A DNA stretch of 47,583 nucleotides, from IMG/VR virus record IMGVR_UViG_3300025402_000018, positions 1-47,583 of that record, one strand, 5' to 3'. The first letter of the stretch is position 1. Each line of letters starts with the position of its first letter. The notes beneath the pieces were generated by a model. It was not told the origin of the DNA. It made no database searches and saw nothing but the letters and a program-made list of their open reading frames with translations. The translations under genes and the position numbers were made by a program. This document shows positions 1 to 47,583 of this stretch, piece by piece. This DNA comes from a virus.

Positions 1-460
1 GCTTACTTAGTTTATTTTTTATTTCTTCAGCTTTTTCTTTGCCATGTAGGTCTTCATAAGAGCGACCAATTAAAGACAATCTTCTTTTCTTTTTTGTTTC
101 TTCCGAATTTTTTTTGCCAAAATGTGGTGAAAGTTCGCCTCTTTTTCCATACATAGGATTTTTTTCACCACTTTTCCACATAGGATTTTTTTCACCCATC
201 ATTTTTCTTTTTTGTACATGTTCAGGTGTTTGTTTTTTTCCTTTTGTGGCCAAAGATTGTGTTAGTTTTATTATTTCTTCTTTACCTATAGATCCGGATA
301 TTGCTTTCCATGCAACATAATCTTGCCATCGGCCATAAGTTTCGTATAGAATACGATGAGCTTCGGCATGTTCTTCTACGGTTAATTTGATTAAATTTGA
401 AGGATCATTTGTTCCGCCAGCATGACGGGGTATAATATGGTGTGTATAATAAATAGGCAT
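1..460 (-). CDS. HNH homing-type endonuclease with NUMOD3-like repeats (3' end cut by window)
   Basis: A minus-strand reading frame runs off the left edge. Near its start it reads YTHHIIPRHAGG, then TNDPSNLIKL and EEHAEAH, the arrangement of HNH nucleases (HH...N...H). Behind this come short repeats of the type GEKNPMYGKRGELSPHFGKK, typical of NUMOD3 DNA-binding modules of phage homing endonucleases, and then YEDLHGKEKAEEIKNKLS, also common in that family. I chose the ATG at 460 because AAAGGA lies 9 bases upstream; an in-frame ATG at 469 touches that site. The gene lies directly after the small terminase gene, where gp17 would be expected, so it may be free-standing between the terminase genes or belong to an intron. 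It would cut DNA of related phages lacking it and spread itself. Family assignment is firm, target unknown. Confidence 0.8.
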   Translation of the reverse strand, partial: MPIYYTHHIIPRHAGGTNDPSNLIKLTVEEHAEAHRILYETYGRWQDYVAWKAISGSIGKEEIIKLTQSLATKGKKQTPEHVQKRKMMGEKNPMWKSGEKNPMYGKRGELSPHFGKKNSEETKKKRRLSLIGRSYEDLHGKEKAEEIKNKLSK

Positions 461-486
461 AGCTGACATTCCTTTACAATGTTAGA

Positions 487-516
487 GTAGGTGCAGACTG
501 CAATCTGGCGACCTAC
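487..516 (-). other. Leader hairpin upstream of the HNH gene
   Basis: On the minus strand GTAGGT and ACCTAC can pair, with an inner CAGA/TCTG stem. No run of U follows, so it is not a typical intrinsic terminator. It lies between the gp16 stop and the endonuclease start and overlaps the expected start point of the late-promoter-like element at 520-527. It does not cover the ribosome-binding site near 471-475. It could protect the mRNA or mark an insertion boundary; I cannot tell. Confidence 0.35.
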
Positions 517-519
517 ACC

Positions 520-527
520 TATTTATC
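520..527 (-). promoter_or_regulatory. Late-promoter-like element (GATAAATA)
   Basis: Minus-strand GATAAATA matches the T4 late consensus TATAAATA at 7 of 8 positions. It overlaps the stop codon of the small terminase gene and lies about 59 bases upstream of the HNH gene start. Expected transcription start is near 514. Confidence 0.4.
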
Positions 528-939
528 TTAATTTGCCTTTTAGAAGTTTATTAAGCTCATTCGTACTTCCTACAAATATAGCCTTATCAATTGTGGTACC
601 AGAATCTTTCTTTCTGCCTTCAATCTCACGCATCTCTTTTTGAATCTTCAGAAGTCTATCATTGGCTTCAGTCATGTTCTTTAATAAGGTGGCATAGACC
701 TCAAAAGCTCTTGGGTGTTGGCCTGCTTTGGCAATTTGGAGTATTTCTTCCATGGCATCTTTGCCTGAATCAATAATCTCTTGGATGTTTTCTTTGGATT
801 GTTGATACGCATCCACCAAGTCTTGTTTTTCATCACTTGGTGGATTGTAATGGGTTGTAACAACCGGTTGAGGCTTCTTGACCTGTTCAACCGGTGTTAC
901 ATCAAATACTTCCGACATTTTTTTATCAAAATCATTCAT
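523..939 (-). CDS. Small terminase subunit (T4 gp16-like)
   Basis: 138 residues, somewhat shorter than T4 gp16 (164). The core (about residues 40-110) is mostly helical with the pattern DAYQQSKENIQEIIDSGKDAM, EEILQIAKAGQHPRAFEVYA and LLKNMTEANDRLLKIQKEM. This is the central helical region of T4-like small terminases (SPRAYEV-type motif), which form the ring that regulates the large terminase during DNA packaging. The N-terminus is Pro/Gln rich and probably disordered; the C-terminus is basic. It follows the neck genes and a lectin gene and precedes the point where the large terminase normally lies. No clear ribosome-binding site is seen before the ATG at 939; Met8 is an alternative start. The assignment rests on motif and synteny. 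Confidence 0.8.
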   Translation of the reverse strand: MNDFDKKMSEVFDVTPVEQVKKPQPVVTTHYNPPSDEKQDLVDAYQQSKENIQEIIDSGKDAMEEILQIAKAGQHPRAFEVYATLLKNMTEANDRLLKIQKEMREIEGRKKDSGTTIDKAIFVGSTNELNKLLKGKLR

Positions 940-954
940 AGTAATTTTTATATG

Positions 955-1941
955 TTATTGAATGTAAACTATTGTGTCAGTAGCAAAACCAGAATTACTA
1001 GAGTTTATTATTATCAATAAATTCATTCCACCTCCACCTGCATTATCTGTCACGCTTATAATTGTTGCACTATGGCCACTGCCATCTGAAACGGTTTGTC
1101 CAGCGGTAGGTCTTGCTTGTGTTGTATTATATCCGCCCCATTGCCAAGGTATAGAAATTGAGGTATCACCATATTGTTGAGTTGTCCATCCGAATGGATT
1201 ATCACCAGATGCTAAACCACTCCAAGTGGTGTAAGGAGTTCCTGGAGGTGTTGTAACTAGATAATCACGACCAGGTTCTAAGAAGAACTTAACTTGGCCT
1301 GATGTAATTGGTTGAATATTCATACCATCACCAGCTTGTGTCAACTGTAATGGTGTTGAAGGTGTTGTGAAGTCGCCTGTATAAACACCAACACCAACAG
1401 TCCAACGCATATCAGTTATGTAACCACCAAAATATTCTGATGTCAATGCACCGGCTTTACCTGCAAGGAATAAAGTTTGACCGGTCGTATCGACCGAAGT
1501 AAACGAGAATGTACTTCCTTGGTGAACGCCATCTTGATAAACAGTAACTATACCGCCTACAGAAGAGATAGCAAAATGGTGCCAAGCATCTCTTCTCGTT
1601 ACAGAATAGATATTATGGTAAGTTGAATTTTCTTGAATGTAGAATGTTCCTGGTTCTCCACCTTCCATACTAACACCCATTAAATTATTACCAACACAGA
1701 AAGGCCTTGGGAAATTGTTTGGAATAGTTTCTTTTTGGAACCATTCAATTGTCCAATCTGTTCCTAATGATAAATTGGAAGCGTTATATTGCAGACGACT
1801 TTGTGTACCTTCAAAAAAGTAACTTTGTAATCCAGCAAAAGGCGATTCTGATGAAACTGTTGGTGCATAAGGATCAACTACTTGTGATTTTAGTGTAATA
1901 CCGCCTGTGATTATTGTTCCGCCTGTGATTGTTAAAGCCAT
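955..1941 (-). CDS. LamG/concanavalin-like lectin-domain structural protein
   Basis: 328 residues. After a short N-terminal segment (MALTITGGTIITGGITL), residues about 40-215 have the pattern of a concanavalin A-like LamG fold: SYFFEGTQSRLQY, then DWTIEWFQ, then WHHFAISSVGGIVTVYQDGV, then GGYITDMRWTVGVGVYTG. Such domains occur in proteins of aquatic T4-like phages and usually bind carbohydrate. The C-terminal third is beta-rich with a Gly-rich stretch near the end. It sits in the short space between gp15 and gp16, a slot that in T4 is tightly packed, so it is an accessory gene placed in the neck/packaging block. It might decorate the head or neck, or bind host glycans. GAGGAAATAAAATG gives a good ribosome-binding site. 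Confidence 0.75.
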   Translation of the reverse strand: MALTITGGTIITGGITLKSQVVDPYAPTVSSESPFAGLQSYFFEGTQSRLQYNASNLSLGTDWTIEWFQKETIPNNFPRPFCVGNNLMGVSMEGGEPGTFYIQENSTYHNIYSVTRRDAWHHFAISSVGGIVTVYQDGVHQGSTFSFTSVDTTGQTLFLAGKAGALTSEYFGGYITDMRWTVGVGVYTGDFTTPSTPLQLTQAGDGMNIQPITSGQVKFFLEPGRDYLVTTPPGTPYTTWSGLASGDNPFGWTTQQYGDTSISIPWQWGGYNTTQARPTAGQTVSDGSGHSATIISVTDNAGGGGMNLLIIINSSNSGFATDTIVYIQ

Positions 1942-1952
1942 TTTATTTCCTC

Positions 1953-2939
1953 TTAGTTTGGATATTCCGTTACTACTGTGTTATATGTATAATTGTTTGC
2001 TGGCGTAGCGTTAGTTGGATTAGGTGTCGTAACAATCTCAACAAATTTTGGATTCACAACAGCATATGAATCAAATGTATAATTTGAATTAGATTGTGAT
2101 GAATAGATTGGTTTGCCAGAAACAAAATTACCATTGATGTTTGTTAATGTCAAATGATTGTTATTGAACTCAACAACCTTAGCCGTTGCCGTTGCAGTAG
2201 AATGTGAATATCCTTGATAAACAACTTCACCCATCTGATATGTTCCAATACCTGGAGCTTTCATTTTAAAAACAACTTGGTCTGTTGGTGAAATATCATT
2301 CAGAATATTTGTGATTGATGTTCTTATCAATGCAATATTGTCTGATACAGCACCAAAAATAAATCCTTTAACTGTAAAGTTTAAAGTCCAAACAATAACT
2401 CTAGTATCTTTTTCTCTATCACCTTCAAAATCTACAGGCATATCTACATTCTTTAATATGACCGGTATTTCTTTAACGATTCCCATTTCAGGAATTAAAT
2501 TAATTTTAATTGTATAATCTGGTGTAAAATATGGAATGATATGTTCAATTAGCTGTGTACCATCTTCAATGTTTCTTACATAAATGTATAGAGAAAAATC
2601 CATATCATATGGAACAGGATTGTATTGAGCAGCAACACCACCGCCAGATTGTTTGGCAAAAGCTTTGATGTTTGTGTTTTGTTTTCTAGTAGCATCATAA
2701 GACATGCCAGACATTTGAAAAGACATTCTAGGTAATGTAATCTGGACTTTTTTATCCAAATTGTAATCACCTTCTAGACGCATCACATAGTCTTCTTTGT
2801 CCGCATAGGCAATAGGAACAACAAATCGTTCCGCTTCCGTCAAATCTGGATTATAACGAACAAGAGTAATGTTGTCAAATAGATTACCAAATCCAACAAC
2901 GATCTTTCGAATAACACGGTTATAAAATATATTGGCCAT
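1953..2939 (-). CDS. Tail sheath stabiliser / tail completion protein (T4 gp15-like)
   Basis: 328 residues (T4 gp15 is 272). The N-terminus, with FYNRVIRKIVVGFGNLFDNI, followed by VPIAYADKEDYVMR and the QITLPRMSFQMSGMSYDATRK segment, is the characteristic opening of gp15 in T4-like phages. The central part (YDMDFSLYIYVRNIEDGTQL, then IIPYFTPDYTIKINLIPEMG) also fits. The protein forms the hexameric ring that caps the tail tube and sheath and joins the tail to the neck. The start overlaps the gp14 stop by one base (TAATG), implying translational coupling. The C-terminal third (after about residue 215) looks like an extra beta-rich segment compared with T4. Confidence 0.88.
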   Translation of the reverse strand: MANIFYNRVIRKIVVGFGNLFDNITLVRYNPDLTEAERFVVPIAYADKEDYVMRLEGDYNLDKKVQITLPRMSFQMSGMSYDATRKQNTNIKAFAKQSGGGVAAQYNPVPYDMDFSLYIYVRNIEDGTQLIEHIIPYFTPDYTIKINLIPEMGIVKEIPVILKNVDMPVDFEGDREKDTRVIVWTLNFTVKGFIFGAVSDNIALIRTSITNILNDISPTDQVVFKMKAPGIGTYQMGEVVYQGYSHSTATATAKVVEFNNNHLTLTNINGNFVSGKPIYSSQSNSNYTFDSYAVVNPKFVEIVTTPNPTNATPANNYTYNTVVTEYPN

Positions 2940-3823
2940 TAGATACTTCCAAATGGATTGTTTTCTGTTGAATCAAGTATGTCACCAGCTTGAACATTGA
3001 TGTATTGGTTATCATACACTTCTTTAGCTGCTGGGTTATTCAATGGATCATATGTTGATATGACAAATCTAGCATTACTTTGAGCACCAATAACCTCACG
3101 ATTATCAATAAATTCACCAGAAATATTTGTGAGTGACAAGGTGTTGGCGTGTGGTAACCAAGATGATACGATACCCACACTTGTAGCATTGTTTTGTGTT
3201 CCATCGGGTGATTGGAAAGCAATTTCTTTCAACACATAATTGTTAGCATTACCTGTTGTAGTTGTGAAATGTATTGTGTATGCCGAATCTGAAACAATAG
3301 CATCAATATCGGCATCACCAGTTTGAATAACTTCTTGTGAGTAACGGAATTTCTCCAGTTCCAATTCGTAGAAATATGGAACCTGACGGCCTAACATAAA
3401 GAAATCTTTGGTTTGATTGACAAATTTAATCTCATACAATTCACCAGTACCATTTAGAAATGGAATGTACATCAAGTCACCTTCACGAGGCCTTGTAAAT
3501 CTATCTTGTGGTACTCTTTGTGAGAAAGACCTTTTAGACATGATGACAGAAACTTGGTTCTTAATTTCTAAGCCAAACTTAGAGAAGAACTCTTTCTCAC
3601 CACCATATTCTGTTGCATTTGTAGAGTAGATTTCAATCGTAAACGCTGATTCAAACCTACGAACAGGATCTTCACCATACAGTAAATCTCTGGCTGCATC
3701 ATTATCGTTGGGTAAATAGAATACATCTACACCCATGATTTTAATAGACTCAACAATAATGTCTTCAATGAGTCTCTGCTCACCTTTATTGCTGTATAAC
3801 GAAAAATATTGTGAAGTTGCCAT
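2939..3823 (-). CDS. Neck protein (T4 gp14-like)
   Basis: 294 residues (T4 gp14 is 256). The protein has the gp14 signature in its first half: an EDIIVESIKIMGVDVFYLP segment, LLYGEDPVRRFESAF and SKFGLEIKNQVSVIMSKR, then REGDLMYIPFLNGTGELYEI. gp14 joins gp13 in the neck that closes the filled head and receives the tail. The gene begins one base after the gp13 stop and overlaps gp15, forming a gp13-gp14-gp15 unit in the canonical T4 order. A beta-rich C-terminal extension is present (after about residue 190). High confidence from motif plus synteny. Confidence 0.88.
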   Translation of the reverse strand: MATSQYFSLYSNKGEQRLIEDIIVESIKIMGVDVFYLPNDNDAARDLLYGEDPVRRFESAFTIEIYSTNATEYGGEKEFFSKFGLEIKNQVSVIMSKRSFSQRVPQDRFTRPREGDLMYIPFLNGTGELYEIKFVNQTKDFFMLGRQVPYFYELELEKFRYSQEVIQTGDADIDAIVSDSAYTIHFTTTTGNANNYVLKEIAFQSPDGTQNNATSVGIVSSWLPHANTLSLTNISGEFIDNREVIGAQSNARFVISTYDPLNNPAAKEVYDNQYINVQAGDILDSTENNPFGSI

Positions 3824-3824
3824 A

Positions 3825-4841
3825 TTAGTTTAGGAAAAATTCCAATGGTGCTCCGTATTGTGTTTCCATCTCCGAATGTAACTTATCAATTTCTTGAACC
3901 GCTTCATTGAAAATGGTATCACCATTGAGAGTTACACCACCTGGCAATTGTAGGTTATTGAACTTCTTGAGGTTGGATCCCCATGAACGTTTGATGAGAG
4001 CCGTGGCATATTCTTTCAACCAACGGTCATTCCAAACCTTAGTGTATACATCAGGATTAATATTGGCATAACATTCGGCAACAACAATAGTTCCTACTGG
4101 TGCTTCTGAGTAACCCCAAGCCCAATCAATGTAGAGTCTCTGCATATGTCTTTGAAAACGAATTGGAACTTCACCAGTGAACATTAACTCCAAAGAACGT
4201 AGATGTTGTTGAGTTAAAGTATAGTTGATATAGGATGCGGAGGTGAAGTCATACAACTCATTCAGACGGAGTTGGTATCTGAGGTCAAACATATTGACAC
4301 CAGCTTGAGAATCGGTAACTGGAAAGATTCTAGGCACACCAATAATTTCCATTGGATTACCCTGAGCATCTTTAGCTTCTGATAAGTCTAGGTATTTTTG
4401 GTCTACATCACCCATCATATACGATACCACATTGGCACCAGTTGGTACTATATTGCCACTCTGATCGTAATATGATATACCTTCACCTGCCGTAAAGGCT
4501 TGATTTCCCATAACTGAAATCATAGTATTGTTGGCACCTTGAAAACCACCAACTTTGAGTAATGCTAATGAACCTGATGTAGCACCAATGAATGTTCCGT
4601 TGGCTGCTGTTCCGTTGTATATACCTGAGATGTCTATATCAGAAACGATTTGTGAACCAGTGACCGCTTTGATGTAATAAACTTTTTGTAGTCCATCGAA
4701 ATGGTAGTCTTGCCAGTATTGAAGAGCATCGTCAATACGGTCTTCTACTTGGTCATCATCTACGTTAATTTCGATGACAGGAAAACCCAGTCTACGCAGA
4801 CAGTAGGTCTTAAAATCATTTCTGTTGGTTATGGTTGCCAT
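3825..4841 (-). CDS. Neck protein / head completion (T4 gp13-like)
   Basis: 338 residues (T4 gp13 is 309). The opening CLRRLGFPVIEINVDDDQVE, with DRIDDALQYWQDYHFDG directly behind, is the hallmark of gp13 in T4-like phages. Later conserved stretches include YQLRLNELYDFTSASYINY, QRHMQRLYIDWAWG and the C-terminal RSWGSNLKKFNNLQLPGG. gp13 assembles with gp14 on the portal after packaging. A small Gly-rich beta segment (residues about 70-110) may be an insertion. Upstream of the ATG there is an AGGAG site held in an 8-bp hairpin whose loop carries a late-promoter-like element, so expression is probably limited to late transcripts. Confidence 0.9.
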   Translation of the reverse strand: MATITNRNDFKTYCLRRLGFPVIEINVDDDQVEDRIDDALQYWQDYHFDGLQKVYYIKAVTGSQIVSDIDISGIYNGTAANGTFIGATSGSLALLKVGGFQGANNTMISVMGNQAFTAGEGISYYDQSGNIVPTGANVVSYMMGDVDQKYLDLSEAKDAQGNPMEIIGVPRIFPVTDSQAGVNMFDLRYQLRLNELYDFTSASYINYTLTQQHLRSLELMFTGEVPIRFQRHMQRLYIDWAWGYSEAPVGTIVVAECYANINPDVYTKVWNDRWLKEYATALIKRSWGSNLKKFNNLQLPGGVTLNGDTIFNEAVQEIDKLHSEMETQYGAPLEFFLN

Positions 4842-4848
4842 CCAATTT

Positions 4849-4879
4849 CTCCTATTATTCTCTATTTATTCAATAGGAG
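4849..4879 (-). promoter_or_regulatory. Hairpin sequestering the gp13 ribosome-binding site
   Basis: On the minus strand CTCCTATT (4879-4872) and AATAGGAG (4856-4849) form a perfect 8-bp stem with a 15-base loop. The 3' arm contains AGGAG, the ribosome-binding site 7 bases before the gp13 ATG. The loop contains the late-promoter-like AATAAATA. A transcript started from that promoter would begin near 4857, after the 5' arm, and so could not form the hairpin; read-through RNA would form it. This is the logic known for T4 genes e, soc and I-TevI. Confidence 0.65.
4863..4870 (-). promoter_or_regulatory. Late-promoter-like element (AATAAATA) before gp13
   Basis: Minus-strand AATAAATA matches TATAAATA at 7 of 8 positions and lies 21 bases upstream of the gp13 ATG, inside the loop of the hairpin at 4849-4879. 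With the element at -13 to -6 the start point would be near 4857. Confidence 0.55.
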
Positions 4880-4888
4880 GATTGGCAA

Positions 4889-5842
4889 TTAACCCGACGT
4901 ATCGATGATTGAGTTGTATTGGTCTAAAGCCGTTGTAGTTAATGTTATATATGATGATGTTTGTGCGGTGTTCATAATCATATTTGCAGCATGTGTTGGA
5001 TAAATTTTAGCTCTTTCTTCTCTCAGTAAATTAACTGTTGAATAAGCAATCGATAAATTTGCAGTATTTGAATTCAAATTATCTAATGTCAGTACCACTT
5101 GATCCATAATATTATTAGGTAAAATCGGTAAGGTGCTTAGTGCCGAGATTATGAGATTTGAAGTTCTTTCTACCTCTGGATTAATTAAAATTCTATGAAG
5201 TATTTTTTCTGTTTCTGGAGTTAAAGGCTCGTTTGGATCAAAAAATACCCAATTATTAGAAGAATCTAAATGATCTTGAAAAACACCATTTGCATCCGGA
5301 AGAGGCAACCTAGGCAATAATATTGTTGCAACGTTTGCATAATCAACAATATCATCATAAAATTCTTCATCATCAGGATGATCTTCTAGAGTTGTTAATG
5401 ATTTATGTATGCTCACTTTTGGCATTTCATCTATGTTTGGAATAAGATTGTGAAATTTAATCCAAGTATTAATTTCATTAGAGTCTTCTAAATTTTCTAT
5501 GTTATATTCGGACAAATACTTAAAGTGTTCAATTGTTTTGATAGTATTTTCACCTTTTGATCTGTTTGATACAAAAGCTTTTTGTTCTTCTGTCAATTCA
5601 TGGTAAAAATGATCATCTTCAAAACCTTCATCGGTTTTCACATATCGAGTGGCCACTTTATGTGTCTCTGGCGTATTTCTTAAGAACTCAACATTTCTAT
5701 TTTTTCTAGTGAACCAAGCAAATCCTGGCGGTGCTGTATTTCCTGAAATATCTAGATCAGGATAAACATCTAAAAAATTTGATATCAATATTGGATGATC
5801 TGCTGTATTTCCAGATTCATCAACTTTAATAATACATTTCAT
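4889..5842 (-). CDS. Unrecognised protein, helical C-terminal half
   Basis: 317 residues, function not recognised. The N-terminal 55 residues, with HPILISNFLDVYPDLDISG then PPGFAWFTRKNR, resemble a small domain seen in phage proteins encoded beside tail fibres (pattern YPILxxNFxxxxPxxD...PPGFAxF), but I cannot name it. The middle is acidic (DHPDDEEFYDDIVDYANVA) and the C-terminal 100 residues look like alpha helices (NNIMDQVVLTLDNLNSNT onwards). The start is one base after the stop of the Gly-rich adhesin gene, so the two are probably co-translated. A tail-fibre accessory or assembly role is an inference from the neighbourhood only. Confidence 0.7.
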   Translation of the reverse strand: MKCIIKVDESGNTADHPILISNFLDVYPDLDISGNTAPPGFAWFTRKNRNVEFLRNTPETHKVATRYVKTDEGFEDDHFYHELTEEQKAFVSNRSKGENTIKTIEHFKYLSEYNIENLEDSNEINTWIKFHNLIPNIDEMPKVSIHKSLTTLEDHPDDEEFYDDIVDYANVATILLPRLPLPDANGVFQDHLDSSNNWVFFDPNEPLTPETEKILHRILINPEVERTSNLIISALSTLPILPNNIMDQVVLTLDNLNSNTANLSIAYSTVNLLREERAKIYPTHAANMIMNTAQTSSYITLTTTALDQYNSIIDTSG

Positions 5843-5843
5843 T

Positions 5844-7229
5844 TTATGGACATCCTACATTTGTTGATGGATATGATCTTGTACAACCTGGGTATACAAT
5901 TCTAACCGTTCCGCTTGCGCCAACGCCAAAATGTATTCCCCTATTATTATAAAAACAAACACAGTTACTATTACCATAAAGATAAGTTCCAGCTGTGTAA
6001 TTATAGTAAGGATTGCACGGCGATAGAGCTGCCGAAGCTCCTGCTCCTCCGCCACCGTAACCTCCACCATTACCTCCTACACTATAAGATCCGTTACCAC
6101 CTCCGGAACCACCAGAACCGCCTCCACCGCCGTGACCGTTGCAATAAACACAGGGTCCGGCTCCTGGAGGATTATAAGATCCACTATTATTGAATCCATA
6201 AGTAGCATTACTTCCTCCTCCACCACCTGGCCCTGAACCAGGTTTGTATCCTGTGTAATAACAATAACATCCAGACCATCTTCCGTCTGCTTTATTTGGT
6301 GCTGATCCTCCAGCGGAACCACCATTGCGGCCATATCCATGTTTTCCATATAATGGATAACCTCCATAACCTCCGGAATAGTAAAAACATACCCATTGCG
6401 AACAATTGCCAGTATATTGAGAAAATGATCCACATCCTTTGCCCATAACTGATCCGCCGGCACCATAAGAGTGACAAGGCTGATAGTACTGATAAAATCC
6501 ATTATACGAACAGTATCCACAAACAAAATAACCAGCACAACTAGATCCTGCAACTCCACCTCCACCGCCGCCTATTCCTACCCAAGGAGTTATGCCTCTA
6601 GCTGTACCGCCAGCTTGTTTTGAAGATCCACAACCTGCTTGTTTTCCGCTTGATGTATAAGTTGATGCGGAGGTACCACTATAAAAAAGTGGGAAACATG
6701 TATTTGTAGCCGCATATACGGGATATCCATTAGTTGCACCACTAGCGTTAACCATACTATAATTTCCCTGGCCTCCAGATGAACCTTGACAAGCTCCAAC
6801 TCGAACAGTCAGATTTTGTCCGGTAGCAACAGAAAAATTATTTCTATAAGATATGCCGCCACCGTAACCTCCAGTTCCGCCGGTAACATAACCAGCGTAA
6901 GGATAGTAAGTCCAAGTACCTATACTATAACACGGATAAAAGTATGAGTATGGTTTGCTTCCAGCTGATCCGCCTGAAATAGCAAGCGCACTCAAACGTG
7001 TAGTTTTCTGTGGAACAACAAATGTATAACATCCTGGAGCTGTGTATGTACCCGAACCTTTTGGTATGCTGGATTTACCATAACCACTACTCATACTAAT
7101 GGCGCCTGAAGAAACGCCAAACAAACATCTGACCGAAGAACAATTCATACAAATTGTTGCTGTACTGGACCTGCCTAGTTCTACGTTTACATCAGATAAA
7201 GATATTGCGCCAGATGATTGTAACGTCAT
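5844..7229 (-). CDS. Gly/Tyr/Cys-rich putative adhesin with phage N-terminal attachment module
   Basis: 461 residues. Residues 1-52 (MTLQSSGAISLSDVNVELGR, then a CLFGVSSGAISMSSGYGKS stretch) match a recurrent N-terminal module of phage fibre-tip proteins. Residues about 58-90 (GTYTAPGCYTFVVPQKTT, SALAISGGSAG) match the start of Gly-rich phage domains (usual form PAGVTSISAVAVGAGG). The rest is packed with GGxGG, GGGGG and YxxY segments, like the polyglycine adhesins of T2-like gp38, ending in GVGASGTVRIVYPG. By my count it has about 25 cysteines, many as CxxC or CxC, which is unusual for a virion protein. The start overlaps the upstream stop as ATGA. It probably forms the receptor-binding tip of a fibre. 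Adhesin function is inferred from composition and module. Confidence 0.75.
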   Translation of the reverse strand: MTLQSSGAISLSDVNVELGRSSTATICMNCSSVRCLFGVSSGAISMSSGYGKSSIPKGSGTYTAPGCYTFVVPQKTTRLSALAISGGSAGSKPYSYFYPCYSIGTWTYYPYAGYVTGGTGGYGGGISYRNNFSVATGQNLTVRVGACQGSSGGQGNYSMVNASGATNGYPVYAATNTCFPLFYSGTSASTYTSSGKQAGCGSSKQAGGTARGITPWVGIGGGGGGVAGSSCAGYFVCGYCSYNGFYQYYQPCHSYGAGGSVMGKGCGSFSQYTGNCSQWVCFYYSGGYGGYPLYGKHGYGRNGGSAGGSAPNKADGRWSGCYCYYTGYKPGSGPGGGGGSNATYGFNNSGSYNPPGAGPCVYCNGHGGGGGSGGSGGGNGSYSVGGNGGGYGGGGAGASAALSPCNPYYNYTAGTYLYGNSNCVCFYNNRGIHFGVGASGTVRIVYPGCTRSYPSTNVGCP

Positions 7230-7486
7230 ATTCTATCGACTCCGTAGTGTAAATGAACTTGCCTTAAAGTCCTATTGATGTGAACAAAAGCGACTGTCTT
7301 CCAAATTCCATCAATGTCAAAAGACTCATGTGGCTTTTCATGTTCAACAACTTTGTAATAATCTTCTAATGCTAGATTAGGATCATCATCACCCGTTGGA
7401 ACATAAACTTCCCAATCAGCTTCAGCATTTTCTTTGACATACTTTACAGTAGTGTCTGGTGATAAAATATTGGTTAACAGCGCCAT
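7226..7486 (-). CDS. Small hypothetical protein
   Basis: 86 residues, not recognised. It is acidic in its middle (ADWEVYVPTGDDDPNLALED) and ends with a His-rich stretch (RQVHLHYGVDRI). No membrane segment, signal peptide or Cys pair is seen. Its stop overlaps the ATG of the Gly-rich adhesin (ATGA), so the two are likely translationally coupled, suggesting an accessory or assembly function for that adhesin, but this is inference only. Confidence 0.65.
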   Translation of the reverse strand: MALLTNILSPDTTVKYVKENAEADWEVYVPTGDDDPNLALEDYYKVVEHEKPHESFDIDGIWKTVAFVHINRTLRQVHLHYGVDRI

Positions 7487-7503
7487 GTTTCAGTCTTCTT
7501 CTT

Positions 7504-7707
7504 TTAGTTAACTACCTTATTAGCCAAATCACCCTGTAACTGGTTGTTTTGGAGTTGTGGTACAGCTTGTTGTTGAATTTCATCAAGCAATTTACGGCTG
7601 AATTTGTGTGGCAATTCATCCAATCCAGCAATAATTACATTAATCTGATTTACGGTTAATGTTAGTGTAACTTTTTGTTCACTTTGATTTTGTGTTTGTT
7701 CGGTCAT
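7504..7707 (-). CDS. Small hypothetical protein of a common phage type
   Basis: 67 residues. The pattern KVTLTLTVNQINVIIAGLDELPHK followed by a helix ending in QQQAVPQL resembles small phage proteins (TLxxxEVNxVLxALxELPxK...IxxQ) that often lie among structural genes; their function is unknown. The N-terminus is Gln/Thr rich. AAAGGAAAC lies about 7 bases before the ATG, and a GATAAATA late-promoter-like element lies 33 bases upstream. It may be an assembly factor or minor virion component. Confidence 0.65.
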   Translation of the reverse strand: MTEQTQNQSEQKVTLTLTVNQINVIIAGLDELPHKFSRKLLDEIQQQAVPQLQNNQLQGDLANKVVN

Positions 7708-7740
7708 TTCAGTTTCCTTTATGTGTTAATGATGACTTTA

Positions 7741-7748
7741 TATTTATC
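7741..7748 (-). promoter_or_regulatory. Late-promoter-like element (GATAAATA)
   Basis: Minus-strand GATAAATA, 7 of 8 matches to TATAAATA, overlapping the stop codon of the gene at 7744-8145 and 33 bases upstream of the ATG at 7707. An AAAGGA ribosome-binding site lies between, so a transcript from here would carry a usable leader. Confidence 0.45.
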
Positions 7749-8145
7749 CAGCTGTATTTGAAGTATTTGCTGGAGCCCATGGCAAAGATGGTTCTGTGAT
7801 AATATTAATTTTGGTATTAATCTGTTCAGCAATCTTCTCTTGGACATGTTGTGCATAACTATCTGTTACAACATTATATATCCAGTTCCAAACATCTTCT
7901 TCTTTTAGGTTTTCAAAATCTATAAATGAGAAATTATTGGAAGTAGGATCAATTGTAAATGGAGTTGCACCATTAAATGTTCCTGTTACACCATCTGGTG
8001 TATTGGCAGAATATTCCCAATAAGTCTGGATGACTGTATTAGGATATGTGTTACTAGTATGAGTAATATCACGGACTTTGAGACTTTTAACCGTGTGGCT
8101 ATAAGTCCATTGGGAATTAGCAAAAGATGCTAGAGTATTGGCCAT
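7744..8145 (-). CDS. Conserved hypothetical protein of T4-like aquatic phages
   Basis: 133 residues. The pattern VRDITHTSNTYPNTVIQTYWEYS, GVTGTFNGATPFTIDP, NFSFIDFENLKEEDVWNWI, then a C-terminal helix with HVQEKIAEQINTKI matches a family frequent in marine T4-like phages (W-x-Y/L...G-x-FNGATPF...F..Y..L.EE.V..WI...I..QI). The function is not known; it is usually encoded near fibre and neck genes. TAGGAG before the ATG is a good ribosome-binding site. No signal peptide. Confidence 0.7.
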   Translation of the reverse strand: MANTLASFANSQWTYSHTVKSLKVRDITHTSNTYPNTVIQTYWEYSANTPDGVTGTFNGATPFTIDPTSNNFSFIDFENLKEEDVWNWIYNVVTDSYAQHVQEKIAEQINTKINIITEPSLPWAPANTSNTAG

Positions 8146-8174
8146 AGTTTTCTCCTAAAATTTTGGCTGTTGAA

Positions 8175-8185
8175 ATATTATATAT
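8175..8185 (-). promoter_or_regulatory. Possible promoter (ATATATAATAT)
   Basis: Minus-strand ATATATAATAT contains a TATAAT hexamer and lies 29 bases upstream of the ATG at 8145. The same 11 bases occur at 24427-24437 before the coiled-coil gene. It is not a good late-promoter match. In such AT-rich DNA this could be chance. Confidence 0.25.
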
Positions 8186-8200
8186 GTTTCTTTAAATTAA

Positions 8201-8512
8201 TTATCTTGTTTCTAAATTTGGATCTTCTTTCAAAAATTCTTCTGAAGTTTTTGTTACTTTTGTGATATCTAATATCTCAATATTTAAATTTGATGCAACA
8301 TATTCCAACAAAATCTCATCATTTGTTGTCCAATTTGTATATGTTGTTTCATCCAGATTAATATTTCCTGAAGTAATTGTGGTATCATCGTCCGCAATAA
8401 TAGAATATCCCAAAATGGGCCTAGATGATCCTAGAACATAATTTATAATACTAACATTTAGTCTGTCTAATGTTTTACCTAAAACTTTTGTGGGTTTCAA
8501 TCTTGCGTACAT
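8201..8512 (-). CDS. Small hypothetical protein
   Basis: 103 residues. The opening [20 protein letters not shown] followed by SIINYVLGSSRPILGYSII resembles small proteins found beside fibre genes in aquatic T4-like phages (KKVLGKNLDRLNVSVLNYVLxS). The rest is acidic and Thr rich, with NWTTNDEILLEYVASNL as a likely helix. The ATG overlaps the stop of the zinc-ribbon gene by one base (TAATG). Function unknown. Confidence 0.65.
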   Translation of the reverse strand: MYARLKPTKVLGKTLDRLNVSIINYVLGSSRPILGYSIIADDDTTITSGNINLDETTYTNWTTNDEILLEYVASNLNIEILDITKVTKTSEEFLKEDPNLETR

Positions 8513-8754
8513 TAATTACTCCATTTATTTTTTGGACACGATTCTGTAACTGAATATATTTTTTTACCTATTGGACATTTACATTCATCACAATAATATT
8601 CAACTATTCTTTTTAAAATTTCATTATTAAATTCTTTACACGATTCACATTTTTGACAAATTTCTTTTCTTTTATTTGCCAATTTTTTTTGTTCTTCATT
8701 TGGAGCTAAAGAAATTTTCCAGGATCTTATTATATTTTCAAAATTATTTAGCAT
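8512..8754 (-). CDS. Small zinc-ribbon-like protein
   Basis: 80 residues with seven cysteines at 33, 36, 39, 55, 58, 60 and 73: [11 protein letters not shown] ... [17 protein letters not shown] ... SCPKNKW. This matches a small zinc-binding family found in many T4-like phages (ICxxC...YCxxCGCPLxxK...CPxGKW). The helical N-terminus ([20 protein letters not shown]) is also typical. It overlaps the end of the third collagen-like fibre by 11 bases. A metal-binding fold is strongly suggested; the partner (DNA, RNA or protein) is unknown. Confidence 0.75.
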
Positions 8755-10841
8755 TTAATTTTTTTTCCAATTCACGAATACGAACATCTTGTTCTTTTAA
8801 CGCTTCAATTAACAATGGTACTAATTTTTCATACTGAACAGTTAAATAATTTTCACCTGATTTTGAAACTCTACCATTTTCAAAATCTGTATCGAATGGT
8901 GCTAATGCAACAGCTTCAGGTAACACTTCTTCCACTTCTTGAGCAAAAACACCAACCTGATTTTTTTGCATGTCATATTCTGCTAAATCATATGCTGTTT
9001 GATTCCAGTTAAAAGTAAAACCTGTTAACTGGTTCACTTTATCCATAGCTCCAGTAATACGATTTATATTTGTTTTTAATCTTTTGTCTGAAGAATATGC
9101 AGTAACGTTGCCTGTAAATGAACAATCATTGTCGAATGTTGCTCTCAAACCTAAATTTGAGTCGCCGTTACCTGATGCACAACCTTGAAAAGTATAAAAT
9201 TGCAGTATCGAACCTTGACATAACCAATTTCCACCACAACAATTATTTGTCCTTTGTCCTCTAATTTTGGCAGCATAAAAATCTTGGCCAACGTCACGAT
9301 ACCCATAAAAATTTATATCGTAATAACCACCACTATAACCAAGTGGATCATTGTAATGACCTAATGTTAAGTGTCGAAGTTGTGAATAACTATTTGGATT
9401 TGTATAATAACTAGTATCATCAGAATCATAAAATATTGGTGCTCTTACTGAACCTGCGAATTGTGTATATGGACCTGGATAAAAATTGACCATATCACCA
9501 TCTGTACTATTCCATATACTCAATCTGGTACTTTGTTTATAAATTAACCAATTATAACCAGAATTATTTTGAAATCCAACTGCCGGATAATTTGCGTGAT
9601 ATATTGAAACACCATATGTGCCAGACATATTAGTATTGTAAGCATTACCTCCAAGACCAATATAATTTGCACATTGTAAATAATTTATATTTGATGTGCC
9701 ATTAGGATCACAATAATAACCAGAGTTATCTGTGTCGTACATAATAGCGGCATAAAGTGTGCTTAATACGGAAGTGCTTGGAGGATTTAAATAATAACTA
9801 GTAGTATTGTTTAAATATAAAACTCCACCAGGAACTTTCTTAATATCCCAATTTCCCCAATTACTAGCTAAAAAACCATAACCATCATTATAGTTAGCAT
9901 ATAACTGCATAGCCCAACCACTACTACTAAAAAATGATATACCTATATCACTAGAACCAGTAGAAGTCCAATAAGTATTTCTATTTACATTACCTGGTTG
10001 TAATAGTGCTGAACCACCACCAATATAAAGGTTTTGTAATACTGTATTACCATTAGGATTTACATAATAACCAGTATTATCTGAATCATAAAATACTGGA
10101 GCTCTAAAATCACTTGATGCAGATGCAGTTCCATTAACATATAATTTATAACCAGCATCACCTTGATATCCAATATTGACATTGCCACCAATAGGATTTA
10201 ACAATAATGCTTCAACACCATTACTACCTCCGCCATTATCATAACTTGCTTGAATCCAACCTGCATATGTGCTATATAAACTATTTCCGGTTCCTAATTG
10301 TAACCTAACTTTAGCATCAGCACCAATTAAATTTAAATGTGCTGTAGAACTTGAATCTACTGATGATACGGATGTAGCACCGTTTCTAGAAACTGTTAAT
10401 GTGCTTATTGCACTGCTTGTTCCAATACCAACATTACCAGCCGTATAATATGCTGATGTGCCATTCAATGAAAATGGTGAAGCACCTGTGGCACCTGTTG
10501 GACCAGTAGGTCCACTAGGTCCCGTTGGTCCAGTCGGACCTGTTGGTCCAGTAGGTCCTCCAGGTCCTGTTGGACCTGTAACACCAGTAGCGCCTTGAGG
10601 ACCTGTGGGTCCAGTAGGTCCCGTTGGTCCTGTACTACCTGTTGGTCCTGTAGGCCCCGTAGGTCCTGTGGAACCTGTTAGACCTGTGGCTCCAGTCGGA
10701 CCTGTAGGTCCAGTAAGACCAGTTGGACCCGTAGCACCTGTAGCACCAACAAGGCCACTATTTGGACCAACCCAAGCACCAGATGAATTGATGACCTGTG
10801 TTGAACCAACTGTAAGGCCATTCTTAACAACAAAATTTGAA

Positions 10842-10852
<11 letters not shown>
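8744..10852 (-). CDS. Collagen-like tail fibre with S74 intramolecular chaperone (third copy)
   Basis: 702 residues. Residues 1-35 ([20 protein letters not shown]...) are shared with the two fibres upstream. Residues about 36-124 are collagen-like Gly-X-Y, mainly GPT. The middle holds several copies of a fibre motif of the form [17 protein letters not shown], each ending in a segment such as VLQNL. From about residue 588 ([19 protein letters not shown]) to the end is a Peptidase S74 chaperone, with [34 protein letters not shown] and a closing coiled coil. S74 domains trimerise fibres and then cut themselves off at the conserved Ser of SDxxLK. The start lies within the stop region of the preceding fibre. 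The variable middle should determine receptor binding. Confidence in fibre identity is high; receptor unknown. Confidence 0.9.
10481..10747 (-). repeat. Collagen-like GPT repeat of the third S74 fibre
   Basis: About 89 residues of Gly-X-Y with Pro mostly in X and Thr mostly in Y, interrupted only by conservative triplets ([21 protein letters not shown]). Such stretches form trimeric triple helices in phage fibres. Confidence 0.9.
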
Positions 10853-12576
<1,724 letters not shown>

Positions 12577-12587
<11 letters not shown>

Positions 12588-14016
12588 TGATTAACCTTCT
12601 CAATTCTTCTATTTGTTGTTGTTGCTCTTTGATGGCTTCAATGAGTAAAGGAACCAATCTAGAATAATCTACTGTTAAATAGTTTTCTCCTGATTTGGAT
12701 ACAATTTCACCTGTTTCTGGAACACCTTGCATATCAAATGGAGCAAGACTAACAACTTCAGGTAATATTTTTTGAATTTCTTGTGCAGATAAACCTACCT
12801 GAACTTCGGTTCCTTTAAAACCTTTTTCTACAGCTATATCATTATTGATATATTTAAATGCGTTTAAAGATAATACACTTTGTAATGCATTATCTATTTT
12901 ACCAACTTTTTCTTTTAATCTTTCATCCGAATAATATGCAGTAATATTACCTGAAGCGTATATATTTCCGCTACCATAATTTCCACCAGATGCTGTAAAT
13001 CCAACTAATGATGAACCATTAATAACTTGATGGTGCCATGTAGCAGAGTTTGAAAAATTCCATAATGCTCCATAGCTTTCACTTAATCTAGCTCCAGTTG
13101 AATTATCAAAAGTTGCACCAGAACCTCCCAAAATAAAAGATGATCCACCATTTATTGTTATTCCACCACTATTTGTTGTAAACAAACGATAGAAGTATGA
13201 TGTATTATTTGGATCAGCATAATAACCAGTGTCATTTTGGTCATAAAATATTGGTGATCTTAAACTATAATTTGTGTATACATATCCTGATTTAACTAAT
13301 CTAAGAATATTATCAATTTGACTACCGCCATTGTTTGCACCAAAAACCAAATCATCTGAAGAATCTAATGCGGTAAATCCAATATACCAATTACCATCAT
13401 AATTACCTCTTTCTCTACGCCACCTTAAACCACCCCATGTTGATGTTGAGGACATAGAAAATGAAATACCTTCTACCCAAGCTCCAGGTTGTGGATATAT
13501 TAACTGATTGTATGTTGAGAATGATCCTGTAAATGATACGCTTGACGAAGTTGTACCTGAAAAAGAACCTGTAGCACCAGTAGGTCCTGTGGGTCCTGTC
13601 GGTCCAGTAGGACCCGAAGGACCTGTTGGTCCATAAGGACCTGTAGGACCAGTAACACCTGTTGCACCTTGACCACCAGTAGGTCCTGTTGGTCCCGTAG
13701 AACCAGTAGGTCCTGTTGGACCTGCATTGCCTTGAAGACCTGTTGCACCAGTAGCACCGGTTGCTCCGTTAGTACCATTGGTGCCAGCAGGACCCGTAGC
13801 ACCAGTTGGTCCTGTTGATCCCGTTGGGCCGGTAGAACCTGTAGCTCCTGCAGGTCCCGTAGGTCCGGTTGACCCTGTGGCTCCGGTAGGTCCAGTAGCA
13901 CCAGTAGCACCTATGAGTCCGCTGGGAGATCCTACCCATTGTCCTGATGAATTGATGACGTTTGTAGTACCAACGGTCAAACCGTTCTTAACTACAAAGT
14001 TAGATGAAGTGGCCAA
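12577..14016 (-). CDS. Collagen-like tail fibre with S74 intramolecular chaperone (first copy, TTG start)
   Basis: 479 residues. The first codon is TTG at 14016-14014; the homologous position in the two downstream paralogues is ATG, and AGAGGA lies 9 bases upstream, so I accept TTG. Residues 1-35 are the shared N-terminal module, about 36-150 are collagen-like (with a GTNGTNGAT variation), the middle has one [17 protein letters not shown] motif, and residues 363-479 are S74 ([53 protein letters not shown]). It follows the glycosyltransferase gene. Its ribosome-binding site can pair in a hairpin that spans a CATAAATA late-promoter-like element, so expression is likely late-specific. Receptor unknown. 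Confidence 0.9.
13567..13911 (-). repeat. Collagen-like Gly-X-Y repeat of the first S74 fibre
   Basis: About 115 residues, the longest of the collagen-like stretches here: [12 protein letters not shown], then GTNGTN, then GPT again with GGQ and GPY interruptions. Confidence 0.9.
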
Positions 14017-14021
14017 GATTC

Positions 14022-14064
14022 ACTATCCTCTTGTTATTATTATAGTTTATTTATGTAGGATAAT
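14022..14064 (-). promoter_or_regulatory. Hairpin sequestering the ribosome-binding site of the first collagen-like fibre
   Basis: On the minus strand ATTATCCT (14064-14057) can pair with AGGATAGT (14029-14022), 8 bp with one U-G pair and a 27-base loop. The 3' arm includes the AGGA part of the ribosome-binding site upstream of the TTG start. The loop holds CATAAATA; a transcript begun there, near 14042, would lack the 5' arm. Same design as at 4849-4879. Confidence 0.5.
14048..14055 (-). promoter_or_regulatory. Late-promoter-like element (CATAAATA)
   Basis: Minus-strand CATAAATA, 7 of 8 matches to TATAAATA, 31 bases upstream of the TTG start at 14016 and inside the loop of the hairpin at 14022-14064. 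It overlaps the stop of the glycosyltransferase gene. Confidence 0.55.
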
Positions 14065-15193
14065 ATTTGGTTAACCAGTCTAAATCTGTTCTTTTTAAGT
14101 TAGGTTCATACCATCCATTACCTGTATAAACATTCAATACAGACTGAAAGTATTCTTCATATTTCTTAACAACCACATCTAGACTAAAGTTATTCATAGC
14201 AAAATCTCTACATGCTTGTGGTTTAATTTTATCAATATTTTTGGCTGCCCATACAAATTGTTCAAAGGTTCTGCAACGATAACCAGTCACACCATGAATA
14301 TTGTTTTCCGTGAAACTTCCCCAATCTGTTGTGATTGTTGGTGTACCAGAGAACAAACATTCAACTTGAACACCACCAAATGGTTCGTTATACAAAGACG
14401 CCACAAAGGCACCTTTAGCCGCAGACATCAAATCTTTTCTAGCTTGAATATCAGCATAACCTAATTCAATCACATGTGCTGGTGTTTCTGTATAACCCAT
14501 ATCTTTCAATGAATTTTGACCAGCAATGATGAGTTTGGCACCAATAGCTTGAGTAGCCTGAACGGCAATGTTAACACCTTTGCCTTCATATACACGTCCT
14601 AGAAATAAAAAGTAATTCTCTTTTTCTTCTGGTGCATACTCAAAGTCATCAGGATCAAAATAGTTTGGTATCACCACATCATACCAGTCCTGTTTACAGG
14701 TACCAACCGATTCTAATCCATAATAGGCATGATAGACTGCATACGATTCAAAGATTTTAAATCGAGCCCAATGACCAGCTGGATATCCAATTCCTGGTTC
14801 TACACAGATTAAATCTGGATGTGCATCACAAACGGGACGAACACCTGAGCCCCAAAATGGTAAGATGAAATCATTTTTTTCTTTTCTTTTGCCAACTTCT
14901 TCAATAGCATTTTTATAAAAAGTTTGGTAAGCATGGTCATTTGTATCAAACTTAAAGAAGTGTTTACGCCAATCATGGTCACCATAAGTTTGTTTCCAAT
15001 CATCAGAACTTAATACTGTGACATGTTCAGTACAAATTGGATTAGATTCTTCGTGGCCATAATGAATGACTGTGTGTCCTCGTTCTGTCATCATCTTACA
15101 GAACTTAACGACCTTCTGAGTGTATGCACAAGCATTGTATTCTTTGCTAGTGACTGTGTGTGGTAAACCTAGTACATGAAATTTCATTGCCAT
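14051..15193 (-). CDS. GT4-type glycosyltransferase
   Basis: 380 residues with a GT-B fold layout. The N-terminal domain begins MAMKFHVLGLPHTVTSKEYN; the C-terminal domain has FLFLGRVYEGKGV (Arg200, Lys205), AKLIIAGQ, and the EX7E motif at Glu270/Glu278 in SLYNEPFGGVQVECLFSGTP, followed by TTDWGSFTENNIHGVTGYRC. These are the nucleotide-sugar-binding features of the retaining GT4 family. The gene overlaps the 2OG oxygenase by 10 bases and is followed directly by three GPT-repeat fibres, so glycosylation of fibre Thr is a plausible role; host glycan or DNA-base modification are alternatives. GAAGGG lies just upstream of the ATG at 15193; the Met at 15187 overlaps the preceding stop (ATGA) and is an alternative start. 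Confidence 0.85.
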   Translation of the reverse strand: MAMKFHVLGLPHTVTSKEYNACAYTQKVVKFCKMMTERGHTVIHYGHEESNPICTEHVTVLSSDDWKQTYGDHDWRKHFFKFDTNDHAYQTFYKNAIEEVGKRKEKNDFILPFWGSGVRPVCDAHPDLICVEPGIGYPAGHWARFKIFESYAVYHAYYGLESVGTCKQDWYDVVIPNYFDPDDFEYAPEEKENYFLFLGRVYEGKGVNIAVQATQAIGAKLIIAGQNSLKDMGYTETPAHVIELGYADIQARKDLMSAAKGAFVASLYNEPFGGVQVECLFSGTPTITTDWGSFTENNIHGVTGYRCRTFEQFVWAAKNIDKIKPQACRDFAMNNFSLDVVVKKYEEYFQSVLNVYTGNGWYEPNLKRTDLDWLTKYYPT

Positions 15194-15759
15194 TTATTCC
15201 CTTCAAACCATGCTGTTAATGAATATCGAGTTCCTTTGGTCACAGGATGAACCATATGAGGAATAAAAGAAGGAAGAAAGATAACTGTACCTTGTTCTTT
15301 TAATTCTTCTTTGTTTGGATATTCGGCCAAATCAAACATTTCAAATTCACCACCCTCATATTCGGATGGATCAGTCAACTGTATGACACAAGTTAATTTA
15401 CGATGGTACTTGTCGTTGTTCACCCAAAAAACATCATGGTGTTTCTTGTATTCACCTTGATATGATTCATCATACTCTGCCAGTTGGAGAAATGATAGAT
15501 TGGTAATGTGAAAATTGAACCATTGTCGATTGGCCGTAATACCCATCTTCCATATCTCATCAAAGACAAACTGAAAGTCTGTATTGTCGGATTGGATAAA
15601 TCGAACTTTACTTCTACGATAATCGGTGTTCTGATTCTCATTGAGACCAGCAACACCGAGAGAAGCTTCTTTTGGTTCTATTTGTAAACCAAGTTTTAGA
15701 ATTTTGTCACAGTCTTCTTTGGAAAACCGTGACTTGAAATAACACCATTCACCATTCAT
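15184..15759 (-). CDS. 2OG-Fe(II) oxygenase (prolyl 4-hydroxylase-like)
   Basis: 191 residues. The double-stranded beta-helix core has the iron ligands His107-x-Asp109 (KKHHDVF) and His168 (FIPHMVHPV), and the 2-oxoglutarate-binding Arg178 (KGTRYSLTAWFEG). The segments RKLTCVIQLTDPSEYEGGEF and GTVIFLPSF are typical of the phage/P4H-like group of 2-oxoglutarate dioxygenases. The enzyme hydroxylates a substrate using O2 and 2-oxoglutarate. Such genes are frequent near fibre genes of T4-like cyanophages; substrates are mostly unproven. Here it overlaps the glycosyltransferase and precedes three collagen-like fibres, which makes fibre Pro a reasonable candidate. All ligand residues are present, so it should be active. 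Confidence 0.88.
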   Translation of the reverse strand: MNGEWCYFKSRFSKEDCDKILKLGLQIEPKEASLGVAGLNENQNTDYRRSKVRFIQSDNTDFQFVFDEIWKMGITANRQWFNFHITNLSFLQLAEYDESYQGEYKKHHDVFWVNNDKYHRKLTCVIQLTDPSEYEGGEFEMFDLAEYPNKEELKEQGTVIFLPSFIPHMVHPVTKGTRYSLTAWFEGNKWQ

Positions 15760-15774
15760 AATATACTTTCACAT

Positions 15775-18700
15775 TTACACCACGATGTTAGTCCTTATCA
15801 GTTTAACAGTTGTGGCAGAGTTAGTTGGAGTAAACAACAGATTCAAATTACCGGTTGTGATTGATACATCAAATGTTCCTAATGATGAACCAGTAAAGAT
15901 TTCACCATATTGTGCTAATAACGGATTAGTTCCGTCATGTACCACTCTTAATTCAATCACATGATAACTTGTACCTGAAGTCATCTGTGCTAGATATTTA
16001 GCGCTCCTATAAGTTGCTGTTGCAAATGAATCAACCGTAACTTGTGATGTGGAACTAGTTGTGTAAGAAGTAGACGTAATGAAGCCTGATGTATTAACTG
16101 TTACAGAAGTATTAGCCTTCAATGAAGGTACTGTAACTGCACCAGTAAATGTATCACCAGCTATGTTAGCAGGAGTATATGTTAGTGCCGTTGTAACATC
16201 AGAAGAACTTAATGTAACAGCACCACTTCTTGTATTGAATGTTGTAACAGGTGTACCAGAACTTGCTGATGTTATACGACCATAAGCATCAACTTGAATT
16301 GTTGAATAGTTATATGTAGCAGCAGTTACAGAAGTTGTTGCCAAGTCAAATGTAACAGCACCCGTTGTGGAACTCTGTGTGATTCTACCAGTTGAATTCG
16401 AAGTTAATGATGTAACACCAGAATTCGTAATCGTAATTGTAGAACCAGATGCTGATGTGGTGATACCTGTACCACCAGATACTGTTAATGTACCGCCACC
16501 AGATACAGAACCTGAACCAGATCCAGCAGCCAAACTAATTGTAGTTGATACAGAAGTATTAGATGCTGATGTTATTCTACCATAAGCATCAATAGCAAGA
16601 ACTGGAATCTGTGTAGAACCACCATAGTTGCCAGCAGATACGGCAGTTGTGGCAAGTCCAAGTGCTACGATACCTGTTGCAGCATTAGCAGTTAATTGGC
16701 CTGTATTAGCAACAATAGAAGTTCCTGGTGGAACATAGATTGCATTATTAGAAATTGAAGTAACACGACCATAAGCATCCAATGTGATAGATGGTATAGA
16801 TGTTGTATTACCGTATGTGATACCAGCAGATACACCAGTGTTGGCTAATGATACGATGGCAGAACCATTGTACTGTAACAAAGCACCAGTCGTGTATGTG
16901 GAGTTATTAGTACCACCATCTACGATACCAATCGTATTGGCCAATCCAGAAATCATACCGCCAGTTAAATTGGCTCTTAGAGTACCATAGTTACCTAGTG
17001 TGATGTTACCAAATGTGTTAGATGTTGGTGATGACAACTCTTTGAACAGAGCAAAGTTTCCACCACCAGTTCTAACCAAACCAGCATACTTGTTAGTATT
17101 GTATTGTCCGTAGAAACCAATATCAACTACATCGGATGTATTGTTTGCGGCCAATTCAATCAATGAATCAACTGTTTGGAATACTTGTGTATTTGAATAT
17201 GTGTATGTGCCAGCAACAGAAAGATTACCAGCAATATTTACATCACCAGTCGTTGTTAAACCAACGAATGTAGGTGATGCAGATGTTCTTAAATCTTGTG
17301 GTGTATTGATGGTGATTGTAGAACCAGAAATAGATTCTGTTACACCATTCGTTGAATTGAATGTTAATGTACCACCACCAGATACTGAACCTGAACCTGT
17401 TGTACCAGATAAACTGATAGATGTTGAGATGGATGTGTTAGATGCTGATGTGATACGACCAAAAGCATCAACAGCAATTACTGGAATGTTTGTGGAACTA
17501 CCATAGTTACCAGCAGTCACACCAGATGTTCTTAAACCAAAATCAATAGTCTTGGAAGATGGATTGAGAACATTAATACCGTTAGCGGTAGCAGCAGTGA
17601 TTGTTAATGTATCATTGTTGCTTGATGGTGTAATTGAAGTGCCGTTAGCAGACACAGTAACAAATGCTGTTTGAACTGCATTGTTGGCTTTAGTATAACC
17701 AGACTGTGCATATGTGTAGGTATTATTACCAGAATCATAAGCAGACTGTGCCAAAACATTGGCTGCATTGGCTTTGTTATAAGAGGATACTGTTAAAGTG
17801 TTTGTAGAATTACCAGCATCGTAGGCAGATTGAGCCAATACATTTGCAGCGTTTGCTTTATTATATGCTGATACTGTTAGAGTATTTGTTGCATTTGCAT
17901 ATGAGTATGCAGAGAACGCATATGTATTAACAGTATTTGCAAAGTCATAAGAACTTTGTGCCAATACATTAGCAGCATTAGCCTCATTGAAACCTGATGT
18001 AGCATATGTTAGAGTGCTGTTGCCAGAATCATATGCTGATTGCGCTAAAACATTAGCAGCATTAGCTTTATTAAAACCAGCAACTGTTAATGTGTTGGTA
18101 GAATTTGCGTAAGAATATGCTGAGAATGAATAAGTATTGACCGTATTGGCAAAGTCATATGAAGACTGTGCTAGAACATTTGCAGCATTAGCCTTGTTAA
18201 ATCCAGCTGTTGCATAGGTTAATGTACTATTTCCTGAATCGTAAGCACTTTGTGCCAAAACATTGGCTGCATTTGCTTTATTGAATCCTGCAGTAGCATA
18301 AGTTAATGTGTTGTTGCCAGCATTATATGCGGATGTTGTAAAGGCATACAATTCAATACCATTGGCCAAAACCGTATTGGCAATAAGAGCATCCGTTTGG
18401 AATGTTCCCATTGTAATACCTTTACTATCGGTATTACCAATAAGATTGGTAGAAGTGTTATACCAAATCAAATAACCAGTTGAATTTTCTCTTACTAAGA
18501 TAGCTTGTTTATCAGCAGTATCATAGTAATGAAATGCCATACCAATATTCAAACCATCATTTGTTGTCAATGGTCCTAATGTATTCGATGTATGCAAACT
18601 AAACATAGCATTTGACAAGGTCAAAGAGTTTGTATAACTTGTGGTTGTATAACCTAAAACATTTAAGTTACCAGTAACAGTTAAATTGTTGTTACCAGAA

Positions 18701-18969
18701 ATAGTGACATTAGCTGCAATTGTTGTGGGACCTGTGATAGTACCACCAGATGAACTGAACTTTGTATTGGCTGTATCATATGCAGCTTGTGCTAGAATGT
18801 CAGCTGTGTTTGAATTGATGTATGCTAAATTAGCTGTATTCCATGCCGACTGTGCAATGTCAACATTGGTAACCAAAGCCCAACCAGTACCATTATATTT
18901 CCAAGTTTTGCCTTGAAATGTATATGTCTGGTTAAGAGATGGTGAATTGGGAAAACTAAATGTTGCCAT
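15775..18969 (-). CDS. Large repeat-rich tail fibre (NKANAANVLAQ repeats)
   Basis: 1064 residues. Residues 1-34 (FPNSPSLNQTYTFQGKTWKY...) are a common phage-fibre N-terminal module. Residues about 85-200 hold a module (TTSYTNSLTLSNAMFSL, then GNTDSKGITMG). Residues about 215-420 are tandem repeats of the form YNKANAANVLAQSAYDSGN. The following part consists of repeated units with GVTAGNYGSSTNIPVIAVDA, then FGRITSASNT and GSGSVSGGGTLT, and one module with DIGFYGQYNTNKYAGLVRTGGG that is also present in the YadA-like fibre. The C-terminal 95 residues (VTVDSFATATYRSAKYLAQM, SYHVIELRVVHDG, LNLLFTPTNSATT) are shared with the protein at 22690-23679. It is a long trimeric fibre; no S74 chaperone is present. 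Confidence 0.85.
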   Translation of the reverse strand: MATFSFPNSPSLNQTYTFQGKTWKYNGTGWALVTNVDIAQSAWNTANLAYINSNTADILAQAAYDTANTKFSSSGGTITGPTTIAANVTISGNNNLTVTGNLNVLGYTTTSYTNSLTLSNAMFSLHTSNTLGPLTTNDGLNIGMAFHYYDTADKQAILVRENSTGYLIWYNTSTNLIGNTDSKGITMGTFQTDALIANTVLANGIELYAFTTSAYNAGNNTLTYATAGFNKANAANVLAQSAYDSGNSTLTYATAGFNKANAANVLAQSSYDFANTVNTYSFSAYSYANSTNTLTVAGFNKANAANVLAQSAYDSGNSTLTYATSGFNEANAANVLAQSSYDFANTVNTYAFSAYSYANATNTLTVSAYNKANAANVLAQSAYDAGNSTNTLTVSSYNKANAANVLAQSAYDSGNNTYTYAQSGYTKANNAVQTAFVTVSANGTSITPSSNNDTLTITAATANGINVLNPSSKTIDFGLRTSGVTAGNYGSSTNIPVIAVDAFGRITSASNTSISTSISLSGTTGSGSVSGGGTLTFNSTNGVTESISGSTITINTPQDLRTSASPTFVGLTTTGDVNIAGNLSVAGTYTYSNTQVFQTVDSLIELAANNTSDVVDIGFYGQYNTNKYAGLVRTGGGNFALFKELSSPTSNTFGNITLGNYGTLRANLTGGMISGLANTIGIVDGGTNNSTYTTGALLQYNGSAIVSLANTGVSAGITYGNTTSIPSITLDAYGRVTSISNNAIYVPPGTSIVANTGQLTANAATGIVALGLATTAVSAGNYGGSTQIPVLAIDAYGRITSASNTSVSTTISLAAGSGSGSVSGGGTLTVSGGTGITTSASGSTITITNSGVTSLTSNSTGRITQSSTTGAVTFDLATTSVTAATYNYSTIQVDAYGRITSASSGTPVTTFNTRSGAVTLSSSDVTTALTYTPANIAGDTFTGAVTVPSLKANTSVTVNTSGFITSTSYTTSSTSQVTVDSFATATYRSAKYLAQMTSGTSYHVIELRVVHDGTNPLLAQYGEIFTGSSLGTFDVSITTGNLNLLFTPTNSATTVKLIRTNIVV

Positions 18970-18983
18970 GTTTTATTTATCTC

Positions 18984-21900
18984 TTAGGTCGGTGTGATTG
19001 AGCAGTATACGTTTGATGTAGATGTTCCAAAAGCAAAGAAGGTAAAGAATGCTGTTGTTCCTGAGAATACAGTTGCAGTATTGGCTGGTGAACCATAGTT
19101 ACCGTTTCTTCCTCTAGTAGCTGTACAATTATTTATTGGTACACCTAGGTTGATTGTTTGGTCTGAACCTGAAGTGTTATTCACAACAACTACAACTTTT
19201 CTACCAGCAGCAATGTTTTGATGTACAAGTGTTGTTGTGCCAGTTATTGGTATAAATTGTAATTCTTGTGTATTGTAATTGATATACTGTGTTGTGTTAG
19301 CTGTATCAGTTTGATAAGCATATGTGAGAGAACCACCAATATTCAAGTTAAAGAAACTTGAAGTTAATCCTGAAGAATTGGCAATAACATTACCTGTTAG
19401 AGTCAAATCAGTAGCAGTAAATGTTGCTGATGTTGTTCTTACATTTGAACCCATCGGTGTTGTAGCAATTACAAGACTTGCGCCTCTTGATGTATCGGTA
19501 TAGTTTTCTATAGCGTGCATCTCAACTGAAGCGCCACCAGCATTTACACCATATCCTGATGTGCCGTATCCGTTACCAGTAAACTTGGCTAGAATATCAC
19601 CGCTTTGTGCAGCAGTTGGATTTTGATGTGTGCCTCTTGCCTTACGACCAACAAATGCTGAATAAGCAGAACCATCTGTACTTGCAGCATCAATAACAAC
19701 CCTAGTGGTTGTATTATCCAAACCGGTAATTTGCATCATGTAACCGTTGGATGTTGGTTGCTGTGTATAATAACCGTTTGAACCAACAATATTAATGGCA
19801 GCTGAGTTAGCTTGAATGGTAGCCGTATTAACACGAAAATAAGCAGATTTAAGATTATTAAATGTTGCAGTTCCGTTACCAACATTGGCAATAATATTAC
19901 CGGAGAAATTAACGGATGGTGCTGTCAATAAAATATTACCTGTACCAGAGCTCAATACTGTAATATCTCTATTTGGATATGTACTGAAGATAGTCTGGTC
20001 AGCAAACTGTAGGTTAGCCGTAACATTCTGTGGAGTACCTAGAGGTCCAAATTCAACCCATTGGACAGCAGAGTTAGAACTGATGTTTACATATTCAATA
20101 CCAGAGTTTGTATCAATCCAAATATCATCTACTTGTGCTGATGTTGGTGCTGAACTTGTATTGTATACAGTTGCCTTAGTATTAGACGAAGCATAAGCAG
20201 AGAAAGCATATGTGTTTACAGAGTTAGCAAAGTTATAACTTGAATTTGTTTTATCAAATGCAGCTGTTGCATAAGTTAATGTTGTGTTGCCTTTATCGTA
20301 ACTAGATTGTGCTAGAATATTGGCCGCATTAGCCTTATTAAAACCAGCCGTAGCATAGGTTAATGTATTATTACCTGAGTCGTAAGCACTTTGTGCAAGT
20401 ACGTTAGCTGCATTTGCTTTGTTGAATGATGGTTGAATCTGTGGAAATACATTGTTTGCTGAATCGTAAGCACTTTGTGCTAGTACATTAGCTGCATTTG
20501 CCTTATCAAAACCAGCCGTAGCATATGTAAGTGTATTATTTGAATGACTATATGCTGAGAAAGCATAAGCATTTACTGTATTACCAAAATCATAAGCAGA
20601 TTGTGCTAAAACATTAGCCGCATTTGCCTTATTGAAACCTGATGTAGCGTAAGTTAATGTATTATTGCCTGAATCATAAGCAGACTGAGCAAGAACATTG
20701 GCTGCATTTGCCTTATTAAATCCAGCAGTTGCATATGTCATGGTATTATTACCGGAGTCATATGATGATTGTGCTAGAACATTGGCTGCATTTGCTTTAT
20801 TGAAACCTGCCGTAGCATATGTTGCCGTGGCATTTCCTAAATCGTATGAAGATTGTGCTAATGTGATACCACTATTTGCATATACACCAATATTAGTTAC
20901 ATTGGCTGCATCAGCAACAACTTTATAATTTGTACCATCATTTGTGAATTCCCAATCTTTATTGGTTTCATTCCATACAAAAGATGTGTTTGTTTGATTT
21001 CCACGATTAACTTCTATACCAGCATTGAGTGTTGGTGTACCAGTTACATTACTATTCAATGTAATGATATTGTCCTCAACTAATACATTCTTTGTATTGG
21101 CATAAAATGTTGTACCAGTAACTGTTAGGTTACCAGTAACAACTGTATCACCAGAGATTGTACCGCCTGATGAATTAAATTTTGTGTTTGAATTATCGTA
21201 CGCTGCCTGAGCTAATACATTAGCAGCATTGGCTTTGTTGAAACCAGCCGTGGCATATGTCATGGTATTATTACCGGAGTCATATGATGATTGTGCTAGA
21301 ACATTGGCTGCATTTGCTTTATTGAAACCTGATGTGGCATATGTAAGTGTACTGCTACCTAAATCATAGGCTGCATTGGCCTTATCGAATCCAGCTTGTG
21401 CTGTTACATTGGCAGTATTGGCCAAATTGTATGCATTTTGTGCTGTAACATTAGCTGTATTGGCTTTATTAAAACCCGCAGTTGAGTATGTTTGTACATC
21501 AGCCAAACGAACTGTGCCGTCATAAACAGCATCAGCATGTACAGCACCTTGAACACCAACACCACCTCGAACAACTAAAGCGCCTGTGTTATTTGATGAA
21601 GATACTGTACCTGTTTCAATAACAAGACCTTGGCCATATACCAATCTTGCTGATTCATCATATCCTGTACCTTGTACGAAAGAAATATCTGCATGTGATC
21701 CTGAGCCAGCAGTACCAATTACTAAGTTACCACCAAAATTAGCACCAGGATTACCAACCAAATACAAATAACCATCATTTGGCTTTGTTGTTGGATAAGC
21801 ATTTGGTGTAGCGTCATCATATACACTACCTGCCATACCCATATCAATAAAATTGATTTGGTCTGTACCGTTATCAGCAGTAACAACAATATCACCAGAA

Positions 21901-22649
21901 CCATTGCCTGATAAGTTTTGTTGGTTAATTTGTGAGTAGTAATCCGAATTACCAGTAAACTGAGAAATCAAATTAGGTAAAACGGTATATGAACCTGTAC
22001 CAATAGTCAATCTTTGTGACACATTAGCTTGACCAGTAATGTCTACATTACCGGAAATTGTACCACCAGAAGAACTGAATTTAGTATTTGAAGAATTATA
22101 TGCCGATTGAGCTAAGACATTAGCTGCATTGGCTTTATTGAAAGCTGCGCTTGCTTTTGTATCTACACTTGTTGCGTAGTTGTAAGCATCTCCTGCATTT
22201 GTGTATGCTGTATTGGCATGGTCGTATGCTGAAAAAGCCACCGTATTTGATGAGTTAGCAACATTATAAGCCGACTGTGAGAATGTGAAGGTATTATTAC
22301 CATTAGCGTAAGCTGATTGAGCTAACACTAATGTATTATTTCCGTTAGCATAAGCTGACTGTGCTAGTACATTAGCTGCATTAGCTTTATTAAATGATGA
22401 AGTTGCATAAGTTAAAGTGGCATTACCAGAATTATATGCTGATTGTGCCAGAACATTAGCAGAATTGGCCAAATTAAAAGCTGCATTTGCTTCTTCTCTT
22501 TGAGCCAGATAGAAACCACCACTCGTGGAACCGTCCTGAACAACTAATGTTTTTTCGTCTGTATCATAGATAACTTCAGCAAGAGCGCCAGTAAAGGCTG
22601 ATATACTTGCTGTATTACCTCGTCTAAGTTGTAATTGTGTGGTAGCCAT
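18984..22649 (-). CDS. Large repeat-rich tail fibre with Mtd-like N-terminus
   Basis: 1221 residues. Residues 1-48 (QLQLRRGNTASISAFTGALA, then EVIYDTDEKTLVVQDGSTSG) match the N-terminal beta-prism type module of the Bordetella phage major tropism determinant and many fibres. Then come at least twelve copies of an about 28-residue unit of the form GFNKANAANVLAQSAYDSGN + NTLTYATA, in clusters at about residues 50-190, 420-500 and 620-830. Between them are FSSSGGTISGNVDITG modules and one LNAGIEVNRGNQTNTSFVWN module. The C-terminal part (INYNTQELQFIPITGTTTLV, VVVNNTSGSDQTINLGVPIN) is a beta-rich tip also seen in phage fibres. The gene has a perfect TATAAATA 23 bases upstream and AAGGTAAAG before the ATG. 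Probably a long fibre shaft with a receptor-binding end. Confidence 0.85.
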   Translation of the reverse strand: MATTQLQLRRGNTASISAFTGALAEVIYDTDEKTLVVQDGSTSGGFYLAQREEANAAFNLANSANVLAQSAYNSGNATLTYATSSFNKANAANVLAQSAYANGNNTLVLAQSAYANGNNTFTFSQSAYNVANSSNTVAFSAYDHANTAYTNAGDAYNYATSVDTKASAAFNKANAANVLAQSAYNSSNTKFSSSGGTISGNVDITGQANVSQRLTIGTGSYTVLPNLISQFTGNSDYYSQINQQNLSGNGSGDIVVTADNGTDQINFIDMGMAGSVYDDATPNAYPTTKPNDGYLYLVGNPGANFGGNLVIGTAGSGSHADISFVQGTGYDESARLVYGQGLVIETGTVSSSNNTGALVVRGGVGVQGAVHADAVYDGTVRLADVQTYSTAGFNKANTANVTAQNAYNLANTANVTAQAGFDKANAAYDLGSSTLTYATSGFNKANAANVLAQSSYDSGNNTMTYATAGFNKANAANVLAQAAYDNSNTKFNSSGGTISGDTVVTGNLTVTGTTFYANTKNVLVEDNIITLNSNVTGTPTLNAGIEVNRGNQTNTSFVWNETNKDWEFTNDGTNYKVVADAANVTNIGVYANSGITLAQSSYDLGNATATYATAGFNKANAANVLAQSSYDSGNNTMTYATAGFNKANAANVLAQSAYDSGNNTLTYATSGFNKANAANVLAQSAYDFGNTVNAYAFSAYSHSNNTLTYATAGFDKANAANVLAQSAYDSANNVFPQIQPSFNKANAANVLAQSAYDSGNNTLTYATAGFNKANAANILAQSSYDKGNTTLTYATAAFDKTNSSYNFANSVNTYAFSAYASSNTKATVYNTSSAPTSAQVDDIWIDTNSGIEYVNISSNSAVQWVEFGPLGTPQNVTANLQFADQTIFSTYPNRDITVLSSGTGNILLTAPSVNFSGNIIANVGNGTATFNNLKSAYFRVNTATIQANSAAINIVGSNGYYTQQPTSNGYMMQITGLDNTTTRVVIDAASTDGSAYSAFVGRKARGTHQNPTAAQSGDILAKFTGNGYGTSGYGVNAGGASVEMHAIENYTDTSRGASLVIATTPMGSNVRTTSATFTATDLTLTGNVIANSSGLTSSFFNLNIGGSLTYAYQTDTANTTQYINYNTQELQFIPITGTTTLVHQNIAAGRKVVVVVNNTSGSDQTINLGVPINNCTATRGRNGNYGSPANTATVFSGTTAFFTFFAFGTSTSNVYCSITPT
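20731..20809 (-). repeat. 79-bp exact direct repeat, copy 1
   Basis: Identical by eye to 21253-21331, starting gcatatgtca and ending tgaaacctg. The copies are 522 bp apart (174 codons), so recombination between them keeps the reading frame. Confidence 0.9.
21253..21331 (-). repeat. 79-bp exact direct repeat, copy 2
   Basis: Second copy of the repeat at 20731-20809, in the same reading frame of the same fibre gene. It covers three quarters of one complete protein repeat unit. Confidence 0.9.
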
Positions 22650-22672
22650 TCTTTACCTTAAAATGTTTTGGT

Positions 22673-22680
22673 TATTTATA
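22673..22680 (-). promoter_or_regulatory. Late promoter (perfect TATAAATA)
   Basis: Minus-strand TATAAATA, an exact match to the T4 late consensus, in the 40-base gap before the 1221-residue fibre. It is 23 bases upstream of the ATG with AAGGTAAAG between. The expected start point is near 22667, leaving a leader with the ribosome-binding site. Confidence 0.7.
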
Positions 22681-22689
22681 ATCATGTGG

Positions 22690-23679
22690 TCAGATTGTTC
22701 CGTAATCAATAGTACGTCCTACTGAATCAACAACCAATCCACTATCATAAAATACGACTGCTGGATCAATAATATATCCCAAATCACCAAGAATTATGGC
22801 AGTTTGTCTTGGTTTTATAGCTTTTCTGGAAAAAGAAACACTTGTATTTGCAATGGTTGGTGTGAACAATACATTCACTATATCAGCATACACATTAGCA
22901 CTAAAGGTACCTAATGGTGTTAAGTTGTAAACATCACCAAAAGTTTGTGCTGTTGCACTATAATCATAATTTAAAATGTTTAAATTTAAAGAATGATAAC
23001 TTGCACCGTTTTCCAAATCTATATCATAGAAAGCACTTCTATATTCTCTGGCTGGAAAAGAATCAAATACAACCTGGTCTGTCGTTGTCAAATCCAAAAT
23101 TGAAGATGAGAACACCACATTTGGAGTTACACTTAGACTTTGAGTATTGAGTGTATTGTTGGCAACATCATAAGTTAAACTGATACCATCTGTGTATACA
23201 TGGTCGAGATAACCTGATGTTTCTTGAATTAATGGAACGTATGCCGTTGGACCTGTAGGTACATCGATTGGAATACTAGCACCGCCGCCACCGCCACCTG
23301 CAGGTCCTGTTGGACCAGTCGGTCCTGTTGGACCCATAGGTCCAGTAGCACCTGTAGCACCAACACCACCGCCTCCACCTGAGTATGATGGATCGAGAGC
23401 AATTGTTACCTTGTTATTGATAGCATCACCGACTACGGTGATACCATTATTTCCTACAAAATTTATTGTGTCGGTATAAGAACCGGCTATAATGAGTGTA
23501 GAGTTGGCATTGATTGTTGAGAATGTTTTTTGGTTGGTAATGTACTTGATACCAACACCATTCTTATAGAATAGTTTACCTTCGGCATAGTTAAGAGCAA
23601 CCTCACCATACACTAGGTCTGATGGAGTGTTTCCTGATATACCGGATTTTTTAAGTAAAACTATTGTGTTTGATGTCAT
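22690..23679 (-). CDS. Short collagen-like fibre / fibre adaptor
   Basis: 329 residues. Residues 1-45 (TSNTIVLLKKSGISGNTPSD, LVYGEVALNYAEGKLFYKNG) are a common phage-fibre N-terminal module (form ILIKRS...P..L..GELA.NY.DGKLF). Residues about 101-134 are Gly-rich flanks around a short collagen-like stretch ([20 protein letters not shown]). Residues about 200-287 (TDQVVFDSFPAREYRSAFYD, SYHSLNLNIL, VNVLFTPTIANTS) are a C-terminal module shared with the fibre at 15775-18969. The start is 4 bases after the stop of the coiled-coil gene. A short fibre or a connector between longer fibres; no enzyme motif. Confidence 0.8.
   Translation of the reverse strand: MTSNTIVLLKKSGISGNTPSDLVYGEVALNYAEGKLFYKNGVGIKYITNQKTFSTINANSTLIIAGSYTDTINFVGNNGITVVGDAINNKVTIALDPSYSGGGGGVGATGATGPMGPTGPTGPTGPAGGGGGGASIPIDVPTGPTAYVPLIQETSGYLDHVYTDGISLTYDVANNTLNTQSLSVTPNVVFSSSILDLTTTDQVVFDSFPAREYRSAFYDIDLENGASYHSLNLNILNYDYSATAQTFGDVYNLTPLGTFSANVYADIVNVLFTPTIANTSVSFSRKAIKPRQTAIILGDLGYIIDPAVVFYDSGLVVDSVGRTIDYGTI
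23296..23361 (-). repeat. Short collagen-like stretch
   Basis: About seven Gly-X-Y triplets ([21 protein letters not shown]) flanked on both sides by runs of glycine in the protein encoded at 22690-23679. Confidence 0.85.
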
Positions 23680-23683
23680 CTAT

Positions 23684-24406
23684 TTAAAAACTTCCACCAT
23701 TTTCCTGTGTTGCTGTTTCTAATGTTGAAACCGGTTCATCCGAGTCAACACTAGTTTTCTTTTTCTTGGTAGGAGTAGTCTTCAAATTTTCAATCGTAGC
23801 ATTCAGTTCATCAATAATAGCATCTCTTTCTTGAACCATACCTTGAGTATTAATCAACTGATTCTTTAGAGTATCCATGTGTGACAACTCTTTATCCATG
23901 CTAACCAATTCAGCTTTCAAATTTTCTACAAGAATATTAGTATTTTCTAATTCAGTTTGTACATTATTTGGTGCAGCCAATTGATTTTGATATTCAATAT
24001 TAGCAATTTGTAATTCATTTATTCTTTTAGTCAAATCACCCAAAGTTTTTTTATAATTACTTGTTTCAGTTGCTCTATCAGTATTCGATTGAGCAATTTG
24101 ATTTTTAAAATATTCAGTTAACTTAACCACTTCATTTTGCTTATCAACATTGAGTTGTTCAATTCTTTTTGTTAAACTATTAACTTGTTCCGACAACTCT
24201 TGTTGTTTTTGTGTAGCCAATGCCAATGCTTGAGAATTTTCCACCTGAAGATTTTCGGCAGCATTGGTTACTTGTGCGTTCATTTCAGTTATAATCTCAC
24301 CTTGTGTCTTGGCTGTTGCCTGTAACTGGAGATTACGACTGATTTGATCATTTAATGTGGACTTTAACAAATCCACATAGTTACTCATATACTTTTCTTG
24401 ACTCAT
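23684..24406 (-). CDS. Coiled-coil rod protein
   Basis: 240 residues, almost wholly predicted coiled coil from about residue 10 to 205 (heptad-like NAQVTNAAENLQVENSQALA, KQQELSEQVNSLTKRIEQL, ELENTNILVENLKAELVSMD). Then a basic KKKK stretch and an acidic, Thr/Ser-rich tail ending NGGSF. It lies between the YadA-like fibre and the collagen-like fibre. It could be a rod, a whisker/fibritin-like element or a fibre-assembly chaperone; no foldon is recognised. The ATG at 24406 has TAGGAG upstream; Met7 is an alternative. Cys is absent, in contrast to its upstream neighbour. Confidence 0.75.
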   Translation of the reverse strand: MSQEKYMSNYVDLLKSTLNDQISRNLQLQATAKTQGEIITEMNAQVTNAAENLQVENSQALALATQKQQELSEQVNSLTKRIEQLNVDKQNEVVKLTEYFKNQIAQSNTDRATETSNYKKTLGDLTKRINELQIANIEYQNQLAAPNNVQTELENTNILVENLKAELVSMDKELSHMDTLKNQLINTQGMVQERDAIIDELNATIENLKTTPTKKKKTSVDSDEPVSTLETATQENGGSF

Positions 24407-24426
24407 CTCACACTCCTATAATTAAT

Positions 24427-24437
24427 ATATTATATAT
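24427..24437 (-). promoter_or_regulatory. Possible promoter (ATATATAATAT)
   Basis: Minus-strand ATATATAATAT, 20 bases upstream of the coiled-coil gene and identical to 8175-8185. It overlaps an AT-only inverted repeat (24417-24434, TATAAT/ATTATA). Weak evidence in AT-rich DNA. Confidence 0.25.
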
Positions 24438-24446
24438 CTAACTCTT

Positions 24447-27173
24447 TTAGAACTCTCCACCATCCAAGGCATATGAATAACTAAACTCTTTTGTACTTGC
24501 ATTATAGAAAGCAATACCATCATATGTTGGATTTTGTCTTTCTTCGTAACGTGTAGAAGATACATAGAAACCAGAATTTGAAGTACTCAAATCGTTACCT
24601 GAAGCATTCAATATGATAGATCCTGCAGCTGCACGATTGAAACCAGCATCGTAACCAATTGCAATAGAATATTGACCTTGAGAACAACTGTTGCCGTATC
24701 CAGCACCAGTACCAATTGCAATAGCACCACATCCTTGAGTTTCGTAACCTGCTCTTGTACCAATTGCGATACTGTCACCTCTTTGACAATGTCTACCAGC
24801 TGCTCTACCAATTGCAACGGAATCACCGCCTTGGCAATATTCACCAGCAGCATGACCTAAAGCAACAGCAGCTGTTCCTTGAGTACACGAACCAGCATTG
24901 TATCCAACGGCAACAGCAAAGCTTTGTTGGTGATAATTACCTGCATAGCCACCTAATGCAGTTGCTTTATAGTTTTGGCAATGAGTACCAGCAAAAGAAC
25001 CAACGGCAACTGAACAGTCTACTTGACAATATCTACCCGCTTCAGTACCGATAGCAACTGATTGGTACTGTTGGTGACATTCACCTGCGTAACGGCCGAT
25101 AGCAACTGCTTTGTATCCTTGGCAAGTTTGACCAGCACTTCTACCAACAGCAACTGCGTACTCGTGTTGTCCTGAACTACCAGCACTTCTACCTAAAGCA
25201 ACTGCATCCCACAATTGAGATTCGCCAGCATGATTACCAATTGCAATAGCGTTATAGTATTGACTACAATGACCCGCATTAACACCAATTGCAATTGCAC
25301 CACAATATTGACATGAATAACCTGCATTAGTACCAATAGCTACTGTACAACCACCTTGGCCGTTTTGGCCAGCATTATTACCAATTGCAACCCTATACTC
25401 ATTCGTATTGCTTAAATCTAATCCTTGACCAATAAGAACATTAGTTGCCGAGTCAGCAATCTCTGTTCCTAGATCGGAGTAAAGATGACCATCTACACCA
25501 CTTACAGCCCAAATATATGAACCATTAGCAATTTGTGATGCGTTGATAGCACCATAAGTCAATTCTCCAGAAATTGGATTATAGAAGGTTACATTACTTG
25601 AAGATCCTTGTTGTAGATACTTGATATAAACATTGGCAGAACCAGCAGTATCTGTGATGTTTGTACCGTTGGCTAATGTGATACCTTGATTATTGATTGT
25701 TACATTAGAATAAACAAGTTCTTTTGTTGTTGTATTGTATGTAGTAACATTACCACCTACAGCATTGTTAGCACGAATAGGATTAACATAGAAACCAGAA
25801 TTACAAGGATTTAGATGTGTTCCTGAAGCATTCAATACGATAGAATTTGTTGCTGAGTAACAGAAACCAGCCAAAGCACCAATCATAATTGAATTTTCGC
25901 CTTGGCCACAACAGCATCCGTAACCAGCTCTATTACCGATAGCGATTGCATTATTTTGTTGATTGTTTTTACCAGCACCTACACCGACAGCAACAGCATC
26001 TGCTCCTTGACAATTAGTACCAGCAACGTGACCGATAGCAACAGATGAATGTCCTTGGTGATAACATCCAGCACTTCTACCAATAGCAACTGACCAACAT
26101 CCTTGATGAGTGTAACCAGCATCAGAACCGATAGCAACTGATTTGAAACCTTGGCAAGTTCTACCAGCAAAAGAACCGATTGCTACTGAATCATCTTGTT
26201 GAGAATAACGACCTGCTTCGGTACCAATGGCAACTGCTTGATATTGTTGGCAATTTTGACCAGCATAACGACCCATGGCAACTGCTTTGTATCCTTGGCA
26301 AGTCTGACCAGCACTTCTACCAACAGCAACTGCATAATAAGATTGATCTGTTTGGCCAGCACTTCTACCAACAGCAACTGCATCCCATGCTTGAGTTTGA
26401 CCGGCACCTAAACCGATTGCAATAGAATTACACAATTGTGAAGTCTGTCCAGCGTTACCACCAATAGCGATTGCACTATAAGATTGAGATAATTTACCTG
26501 CATTAGTACCAATAGCAATTGCACAATAACTTTGTGATTGGCCTGCTTCGTAACCAATAGCAACTGCGCCACAACCTTGAGTTGTACCTGAAGTATAACC
26601 AAAAGATAAAGAAGTACCAGTATCTGCTAAAACAGCACCATGGTCTAGAATAAAAGTGTTGGCTTGTATTGAAGCGTACTGAGCATTAGCAGTAGCAATA
26701 TTATAATTGCCATCTTGTGGATTGCCTGTATATTCTTGGAACAAGTGATAGTGTTTATCTGAATCACCAGCATGTCTAACCAGACCAGTCCAGACATTGG
26801 CCACACCATTGTTATACTGACCAACAAAACCGATGTCTAAAGAATCACCAGTCGTGTTGTTGTTGGCCAAATAAATCAGAGGTTCTTCAGCAATTAGATT
26901 GACCGTGTCGATGTATGTGGCAGTACCTTGAACAATCAAATTACCAGAAATAGTCAATTGACCATCGATAGTTTGATTCTGAGAACCATAACCATTGGCA
27001 GTGATTAAATTCTCTTGTCTAGTACCGATATTGATATAACCATCACTACCTGGAGTACCAATGAACAATGTATCGGAAGCATACGACCAGGCTAATTCAC
27101 CCTGATTTAATACGCCTGGTGTTCCATTGGCCGTGGAACGTCTAATCAGAATTGTGGTATTTGATGCTGACAT
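24447..27173 (-). CDS. Large fibre with two YadA-like AIGxxAG repeat arrays
   Basis: 908 residues. Residues 1-50 (SNTTILIRRSTANGTPGVLN, GELAWSYASDTLFIG) are a phage-fibre N-terminal module. Residues about 85-155 hold a fibre module (LIYLANNNTTGDSLDIGFVG, WTGLVRHAGDSDKHYHLFQE). Residues about 203-443 and 594-851 are two arrays of 16-residue repeats of the form AVAIGxxAGxxCQxYx, matching the left-handed beta-roll repeats of YadA-type trimeric adhesin heads. Each array ends in a SIxLNASG cap followed by SGFYV and a YNxxTKExxYS unit. By my count the protein has about 28 Cys and a nearly invariant Gln per repeat. It ends in DGGEF. Presumably a trimeric fibre or adhesin; the receptor is unknown. 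Confidence 0.85.
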   Translation of the reverse strand: MSASNTTILIRRSTANGTPGVLNQGELAWSYASDTLFIGTPGSDGYINIGTRQENLITANGYGSQNQTIDGQLTISGNLIVQGTATYIDTVNLIAEEPLIYLANNNTTGDSLDIGFVGQYNNGVANVWTGLVRHAGDSDKHYHLFQEYTGNPQDGNYNIATANAQYASIQANTFILDHGAVLADTGTSLSFGYTSGTTQGCGAVAIGYEAGQSQSYCAIAIGTNAGKLSQSYSAIAIGGNAGQTSQLCNSIAIGLGAGQTQAWDAVAVGRSAGQTDQSYYAVAVGRSAGQTCQGYKAVAMGRYAGQNCQQYQAVAIGTEAGRYSQQDDSVAIGSFAGRTCQGFKSVAIGSDAGYTHQGCWSVAIGRSAGCYHQGHSSVAIGHVAGTNCQGADAVAVGVGAGKNNQQNNAIAIGNRAGYGCCCGQGENSIMIGALAGFCYSATNSIVLNASGTHLNPCNSGFYVNPIRANNAVGGNVTTYNTTTKELVYSNVTINNQGITLANGTNITDTAGSANVYIKYLQQGSSSNVTFYNPISGELTYGAINASQIANGSYIWAVSGVDGHLYSDLGTEIADSATNVLIGQGLDLSNTNEYRVAIGNNAGQNGQGGCTVAIGTNAGYSCQYCGAIAIGVNAGHCSQYYNAIAIGNHAGESQLWDAVALGRSAGSSGQHEYAVAVGRSAGQTCQGYKAVAIGRYAGECHQQYQSVAIGTEAGRYCQVDCSVAVGSFAGTHCQNYKATALGGYAGNYHQQSFAVAVGYNAGSCTQGTAAVALGHAAGEYCQGGDSVAIGRAAGRHCQRGDSIAIGTRAGYETQGCGAIAIGTGAGYGNSCSQGQYSIAIGYDAGFNRAAAGSIILNASGNDLSTSNSGFYVSSTRYEERQNPTYDGIAFYNASTKEFSYSYALDGGEF
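24621..25394 (-). repeat. YadA-like repeat array 2 (about 16 units)
   Basis: Residues about 594-851 of the fibre: about sixteen 15-19-residue units starting RVAIGNNAG and ending at the cap SIILNASG. It contains a 15-residue unit (ending LWD) and a 19-residue unit (GNSCSQGQY) in the same order as array 1. Confidence 0.85.
25842..26567 (-). repeat. YadA-like repeat array 1 (about 15 units)
   Basis: Residues about 203-444: units starting AVAIGYEAG and ending at SIVLNASG. It has the 15-residue unit ending AWD and the 19-residue unit (GCCCGQGEN) near the end. Consensus AxAIGxxAGxxCQxYx. Confidence 0.85.
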
Positions 27174-27213
27174 GCTGTGTTTTCCTTGTTTTTATTATTT
27201 TTTACACACGGTC

Positions 27214-27221
27214 TATTTATT
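27214..27221 (-). promoter_or_regulatory. Late-promoter-like element (AATAAATA)
   Basis: Minus-strand AATAAATA, 7 of 8 matches to TATAAATA, 40 bases upstream of the YadA-like fibre ATG. AAGGAAAA lies between, about 10 bases before the ATG. Confidence 0.5.
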
Positions 27222-27457
27222 TAAAATAATCCGCCATCTATTGGATTCATTAGGTTACTAATATTGGTAACATAGAAGTTACTACCCGCAGCATTATAAA
27301 CAATCACATCATTATTGGCCAGACCAGCCAAATTCAAATCAGTTGCAGAAGCTAAAGAATTTTTACCCGAATATTGAATTGAAGAAACTCTAGGATTTGG
27401 AACTGGTCCAACCTGAACCTTAATTAGACTAGGACTTCTTACAGTTACGTTAGGCAT
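27221..27457 (-). CDS. Small conserved virion-associated protein ending DGGLF
   Basis: 78 residues. VRSPSLIKVQVGPVPNPRVS, SIQYSG, LNLAGLANNDVIVYNAAGSN and FYVTNI form a pattern seen in small proteins among fibre genes of aquatic T4-like phages (RVSSIxYSG...DVIVYNxxxxxFYV). The VIVYNAA..FYV segment resembles a fibre repeat motif. It ends in DGGLF, like the next two genes (DGGEF, NGGSF). GAGGTAAAA precedes the ATG. Possibly a fibre-attachment peptide; the function is unproven. Confidence 0.65.
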   Translation of the reverse strand: MPNVTVRSPSLIKVQVGPVPNPRVSSIQYSGKNSLASATDLNLAGLANNDVIVYNAAGSNFYVTNISNLMNPIDGGLF

Positions 27458-27459
27458 TT

Positions 27460-27798
27460 TTACCTCGTAACATCTGGAGAAACCTCTAGAATACCTTCTA
27501 GGATTCTGGTTTTTAAATTTGAACCATTATCTGTAATTACCGTATCGTAAACGTATCTTCCTGGAGCTATATTTGCTGTTGTATTGGCACTCAGAGACAA
27601 GTTTATAGTTGCCGTAGGCACATCAATACTTGTCGTAAAGGTGGTTATAGCGTTTGCTGAGTAATAGGATTTACGGATAGTACCAGCAACTGTTGTACTG
27701 GTCAGATTATACAAGTTACCATAAACATCATCCAGTGTGATATTTGTGGTAAAAGTGGTACCTTGTTCAACGTAGAGGTTTGTGTATGCGGCTGGCAT
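27460..27798 (-). CDS. Beta-sandwich-like fibre adaptor (112 residues)
   Basis: 112 residues: LYVEQGTTFTTNITLDDVYG, NLTSTTVAGTIRKSY, TINLSLSANTTANIAPGRYV and YDTVITDNGSN have the alternating pattern of a small Ig-like or BppU-N-like beta sandwich (FxxxITLxDxxGxxxNLTGxxVxxxIRKSY ... GRYVYD), common next to fibre genes in aquatic myoviruses. It presumably docks a fibre to the baseplate or another fibre. Its ribosome-binding site TAGGAT is part of a hairpin that directly follows a CATAAATA element, so regulation is probably late-specific. Its stop is 2 bases from the next start. Confidence 0.7.
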   Translation of the reverse strand: MPAAYTNLYVEQGTTFTTNITLDDVYGNLYNLTSTTVAGTIRKSYYSANAITTFTTSIDVPTATINLSLSANTTANIAPGRYVYDTVITDNGSNLKTRILEGILEVSPDVTR

Positions 27799-27802
27799 TT
27801 TA

Positions 27803-27828
27803 ATCCTAGAGATAATATTCTATAGGAT
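27803..27828 (-). promoter_or_regulatory. Hairpin sequestering the ribosome-binding site of the 112-residue gene
   Basis: Minus-strand ATCCTA (27828-27823) pairs with TAGGAT (27808-27803); after one mismatch AGA pairs with TCT, closing a 6-base loop (ATATTA). TAGGAT is the ribosome-binding site 4 bases before the ATG. The late element lies directly upstream, so a transcript started near 27822 would lose the outer 6-bp arm and keep only a 3-bp remnant. Confidence 0.55.
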
Positions 27829-27835
27829 ATTTATG
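27828..27835 (-). promoter_or_regulatory. Late-promoter-like element (CATAAATA)
   Basis: Minus-strand CATAAATA, 7 of 8 matches to TATAAATA, 29 bases upstream of the ATG at 27798. It abuts the 5' arm of the hairpin at 27803-27828. Confidence 0.5.
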
Positions 27836-27843
27836 CCATCTGG

Positions 27844-30723
27844 TTATTTACCTTTTAGGATTTCTACTTCACCCTTTAATTCTCTGATGGCTGCAAAGGC
27901 TAAAGCACATAGTTTTTCATAATCAACAACAAGTGTACCATCAGGTTTTGTTCTAATAGCTACAGGAAATACTGATTGGACGTCTTGAGCAATCACACCA
28001 AAATCTGATTTTTGAACAAAATAACCGTCTTCGCCGCCTCTTTTTGTAATATATTCATCTGTCCAATCAAAAAGTTTACCACCAATAGACAATACAGTAT
28101 CTAAAGCATTAGGAATATCTCTAATATTTTCTTTCAATTTCTTATCTGAAGAATAATAAGCAGTAATATTGGAACCTGCACGAATTTCGCCGTATACAAC
28201 TGATCCTAATCCACCACCTACATTAAGACCAGATACTGTCAATGCATTCATAAATGAAGAAGCGCTTGGTTGTATATAATACCCAGTAGATGCATAATCA
28301 TAGTAAACAGCTTGATATGAACTTGCATTACCGTTGACATAACCAGCATAAGTGGCATAGCCAGAACTACCTGTCACATTAATACTCCAAGTACCTGAAG
28401 CATTACCACCAGTTAATGTTGGTGAATAAGAATTGTAATTTCCAGCATATAGTACCTGTGAACTACCAATTGTTAGATTGCTGAAGTTAGTTTGTGAAGT
28501 AGTTGCTGAGTTACCGTAAATATTGATATTCCAGGTTCCCGAAGCATTACCACCAGTTAATGTTGGTGAATAAGAATTGTAATTTCCAGCATACAATACT
28601 TGCGAGCTATTGATCGTTAAATTACTAAAATTGGTTTGTGATGTTGTACCAGAATTGCCATCAATAGAAACACCAGTCAATGTTTGTGAAGCACTTGAAC
28701 GATTCAAAGCAATTGATGTTGTGCCAATATAATGATTAGAATTACCTAATACACTTGAAGGTATAGTTCCAGTTAAATTACCAGCAGTTAAACTGGTTAA
28801 ATTGGCACCACTCACAGCACCAAAAGAAGCACTCCAAGTACCAGATGTAATTGTACCCACTTGCGTTAGACTGGATAATGTTACACCAGAATTTAATGTG
28901 GTACCCGTTAAAGTGCCTGCAGCAGCCGTAACTGTTTTTGAATCACCAAGACTAAAAGAAACTCCGTTAACCGTGACCGTGCTATTTGTCAAAGCACCAT
29001 TTGGAATACTGCTAAAGTTGGCACCAGAAAATGTTGGTGCAGCACCACTCACAACACTCTGTGGTGTATTAATGGTAAGCGTATTTGCTGATCCGGTAAT
29101 TGTTACACCATTTGTACTTGAGAAAGTAATAACACCATTACTTGATACGGCTTGACCCGTGGTACCATTGAATGTACCAGAACCTGTATTTGCTTTGTTG
29201 TAAGCGGATTGAGCCAATACGTTAGCTGCATTTGCTCTATCATATCCTGATGTGGAATATGTGCTTAATATGGTATAGTTACTATTACCAGAATTATAAG
29301 CAGATTGTGCCAATACATTAGCTGCATTTGCCTTGTTATATGCTGATTGAGCATAACCAAAAACAGCTGTAATGTTATTGTTTAGTGTATTAGCAACATT
29401 AGAAGTTGGTGCTGTAATTGTACTTGTTGATAAAACAGTATTGTCTAATTGTTCTGTGGTAAGAATTCTATAATAAGAACCTGATGTAACATTATTAATA
29501 TCCCAATATTGCGAACCTTCATTCCAACGAATGGCAGCATTAGCACCTGTAATTCCTCTATTGACTGTATAAGCACTCTGCAAACCTATAGAACTACCAG
29601 CATTTAATGTGAATGTATTTGCATTATATACAGTAGAACCATTGATAACAAAGTTTCCACCAACGGTAAATTGACCGGTTGTTTGTAATGTATTAAAATA
29701 ACCCGAAGCATTGTTGGCATATAAAGAATTAGCAACATTAGCAACTGGTGTTGTAATTATAGTATTGGCTCTAATTGTATCTACATATTCCGTACCAATA
29801 ACCACCAGTGTTGGTGTCTGCACACTTGTATTGGCAACTAGATTTTTTCCATAAGTGGTTGTAGTAAATAATGTTGGAGATATGATATAAGGTGCTTGAA
29901 TAGATCCAAAATAACCTATTGCTGAATTTGCATCAACTCTTGTTGTAACTGTAACAAGAGGAGTAGTTACTAGTGTATTGGCAGAGACTGTATCTACATA
30001 TTCAGTACCAATTACAATTAATGTTGGTGTTTGAACACTTGTATTAGCCACAAAATAATTTGACTGTGTATTGCTTGAATAAATCAAAGGCGATACAAGA
30101 GAAGTATTAGCAACAAAATTATTTGCCGTAACTTGATTTAATAATGTTGTATTATTGGCATAAACATTTTGTACAACATTAATATTACCTCCAATAATTG
30201 TATTACCCGTAATATTTACGTTATTTGATACAGTTGTTGTTCCAGTAATATAGACTGTATTTGATATGTTGGTACTACCAGTTATAAACAAGGTGTTCGA
30301 TATGACCGTATTGCCGTTTAGGTTGGATTGACCAACTACCATAATTGTTCCGTTGAATAATGAGTTATTGGCAACATTAAGACCTGTTCCAGAACTCAAA
30401 GCTAATAAAGGACCACCAATATTAGCTTGACCAGAAGTTACCAAACTTAATGATGTGTTGGTATTGTATATTGTACCATCAACTCTTGCATTTCTTTGAA
30501 CATAGAATGAAGAACCAACACCTTGGACTGATAATTGTCCACCAAAAACGGCATTGTTGGCTACTGATAAACCTAAAGTTACATCATTTAGGTATAATGT
30601 TCCGGAATATTTGAAATAATTATTGGCCGCTAGGTCATTATTTTCTTGTGCCAACTTATTGGTCGTGGTTACCCATTCACCAAAAGTATTAGCGTAACTT
30701 AGAATTGTAACTGTATTGGCCAT
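27844..30723 (-). CDS. Large tail fibre with S74 intramolecular chaperone
   Basis: 959 residues. The N-terminal part begins TVTILSYANTFGEWVTTTNK followed by LAQENNDLAANNYFKYSGTL, a frequent N-terminus in aquatic phage fibres. Residues about 70-330 are beta-rich, Asn/Thr-rich tandem segments (NTSVQTPTLIVIGTEYVDTV type, present twice). Later parts carry NKANAANVLAQSAYN units, FGAVSGANLTSLTAGNLTG and a tandem 48-residue repeat. A YYDYASTGYYIQP motif precedes the S74 chaperone, which begins at residue 859 (SDKKLKENIRDIPNALDTV, then GVIAQDVQSVFP, VVDYEKLCALAFAAIREL). No collagen-like part is present, unlike the S74 fibres at 8.7-14 kb. Trimeric fibre, self-cleaving end predicted. Confidence 0.88.
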   Translation of the reverse strand: MANTVTILSYANTFGEWVTTTNKLAQENNDLAANNYFKYSGTLYLNDVTLGLSVANNAVFGGQLSVQGVGSSFYVQRNARVDGTIYNTNTSLSLVTSGQANIGGPLLALSSGTGLNVANNSLFNGTIMVVGQSNLNGNTVISNTLFITGSTNISNTVYITGTTTVSNNVNITGNTIIGGNINVVQNVYANNTTLLNQVTANNFVANTSLVSPLIYSSNTQSNYFVANTSVQTPTLIVIGTEYVDTVSANTLVTTPLVTVTTRVDANSAIGYFGSIQAPYIISPTLFTTTTYGKNLVANTSVQTPTLVVIGTEYVDTIRANTIITTPVANVANSLYANNASGYFNTLQTTGQFTVGGNFVINGSTVYNANTFTLNAGSSIGLQSAYTVNRGITGANAAIRWNEGSQYWDINNVTSGSYYRILTTEQLDNTVLSTSTITAPTSNVANTLNNNITAVFGYAQSAYNKANAANVLAQSAYNSGNSNYTILSTYSTSGYDRANAANVLAQSAYNKANTGSGTFNGTTGQAVSSNGVITFSSTNGVTITGSANTLTINTPQSVVSGAAPTFSGANFSSIPNGALTNSTVTVNGVSFSLGDSKTVTAAAGTLTGTTLNSGVTLSSLTQVGTITSGTWSASFGAVSGANLTSLTAGNLTGTIPSSVLGNSNHYIGTTSIALNRSSASQTLTGVSIDGNSGTTSQTNFSNLTINSSQVLYAGNYNSYSPTLTGGNASGTWNINIYGNSATTSQTNFSNLTIGSSQVLYAGNYNSYSPTLTGGNASGTWSINVTGSSGYATYAGYVNGNASSYQAVYYDYASTGYYIQPSASSFMNALTVSGLNVGGGLGSVVYGEIRAGSNITAYYSSDKKLKENIRDIPNALDTVLSIGGKLFDWTDEYITKRGGEDGYFVQKSDFGVIAQDVQSVFPVAIRTKPDGTLVVDYEKLCALAFAAIRELKGEVEILKGK
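28397..28449 (-). repeat. 53-bp exact direct repeat, copy 1
   Basis: Identical by eye to 28541-28593; 144 bp apart (48 codons), part of a tandem 48-residue repeat (SPTLTGGNASGTW core) in the S74 fibre. Confidence 0.85.
28541..28593 (-). repeat. 53-bp exact direct repeat, copy 2
   Basis: Second copy of 28397-28449, in frame. Confidence 0.85.
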
Positions 30724-30749
30724 CTGTTATTTCCGATAATCTTATTGTT

Positions 30750-30959
30750 TTATTTATTGAGCAGAGATAGTATCTTATTTAAAGAATCTTTCATCTCCGA
30801 GACATCACTCCTAAGTGATTGAACTTCTTCTTCCATTTGCTTTCTTTTTCTATATTCAACCAAAGCGGCATAGTTTGTATTCAATATCGCTTTGCTGTCC
30901 ATATCTTTAACCAAATGTGGATGATCTTTAACTTTTAGTAGTTTCATATCAATTATCAT
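30750..30959 (-). CDS. Small coiled-coil protein
   Basis: 69 residues: KLLKVKDHPHLVKDMDSKAI and NTNYAALVEYRKRKQMEEE, then a coiled-coil helix (VQSLRSDVSEMKDSLNKILS). Small proteins of this type (KLLKVKDHPxLVRDxxSxAIxNT) occur next to baseplate and fibre genes in many T4-like aquatic phages; the function is unknown. Its ATG overlaps the stop of the 1990-residue gene (ATGA). Met5 is an alternative start. The position between a baseplate protein and the fibre block suggests an assembly or attachment role, but this is inference. Confidence 0.7.
   Translation of the reverse strand: MIIDMKLLKVKDHPHLVKDMDSKAILNTNYAALVEYRKRKQMEEEVQSLRSDVSEMKDSLNKILSLLNK
30751..30758 (-). promoter_or_regulatory. Late-promoter-like element (AATAAATA)
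   Basis: Minus-strand AATAAATA, 7 of 8 matches to TATAAATA, 27 bases upstream of the S74 fibre ATG at 30723, with CGGAAA between. It overlaps the stop of the small coiled-coil gene. Confidence 0.5.
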
Positions 30960-33900
30960 GCTGTAGCAACTGCACGGAAGTTTTTAATTTGTGGCGCAAT
31001 TGCTGGATTATCAGAATAGAATACAACTTTAATAGCAAACACATTAAAGTTGGTATATGTAGTTCCGGTTACGATATCATTATATGTAATATTCAAAGAT
31101 TGATATGTGTCTGACACATAATCTGTTGCACCAGTCACAGGTAAACCTGAACCTGGTGTCAATATTGGACTCATTAAGATATATGGTTGATTGTCAAAAT
31201 TGTTTTTATCATATTGATTTTGAACTTTACAATAAACTTCAATCTTGGTTCCTGGTTGACGATTCACATCAACATATACTGTAATACCAGTTGATGCAAA
31301 GTTATTATTTAATGTAACACGGCGAGTAATATATTTTGCAGCTGCATTACCTTGGCCAAAACCACCCATTACCTCTGAAGCTGTGTTGGCGGAATAATAA
31401 GGTGGTGTACCATTCGTCACATAAGGAGTGATGATGTTCTTAACCAATATTGTATTCAAACGTTCCAAGTCCACAACAGGAGAAGTCCAACGATCAATGT
31501 TTGTTAATGTTGGTTGAATTACAATATCGTTTTGAGAACTTTGAATTTGTCTTGTTGGAAATTGATGTGTTTGACCTGGTAACAAAGGATAAACAACATT
31601 ATTTGCTGATGTAGTAAAGTCTTTTGGTGTAACATTATAATTAATTGAATCTAATGAATTAAAAGACAAATCAGAATTAATCAATTGCATCAAATCATAT
31701 TGAATGGCTGTTGGAGATGCATTAGAAGTTACTTTAAATGTTGTTGAACCACCAGCAAAGTCGCAAATCTTCAAGTTGAAACATAGTGTTTCTCCTGGAG
31801 CAGGTATCCATGTAGATGAGTTTTGTGATTTGAATAATGATGCAGCATAGTTAATAGCATTTATTACATAATTTGTTCCATATTGGACTTGACCAAGTTT
31901 GGAAGCATACATCGTATAAGCATTAGAATTGGCTGCAACCATGATTGAATATTGACCAGGTTGTAGATATACTGGATGATCAAATGTGAATGTTGTAGCT
32001 GGTCCGATACCATTTGTTATACTTGCTGGATCAGGTATATTAACTTGAGACGGATTCTTCCATACAATAGAACCCGGAATGTCATTGACAGCATCAGGAT
32101 AACCATTTACAGTTGGTCGTATACGGACATTTACTGGTATAGTCGCATCAACTGTTGCAAAGAACAAATCTACTGAAGACAAGAATACACCATTTGGATA
32201 TTTTGTTGCATCAACATAGAAATTTTGTGATACTGGATCAACGGCATTTCCAGCGGCTGCGGCACCAGTAACATCACCTGGATTATCAGATAGATACGCA
32301 GCTGCAGCTGCAACCTGATCAGAGGTATGATTATCTATATAACATATAACGCTTAACAAAGCTCCACCAAAACAACCAGTTGATGCTGTTGTGGCTGCAA
32401 CAGCGTTTACCGCTTGCATACCAACACATGCTGGTACACTTGCACCAAATACATTTCCTAAACTAGTATCAATACCAGTAACTGTTGCAGCAACATCGGC
32501 AGCCACACAAACGTTTGTTGGTGACCAACCGTAACTTTGAGCCACCGAATCCACATAAGCAGTAGCTTGAGAACCTCCAACAGGAATATTAGTGGTTTGT
32601 GGATTATTAACTCCCCAACCGCCTGTTTCATATGTAATAACTGGTACAGCCCCACCACCGCCTCCAACAGATGCTGCGCCATCAGAACTTACCGTTATTC
32701 CACTTGGAACTACTGGAGTGTAATTGTTTCCAGTACATCTAACTTGAGTTCTTTCGACAACTTGTGGTTTTGATGTTGCAATTGGTGGTCTTGTAGACAC
32801 CACAGTTGTTTGTGTTGTTTGTAGTGTTCCTTGTGATACGAATGTTGTTCTCGCATAAACATTACTGATTGAAGGAGTTATAATATTATCTCCAAATTCA
32901 ACCAATATTGTTCCTGTTGGAATATTCAAATATTGATTATTTGGAATAGTTATAGTTCCTTCAGCGGTACCATTAATATCAGTTACCAAATTACCACCCA
33001 AATAACCTGCACCATTTGCAGTCAATACAGCAGGTGATAAATTACTGCCAGTTACTTGAATTGTAGGTATTGAACGATAACCAGAACCAAATCTAGTAAA
33101 GTTAATAGCAACAATTTGGCCACCCGAAACATTTGCCGTAGCGACAGCTTGTATATCACTTGGACCAACAATGTTTATAATTGGTAAATAGTTTCCATCA
33201 GTATAACCAGAACCTGGATTTACAATAGTAATATAATTAATTGTGTCTGTGTATCCAACATCTGGTGTAACATAACGGTCAACACCACTACCATTCAAGA
33301 ATGTATGTATCTGTGTAAATGGAGCTAAACCGTTTATTGTAAAGTGTACCGGTATTGACCTTGCATAAGGTATAACAGCATTAGAAAGAATCTGAGTTGT
33401 GGAACTGACTTGAATTGGTCCACCATTAACAGCAGAAGTCAATCCTTGTGATTGAATTGCATTGGTAATTGCAGTGGTATCTCTCGTAATAGACGCCTGA
33501 TCAGCGGAAGAAATAACAGTATCTGTTGGTTGGCCTGTCCAGTTTAATTGCCAATCATTCCATTGTGAACCATTGCCTGTACCTCCAACTGCAGCAACCC
33601 ACGCAGATTGGTCATCAGTAACAATATTAATGTTGGGTTGCGTCTGTGTTGAGTACCATACATCACTCGAAGGTGACAGCGTTACTGCTCCAGTGAATGA
33701 AATGACATTGAATGGATTGACATCAATAACTTCCGAAGCAACTTCCTGAACTACCAATGATGTTTCATCATAAGAAAATGTTACAATATTATTCTTTAAT
33801 GTTAATTTATCGTTTGTTTTTCCAGTAGTTGGTGATATAGGATTTACAAATGCGCCTTGATTTGTATCAACAAAGTATGAAGCAACATTAGAAAAGTGTG

Positions 33901-36900
33901 GTGGTCTTGCTATTTGTGCAACGCCATCGATTGAAGCTGCATAGTCAGGATTTCTAACGTCAGCAACACCTGAACCAGTAAAGCCATCTACCAAATAACC
34001 ATTCTTAAACAATAGATTCAAACCTGTGGAGTCAGTAACATCGGAACCTGTTACTTGATTTTCTAAAATAGACAATGAAGTATATGATTCTAAGGTGGAG
34101 ATACGTTTGTCTAACAAACCAACATCTCTCATTGTATATCTACGGAGGTTGGTTGGCGTCACTTGAATAGAATCTTTTGTATATGTATAAGCTGGGAAAT
34201 AAATTGTAAAGATTGTCAGGGTACCAGGTACATCAGATGGTGCAACAGGATTTGTATAAGCTGGAGTACCAGTAATAGTTTTGAATTGACCATTTGGATA
34301 CAATACAATCTTATCAATACGGTTTAGATAGTAACCATAATTAACAAATGCGTTATTAAATGGTGCTGGCAATTGATATGAATCAAAAGTTGTATTGTTA
34401 TCTGTCCTACGAGGCCTAAAATCCAAAACATCCCTCAACGAATATGTTGTACCATATTGTGGAGAAGTAAATGATGGTATGTTGATATAATTGACTGGAT
34501 AAGAATTGACACTAAAATAACCAGATCCGCCAGAGTGTGTAAAGTAATCAAATACGGCTACAACATTACCTTTAGATACACCACTTACATTAGTGATAGT
34601 TCCGTGGTCGTAATAAGCATCTTTCTGACCATTATCTGCTGTGTAGTTTATTAAATTATTTGTTACGGAACTCCAACTTGAAGTTGCGGTATTTGGTTGG
34701 TGATTTGAATTGGAATTGGCCAAAGAAATGTAAACAACACCATCATCATAGATAACGGAATCGTTGGTCGAATAACTTGTTGTATTTGACCAAGCACCTA
34801 GATAATTATGTGTATTGCCCAACTCATACACACCTCTGAAATTGTAAATGTCTGATTTACCCAAATCGATGGCTGTGAGTGTTGTGTTGGCAGAAACTTG
34901 TACAGCATAGTTTGTATGTAAAAGTTTTGTTTGCTGTGTATCATTAGTTACAGAAATTACAGCATAAACATCTGCTGTGCCGGTAAAATTACCAGCAATA
35001 TTGATTGATGCTTGTGGAGTACCAGGAGAATTGGTGATAGTAACAGACACATTTGATTGATCCATTGGTACAAAGTGACCAGCTGGATAACCACCAGAAG
35101 CAGATTTAGTTACAACAATAAAGTTTTGTTGTGCTACGGAAGAAGATATAGTTCCAGAACCACCTTGAAATATTTCATTGCCTGTTGAAGCAGTAACAAC
35201 ACCTATACCTGAAGCAAATGTTTGTGAAGAATATTTTCTTGTTGTAACATAATTAACCGAAGAAACATTAGATATATTTGTTTGTGGTAATGGAAAAATT
35301 AATGAATTATATGTATTATCAACCAACGTTACAGGCGATACTGTATTGGCTGAAAACAATGGTGTAGAATAATTAGAACCGTTAGGAAGAATAATAGAAG
35401 CTACGTTTGCAAAAACATTATTTGTTAAATTAATATCAAACAAAAATGCTTTATATTCTGTTGTGCTTAAATTTCCGGAATCATAAGAAAAATTACGAAC
35501 ACGAGCAGTACCAATTTTAGTTGATGTACTCGCAGCACCAAATGCCACATTGTGTAACTCCACAACTGGACTTGTTTGAAAATCAATAATTGAACCGTTT
35601 AAGTTTTTAACTCTTGTATAATCACCATAATAGGTTTCAATATCTTGATCGAATAATACATTAGTACTTCTTGCTTTTTGTAGATAGTATGGTGTTTGTG
35701 ATATATGTTGTATTGGATATCCACCAAGATATGCCTTACCAGCACTAATAGATGAACTAATCAATTCTGATTGTGCATTTGATGTTGAACCGATTAATAA
35801 ACTAAAAGGATTAACAATAAAATCACCAGAAATATCTGAAACAGCCGTAGCAATTGCTGCGGAAACATCTGATAGGATAGGAACACTATTGATATCTTCA
35901 ACAGTACCAGCATTAATTCTAACCAATTCAATGAATTTATTGGTTGTTAGATTAGTTACTGTTTGATCGTTTACATAAGGTTTTACTACCAAATTTAAAG
36001 ATATTTTATATCTGTCTGCACCTGGTGCTTGATAGTTTGAAGCTCCAATAGCTGGATCCAATAAAGAAGCATCACTTGCAGCATCTACTGTAAACTCATC
36101 CACTTCAAAACCAACTACTGATGAAGGATAAATTGTTAGTGAATTTGGAACAATTGAACTTTTATAGTTTGCAACAAAAAAACCATTTGTAAACCAAACA
36201 CCATCGTCAATATTTACTTCTAAAGCTCTTACAGAAATTTGATTTGTGATTTGTGTTGTAGCACTTGAAACATCTTTGATTAAAGGATTGTTTAGTGTTA
36301 GACTATTAGCATCTATAATATCTATAACAGTAGCTGAAAAATTAATACTGGTGATAGTGATGGTATCTCCCACGTTAATATTACCAGTGGAAATATTTAA
36401 TGTTGGACTTAAATAAGTACCAGTAGAATTTCTGGTGATGATATTTGTAGATTTTGCCGTTACTGTGTACGCTGCAGTCACAGTAGAATTTAAAGACGCA
36501 AGAGCCTCTATTTTTGTATTATAAAAATTGATTGTCTCACCAGAAGAAAAAGATATTTTATTGGCTGTATTAACAGGTTTTGTTGAGATGTAAAGATTTG
36601 GAACATCTACACTATTAACTTGTGCAATGAAGTTGGATGTTTGACCAACAGCAAATAGACCAACCAAATTAGAAATTACTGTTGTTGCATCAGTTGATAA
36701 TTTACAGGTGATGACATTTGTGTCAACGGTAATATTACCACCAGAAACTTTTGAACCATCTTGAAAAACACCAGTGCCAAATTTGGAAATCTGATCTTGA
36801 AGAATAGTTTGTGACTGAGTTAACTCACGAGCCTGAACAGCATATCCAGGTTTAAAAAGAATGCGGTGAAAATTCTTTGTTGGATCAAAATCATCATAAT

Positions 36901-36928
36901 AAGGATCACCTGTAAAATCTAAAGCCAT
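30956..36928 (-). CDS. Giant baseplate/fibre-attachment protein with DUF4815-type N-terminus
   Basis: 1990 residues, the largest gene here. Residues 1-60 (DPYYDDFDPTKNFHRILFKP, GYAVQARELTQSQTILQDQI, SKFGTGVFQDGSKVSGG) are the signature of the DUF4815 family found in large structural proteins of T4-like aquatic phages. Mid-protein GSGY beta units (about residues 1230-1310) resemble those in gp6, gp7 and gp8. Around residues 1455-1560 is an Ala/Cys-rich stretch unlike its surroundings. It then reads YPNGVFLSSVDLFFATVDAT and TTFTFDHPVYLQPGQYSIMV, also typical of the family, and closes with a beta-rich part ending FYSDNPAIAPQIKNFRAVATA. By position after gp8 and before the fibres it probably forms the outer baseplate and fibre anchor, the place of gp9-gp12 in T4. 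The role is inferred. Confidence 0.8.
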   Translation of the reverse strand: MALDFTGDPYYDDFDPTKNFHRILFKPGYAVQARELTQSQTILQDQISKFGTGVFQDGSKVSGGNITVDTNVITCKLSTDATTVISNLVGLFAVGQTSNFIAQVNSVDVPNLYISTKPVNTANKISFSSGETINFYNTKIEALASLNSTVTAAYTVTAKSTNIITRNSTGTYLSPTLNISTGNINVGDTITITSINFSATVIDIIDANSLTLNNPLIKDVSSATTQITNQISVRALEVNIDDGVWFTNGFFVANYKSSIVPNSLTIYPSSVVGFEVDEFTVDAASDASLLDPAIGASNYQAPGADRYKISLNLVVKPYVNDQTVTNLTTNKFIELVRINAGTVEDINSVPILSDVSAAIATAVSDISGDFIVNPFSLLIGSTSNAQSELISSSISAGKAYLGGYPIQHISQTPYYLQKARSTNVLFDQDIETYYGDYTRVKNLNGSIIDFQTSPVVELHNVAFGAASTSTKIGTARVRNFSYDSGNLSTTEYKAFLFDINLTNNVFANVASIILPNGSNYSTPLFSANTVSPVTLVDNTYNSLIFPLPQTNISNVSSVNYVTTRKYSSQTFASGIGVVTASTGNEIFQGGSGTISSSVAQQNFIVVTKSASGGYPAGHFVPMDQSNVSVTITNSPGTPQASINIAGNFTGTADVYAVISVTNDTQQTKLLHTNYAVQVSANTTLTAIDLGKSDIYNFRGVYELGNTHNYLGAWSNTTSYSTNDSVIYDDGVVYISLANSNSNHQPNTATSSWSSVTNNLINYTADNGQKDAYYDHGTITNVSGVSKGNVVAVFDYFTHSGGSGYFSVNSYPVNYINIPSFTSPQYGTTYSLRDVLDFRPRRTDNNTTFDSYQLPAPFNNAFVNYGYYLNRIDKIVLYPNGQFKTITGTPAYTNPVAPSDVPGTLTIFTIYFPAYTYTKDSIQVTPTNLRRYTMRDVGLLDKRISTLESYTSLSILENQVTGSDVTDSTGLNLLFKNGYLVDGFTGSGVADVRNPDYAASIDGVAQIARPPHFSNVASYFVDTNQGAFVNPISPTTGKTNDKLTLKNNIVTFSYDETSLVVQEVASEVIDVNPFNVISFTGAVTLSPSSDVWYSTQTQPNINIVTDDQSAWVAAVGGTGNGSQWNDWQLNWTGQPTDTVISSADQASITRDTTAITNAIQSQGLTSAVNGGPIQVSSTTQILSNAVIPYARSIPVHFTINGLAPFTQIHTFLNGSGVDRYVTPDVGYTDTINYITIVNPGSGYTDGNYLPIINIVGPSDIQAVATANVSGGQIVAINFTRFGSGYRSIPTIQVTGSNLSPAVLTANGAGYLGGNLVTDINGTAEGTITIPNNQYLNIPTGTILVEFGDNIITPSISNVYARTTFVSQGTLQTTQTTVVSTRPPIATSKPQVVERTQVRCTGNNYTPVVPSGITVSSDGAASVGGGGGAVPVITYETGGWGVNNPQTTNIPVGGSQATAYVDSVAQSYGWSPTNVCVAADVAATVTGIDTSLGNVFGASVPACVGMQAVNAVAATTASTGCFGGALLSVICYIDNHTSDQVAAAAAYLSDNPGDVTGAAAAGNAVDPVSQNFYVDATKYPNGVFLSSVDLFFATVDATIPVNVRIRPTVNGYPDAVNDIPGSIVWKNPSQVNIPDPASITNGIGPATTFTFDHPVYLQPGQYSIMVAANSNAYTMYASKLGQVQYGTNYVINAINYAASLFKSQNSSTWIPAPGETLCFNLKICDFAGGSTTFKVTSNASPTAIQYDLMQLINSDLSFNSLDSINYNVTPKDFTTSANNVVYPLLPGQTHQFPTRQIQSSQNDIVIQPTLTNIDRWTSPVVDLERLNTILVKNIITPYVTNGTPPYYSANTASEVMGGFGQGNAAAKYITRRVTLNNNFASTGITVYVDVNRQPGTKIEVYCKVQNQYDKNNFDNQPYILMSPILTPGSGLPVTGATDYVSDTYQSLNITYNDIVTGTTYTNFNVFAIKVVFYSDNPAIAPQIKNFRAVATA

Positions 36929-36938
36929 TTTTTTCCTT

Positions 36939-38330
36939 TTAGTAACCTAATACAAATTTGAATTGTTCTATACCGTCAGCACTTCTTTCAATGCCACTTC
37001 TATTTTCTATATATGAAAGATAACCAGACAAGATAGTGAATTTTGGAGGACCATATTGCAACAATGTTCTTGCTGTTATTGATGTTTTTCCGTAGATGGA
37101 TGAATTATCTGTTGGAGTTCCTACAGTATTTATTACATAAATTATATTGGATGCCGGATCAAAGCTCAATACTGTACCCACAAATGTTGGATTATTTGGA
37201 TCACCCTGATATACCATCTCATCGTTGATGAATTCACCAAAACCAGGAGCAACCGTTAAAGTCGTTGATGTTCTATAAATCAAATCTGTTGCTGGATTAG
37301 GATTATCTTGAGATGAAGTTGGATTAATTACAATACCTAATTGGTAATAGGTAATATTAGTAGGTATATAACCATTCTCAGAACCATTAAACTCAACCGA
37401 GAACATAACATGAGAACAACCTAATTCTGATACTGGATCAAAGCCATGGCCACCAATTGGAGACGTTGGAGCAATGGCTGTTGCGCCTGAACCTATTGTT
37501 GAAGTGATTGATACATTTGCATATGTATAATTTGTTCCTGGATTTGGTACTAATATATCGGTAATTACCCCAGAATTGATGACCGCTGTAGGCGTAGTAC
37601 CGACTCCTGTACCGTCTCCAGTAACAGTAATTGTGATGACAGCATTAGCAGGATCATAACCAGAACCACCATTAGTCACATTAATAACATCGATACTTCC
37701 AGCACCAGCAGATGATATCAATGGATTAGGTGTATTGGCTCCAATTGCAATCGGAATCCATTGAGCATTCATAAAGTTTTGTTTCAATCCGGAATCAATC
37801 GTGTATATGTATTTCCACTTATATCCATCAGAACCAGTCTTAATGTTATTTGTTCCATAAGAACCAGGTTCAAAGTAAGGTTCTACTGTTGATGGCTGAC
37901 CATTATTATTCCAAAGGCATTTGAATATTTGGTCATAACGATTTCTAACATAGAAATTATACTGATTTGATCCATCAGTATTCAAAGCAAACATATCAAT
38001 GTCATCTCTAAAGTAATCGTATGTCACACCTGATGTCCAGTCAACTCTAGCAATTACTGGTGAAATATCATTAGAAGTTACTTGTTTGGCAACAAACATA
38101 TTTTTAAATACTTGTTTAATGTATTTCAATGTTTGTGTTGGTTGATCTGGATTAGTATCATTACCCCAAGGATCAACTCTTGATAAAAAACAATAAATTG
38201 AAGATAAAGGTGGATTCAATAGTTGATTATTTTGAATAACAAATGGCGGCGCAACAACAACAGGTGAAAAATATACCTGTTCAACTGATGATACTTTAGA
38301 ATTATATGTGAGAATGTTTTTAGAAGTCAT
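36939..38330 (-). CDS. Baseplate wedge protein (T4 gp8-like)
   Basis: 463 residues versus 334 in T4 gp8. The first 190 residues (SSIYCFLSRVDPWGNDTNPD, VIARVDWTSGVTYDYFRDDI, NFYVRNRYDQIFKCLWNNNG, then EPGSYGTNNIKTGSDGYKWK) are the gp8 core. A beta insertion with GSGYDPANAVITITVTGDG and GTNYTYANVSITSTIGSG (about residues 210-290) accounts for most of the extra length and resembles units in gp6, gp7 and the 1990-residue protein. The C-terminal part (GFDPVSELGCSHVMFSVEF, RTLLQYGPPKFTILSGYLSY, GIEQFKFVLGY) again fits gp8. gp8 forms a dimer in the wedge beside gp7 and gp10 in T4. Confidence 0.87.
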   Translation of the reverse strand: MTSKNILTYNSKVSSVEQVYFSPVVVAPPFVIQNNQLLNPPLSSIYCFLSRVDPWGNDTNPDQPTQTLKYIKQVFKNMFVAKQVTSNDISPVIARVDWTSGVTYDYFRDDIDMFALNTDGSNQYNFYVRNRYDQIFKCLWNNNGQPSTVEPYFEPGSYGTNNIKTGSDGYKWKYIYTIDSGLKQNFMNAQWIPIAIGANTPNPLISSAGAGSIDVINVTNGGSGYDPANAVITITVTGDGTGVGTTPTAVINSGVITDILVPNPGTNYTYANVSITSTIGSGATAIAPTSPIGGHGFDPVSELGCSHVMFSVEFNGSENGYIPTNITYYQLGIVINPTSSQDNPNPATDLIYRTSTTLTVAPGFGEFINDEMVYQGDPNNPTFVGTVLSFDPASNIIYVINTVGTPTDNSSIYGKTSITARTLLQYGPPKFTILSGYLSYIENRSGIERSADGIEQFKFVLGY

Positions 38331-38348
38331 GGTGTTTATTTATTTCTT

Positions 38349-40877
38349 TTATCCAAAAATACTATTGCCAAAAATAGTTACATTTGATGAAACGGCTGTT
38401 AATCCACTTGTTGTTAACCAAACACTATCTTTAAGTGTTGCCGTATTTGATTGTGTATTTGAACTAGTTACTTCAGAAGTAAACAAAGTTCCATCATTGG
38501 CCAAAAATGATATAATTGTATTTGGATACACAGTATTTAATATACTTACACCATTCAAAGTATGGAAAGTGATGACGTTATTATAACTATTGGCTGAAGT
38601 CAAATTCATAGTTATATATGATTCGACATCTTTGGTATAATGTGATAACGTATAACCTTCTTCAAAATCGGCAGTATTATATTTTGTATAAAAACTATTA
38701 CTAGAATTTAATATATATCGGCCAATCATTTTCAATCCTGATGGATGTAATAGATTTAAAAGAATATCTCTATACTTAGCAATTTCTTTTTCTACTGTAA
38801 TCTCATAAGTGAAATTATTATAAACAGAACTTTGTAACACACTATAAGAACTTGGTTGGCCACGTTTATCAAGATATTGTCCGGCACCTATGACAAGACC
38901 ATTCAAGAAAGATGCATTGGCTTTTGCTTTTCCATCACCATAAGTTCTGACACCAGTTGAATTATATACAGATGGTATTCTCGAAGGTGTTCCTGGTGGT
39001 TTGTAGGCTGTGTTTGCCATCACCATTGATATACTGGTATTACTTATTTTCAGATTCTGTGTGGGATCGGGAATACTTGTATATTCAAAAACTCTTAGGT
39101 TATATAAACTGGAAGTTGGATTGTCGCCGTTAGGTAACAATAATGTGGCATTGTTTACTGTTGCTTTATATGTGGCAGAACCTAAATCTGCCCCTTGATA
39201 AACAGTTTGTCCTAATTGTGGAAAGTTATCCACAAGTAAATTTGATACGACTATATCTTGTACTTTCAAAGATACAACAGGCGTAGAAATGTAATCCTCA
39301 CCATTATCTTCTATTGATATTGTAGTAACAGTTCCAACACTTGTAGTCGTTACATTAAAAGAAGCTCCTGTTCCTAAAATAGATGGAACATATAGACTTG
39401 CACCGTAAGCTGCATTGTTTGATGAACTAACCGTGACCAAAGGCAAAGAATCGTTTGTATACCCCATGCCACCTAATGGATATTTACCTGTTGGTTGATA
39501 AGTTACTTGTGTGATTGTTCCATTGATATTAACATTAACAGAAGCTTTAGCTCCATACCCGTGGCCACTTGTAAAAACAATCGTATCGCCATTGGCATAA
39601 CCTAATCCACCAGAAGTTATCTGTATTGGTGCTAAAATACCAATATGTGAAAGGTCCATATAAGTACTTGCTGTTTTATCTAAGTATCCAGATATTGCTG
39701 TGATTTTTGGTACTTTTGTATAACCACCGCCACCATTTGTTAATAAAACTGATGAAATTGGATAAGTTGGATAGTTGGCAAACGTGAAGGCATCAGCAAG
39801 TCTAACATTTACTACATTAGCTGTACTAAAATTTGAAGAATTTATTGTAGCCGTATTCTGAAATAAAATATCATCTGTCGGAACAAAAGTTACGTTTGCT
39901 TCATAGTGAATATCTGGATTTACAGTAGATATTATAGCATTTGCGCCGTGTCCTGTCGTGTCAGAAGTATCATCCGTAAATATAATAGAGGAATTAGGAG
40001 AAACTGTGTATCCGTAACCTCCCTTCCATACATCTAATGTTTGTATTGAACCTGTCGTTACCGTTCCAACTACAGCAAGAGCACCGTGGCCGTTTGCAGT
40101 ATTCAATCCACCATAAACAATAACTGGATCTCCAGCATTATAATAACTTCCACGATTATTAGGATCAATTTTAATCGAACTAATTTGGCCTACAATTTTA
40201 GCTCTTAATACTTCCGAACCTGTTGTTCCAGCAGGCACCTCTACACCATTTAGAAAGTAAACATCTTGGTTTCTATTGTTTACAACACGAATAAACTCAC
40301 CAGATTGAAATAACTTTTCAATATTTGATATAAAAACTTCTGTTTTATTACCAGCCAAAACTGAATTTTCAACAATAGCAATTGATTTGGTTGTCTCACC
40401 AAAAATCCTATAGTTATTGATATTTAAAAAATTGACATCGGATGTTGCAAGTTTTAAACTTTTTGATACATACCAAGTACCATCAGATGCTCTTAATACC
40501 GAATCTTTTTTATAATATACATCAAAATCAGAATTGTAAAGGACCCTAAACAAAAATTGATATGATGCAGGTGTTCCCTTAGACTTGTATAATTGTCTAG
40601 CAAATTTAACGGCTGTTGCTTTACTGATTAAAGCGTCTTGTGGAAAATATTGTAAGAAATCGTTGATAAAATAATCAATAAAATCATTTGTCGTTCTATC
40701 AATATCTTTATAATTTAAAAGATTCTGAGCTCTGTCCGATACATTGCCTTCTGTTTCCAACCACTCATAGTAAGCCTGAACGAATGATACAAAATTATCA
40801 TAGTCAGGATTTTCCCGTATAAAAGCGGGAAGTTGGGAAGGAATTAATAAAGATGTTTTTTGACCGTTAGATATCAT
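38349..40877 (-). CDS. Baseplate wedge protein (T4 gp7-like)
   Basis: 842 residues (T4 gp7 is 1032). The N-terminus (LLIPSQLPAFIRENPDYDNF, VSFVQAYYEWLETEGNV, FLQYFPQDALISKATAV, FARQLYKSKGTPASYQFLFR) is the classic start of the large wedge protein encoded between gp6 and gp8 in aquatic T4-like phages, usually annotated as gp7. The middle is made of repeated GGGYT/GYGYT beta units, and the C-terminal part has KEIAKYRDILLNLLHPSG followed by LKMIGRYIL, also conserved. The ATG overlaps the gp6 stop (ATGA), indicating coupling. It would hold the wedge together as in T4. Assignment to gp7 is by order and family pattern. Confidence 0.82.
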   Translation of the reverse strand: MISNGQKTSLLIPSQLPAFIRENPDYDNFVSFVQAYYEWLETEGNVSDRAQNLLNYKDIDRTTNDFIDYFINDFLQYFPQDALISKATAVKFARQLYKSKGTPASYQFLFRVLYNSDFDVYYKKDSVLRASDGTWYVSKSLKLATSDVNFLNINNYRIFGETTKSIAIVENSVLAGNKTEVFISNIEKLFQSGEFIRVVNNRNQDVYFLNGVEVPAGTTGSEVLRAKIVGQISSIKIDPNNRGSYYNAGDPVIVYGGLNTANGHGALAVVGTVTTGSIQTLDVWKGGYGYTVSPNSSIIFTDDTSDTTGHGANAIISTVNPDIHYEANVTFVPTDDILFQNTATINSSNFSTANVVNVRLADAFTFANYPTYPISSVLLTNGGGGYTKVPKITAISGYLDKTASTYMDLSHIGILAPIQITSGGLGYANGDTIVFTSGHGYGAKASVNVNINGTITQVTYQPTGKYPLGGMGYTNDSLPLVTVSSSNNAAYGASLYVPSILGTGASFNVTTTSVGTVTTISIEDNGEDYISTPVVSLKVQDIVVSNLLVDNFPQLGQTVYQGADLGSATYKATVNNATLLLPNGDNPTSSLYNLRVFEYTSIPDPTQNLKISNTSISMVMANTAYKPPGTPSRIPSVYNSTGVRTYGDGKAKANASFLNGLVIGAGQYLDKRGQPSSYSVLQSSVYNNFTYEITVEKEIAKYRDILLNLLHPSGLKMIGRYILNSSNSFYTKYNTADFEEGYTLSHYTKDVESYITMNLTSANSYNNVITFHTLNGVSILNTVYPNTIISFLANDGTLFTSEVTSSNTQSNTATLKDSVWLTTSGLTAVSSNVTIFGNSIFG

Positions 40878-42952
40878 GATGTCTTAGCGTTAACGTTGAC
40901 AATAACTGCATTCGGATCATAAGGATCAATCGTAACAATTCTATTGCGTGATGAAGAAACGATTGTTGTTGTTGGATTAACTGTCAGTGTTAATTGCCCC
41001 AAAGCATCATCTATTGCAAAAGGATTAAAATCTTTTAATGTTATAATACCATTTGCGTAATCTATTGTTCCAATATTATTATTCAAATATACTTTACCAT
41101 AAGTTGTATCGATGTAATACAAACCCAAAGTACCATATTTTCCTTTTAGATTAACAACAACTGATCCTAAATCACCGGTTGTTTCGTTTTGATTAGAACG
41201 AGTTACTGTTGCGTAAGCTGTTGTATAGTTATTACCAGAATTGGTAACATTAACGGCTGAAATAGAACCTGTTGAATTCAATACGGCTGTTGCGGTTGCG
41301 CCTGATCCATCACCAATGATTGTAATAGTTGGTGGTGTCTGGTAACCATAACCTGGATTCAAAACAGAAATCGTATCTACACCTTCTGTTGCAACTGGTA
41401 TTTCTTCTATGAAGACACCATCAATAACTGTACCTGTATTATTCAAATATTGAAGTGCTGGAGAACTACTAACACCGCTTAAGAACGAACCCTTTTTAAT
41501 TGGAACACCAAAATAAAAGGTATATGTGGTAGAACTATTTAAATTTGGATAAAATTTCTTCTGTAACTGAACAGTAAGTTCATTTGCTAGAATTGATGTG
41601 TCAGAGTTTTGAATCTGACTAACCAAATCAGAAGAAGAAAAGGTTGAATTGAATGTGTTTAAATTTTTAGATGAGAAATTGGCAACTGTTGCTTTAACTA
41701 TATTGGAAATATTGTTAGCTGTGTACGTTGTTCTCTTTGCATCATACAATACATTTGCTATAACCTGAACATAGGTATAATCAGGATCAACAATTGTTGG
41801 TTCAACGGTCATTATCGATATTGGTTTAATAACATTATTGATTAACCTTTGTTTTTGTGTATCGGTTAATGAATATCCACCTGTTGGCTTTAATGCAACA
41901 AATACTTGACCGTATACTGGAGGAACGTTTTCTTCTCCGCCCCATACATTAACAGCATCAAGATGTATATCTAGACTATTTTGTTGTATCAATGTGATGT
42001 AATCTTCTTTAGTCACAGCACGGTTCTGAGCTGCATAAGATTTTGGTGCTTGATACTTAATAGAAGCAATCGATTCTTTTGTACCACCTTGTGAAGCAGC
42101 CTGTATAGGAGCAACATTTGCTGTTGTAAAAGAACCAATATTATCCATCAACACAAAATTGTTGGCACCAGCCGCAGAAGTACCACTTGTTGAGATATAA
42201 GATAATGAAACAACGTTACCGTCACTCAAATGTTGGCCTAAAATTCCATCGCCAAAATATATCTCATAATTGCCATTCAAACTTTCTTGTAAAAAGTATA
42301 CCTTAGATGTTGGTGTCAAGGTCAAATAATCTACAGCCGGTTTGTAAATGTCAAAAGATGTGTTACTTGAAGATTGTTGTACCGTAACCTTCAAGGTTGC
42401 AGTATCAATATTCGCATCAGGTATTTGAAATAATTGGTTGGGATTACTTGTATTGTTGACCGTATAAGTGTATGTGGCACTAATACCTTGTTTCAATTGG
42501 ATATTGTTGAAATTGGCGACACCATTCACCACATTAACTGTTGTTGAGTCTGTTGTAATAAAATTATAGTTAACACCATTCACCGCTTCAGAAGAAAAAT
42601 TGGTGTATTGTGGTAAAGTAAATGTTGGATTTGTTACTCCATAAGCATTAAAATTGATGTATGCTGAAGGAGCGGTTGCTGATTTAGGTGTATAATCCAA
42701 AACTTTAGCTTGAGAAACAACAGAACTTCTTTGAAGTGCTGAGTCTAAGAACATCTCATTAGCCACCATATTTAAATAGTAGGCATTATATTGTGTATTA
42801 TAGGCTAAAAGGTCAAGCAAAACCGACAAAGAAGAACCTTGAAAATTATAATCTTTGAATTGGTCTTGTGATTGGAGATAGGTAATAAAGTTAGACTTAA
42901 TACTATTAAAATCTAAATCTGTTACCTTTATATTTGTATTTGAAGATGCCAT
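40874..42952 (-). CDS. Baseplate wedge protein (T4 gp6-like, Baseplate J family)
   Basis: 692 residues (T4 gp6 is 660). The N-terminus (IKVTDLDFNSIKSNFITYLQ, FQGSSLSVLLDLLAYNTQYN, AYYLNMVANEMFLDSALQRS, then VVSQAKVLDYTPKSA) is unmistakable gp6. The middle contains SAAGANNFVLMDNIGSF, QNRAVTKEDYITLIQQNSL and DAVNVWGGEENVPPVYGQVF, the baseplate J core. A GYGYQTPPTITIIGDGSG unit near residues 530-590 is a beta module also found in gp7 and gp8. gp6 forms the iris ring of the baseplate wedge. The ATG overlaps the gp25 stop (TAATG). Confidence 0.92.
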   Translation of the reverse strand: MASSNTNIKVTDLDFNSIKSNFITYLQSQDQFKDYNFQGSSLSVLLDLLAYNTQYNAYYLNMVANEMFLDSALQRSSVVSQAKVLDYTPKSATAPSAYINFNAYGVTNPTFTLPQYTNFSSEAVNGVNYNFITTDSTTVNVVNGVANFNNIQLKQGISATYTYTVNNTSNPNQLFQIPDANIDTATLKVTVQQSSSNTSFDIYKPAVDYLTLTPTSKVYFLQESLNGNYEIYFGDGILGQHLSDGNVVSLSYISTSGTSAAGANNFVLMDNIGSFTTANVAPIQAASQGGTKESIASIKYQAPKSYAAQNRAVTKEDYITLIQQNSLDIHLDAVNVWGGEENVPPVYGQVFVALKPTGGYSLTDTQKQRLINNVIKPISIMTVEPTIVDPDYTYVQVIANVLYDAKRTTYTANNISNIVKATVANFSSKNLNTFNSTFSSSDLVSQIQNSDTSILANELTVQLQKKFYPNLNSSTTYTFYFGVPIKKGSFLSGVSSSPALQYLNNTGTVIDGVFIEEIPVATEGVDTISVLNPGYGYQTPPTITIIGDGSGATATAVLNSTGSISAVNVTNSGNNYTTAYATVTRSNQNETTGDLGSVVVNLKGKYGTLGLYYIDTTYGKVYLNNNIGTIDYANGIITLKDFNPFAIDDALGQLTLTVNPTTTIVSSSRNRIVTIDPYDPNAVIVNVNAKTS

Positions 42953-43344
42953 TACCTTGACCTTTGGAGAAATAGGTTTACTGTCGTTGGTGTTGTATTG
43001 TTTCCAATATAGAACTGTATTCTAGCTGTAAAAGATACTCCGTCTGTATTTGGAGAAACGGTAATACTGTCAATTGAAGCTCTTGGTTCAAAATTTCGAA
43101 TAACATTTTTTATTTCATCAGACAATAAACCAGCAGTTAAATTGTTTACTGGTTCAAATAACAACTTGTCTATATTTGAACCTAGATTAGGTTGAAATGG
43201 TCTTTCATAAAAATTAGTCGAAAGTAGATTACGGACCGAAGCTATTACCGCTTGGTCATCATATCTTAGAGCCACATCATTAGAAACCGGTAATCGGTTG
43301 AATGTTAGGTCTATATCTGAATATAATTTTTGTAGTTGTGCCAT
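42952..43344 (-). CDS. Baseplate wedge protein (T4 gp25-like)
   Basis: 130 residues (T4 gp25 is 132). SDIDLTFNRLPVSNDVALRY, SVRNLLSTNFYERPFQPNLG, SNIDKLLFEPV and NVIRNFEPRASIDSITVSPN are the gp25 pattern, with the EPR motif at Glu86-Pro87-Arg88. gp25 sits in the core bundle with gp6 and gp7 and links wedge and sheath. The start is right after a TATAAATA (43349-43356) and a GC-rich structured spacer, so its leader is unusual: AAAGA is the only ribosome-binding-like stretch. Confidence 0.93.
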   Translation of the reverse strand: MAQLQKLYSDIDLTFNRLPVSNDVALRYDDQAVIASVRNLLSTNFYERPFQPNLGSNIDKLLFEPVNNLTAGLLSDEIKNVIRNFEPRASIDSITVSPNTDGVSFTARIQFYIGNNTTPTTVNLFLQRSR

Positions 43345-43383
43345 TCTTTATTTATAGAGCCTAGGAGTAAATGCGCTTTTTGG

Positions 43384-43427
43384 AATCTTGGATACCGTCC
43401 GGACTTTTTCGGAGGCCGGCAAGGATT
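43384..43427 (-). other. GC-rich stem-loop in the spacer before gp25
   Basis: Minus strand: AATC(C)TTG pairs with CAAGATT at the ends, CCG with CGG and TCCG with CGGA inside, with an 8-base loop and two one-sided bulges. 31 of 60 bases at 43381-43440 are G or C, well above the surrounding DNA. No U run follows, so an intrinsic terminator is not obvious. It could be an mRNA processing or stability element, or a remnant of foreign DNA. It lies in the 96-base gap 43345-43440. Confidence 0.4.
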
Positions 43428-43440
43428 TCGAAATTTCCGG

Positions 43441-44328
43441 TTATTGATTAATTCTTGATTTAATCTTTGGTGTACCGATATATGTATTGAGTAATAATCC
43501 TTCTGTATCACCTAGATTCGTAAATTGTTTGGTCGTATTGTAGTTATTGATTAAATTTTGTAAATTCACATAAAAGGTTTCATCCGCAGTTTCTCTTGTG
43601 GTCATAATACCAACCACATTAGCAAAGTTATTTGCAATTGTAGAAGCCTGACTCAAAGTCAAATTTGATGTGTAGTAATCCGAACCCATACCTTCACCTA
43701 CAGGCACAAGAGTTAGACTACTAATGAATGTTTTTGCATTGAAATATATTGAATTGGCTAATTGGTTAATCTGATTGGATGATAGAATACTAGTAAAAGA
43801 ACCCAACATCACAGAGTTGTTTGCAACACCATCCGTTTGATTAACAATGTATGTGGCACTCTTGGCGGCCTGTATTGCCGTTTGATAGTATGGTAGATTC
43901 GTACCACTTATTTTTGCATTAGCATCATCGGATTGTGACCTTACACCAGATAATCGATCAGTATGATATAAGAAAGTGATAGCATTTTGTGAATATGTAT
44001 CATTTCCAATAGACAAGTAGATACAATTTGCCGTGATATTACTAATCAACGGACCAACACCTGTAACAGTAGCGACAACTGGTGAATATGCCAAAATTGA
44101 ATTAGCTGTGTCGCTCATCCAATGAACAGAATTACTTACCGGATTATAAGTATAACCACCAACACTTCCACTTGCAATATCTTGAGCTTGCCAACTCGTA
44201 ATGACTGGCGGAATAACGTTCATATGTTGCAACGTACTATCGGGCAAATTTACGATATTATTATTAGGATCATCATAACTAAATCCTAAAGTGGAGTATA
44301 CTCCTGTTGCGTTGTTTACTAAAGCCAT
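43441..44328 (-). CDS. Unrecognised baseplate-cluster protein
   Basis: 295 residues, not recognised. The first half is beta-rich (TGVYSTLGFSYDDPNNNIVN, SWQAQDIASGSVGGYTYNPV) with a FLYHTDRLSGVRSQSDDANA segment; the second half looks helical (QINQLANSIYFNAKTFISSL, ASTIANNFANVVGIMTTRE), ending GTPKIKSRINQ. It lies between the gp5-like needle and gp25, where other aquatic T4-like phages also carry proteins of unknown role. GAGGATATT before the ATG is a good ribosome-binding site. A minor hub or wedge component is likely from position only. Confidence 0.75.
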   Translation of the reverse strand: MALVNNATGVYSTLGFSYDDPNNNIVNLPDSTLQHMNVIPPVITSWQAQDIASGSVGGYTYNPVSNSVHWMSDTANSILAYSPVVATVTGVGPLISNITANCIYLSIGNDTYSQNAITFLYHTDRLSGVRSQSDDANAKISGTNLPYYQTAIQAAKSATYIVNQTDGVANNSVMLGSFTSILSSNQINQLANSIYFNAKTFISSLTLVPVGEGMGSDYYTSNLTLSQASTIANNFANVVGIMTTRETADETFYVNLQNLINNYNTTKQFTNLGDTEGLLLNTYIGTPKIKSRINQ

Positions 44329-44339
44329 AATATCCTCAT

Positions 44340-45182
44340 TTAAAACATTTTAATTAATGGTGGCGATGTTGGTCCAAAAGGTGCTATGTGATTATGTACA
44401 CCAAAAATACTTGTGTTAATCGTATCAGTCATCAATACGGCATCCATAACACCAAAATTACCCAATGGAGATGATACAGAAACTGCTGAATTGATAGGTC
44501 CTACAGTAAAAATAGAACCAGGAACTGCAACCGGTGTTGGTTCTGGTACTCCTAATGATAGTCCTCCTGTTGCAGATGTAAATCCAAAAGCACCAGACGA
44601 AACACCACCTAATGGTCCTGTACCTAATCTAGACTCTGCGGTGATAATGTCAGCTGTGATTGATCCTGCAACGTTTAGATCACCACTCAAATACAAATTG
44701 TCACCAGTGTTTAATCTCAGAGAACCACCATTTATTGGATCGGCGTGTAAGATCATGTCAGAATCAGAAACCAATTCAATACCTCTATTACCATGAGCTC
44801 TGGCGTACATATTACCACCAACCTCAAGACTAAAATCATTGCCGACTTTAAGATTCAGGTCTTTTATTACATTTATATTGGCATCACCTTGTATTTCAAT
44901 ATTACATTGACCTTGAATTAATACATTTTTATTGTTGATTGTGATTTCATATCCATCACCATACACTTTATGTACTTCATCACCATTCGGATGCATCTCA
45001 ATAAATGTGCCTGAACGATGTTGTAGACGAATTCTCTCACGGGTTGGAGTATCATCCAATTCAAAAGAGTGACCAGAATCTGTCACAGTCGCATGATTAA
45101 AAGGATAAACTGGTTGATAGTCAGTATTGGCAGCTGATTCCGGTTCTGTCCACGAATTGTCTGATGATGGTTTAGTAGACAT
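44340..45182 (-). CDS. Baseplate central spike (T4 gp5 C-terminal beta-helix, stand-alone)
   Basis: 280 residues. The N-terminal part (YPFNHATVTDSGHSFELDDT, PTRERIRLQHRSGTFIEMHP, NGDEVHKVYGDGYEITINNK) is the entry of the gp5/VgrG-type needle. Short beta-helix turns follow (VLIQGQCNIEIQGDANINVI, LNLKVGNDFSLEVGGNMYA). Near the end GVHNHIAPFGPTSPP carries an HxH motif and a GPTSPP terminus as found at the tip of contractile-tail spikes, where HxH can bind a metal ion. In T4 this is one chain with the OB-fold and lysozyme; here it is a separate gene and no lysozyme is present. The spike pierces the host envelope. The ATG overlaps the preceding stop (TAATG). Confidence 0.87.
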   Translation of the reverse strand: MSTKPSSDNSWTEPESAANTDYQPVYPFNHATVTDSGHSFELDDTPTRERIRLQHRSGTFIEMHPNGDEVHKVYGDGYEITINNKNVLIQGQCNIEIQGDANINVIKDLNLKVGNDFSLEVGGNMYARAHGNRGIELVSDSDMILHADPINGGSLRLNTGDNLYLSGDLNVAGSITADIITAESRLGTGPLGGVSSGAFGFTSATGGLSLGVPEPTPVAVPGSIFTVGPINSAVSVSSPLGNFGVMDAVLMTDTINTSIFGVHNHIAPFGPTSPPLIKMF

Positions 45183-46045
45183 TATGGCGTACTCTTTTTA
45201 CTAGAATTACTTTGAGTATTTTGTGATGCCACATTAGCAGCACTTGGTATAGTACTTATAATCATTGACACGGCTGCATTTGCTGATGCGACACTAGTTG
45301 GCGTTAATTGTGAAATCATATCAAGGTTATTAGAAACCGAAGATGTGTTTGTAGTAAGGCTGCTAGAAAGTGAAGTGTTTGCTGAAGACGCAACACCTTG
45401 AGCTTTAGTTGTTGCTGTTGATAAAGTTTGATTTGCCAGTTGTACAGTTGCAGCCGTAGTTGCCGTAATTATAGCAATTTCTTTAACAGTTGAACCTACA
45501 GCTGAAGTAACTTGTTTGACAGCTGCAGCAACTTCACTAAAAGGATTTTCAACTGTTGCAAAAACATCATTCATAATATTTGCTATAGCATTAAGTATTT
45601 TCAATAAACAAGATTCCAACAAAGCAAGCACTCTTACTGGTAAACTTTTAATATAGGCAATCATTCCTGTAGCCCATACTACAAATCCAGCAACTTCCTT
45701 AGTAAAATCTAAAATTGGATCTAAAACTCTTTTCTTCCAATCTAAAATTTCATTGGCCAAACCTCTTAACCAGGTTGCTGTAGCAGACAAGGTACCACTA
45801 GGATCACCAACACCTAAAAATCTCAATACAGCACGAATTGCTTTTTGTATTTCGGCTGCCTGAGCAATTAAAAACTTTTTAAGTTGTTTGTTCTTTTTTA
45901 ATTCGTTGGCAAAATCACAGGCATGAGATAATTTATTATTCATTTGTTGTATCATTGTACCATTGACCACACCTTGTGCAATTCTTGGCACAGATACATT
46001 TGATCTCGTTACTCCTGAAGGTAGTGTTGCAACTAAACTACTCAT
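45182..46045 (-). CDS. Unrecognised helical, partly hydrophobic protein between the gp5 halves
   Basis: 287 residues, not recognised. Residues about 30-100 are helical (HACDFANELKKNKQLKKFLI, AEIQKAIRAVLRFLGVGDPS). Residues about 115-165 are strongly hydrophobic or amphipathic (EVAGFVVWATGMIAYIKSLP, LALLESCLLKILNAIANIM), long enough for membrane-associated helices. The C-terminal 120 residues are low-complexity Ala/Thr/Ser with helical character. The start overlaps the OB-fold gene by 8 bases and the end overlaps the spike gene by one base, so it is produced together with the two gp5 parts. It could be a hub component, a membrane-active protein ejected at infection, or a chaperone. No signal peptide is seen. 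Confidence 0.72.
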   Translation of the reverse strand: MSSLVATLPSGVTRSNVSVPRIAQGVVNGTMIQQMNNKLSHACDFANELKKNKQLKKFLIAQAAEIQKAIRAVLRFLGVGDPSGTLSATATWLRGLANEILDWKKRVLDPILDFTKEVAGFVVWATGMIAYIKSLPVRVLALLESCLLKILNAIANIMNDVFATVENPFSEVAAAVKQVTSAVGSTVKEIAIITATTAATVQLANQTLSTATTKAQGVASSANTSLSSSLTTNTSSVSNNLDMISQLTPTSVASANAAVSMIISTIPSAANVASQNTQSNSSKKSTP

Positions 46046-46352
46046 TTGGTTTATCCTCTATAATACCTGGTAAAAGACCCATCATGATTGGCATTTGGCC
46101 ATTCTGTGAATCCATAAAGAAACCAATAACCCATTCTCCTACATTTGGAGAAGAAAAAGTTTTAGAATTATTTAATGGATACATTGGATGTGCCCATGGC
46201 AAATCTTTTGTTGGTATTTGGCCAGCATCATACCAACCAAAAATACGAACTTGGCATCTACCTAACATTAACGGATCATCTCTATTTTCAATTTCACCGA
46301 CCCACCAAACAAATCCATTCAGGCCGGCAAAGTTCATTACGTCTTTAGCCAT
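46038..46352 (-). CDS. Baseplate hub OB-fold protein (T4 gp5 N-terminal domain, stand-alone)
   Basis: 104 residues. The pattern GFVWWVGEIENRDDPLMLGR, CQVRIFGWYD, IPTKDLPWAHPMYPL, SPNVGEWVIGFFMDSQNGQM and PIMMGLLPGI is the OB-fold of T4 gp5 (WWVGxVEDRxDPxxLGRxxVRIFG...IPTxDLPWA...G..V.GFF.DG...QxPxIMG). In T4 this domain binds gp27 and continues into lysozyme and needle; here it ends after the OB-fold. It overlaps the gp27 gene by 8 bases. It should form a trimer on the gp27 ring. No catalytic lysozyme residues are present in this gene or its neighbours. Confidence 0.88.
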   Translation of the reverse strand: MAKDVMNFAGLNGFVWWVGEIENRDDPLMLGRCQVRIFGWYDAGQIPTKDLPWAHPMYPLNNSKTFSSPNVGEWVIGFFMDSQNGQMPIMMGLLPGIIEDKPNE

Positions 46353-47583
46353 TTATAGTTCCTTGTGCAAGTTGTTGCCATAATGATGATGTATTATCAG
46401 GTGAAGCATATTGTGTTGGTGTACTATCTTTTGAAATTTCCATTATAGTTTTATATTCTAACCTGATAAAATCAATCAAATGTCTAACACCTGTGACCAA
46501 ATAATTACCAGCATAGAAACTATCTGGATCTTCACTATTTGGATTAATATTACCTAATGAAAAACCTACCACTCTACCTACTGTCATATTAGAATCACCC
46601 GGAATCGATATTTTTAATCTTGTATAGTTGGCCAAAGCTAATTGTCCTGTTCTATACGGTATGTAAGTCTCAGCATTAATATTATGTGCTACTGAACCAT
46701 TATCTTGGTCTTTGACATACGTTGAACTGTTTTGTTGAAAATTTGAAAAAATCAACTTATAAACAGCTTGTGAAGATCGATTTAATTCATTTCCGTATCT
46801 ATCTTGAAACTGATTAATCAGGGGGTATCCATTCAATGTATAACCCTCATTTATATAAGAACCATAATCAAAGTTGGTTACTTTCTTTGTCCTTGTCAAT
46901 ATATCAATAGACAACAATTGATTTGCAAAAGCACCAGAATTGACACCATTCAATACATCATATGAATCTAAAATCTCATATGTCAAAACATTATATAGTG
47001 CTGAATTTAAATTTTTAGGATCAGTATTTTTTGGATTGTAAGCATAATCGTGGTAACTATCACCTTGCATCATAGATTGTAAGGATCTAAAATTAAATCC
47101 ATTCTTATCTTCAAAGAAAATCATATCTGCACCAACAGTTCCGGTAGATGGTCTTGCATATACTGACATCATGTTAATGGCATCAAATGGCTTGATTGTT
47201 GGTATCACAAAATCATAATTACCATATGTTGGTTCTATGTTTGCTATCTTAGAAACAGGTACTTTTAATTCATTCAATAAAATATCTGCCACATTTGAGA
47301 AAATAGGTTGATTAGGATAAGATTTACATACCTTATATTGTTCATTTAATATCATTTCGTCAGAACAGAAATACAAACAATATGAAATAGTATACATATT
47401 GCCTTCAAGTTTCCTCTTGGCCATCTTATAGATTCGGAATATCTTACTGATTTCTTCAAAGGTGTCACCACTTGTACTAAAGACCATTTGAAGGTATTCA
47501 TTACCATTCAAGTTCAAAGATTGAACATAGTTCATCGAATCTGTTACCAAAAGATAACCTGAAGCCGTATTATTAAACAAATC
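46345..47583 (-). CDS. Baseplate hub protein (T4 gp27-like), 5' end outside window
   Basis: At least 412 residues are in the window, open to the right edge; the real start lies outside (the most upstream start-like codon in the window is a TTG). YTISYCLYFCSDEMILNEQY, VADILLNELKVPVSKIANIE, PTYGNYDFVIPTIKPFDAIN and MMSVYARPSTGTVGADMIFF, then EDKNGFNFRSLQSMM follow the pattern of gp27-like hub proteins of aquatic T4-like phages. gp27 forms the trimeric torus of the hub that carries the gp5 spike and meets the tail tube. The C-terminal half has LKISIPGDSNMTVGRVVGFS, as expected for the tube-like domains. The overlap with the OB-fold gene (8 bases) fits tight co-translation of hub parts. Confidence 0.85.
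   Translation of the reverse strand, partial: DLFNNTASGYLLVTDSMNYVQSLNLNGNEYLQMVFSTSGDTFEEISKIFRIYKMAKRKLEGNMYTISYCLYFCSDEMILNEQYKVCKSYPNQPIFSNVADILLNELKVPVSKIANIEPTYGNYDFVIPTIKPFDAINMMSVYARPSTGTVGADMIFFEDKNGFNFRSLQSMMQGDSYHDYAYNPKNTDPKNLNSALYNVLTYEILDSYDVLNGVNSGAFANQLLSIDILTRTKKVTNFDYGSYINEGYTLNGYPLINQFQDRYGNELNRSSQAVYKLIFSNFQQNSSTYVKDQDNGSVAHNINAETYIPYRTGQLALANYTRLKISIPGDSNMTVGRVVGFSLGNINPNSEDPDSFYAGNYLVTGVRHLIDFIRLEYKTIMEISKDSTPTQYASPDNTSSLWQQLAQGTING

Follow-up and report, generated by a model that had tools for sequence, protein, structure and literature searches.

A putative translation-masking hairpin with a late promoter in its loop ahead of the neck gene gp13 of an uncultured freshwater T4-like phage

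In an uncultured freshwater T4-like phage, the neck protein gene gp13 is preceded by a T4-type late promoter element placed in the loop of a hairpin that holds the gp13 Shine-Dalgarno (SD) sequence, and folding calculations together with conservation among close relatives indicate that this leader probably works as a cis-acting translational switch of the e, soc and I-TevI type, in which the promoter of origin of an RNA would decide whether gp13 is translated from it. A literature search of open-licence papers found no report of a promoter-in-hairpin leader on gp13. The window, by which we mean the whole 47.6-kb phage record analysed, carries every long gene on the minus strand, and no near-identical DNA was found in named phages. 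In the direction of transcription, the region consists of:

4889 to 5842, minus strand: upstream gene, 317 aa, no PHROG or Pfam family; the source of any read-through RNA.
4880 to 4888, minus strand: outer helix, 5' strand (TTGCC-A-ATCC), from the MFE fold; directly after the upstream TAA.
4872 to 4879, minus strand: core stem, 5' arm CTCCTATT (anti-SD), upstream of the predicted late start and hence absent from late RNA.
4863 to 4870, minus strand: late promoter element AATAAATA, T4 type (consensus TATAAATA), wholly inside the loop.
4857, minus strand: predicted late transcription start (+1), first base of a leader of about 16 nt, placed by T4 late promoter spacing.
4849 to 4856, minus strand: core stem, 3' arm AATAGGAG, with the SD AGGAG (4853-4849), read from the sequence.
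4835 to 4843, minus strand: outer helix, 3' strand GGATGGCAA, including the gp13 AUG, from the MFE fold.
3825 to 4841, minus strand: gp13, neck / head-tail adaptor gene, 338 aa (phrog_211 Ad2, E 1.4e-38), start codon 4841-4839.

Read 5' to 3' on the minus strand, the leader is TAA TTGCCAATC CTCCTATT GAATAAATAGAGAAT AATAGGAG AAATTGG ATG GCAACC. An earlier, sequence-only reading had described a perfect 8-bp stem with AGGAG in its 3' arm and the late motif in its loop, and this was confirmed, with 4879-4872 paired to 4856-4849 around a 15-nt loop (4871-4857). Its further claim, that late transcription starts next to the 3' arm so that the 5' arm is lost, agrees with T4 spacing, which predicts +1 at about 4857, one base before the arm. 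That reading overlooked the outer helix, which closes the base of the structure, is present in the MFE fold at 100-, 160- and 300-nt contexts and is predicted to lock the AUG as well. No match at gathering score to Rfam covariance models was obtained within the window. The gp13 product is about 38% identical to the Melnitz neck protein, and gp14, gp15 and small-terminase homologues follow downstream; the genes upstream of gp13 encode tail fibres, glycine-rich proteins and unknown proteins, which look late and structural, and the stop codon of the nearest one (TAA, 4891-4889) abuts the 5' strand of the outer helix.

Folding energies recovered the difference between read-through and late leaders that the sequence-only reading had implied, at a strength comparable to that of T4 gene e. 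Opening the stretch from the SD to the AUG costs 13.2 kcal/mol (13.16) in read-through RNA versus 4.6-5.6 kcal/mol (4.62) in late RNA, the higher late value arising because the downstream context was slightly longer in the 5' truncation scan; dinucleotide-shuffled upstream sequence gave 7.5 +/- 2.1 kcal/mol, and shuffles at least as high as the real read-through masking occurred in 1/100, 4/200 and 0/60 trials. In the truncation scan the cost stayed at 9 kcal/mol or more until 4879 and was 5.6-5.7 once the RNA began at or below 4876, while RNA beginning at CTCC cost 9.2 kcal/mol to open. The SD-to-AUG measure replaced one of the SD only after the latter had given a modest 3.6 in the window. 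As a positive control, the same calculation on T4 gene e yielded 15.95 for read-through versus 4.03 for late RNA, with 1/200 shuffles as high. The masking in the window is thus an event of about 1-2% per promoter with ten usable promoters, which is only moderate support against chance at a single site, and therefore the weight of the argument rests on conservation in relatives.

The start at about 4857 is well predicted because of motif placement, T4 late-box spacing and the presence of gp55 in related contigs. The window contains 14 copies of ATAAATA, fewer than the 25.7 +/- 4.8 of shuffled sequence; 13 of the 14 are on the coding strand, and an ORF start follows 10 of these 13 at a distance of 5-50 nt (p about 3e-13). 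The same motif is found ahead of most gp13 homologues. T4 late TATA boxes are 8 bp long and span -13 to -6, and similar late-box consensus sequences have been reported for other T4-related phages (PMC2988020). Homologues of the late sigma factor gp55 were detected in all four related contigs longer than 90 kb (E 1e-23 to 1e-25) and none in the 47.6-kb fragment itself.

Conservation was assessed on leaders gathered by gp13 protein similarity, regardless of hairpins, which gave 109 distinct leaders. Eleven gp13 genes, 82-100% identical in their best segment, form the clade of the window, and the hairpin stands ahead of gp13 in eight of them, with the 5' arm CTCCTATT exact in 8/8. In the other three (L006, L007 and L010) the 5' end of gp13 is the site of an inserted ORF (232-249 aa), so that the hairpin, with its 5' arm kept, the promoter and the first dozen or so gp13 codons now precede the inserted ORF. 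These ORFs carry an HHIIP motif, recognised from sequence, which we take to be typical of HNH endonucleases; a 60-aa fragment of such an ORF had no Pfam match. Upstream of the hairpin, pairwise identity within the clade is 0.29-0.40 and most upstream genes are unrelated. As to the compensatory changes that the sequence-only reading had proposed as a check, core pairing is kept in 94.6% of alignment cells, the replacements being G-U pairs and, in the closing pair, a single G-C; the covariation does not exceed that of shuffled controls (124/500), because the SD side is invariant and cannot vary. Core substitutions mostly preserve G-U pairing (offsets -1, 0, +2, +4), which favours a function in RNA over one in DNA. 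Two close relatives with the hairpin, L008 and L009, are predicted to mask no better than shuffles (17/100 and 47/100), apparently owing to possible pairing between CCTATT and an AATAGG at the promoter's end.

HHIIP ORFs of the HNH type are inserted at the gp13 5' end in L082 (1668-2366), L090, L113 and L099, where they carry the gp13 hairpin, promoter and first 12 or so codons in frame. Behind them gp13 starts anew, overlapping their stop by 1-13 nt; its N-terminus is duplicated and its own promoter is absent.

Beyond the clade, the same arms appear in scattered gp13 lineages, namely L073 (13 bp), L080 (14 bp), L150-L154, L161 and L198. Wide hairpins (at least 7 bp) are present in 20 of the 109 leaders; the tree, a quick FastTree with some long branches, implies 13 changes, and supported branches force at least 8 of them. 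More telling still, masks built from unrelated sequence occupy the same position: TCACCTCTGA/TCAGAGGTGA around ATAAATA in L211; AATACTCCT/AGGAGTATT in L046, where the arm overlaps the promoter end; GTCATATC/GGTATGAC in L172-L193, where the arm separates the promoter from the start; and, by inspection, GATGGCATAAAT opposite ATTTATGGCATC in L212, L225 and L228. At p<=0.05, masking was detected in 34 of 79 testable distinct gp13 leaders (43%), a descriptive rate, since these leaders are phylogenetically related and do not amount to 79 independent events, versus 4/39 other late leaders (Fisher p 3e-4) and 6/151 leaders without the motif. Masking as a general property of late leaders was accordingly rejected, as only the 4 of 39 outside gp13 show it. 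The sequence-only reading had counted a retained promoter without the pairing against the switch, and exactly this is seen in many of the more distant gp13 leaders; the device is therefore optional. The gp13 leaders of Melnitz-3, HTVC008M, Cr30, BUCT-ZZ01 and S-SM2 either are without a testable promoter or SD or have no mask. The mask thus appears to be a clade-specific feature of gp13 leaders that has been gained or lost repeatedly, and not a universal one. A broader interpretation, which we offer tentatively and at somewhat less than even chances, is that gp13 in freshwater T4-like phages has been under recurrent selection for promoter-of-origin masking by unrelated arms; at least three layouts would then be distinguished, with the arm upstream of the promoter, with the arm between promoter and start, or with the promoter paired to the AUG region.

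T4 gene e is, according to PMC3014915, a proven case of a promoter in a hairpin. In e, as in gp13, long RNAs lock the SD and AUG side in a hairpin with the late TATAAATA in its loop, late RNA is without the 5' arm, and the computed energies are similar (15.95/4.03 versus 13.16/4.62). The two differ in that e serves lysis, lies on early read-through RNA and has two late promoters and RNA ends that have been mapped, while gp13 encodes a neck protein and follows genes that look late and structural; the arms of the two are of unrelated sequence. T4 soc, 49, I-TevI, I-TevII/III and segB and Aeh1 mobE are likewise late genes on longer transcripts with a sequestered ribosome-binding site and a late promoter inside or beside the structure (PMC3014915, PMC2988022), but most of them encode nucleases or accessory functions, gp13 is not among them, and for this phage group none is on record. 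T4 gene 25 resembles gp13 in being a structural late gene with a conserved stem in its start region (PMC3014915), although no late promoter in the loop is described there.

By analogy with these systems, a polymerase arriving from upstream would copy both arms, and the RNA would fold with the core stem over the SD and the outer helix over the AUG, so that 30S subunits could not readily bind. A gp55-type late polymerase, in turn, would start at about 4857, leaving the 5' arm upstream of +1; this arm would be absent from late RNA, and therefore the leader of about 16 nt would expose AGGAG and the AUG. Production of gp13, and possibly of the following gp14 and gp15, would then depend on the late promoter of gp13 and not on read-through RNA. 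Because the upstream genes look late and structural, the blocked read-through RNA is probably itself late, and the switch probably separates gp13 from any read-through RNA and not only from early RNA. The masking logic behind the earlier proposal that gp13 translation is limited to late transcripts is thus upheld by the folding and by conservation in the clade, while a limitation to transcripts from its own promoter fits better. The most likely purpose would be to set when, and in what amount, neck proteins are made without dependence on the variable upstream tail-fibre genes.

The competing explanation that survives best, although we consider it unlikely, is translational coupling, whereby gp13 translation on read-through RNA is not silenced but depends on ribosomes finishing the upstream gene. 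A ribosome ending at the TAA that abuts the outer helix could melt at least this helix, and most credible hairpin leaders have 12-22 nt between the upstream stop and the core. However, the 8-bp core begins just beyond the estimated reach of a terminating ribosome, and RNA from CTCC onwards remains costly to open, as given above; moreover, the upstream genes differ and no specific partner is conserved, and coupling alone leaves the promoter in the loop unexplained.

Less probable still is that the hairpin and promoter form a recombination or mobile cassette that chiefly marks a junction for upstream gene swaps, with incidental masking. Such a role is suggested by homology that begins at the hairpin while upstream genes change, by a second copy about 3.2 kb upstream of gp13 in L112 and by the capture of the hairpin and promoter by HNH-type genes, but a strict-pattern scan puts all copies before gp13 except the captured ones and one remnant, upstream genes are swapped as well in other gp13 leaders, which have no arm, and sequence exchange gives no account of the recurring masks of unrelated sequence (L211, L046, L172). 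We regard as very improbable an inverted repeat acting on DNA, as a cruciform or as an operator for a late-promoter regulator. The repeat does flank the promoter symmetrically, and I-TevI binds an operator over its own late promoter (PMC2988022); yet most core changes give G-U pairs, which keep RNA pairing and break DNA symmetry, and unrelated arms occupy the same place in L211 and L046. Least credible of all is a chance stem or a terminator of the upstream unit. A single-site probability of only about 1-2%, with ten promoters to choose from, speaks for chance, but the structure is conserved throughout the window clade; no U tract follows the stem and no terminator-like site was called at 4841-4890.

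Similar layouts were noted elsewhere in the window and in relatives. The second candidate in the window is:

27798 to 27844, minus strand: late promoter ATAAATA (27834-27828) before a 112-aa gene (27798-27460; phrog_1084/phrog_3304).

There TGGCAT/ATGCCA locks the AUG and ATCCTA/TAGGAT the SD, and opening costs 14.2 kcal/mol in read-through versus 4.2 kcal/mol in late RNA (0/200 shuffles); as a conserved mask it was rejected, being not kept in the nearest relatives (3/17 leaders at p<=0.05). A tail-fibre gene with a TTG start has its promoter (14054-14048) in the loop of TATTATCCT/AGGATAGTGA (14016-14060, minus strand; 10.6 versus 5.9 kcal/mol, 3/200 shuffles). Three minus-strand late-promoter motifs (43349-43355, 38337-38343 and 18974-18980) lie only 4-6 nt before an AUG, so unless translation truly begins further on, their late RNAs would lack a leader or have their 5' end within the ORF. 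Among relatives, GIY-YIG-type genes in L119, L123, L134, L139, L140, L141, L144, L146 and L147 have the promoter in a hairpin loop over AGGA (for example AAGTATCCTATTATATAAATAATAATGTAATAGGATACTT before ATG). Promoter-in-hairpin leaders also precede a 111-aa gene (MAQFIELDLDQG...) in L121, L125, L129, L133, L137 and L143, by eye apparently related to the 27798 gene, and a 158-aa gene (MYLRTIGKP...) in L117, L118, L127, L131, L148 and L149. The second copy in L112 (reverse strand, about 38-94) is followed by a six-codon remnant, MSTTTN, and then by a glycine-rich-protein-like gene, a duplicated late-promoter cassette.

With the proposed switch, a core morphogenesis gene of uncultured freshwater relatives would join the lysis, accessory and endonuclease genes for which this classical T4 mechanism is mainly known, and HNH-type endonuclease-like genes are seen to have captured a ready-made late switch by insertion just behind it. 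The leaders in which masking was and was not detected provide a countable comparative system in which to ask why a single late structural gene should have to be shielded from read-through translation. If recurrent selection for masking did act on gp13, the device would serve to insulate one late module from another and not only as an early/late timer.
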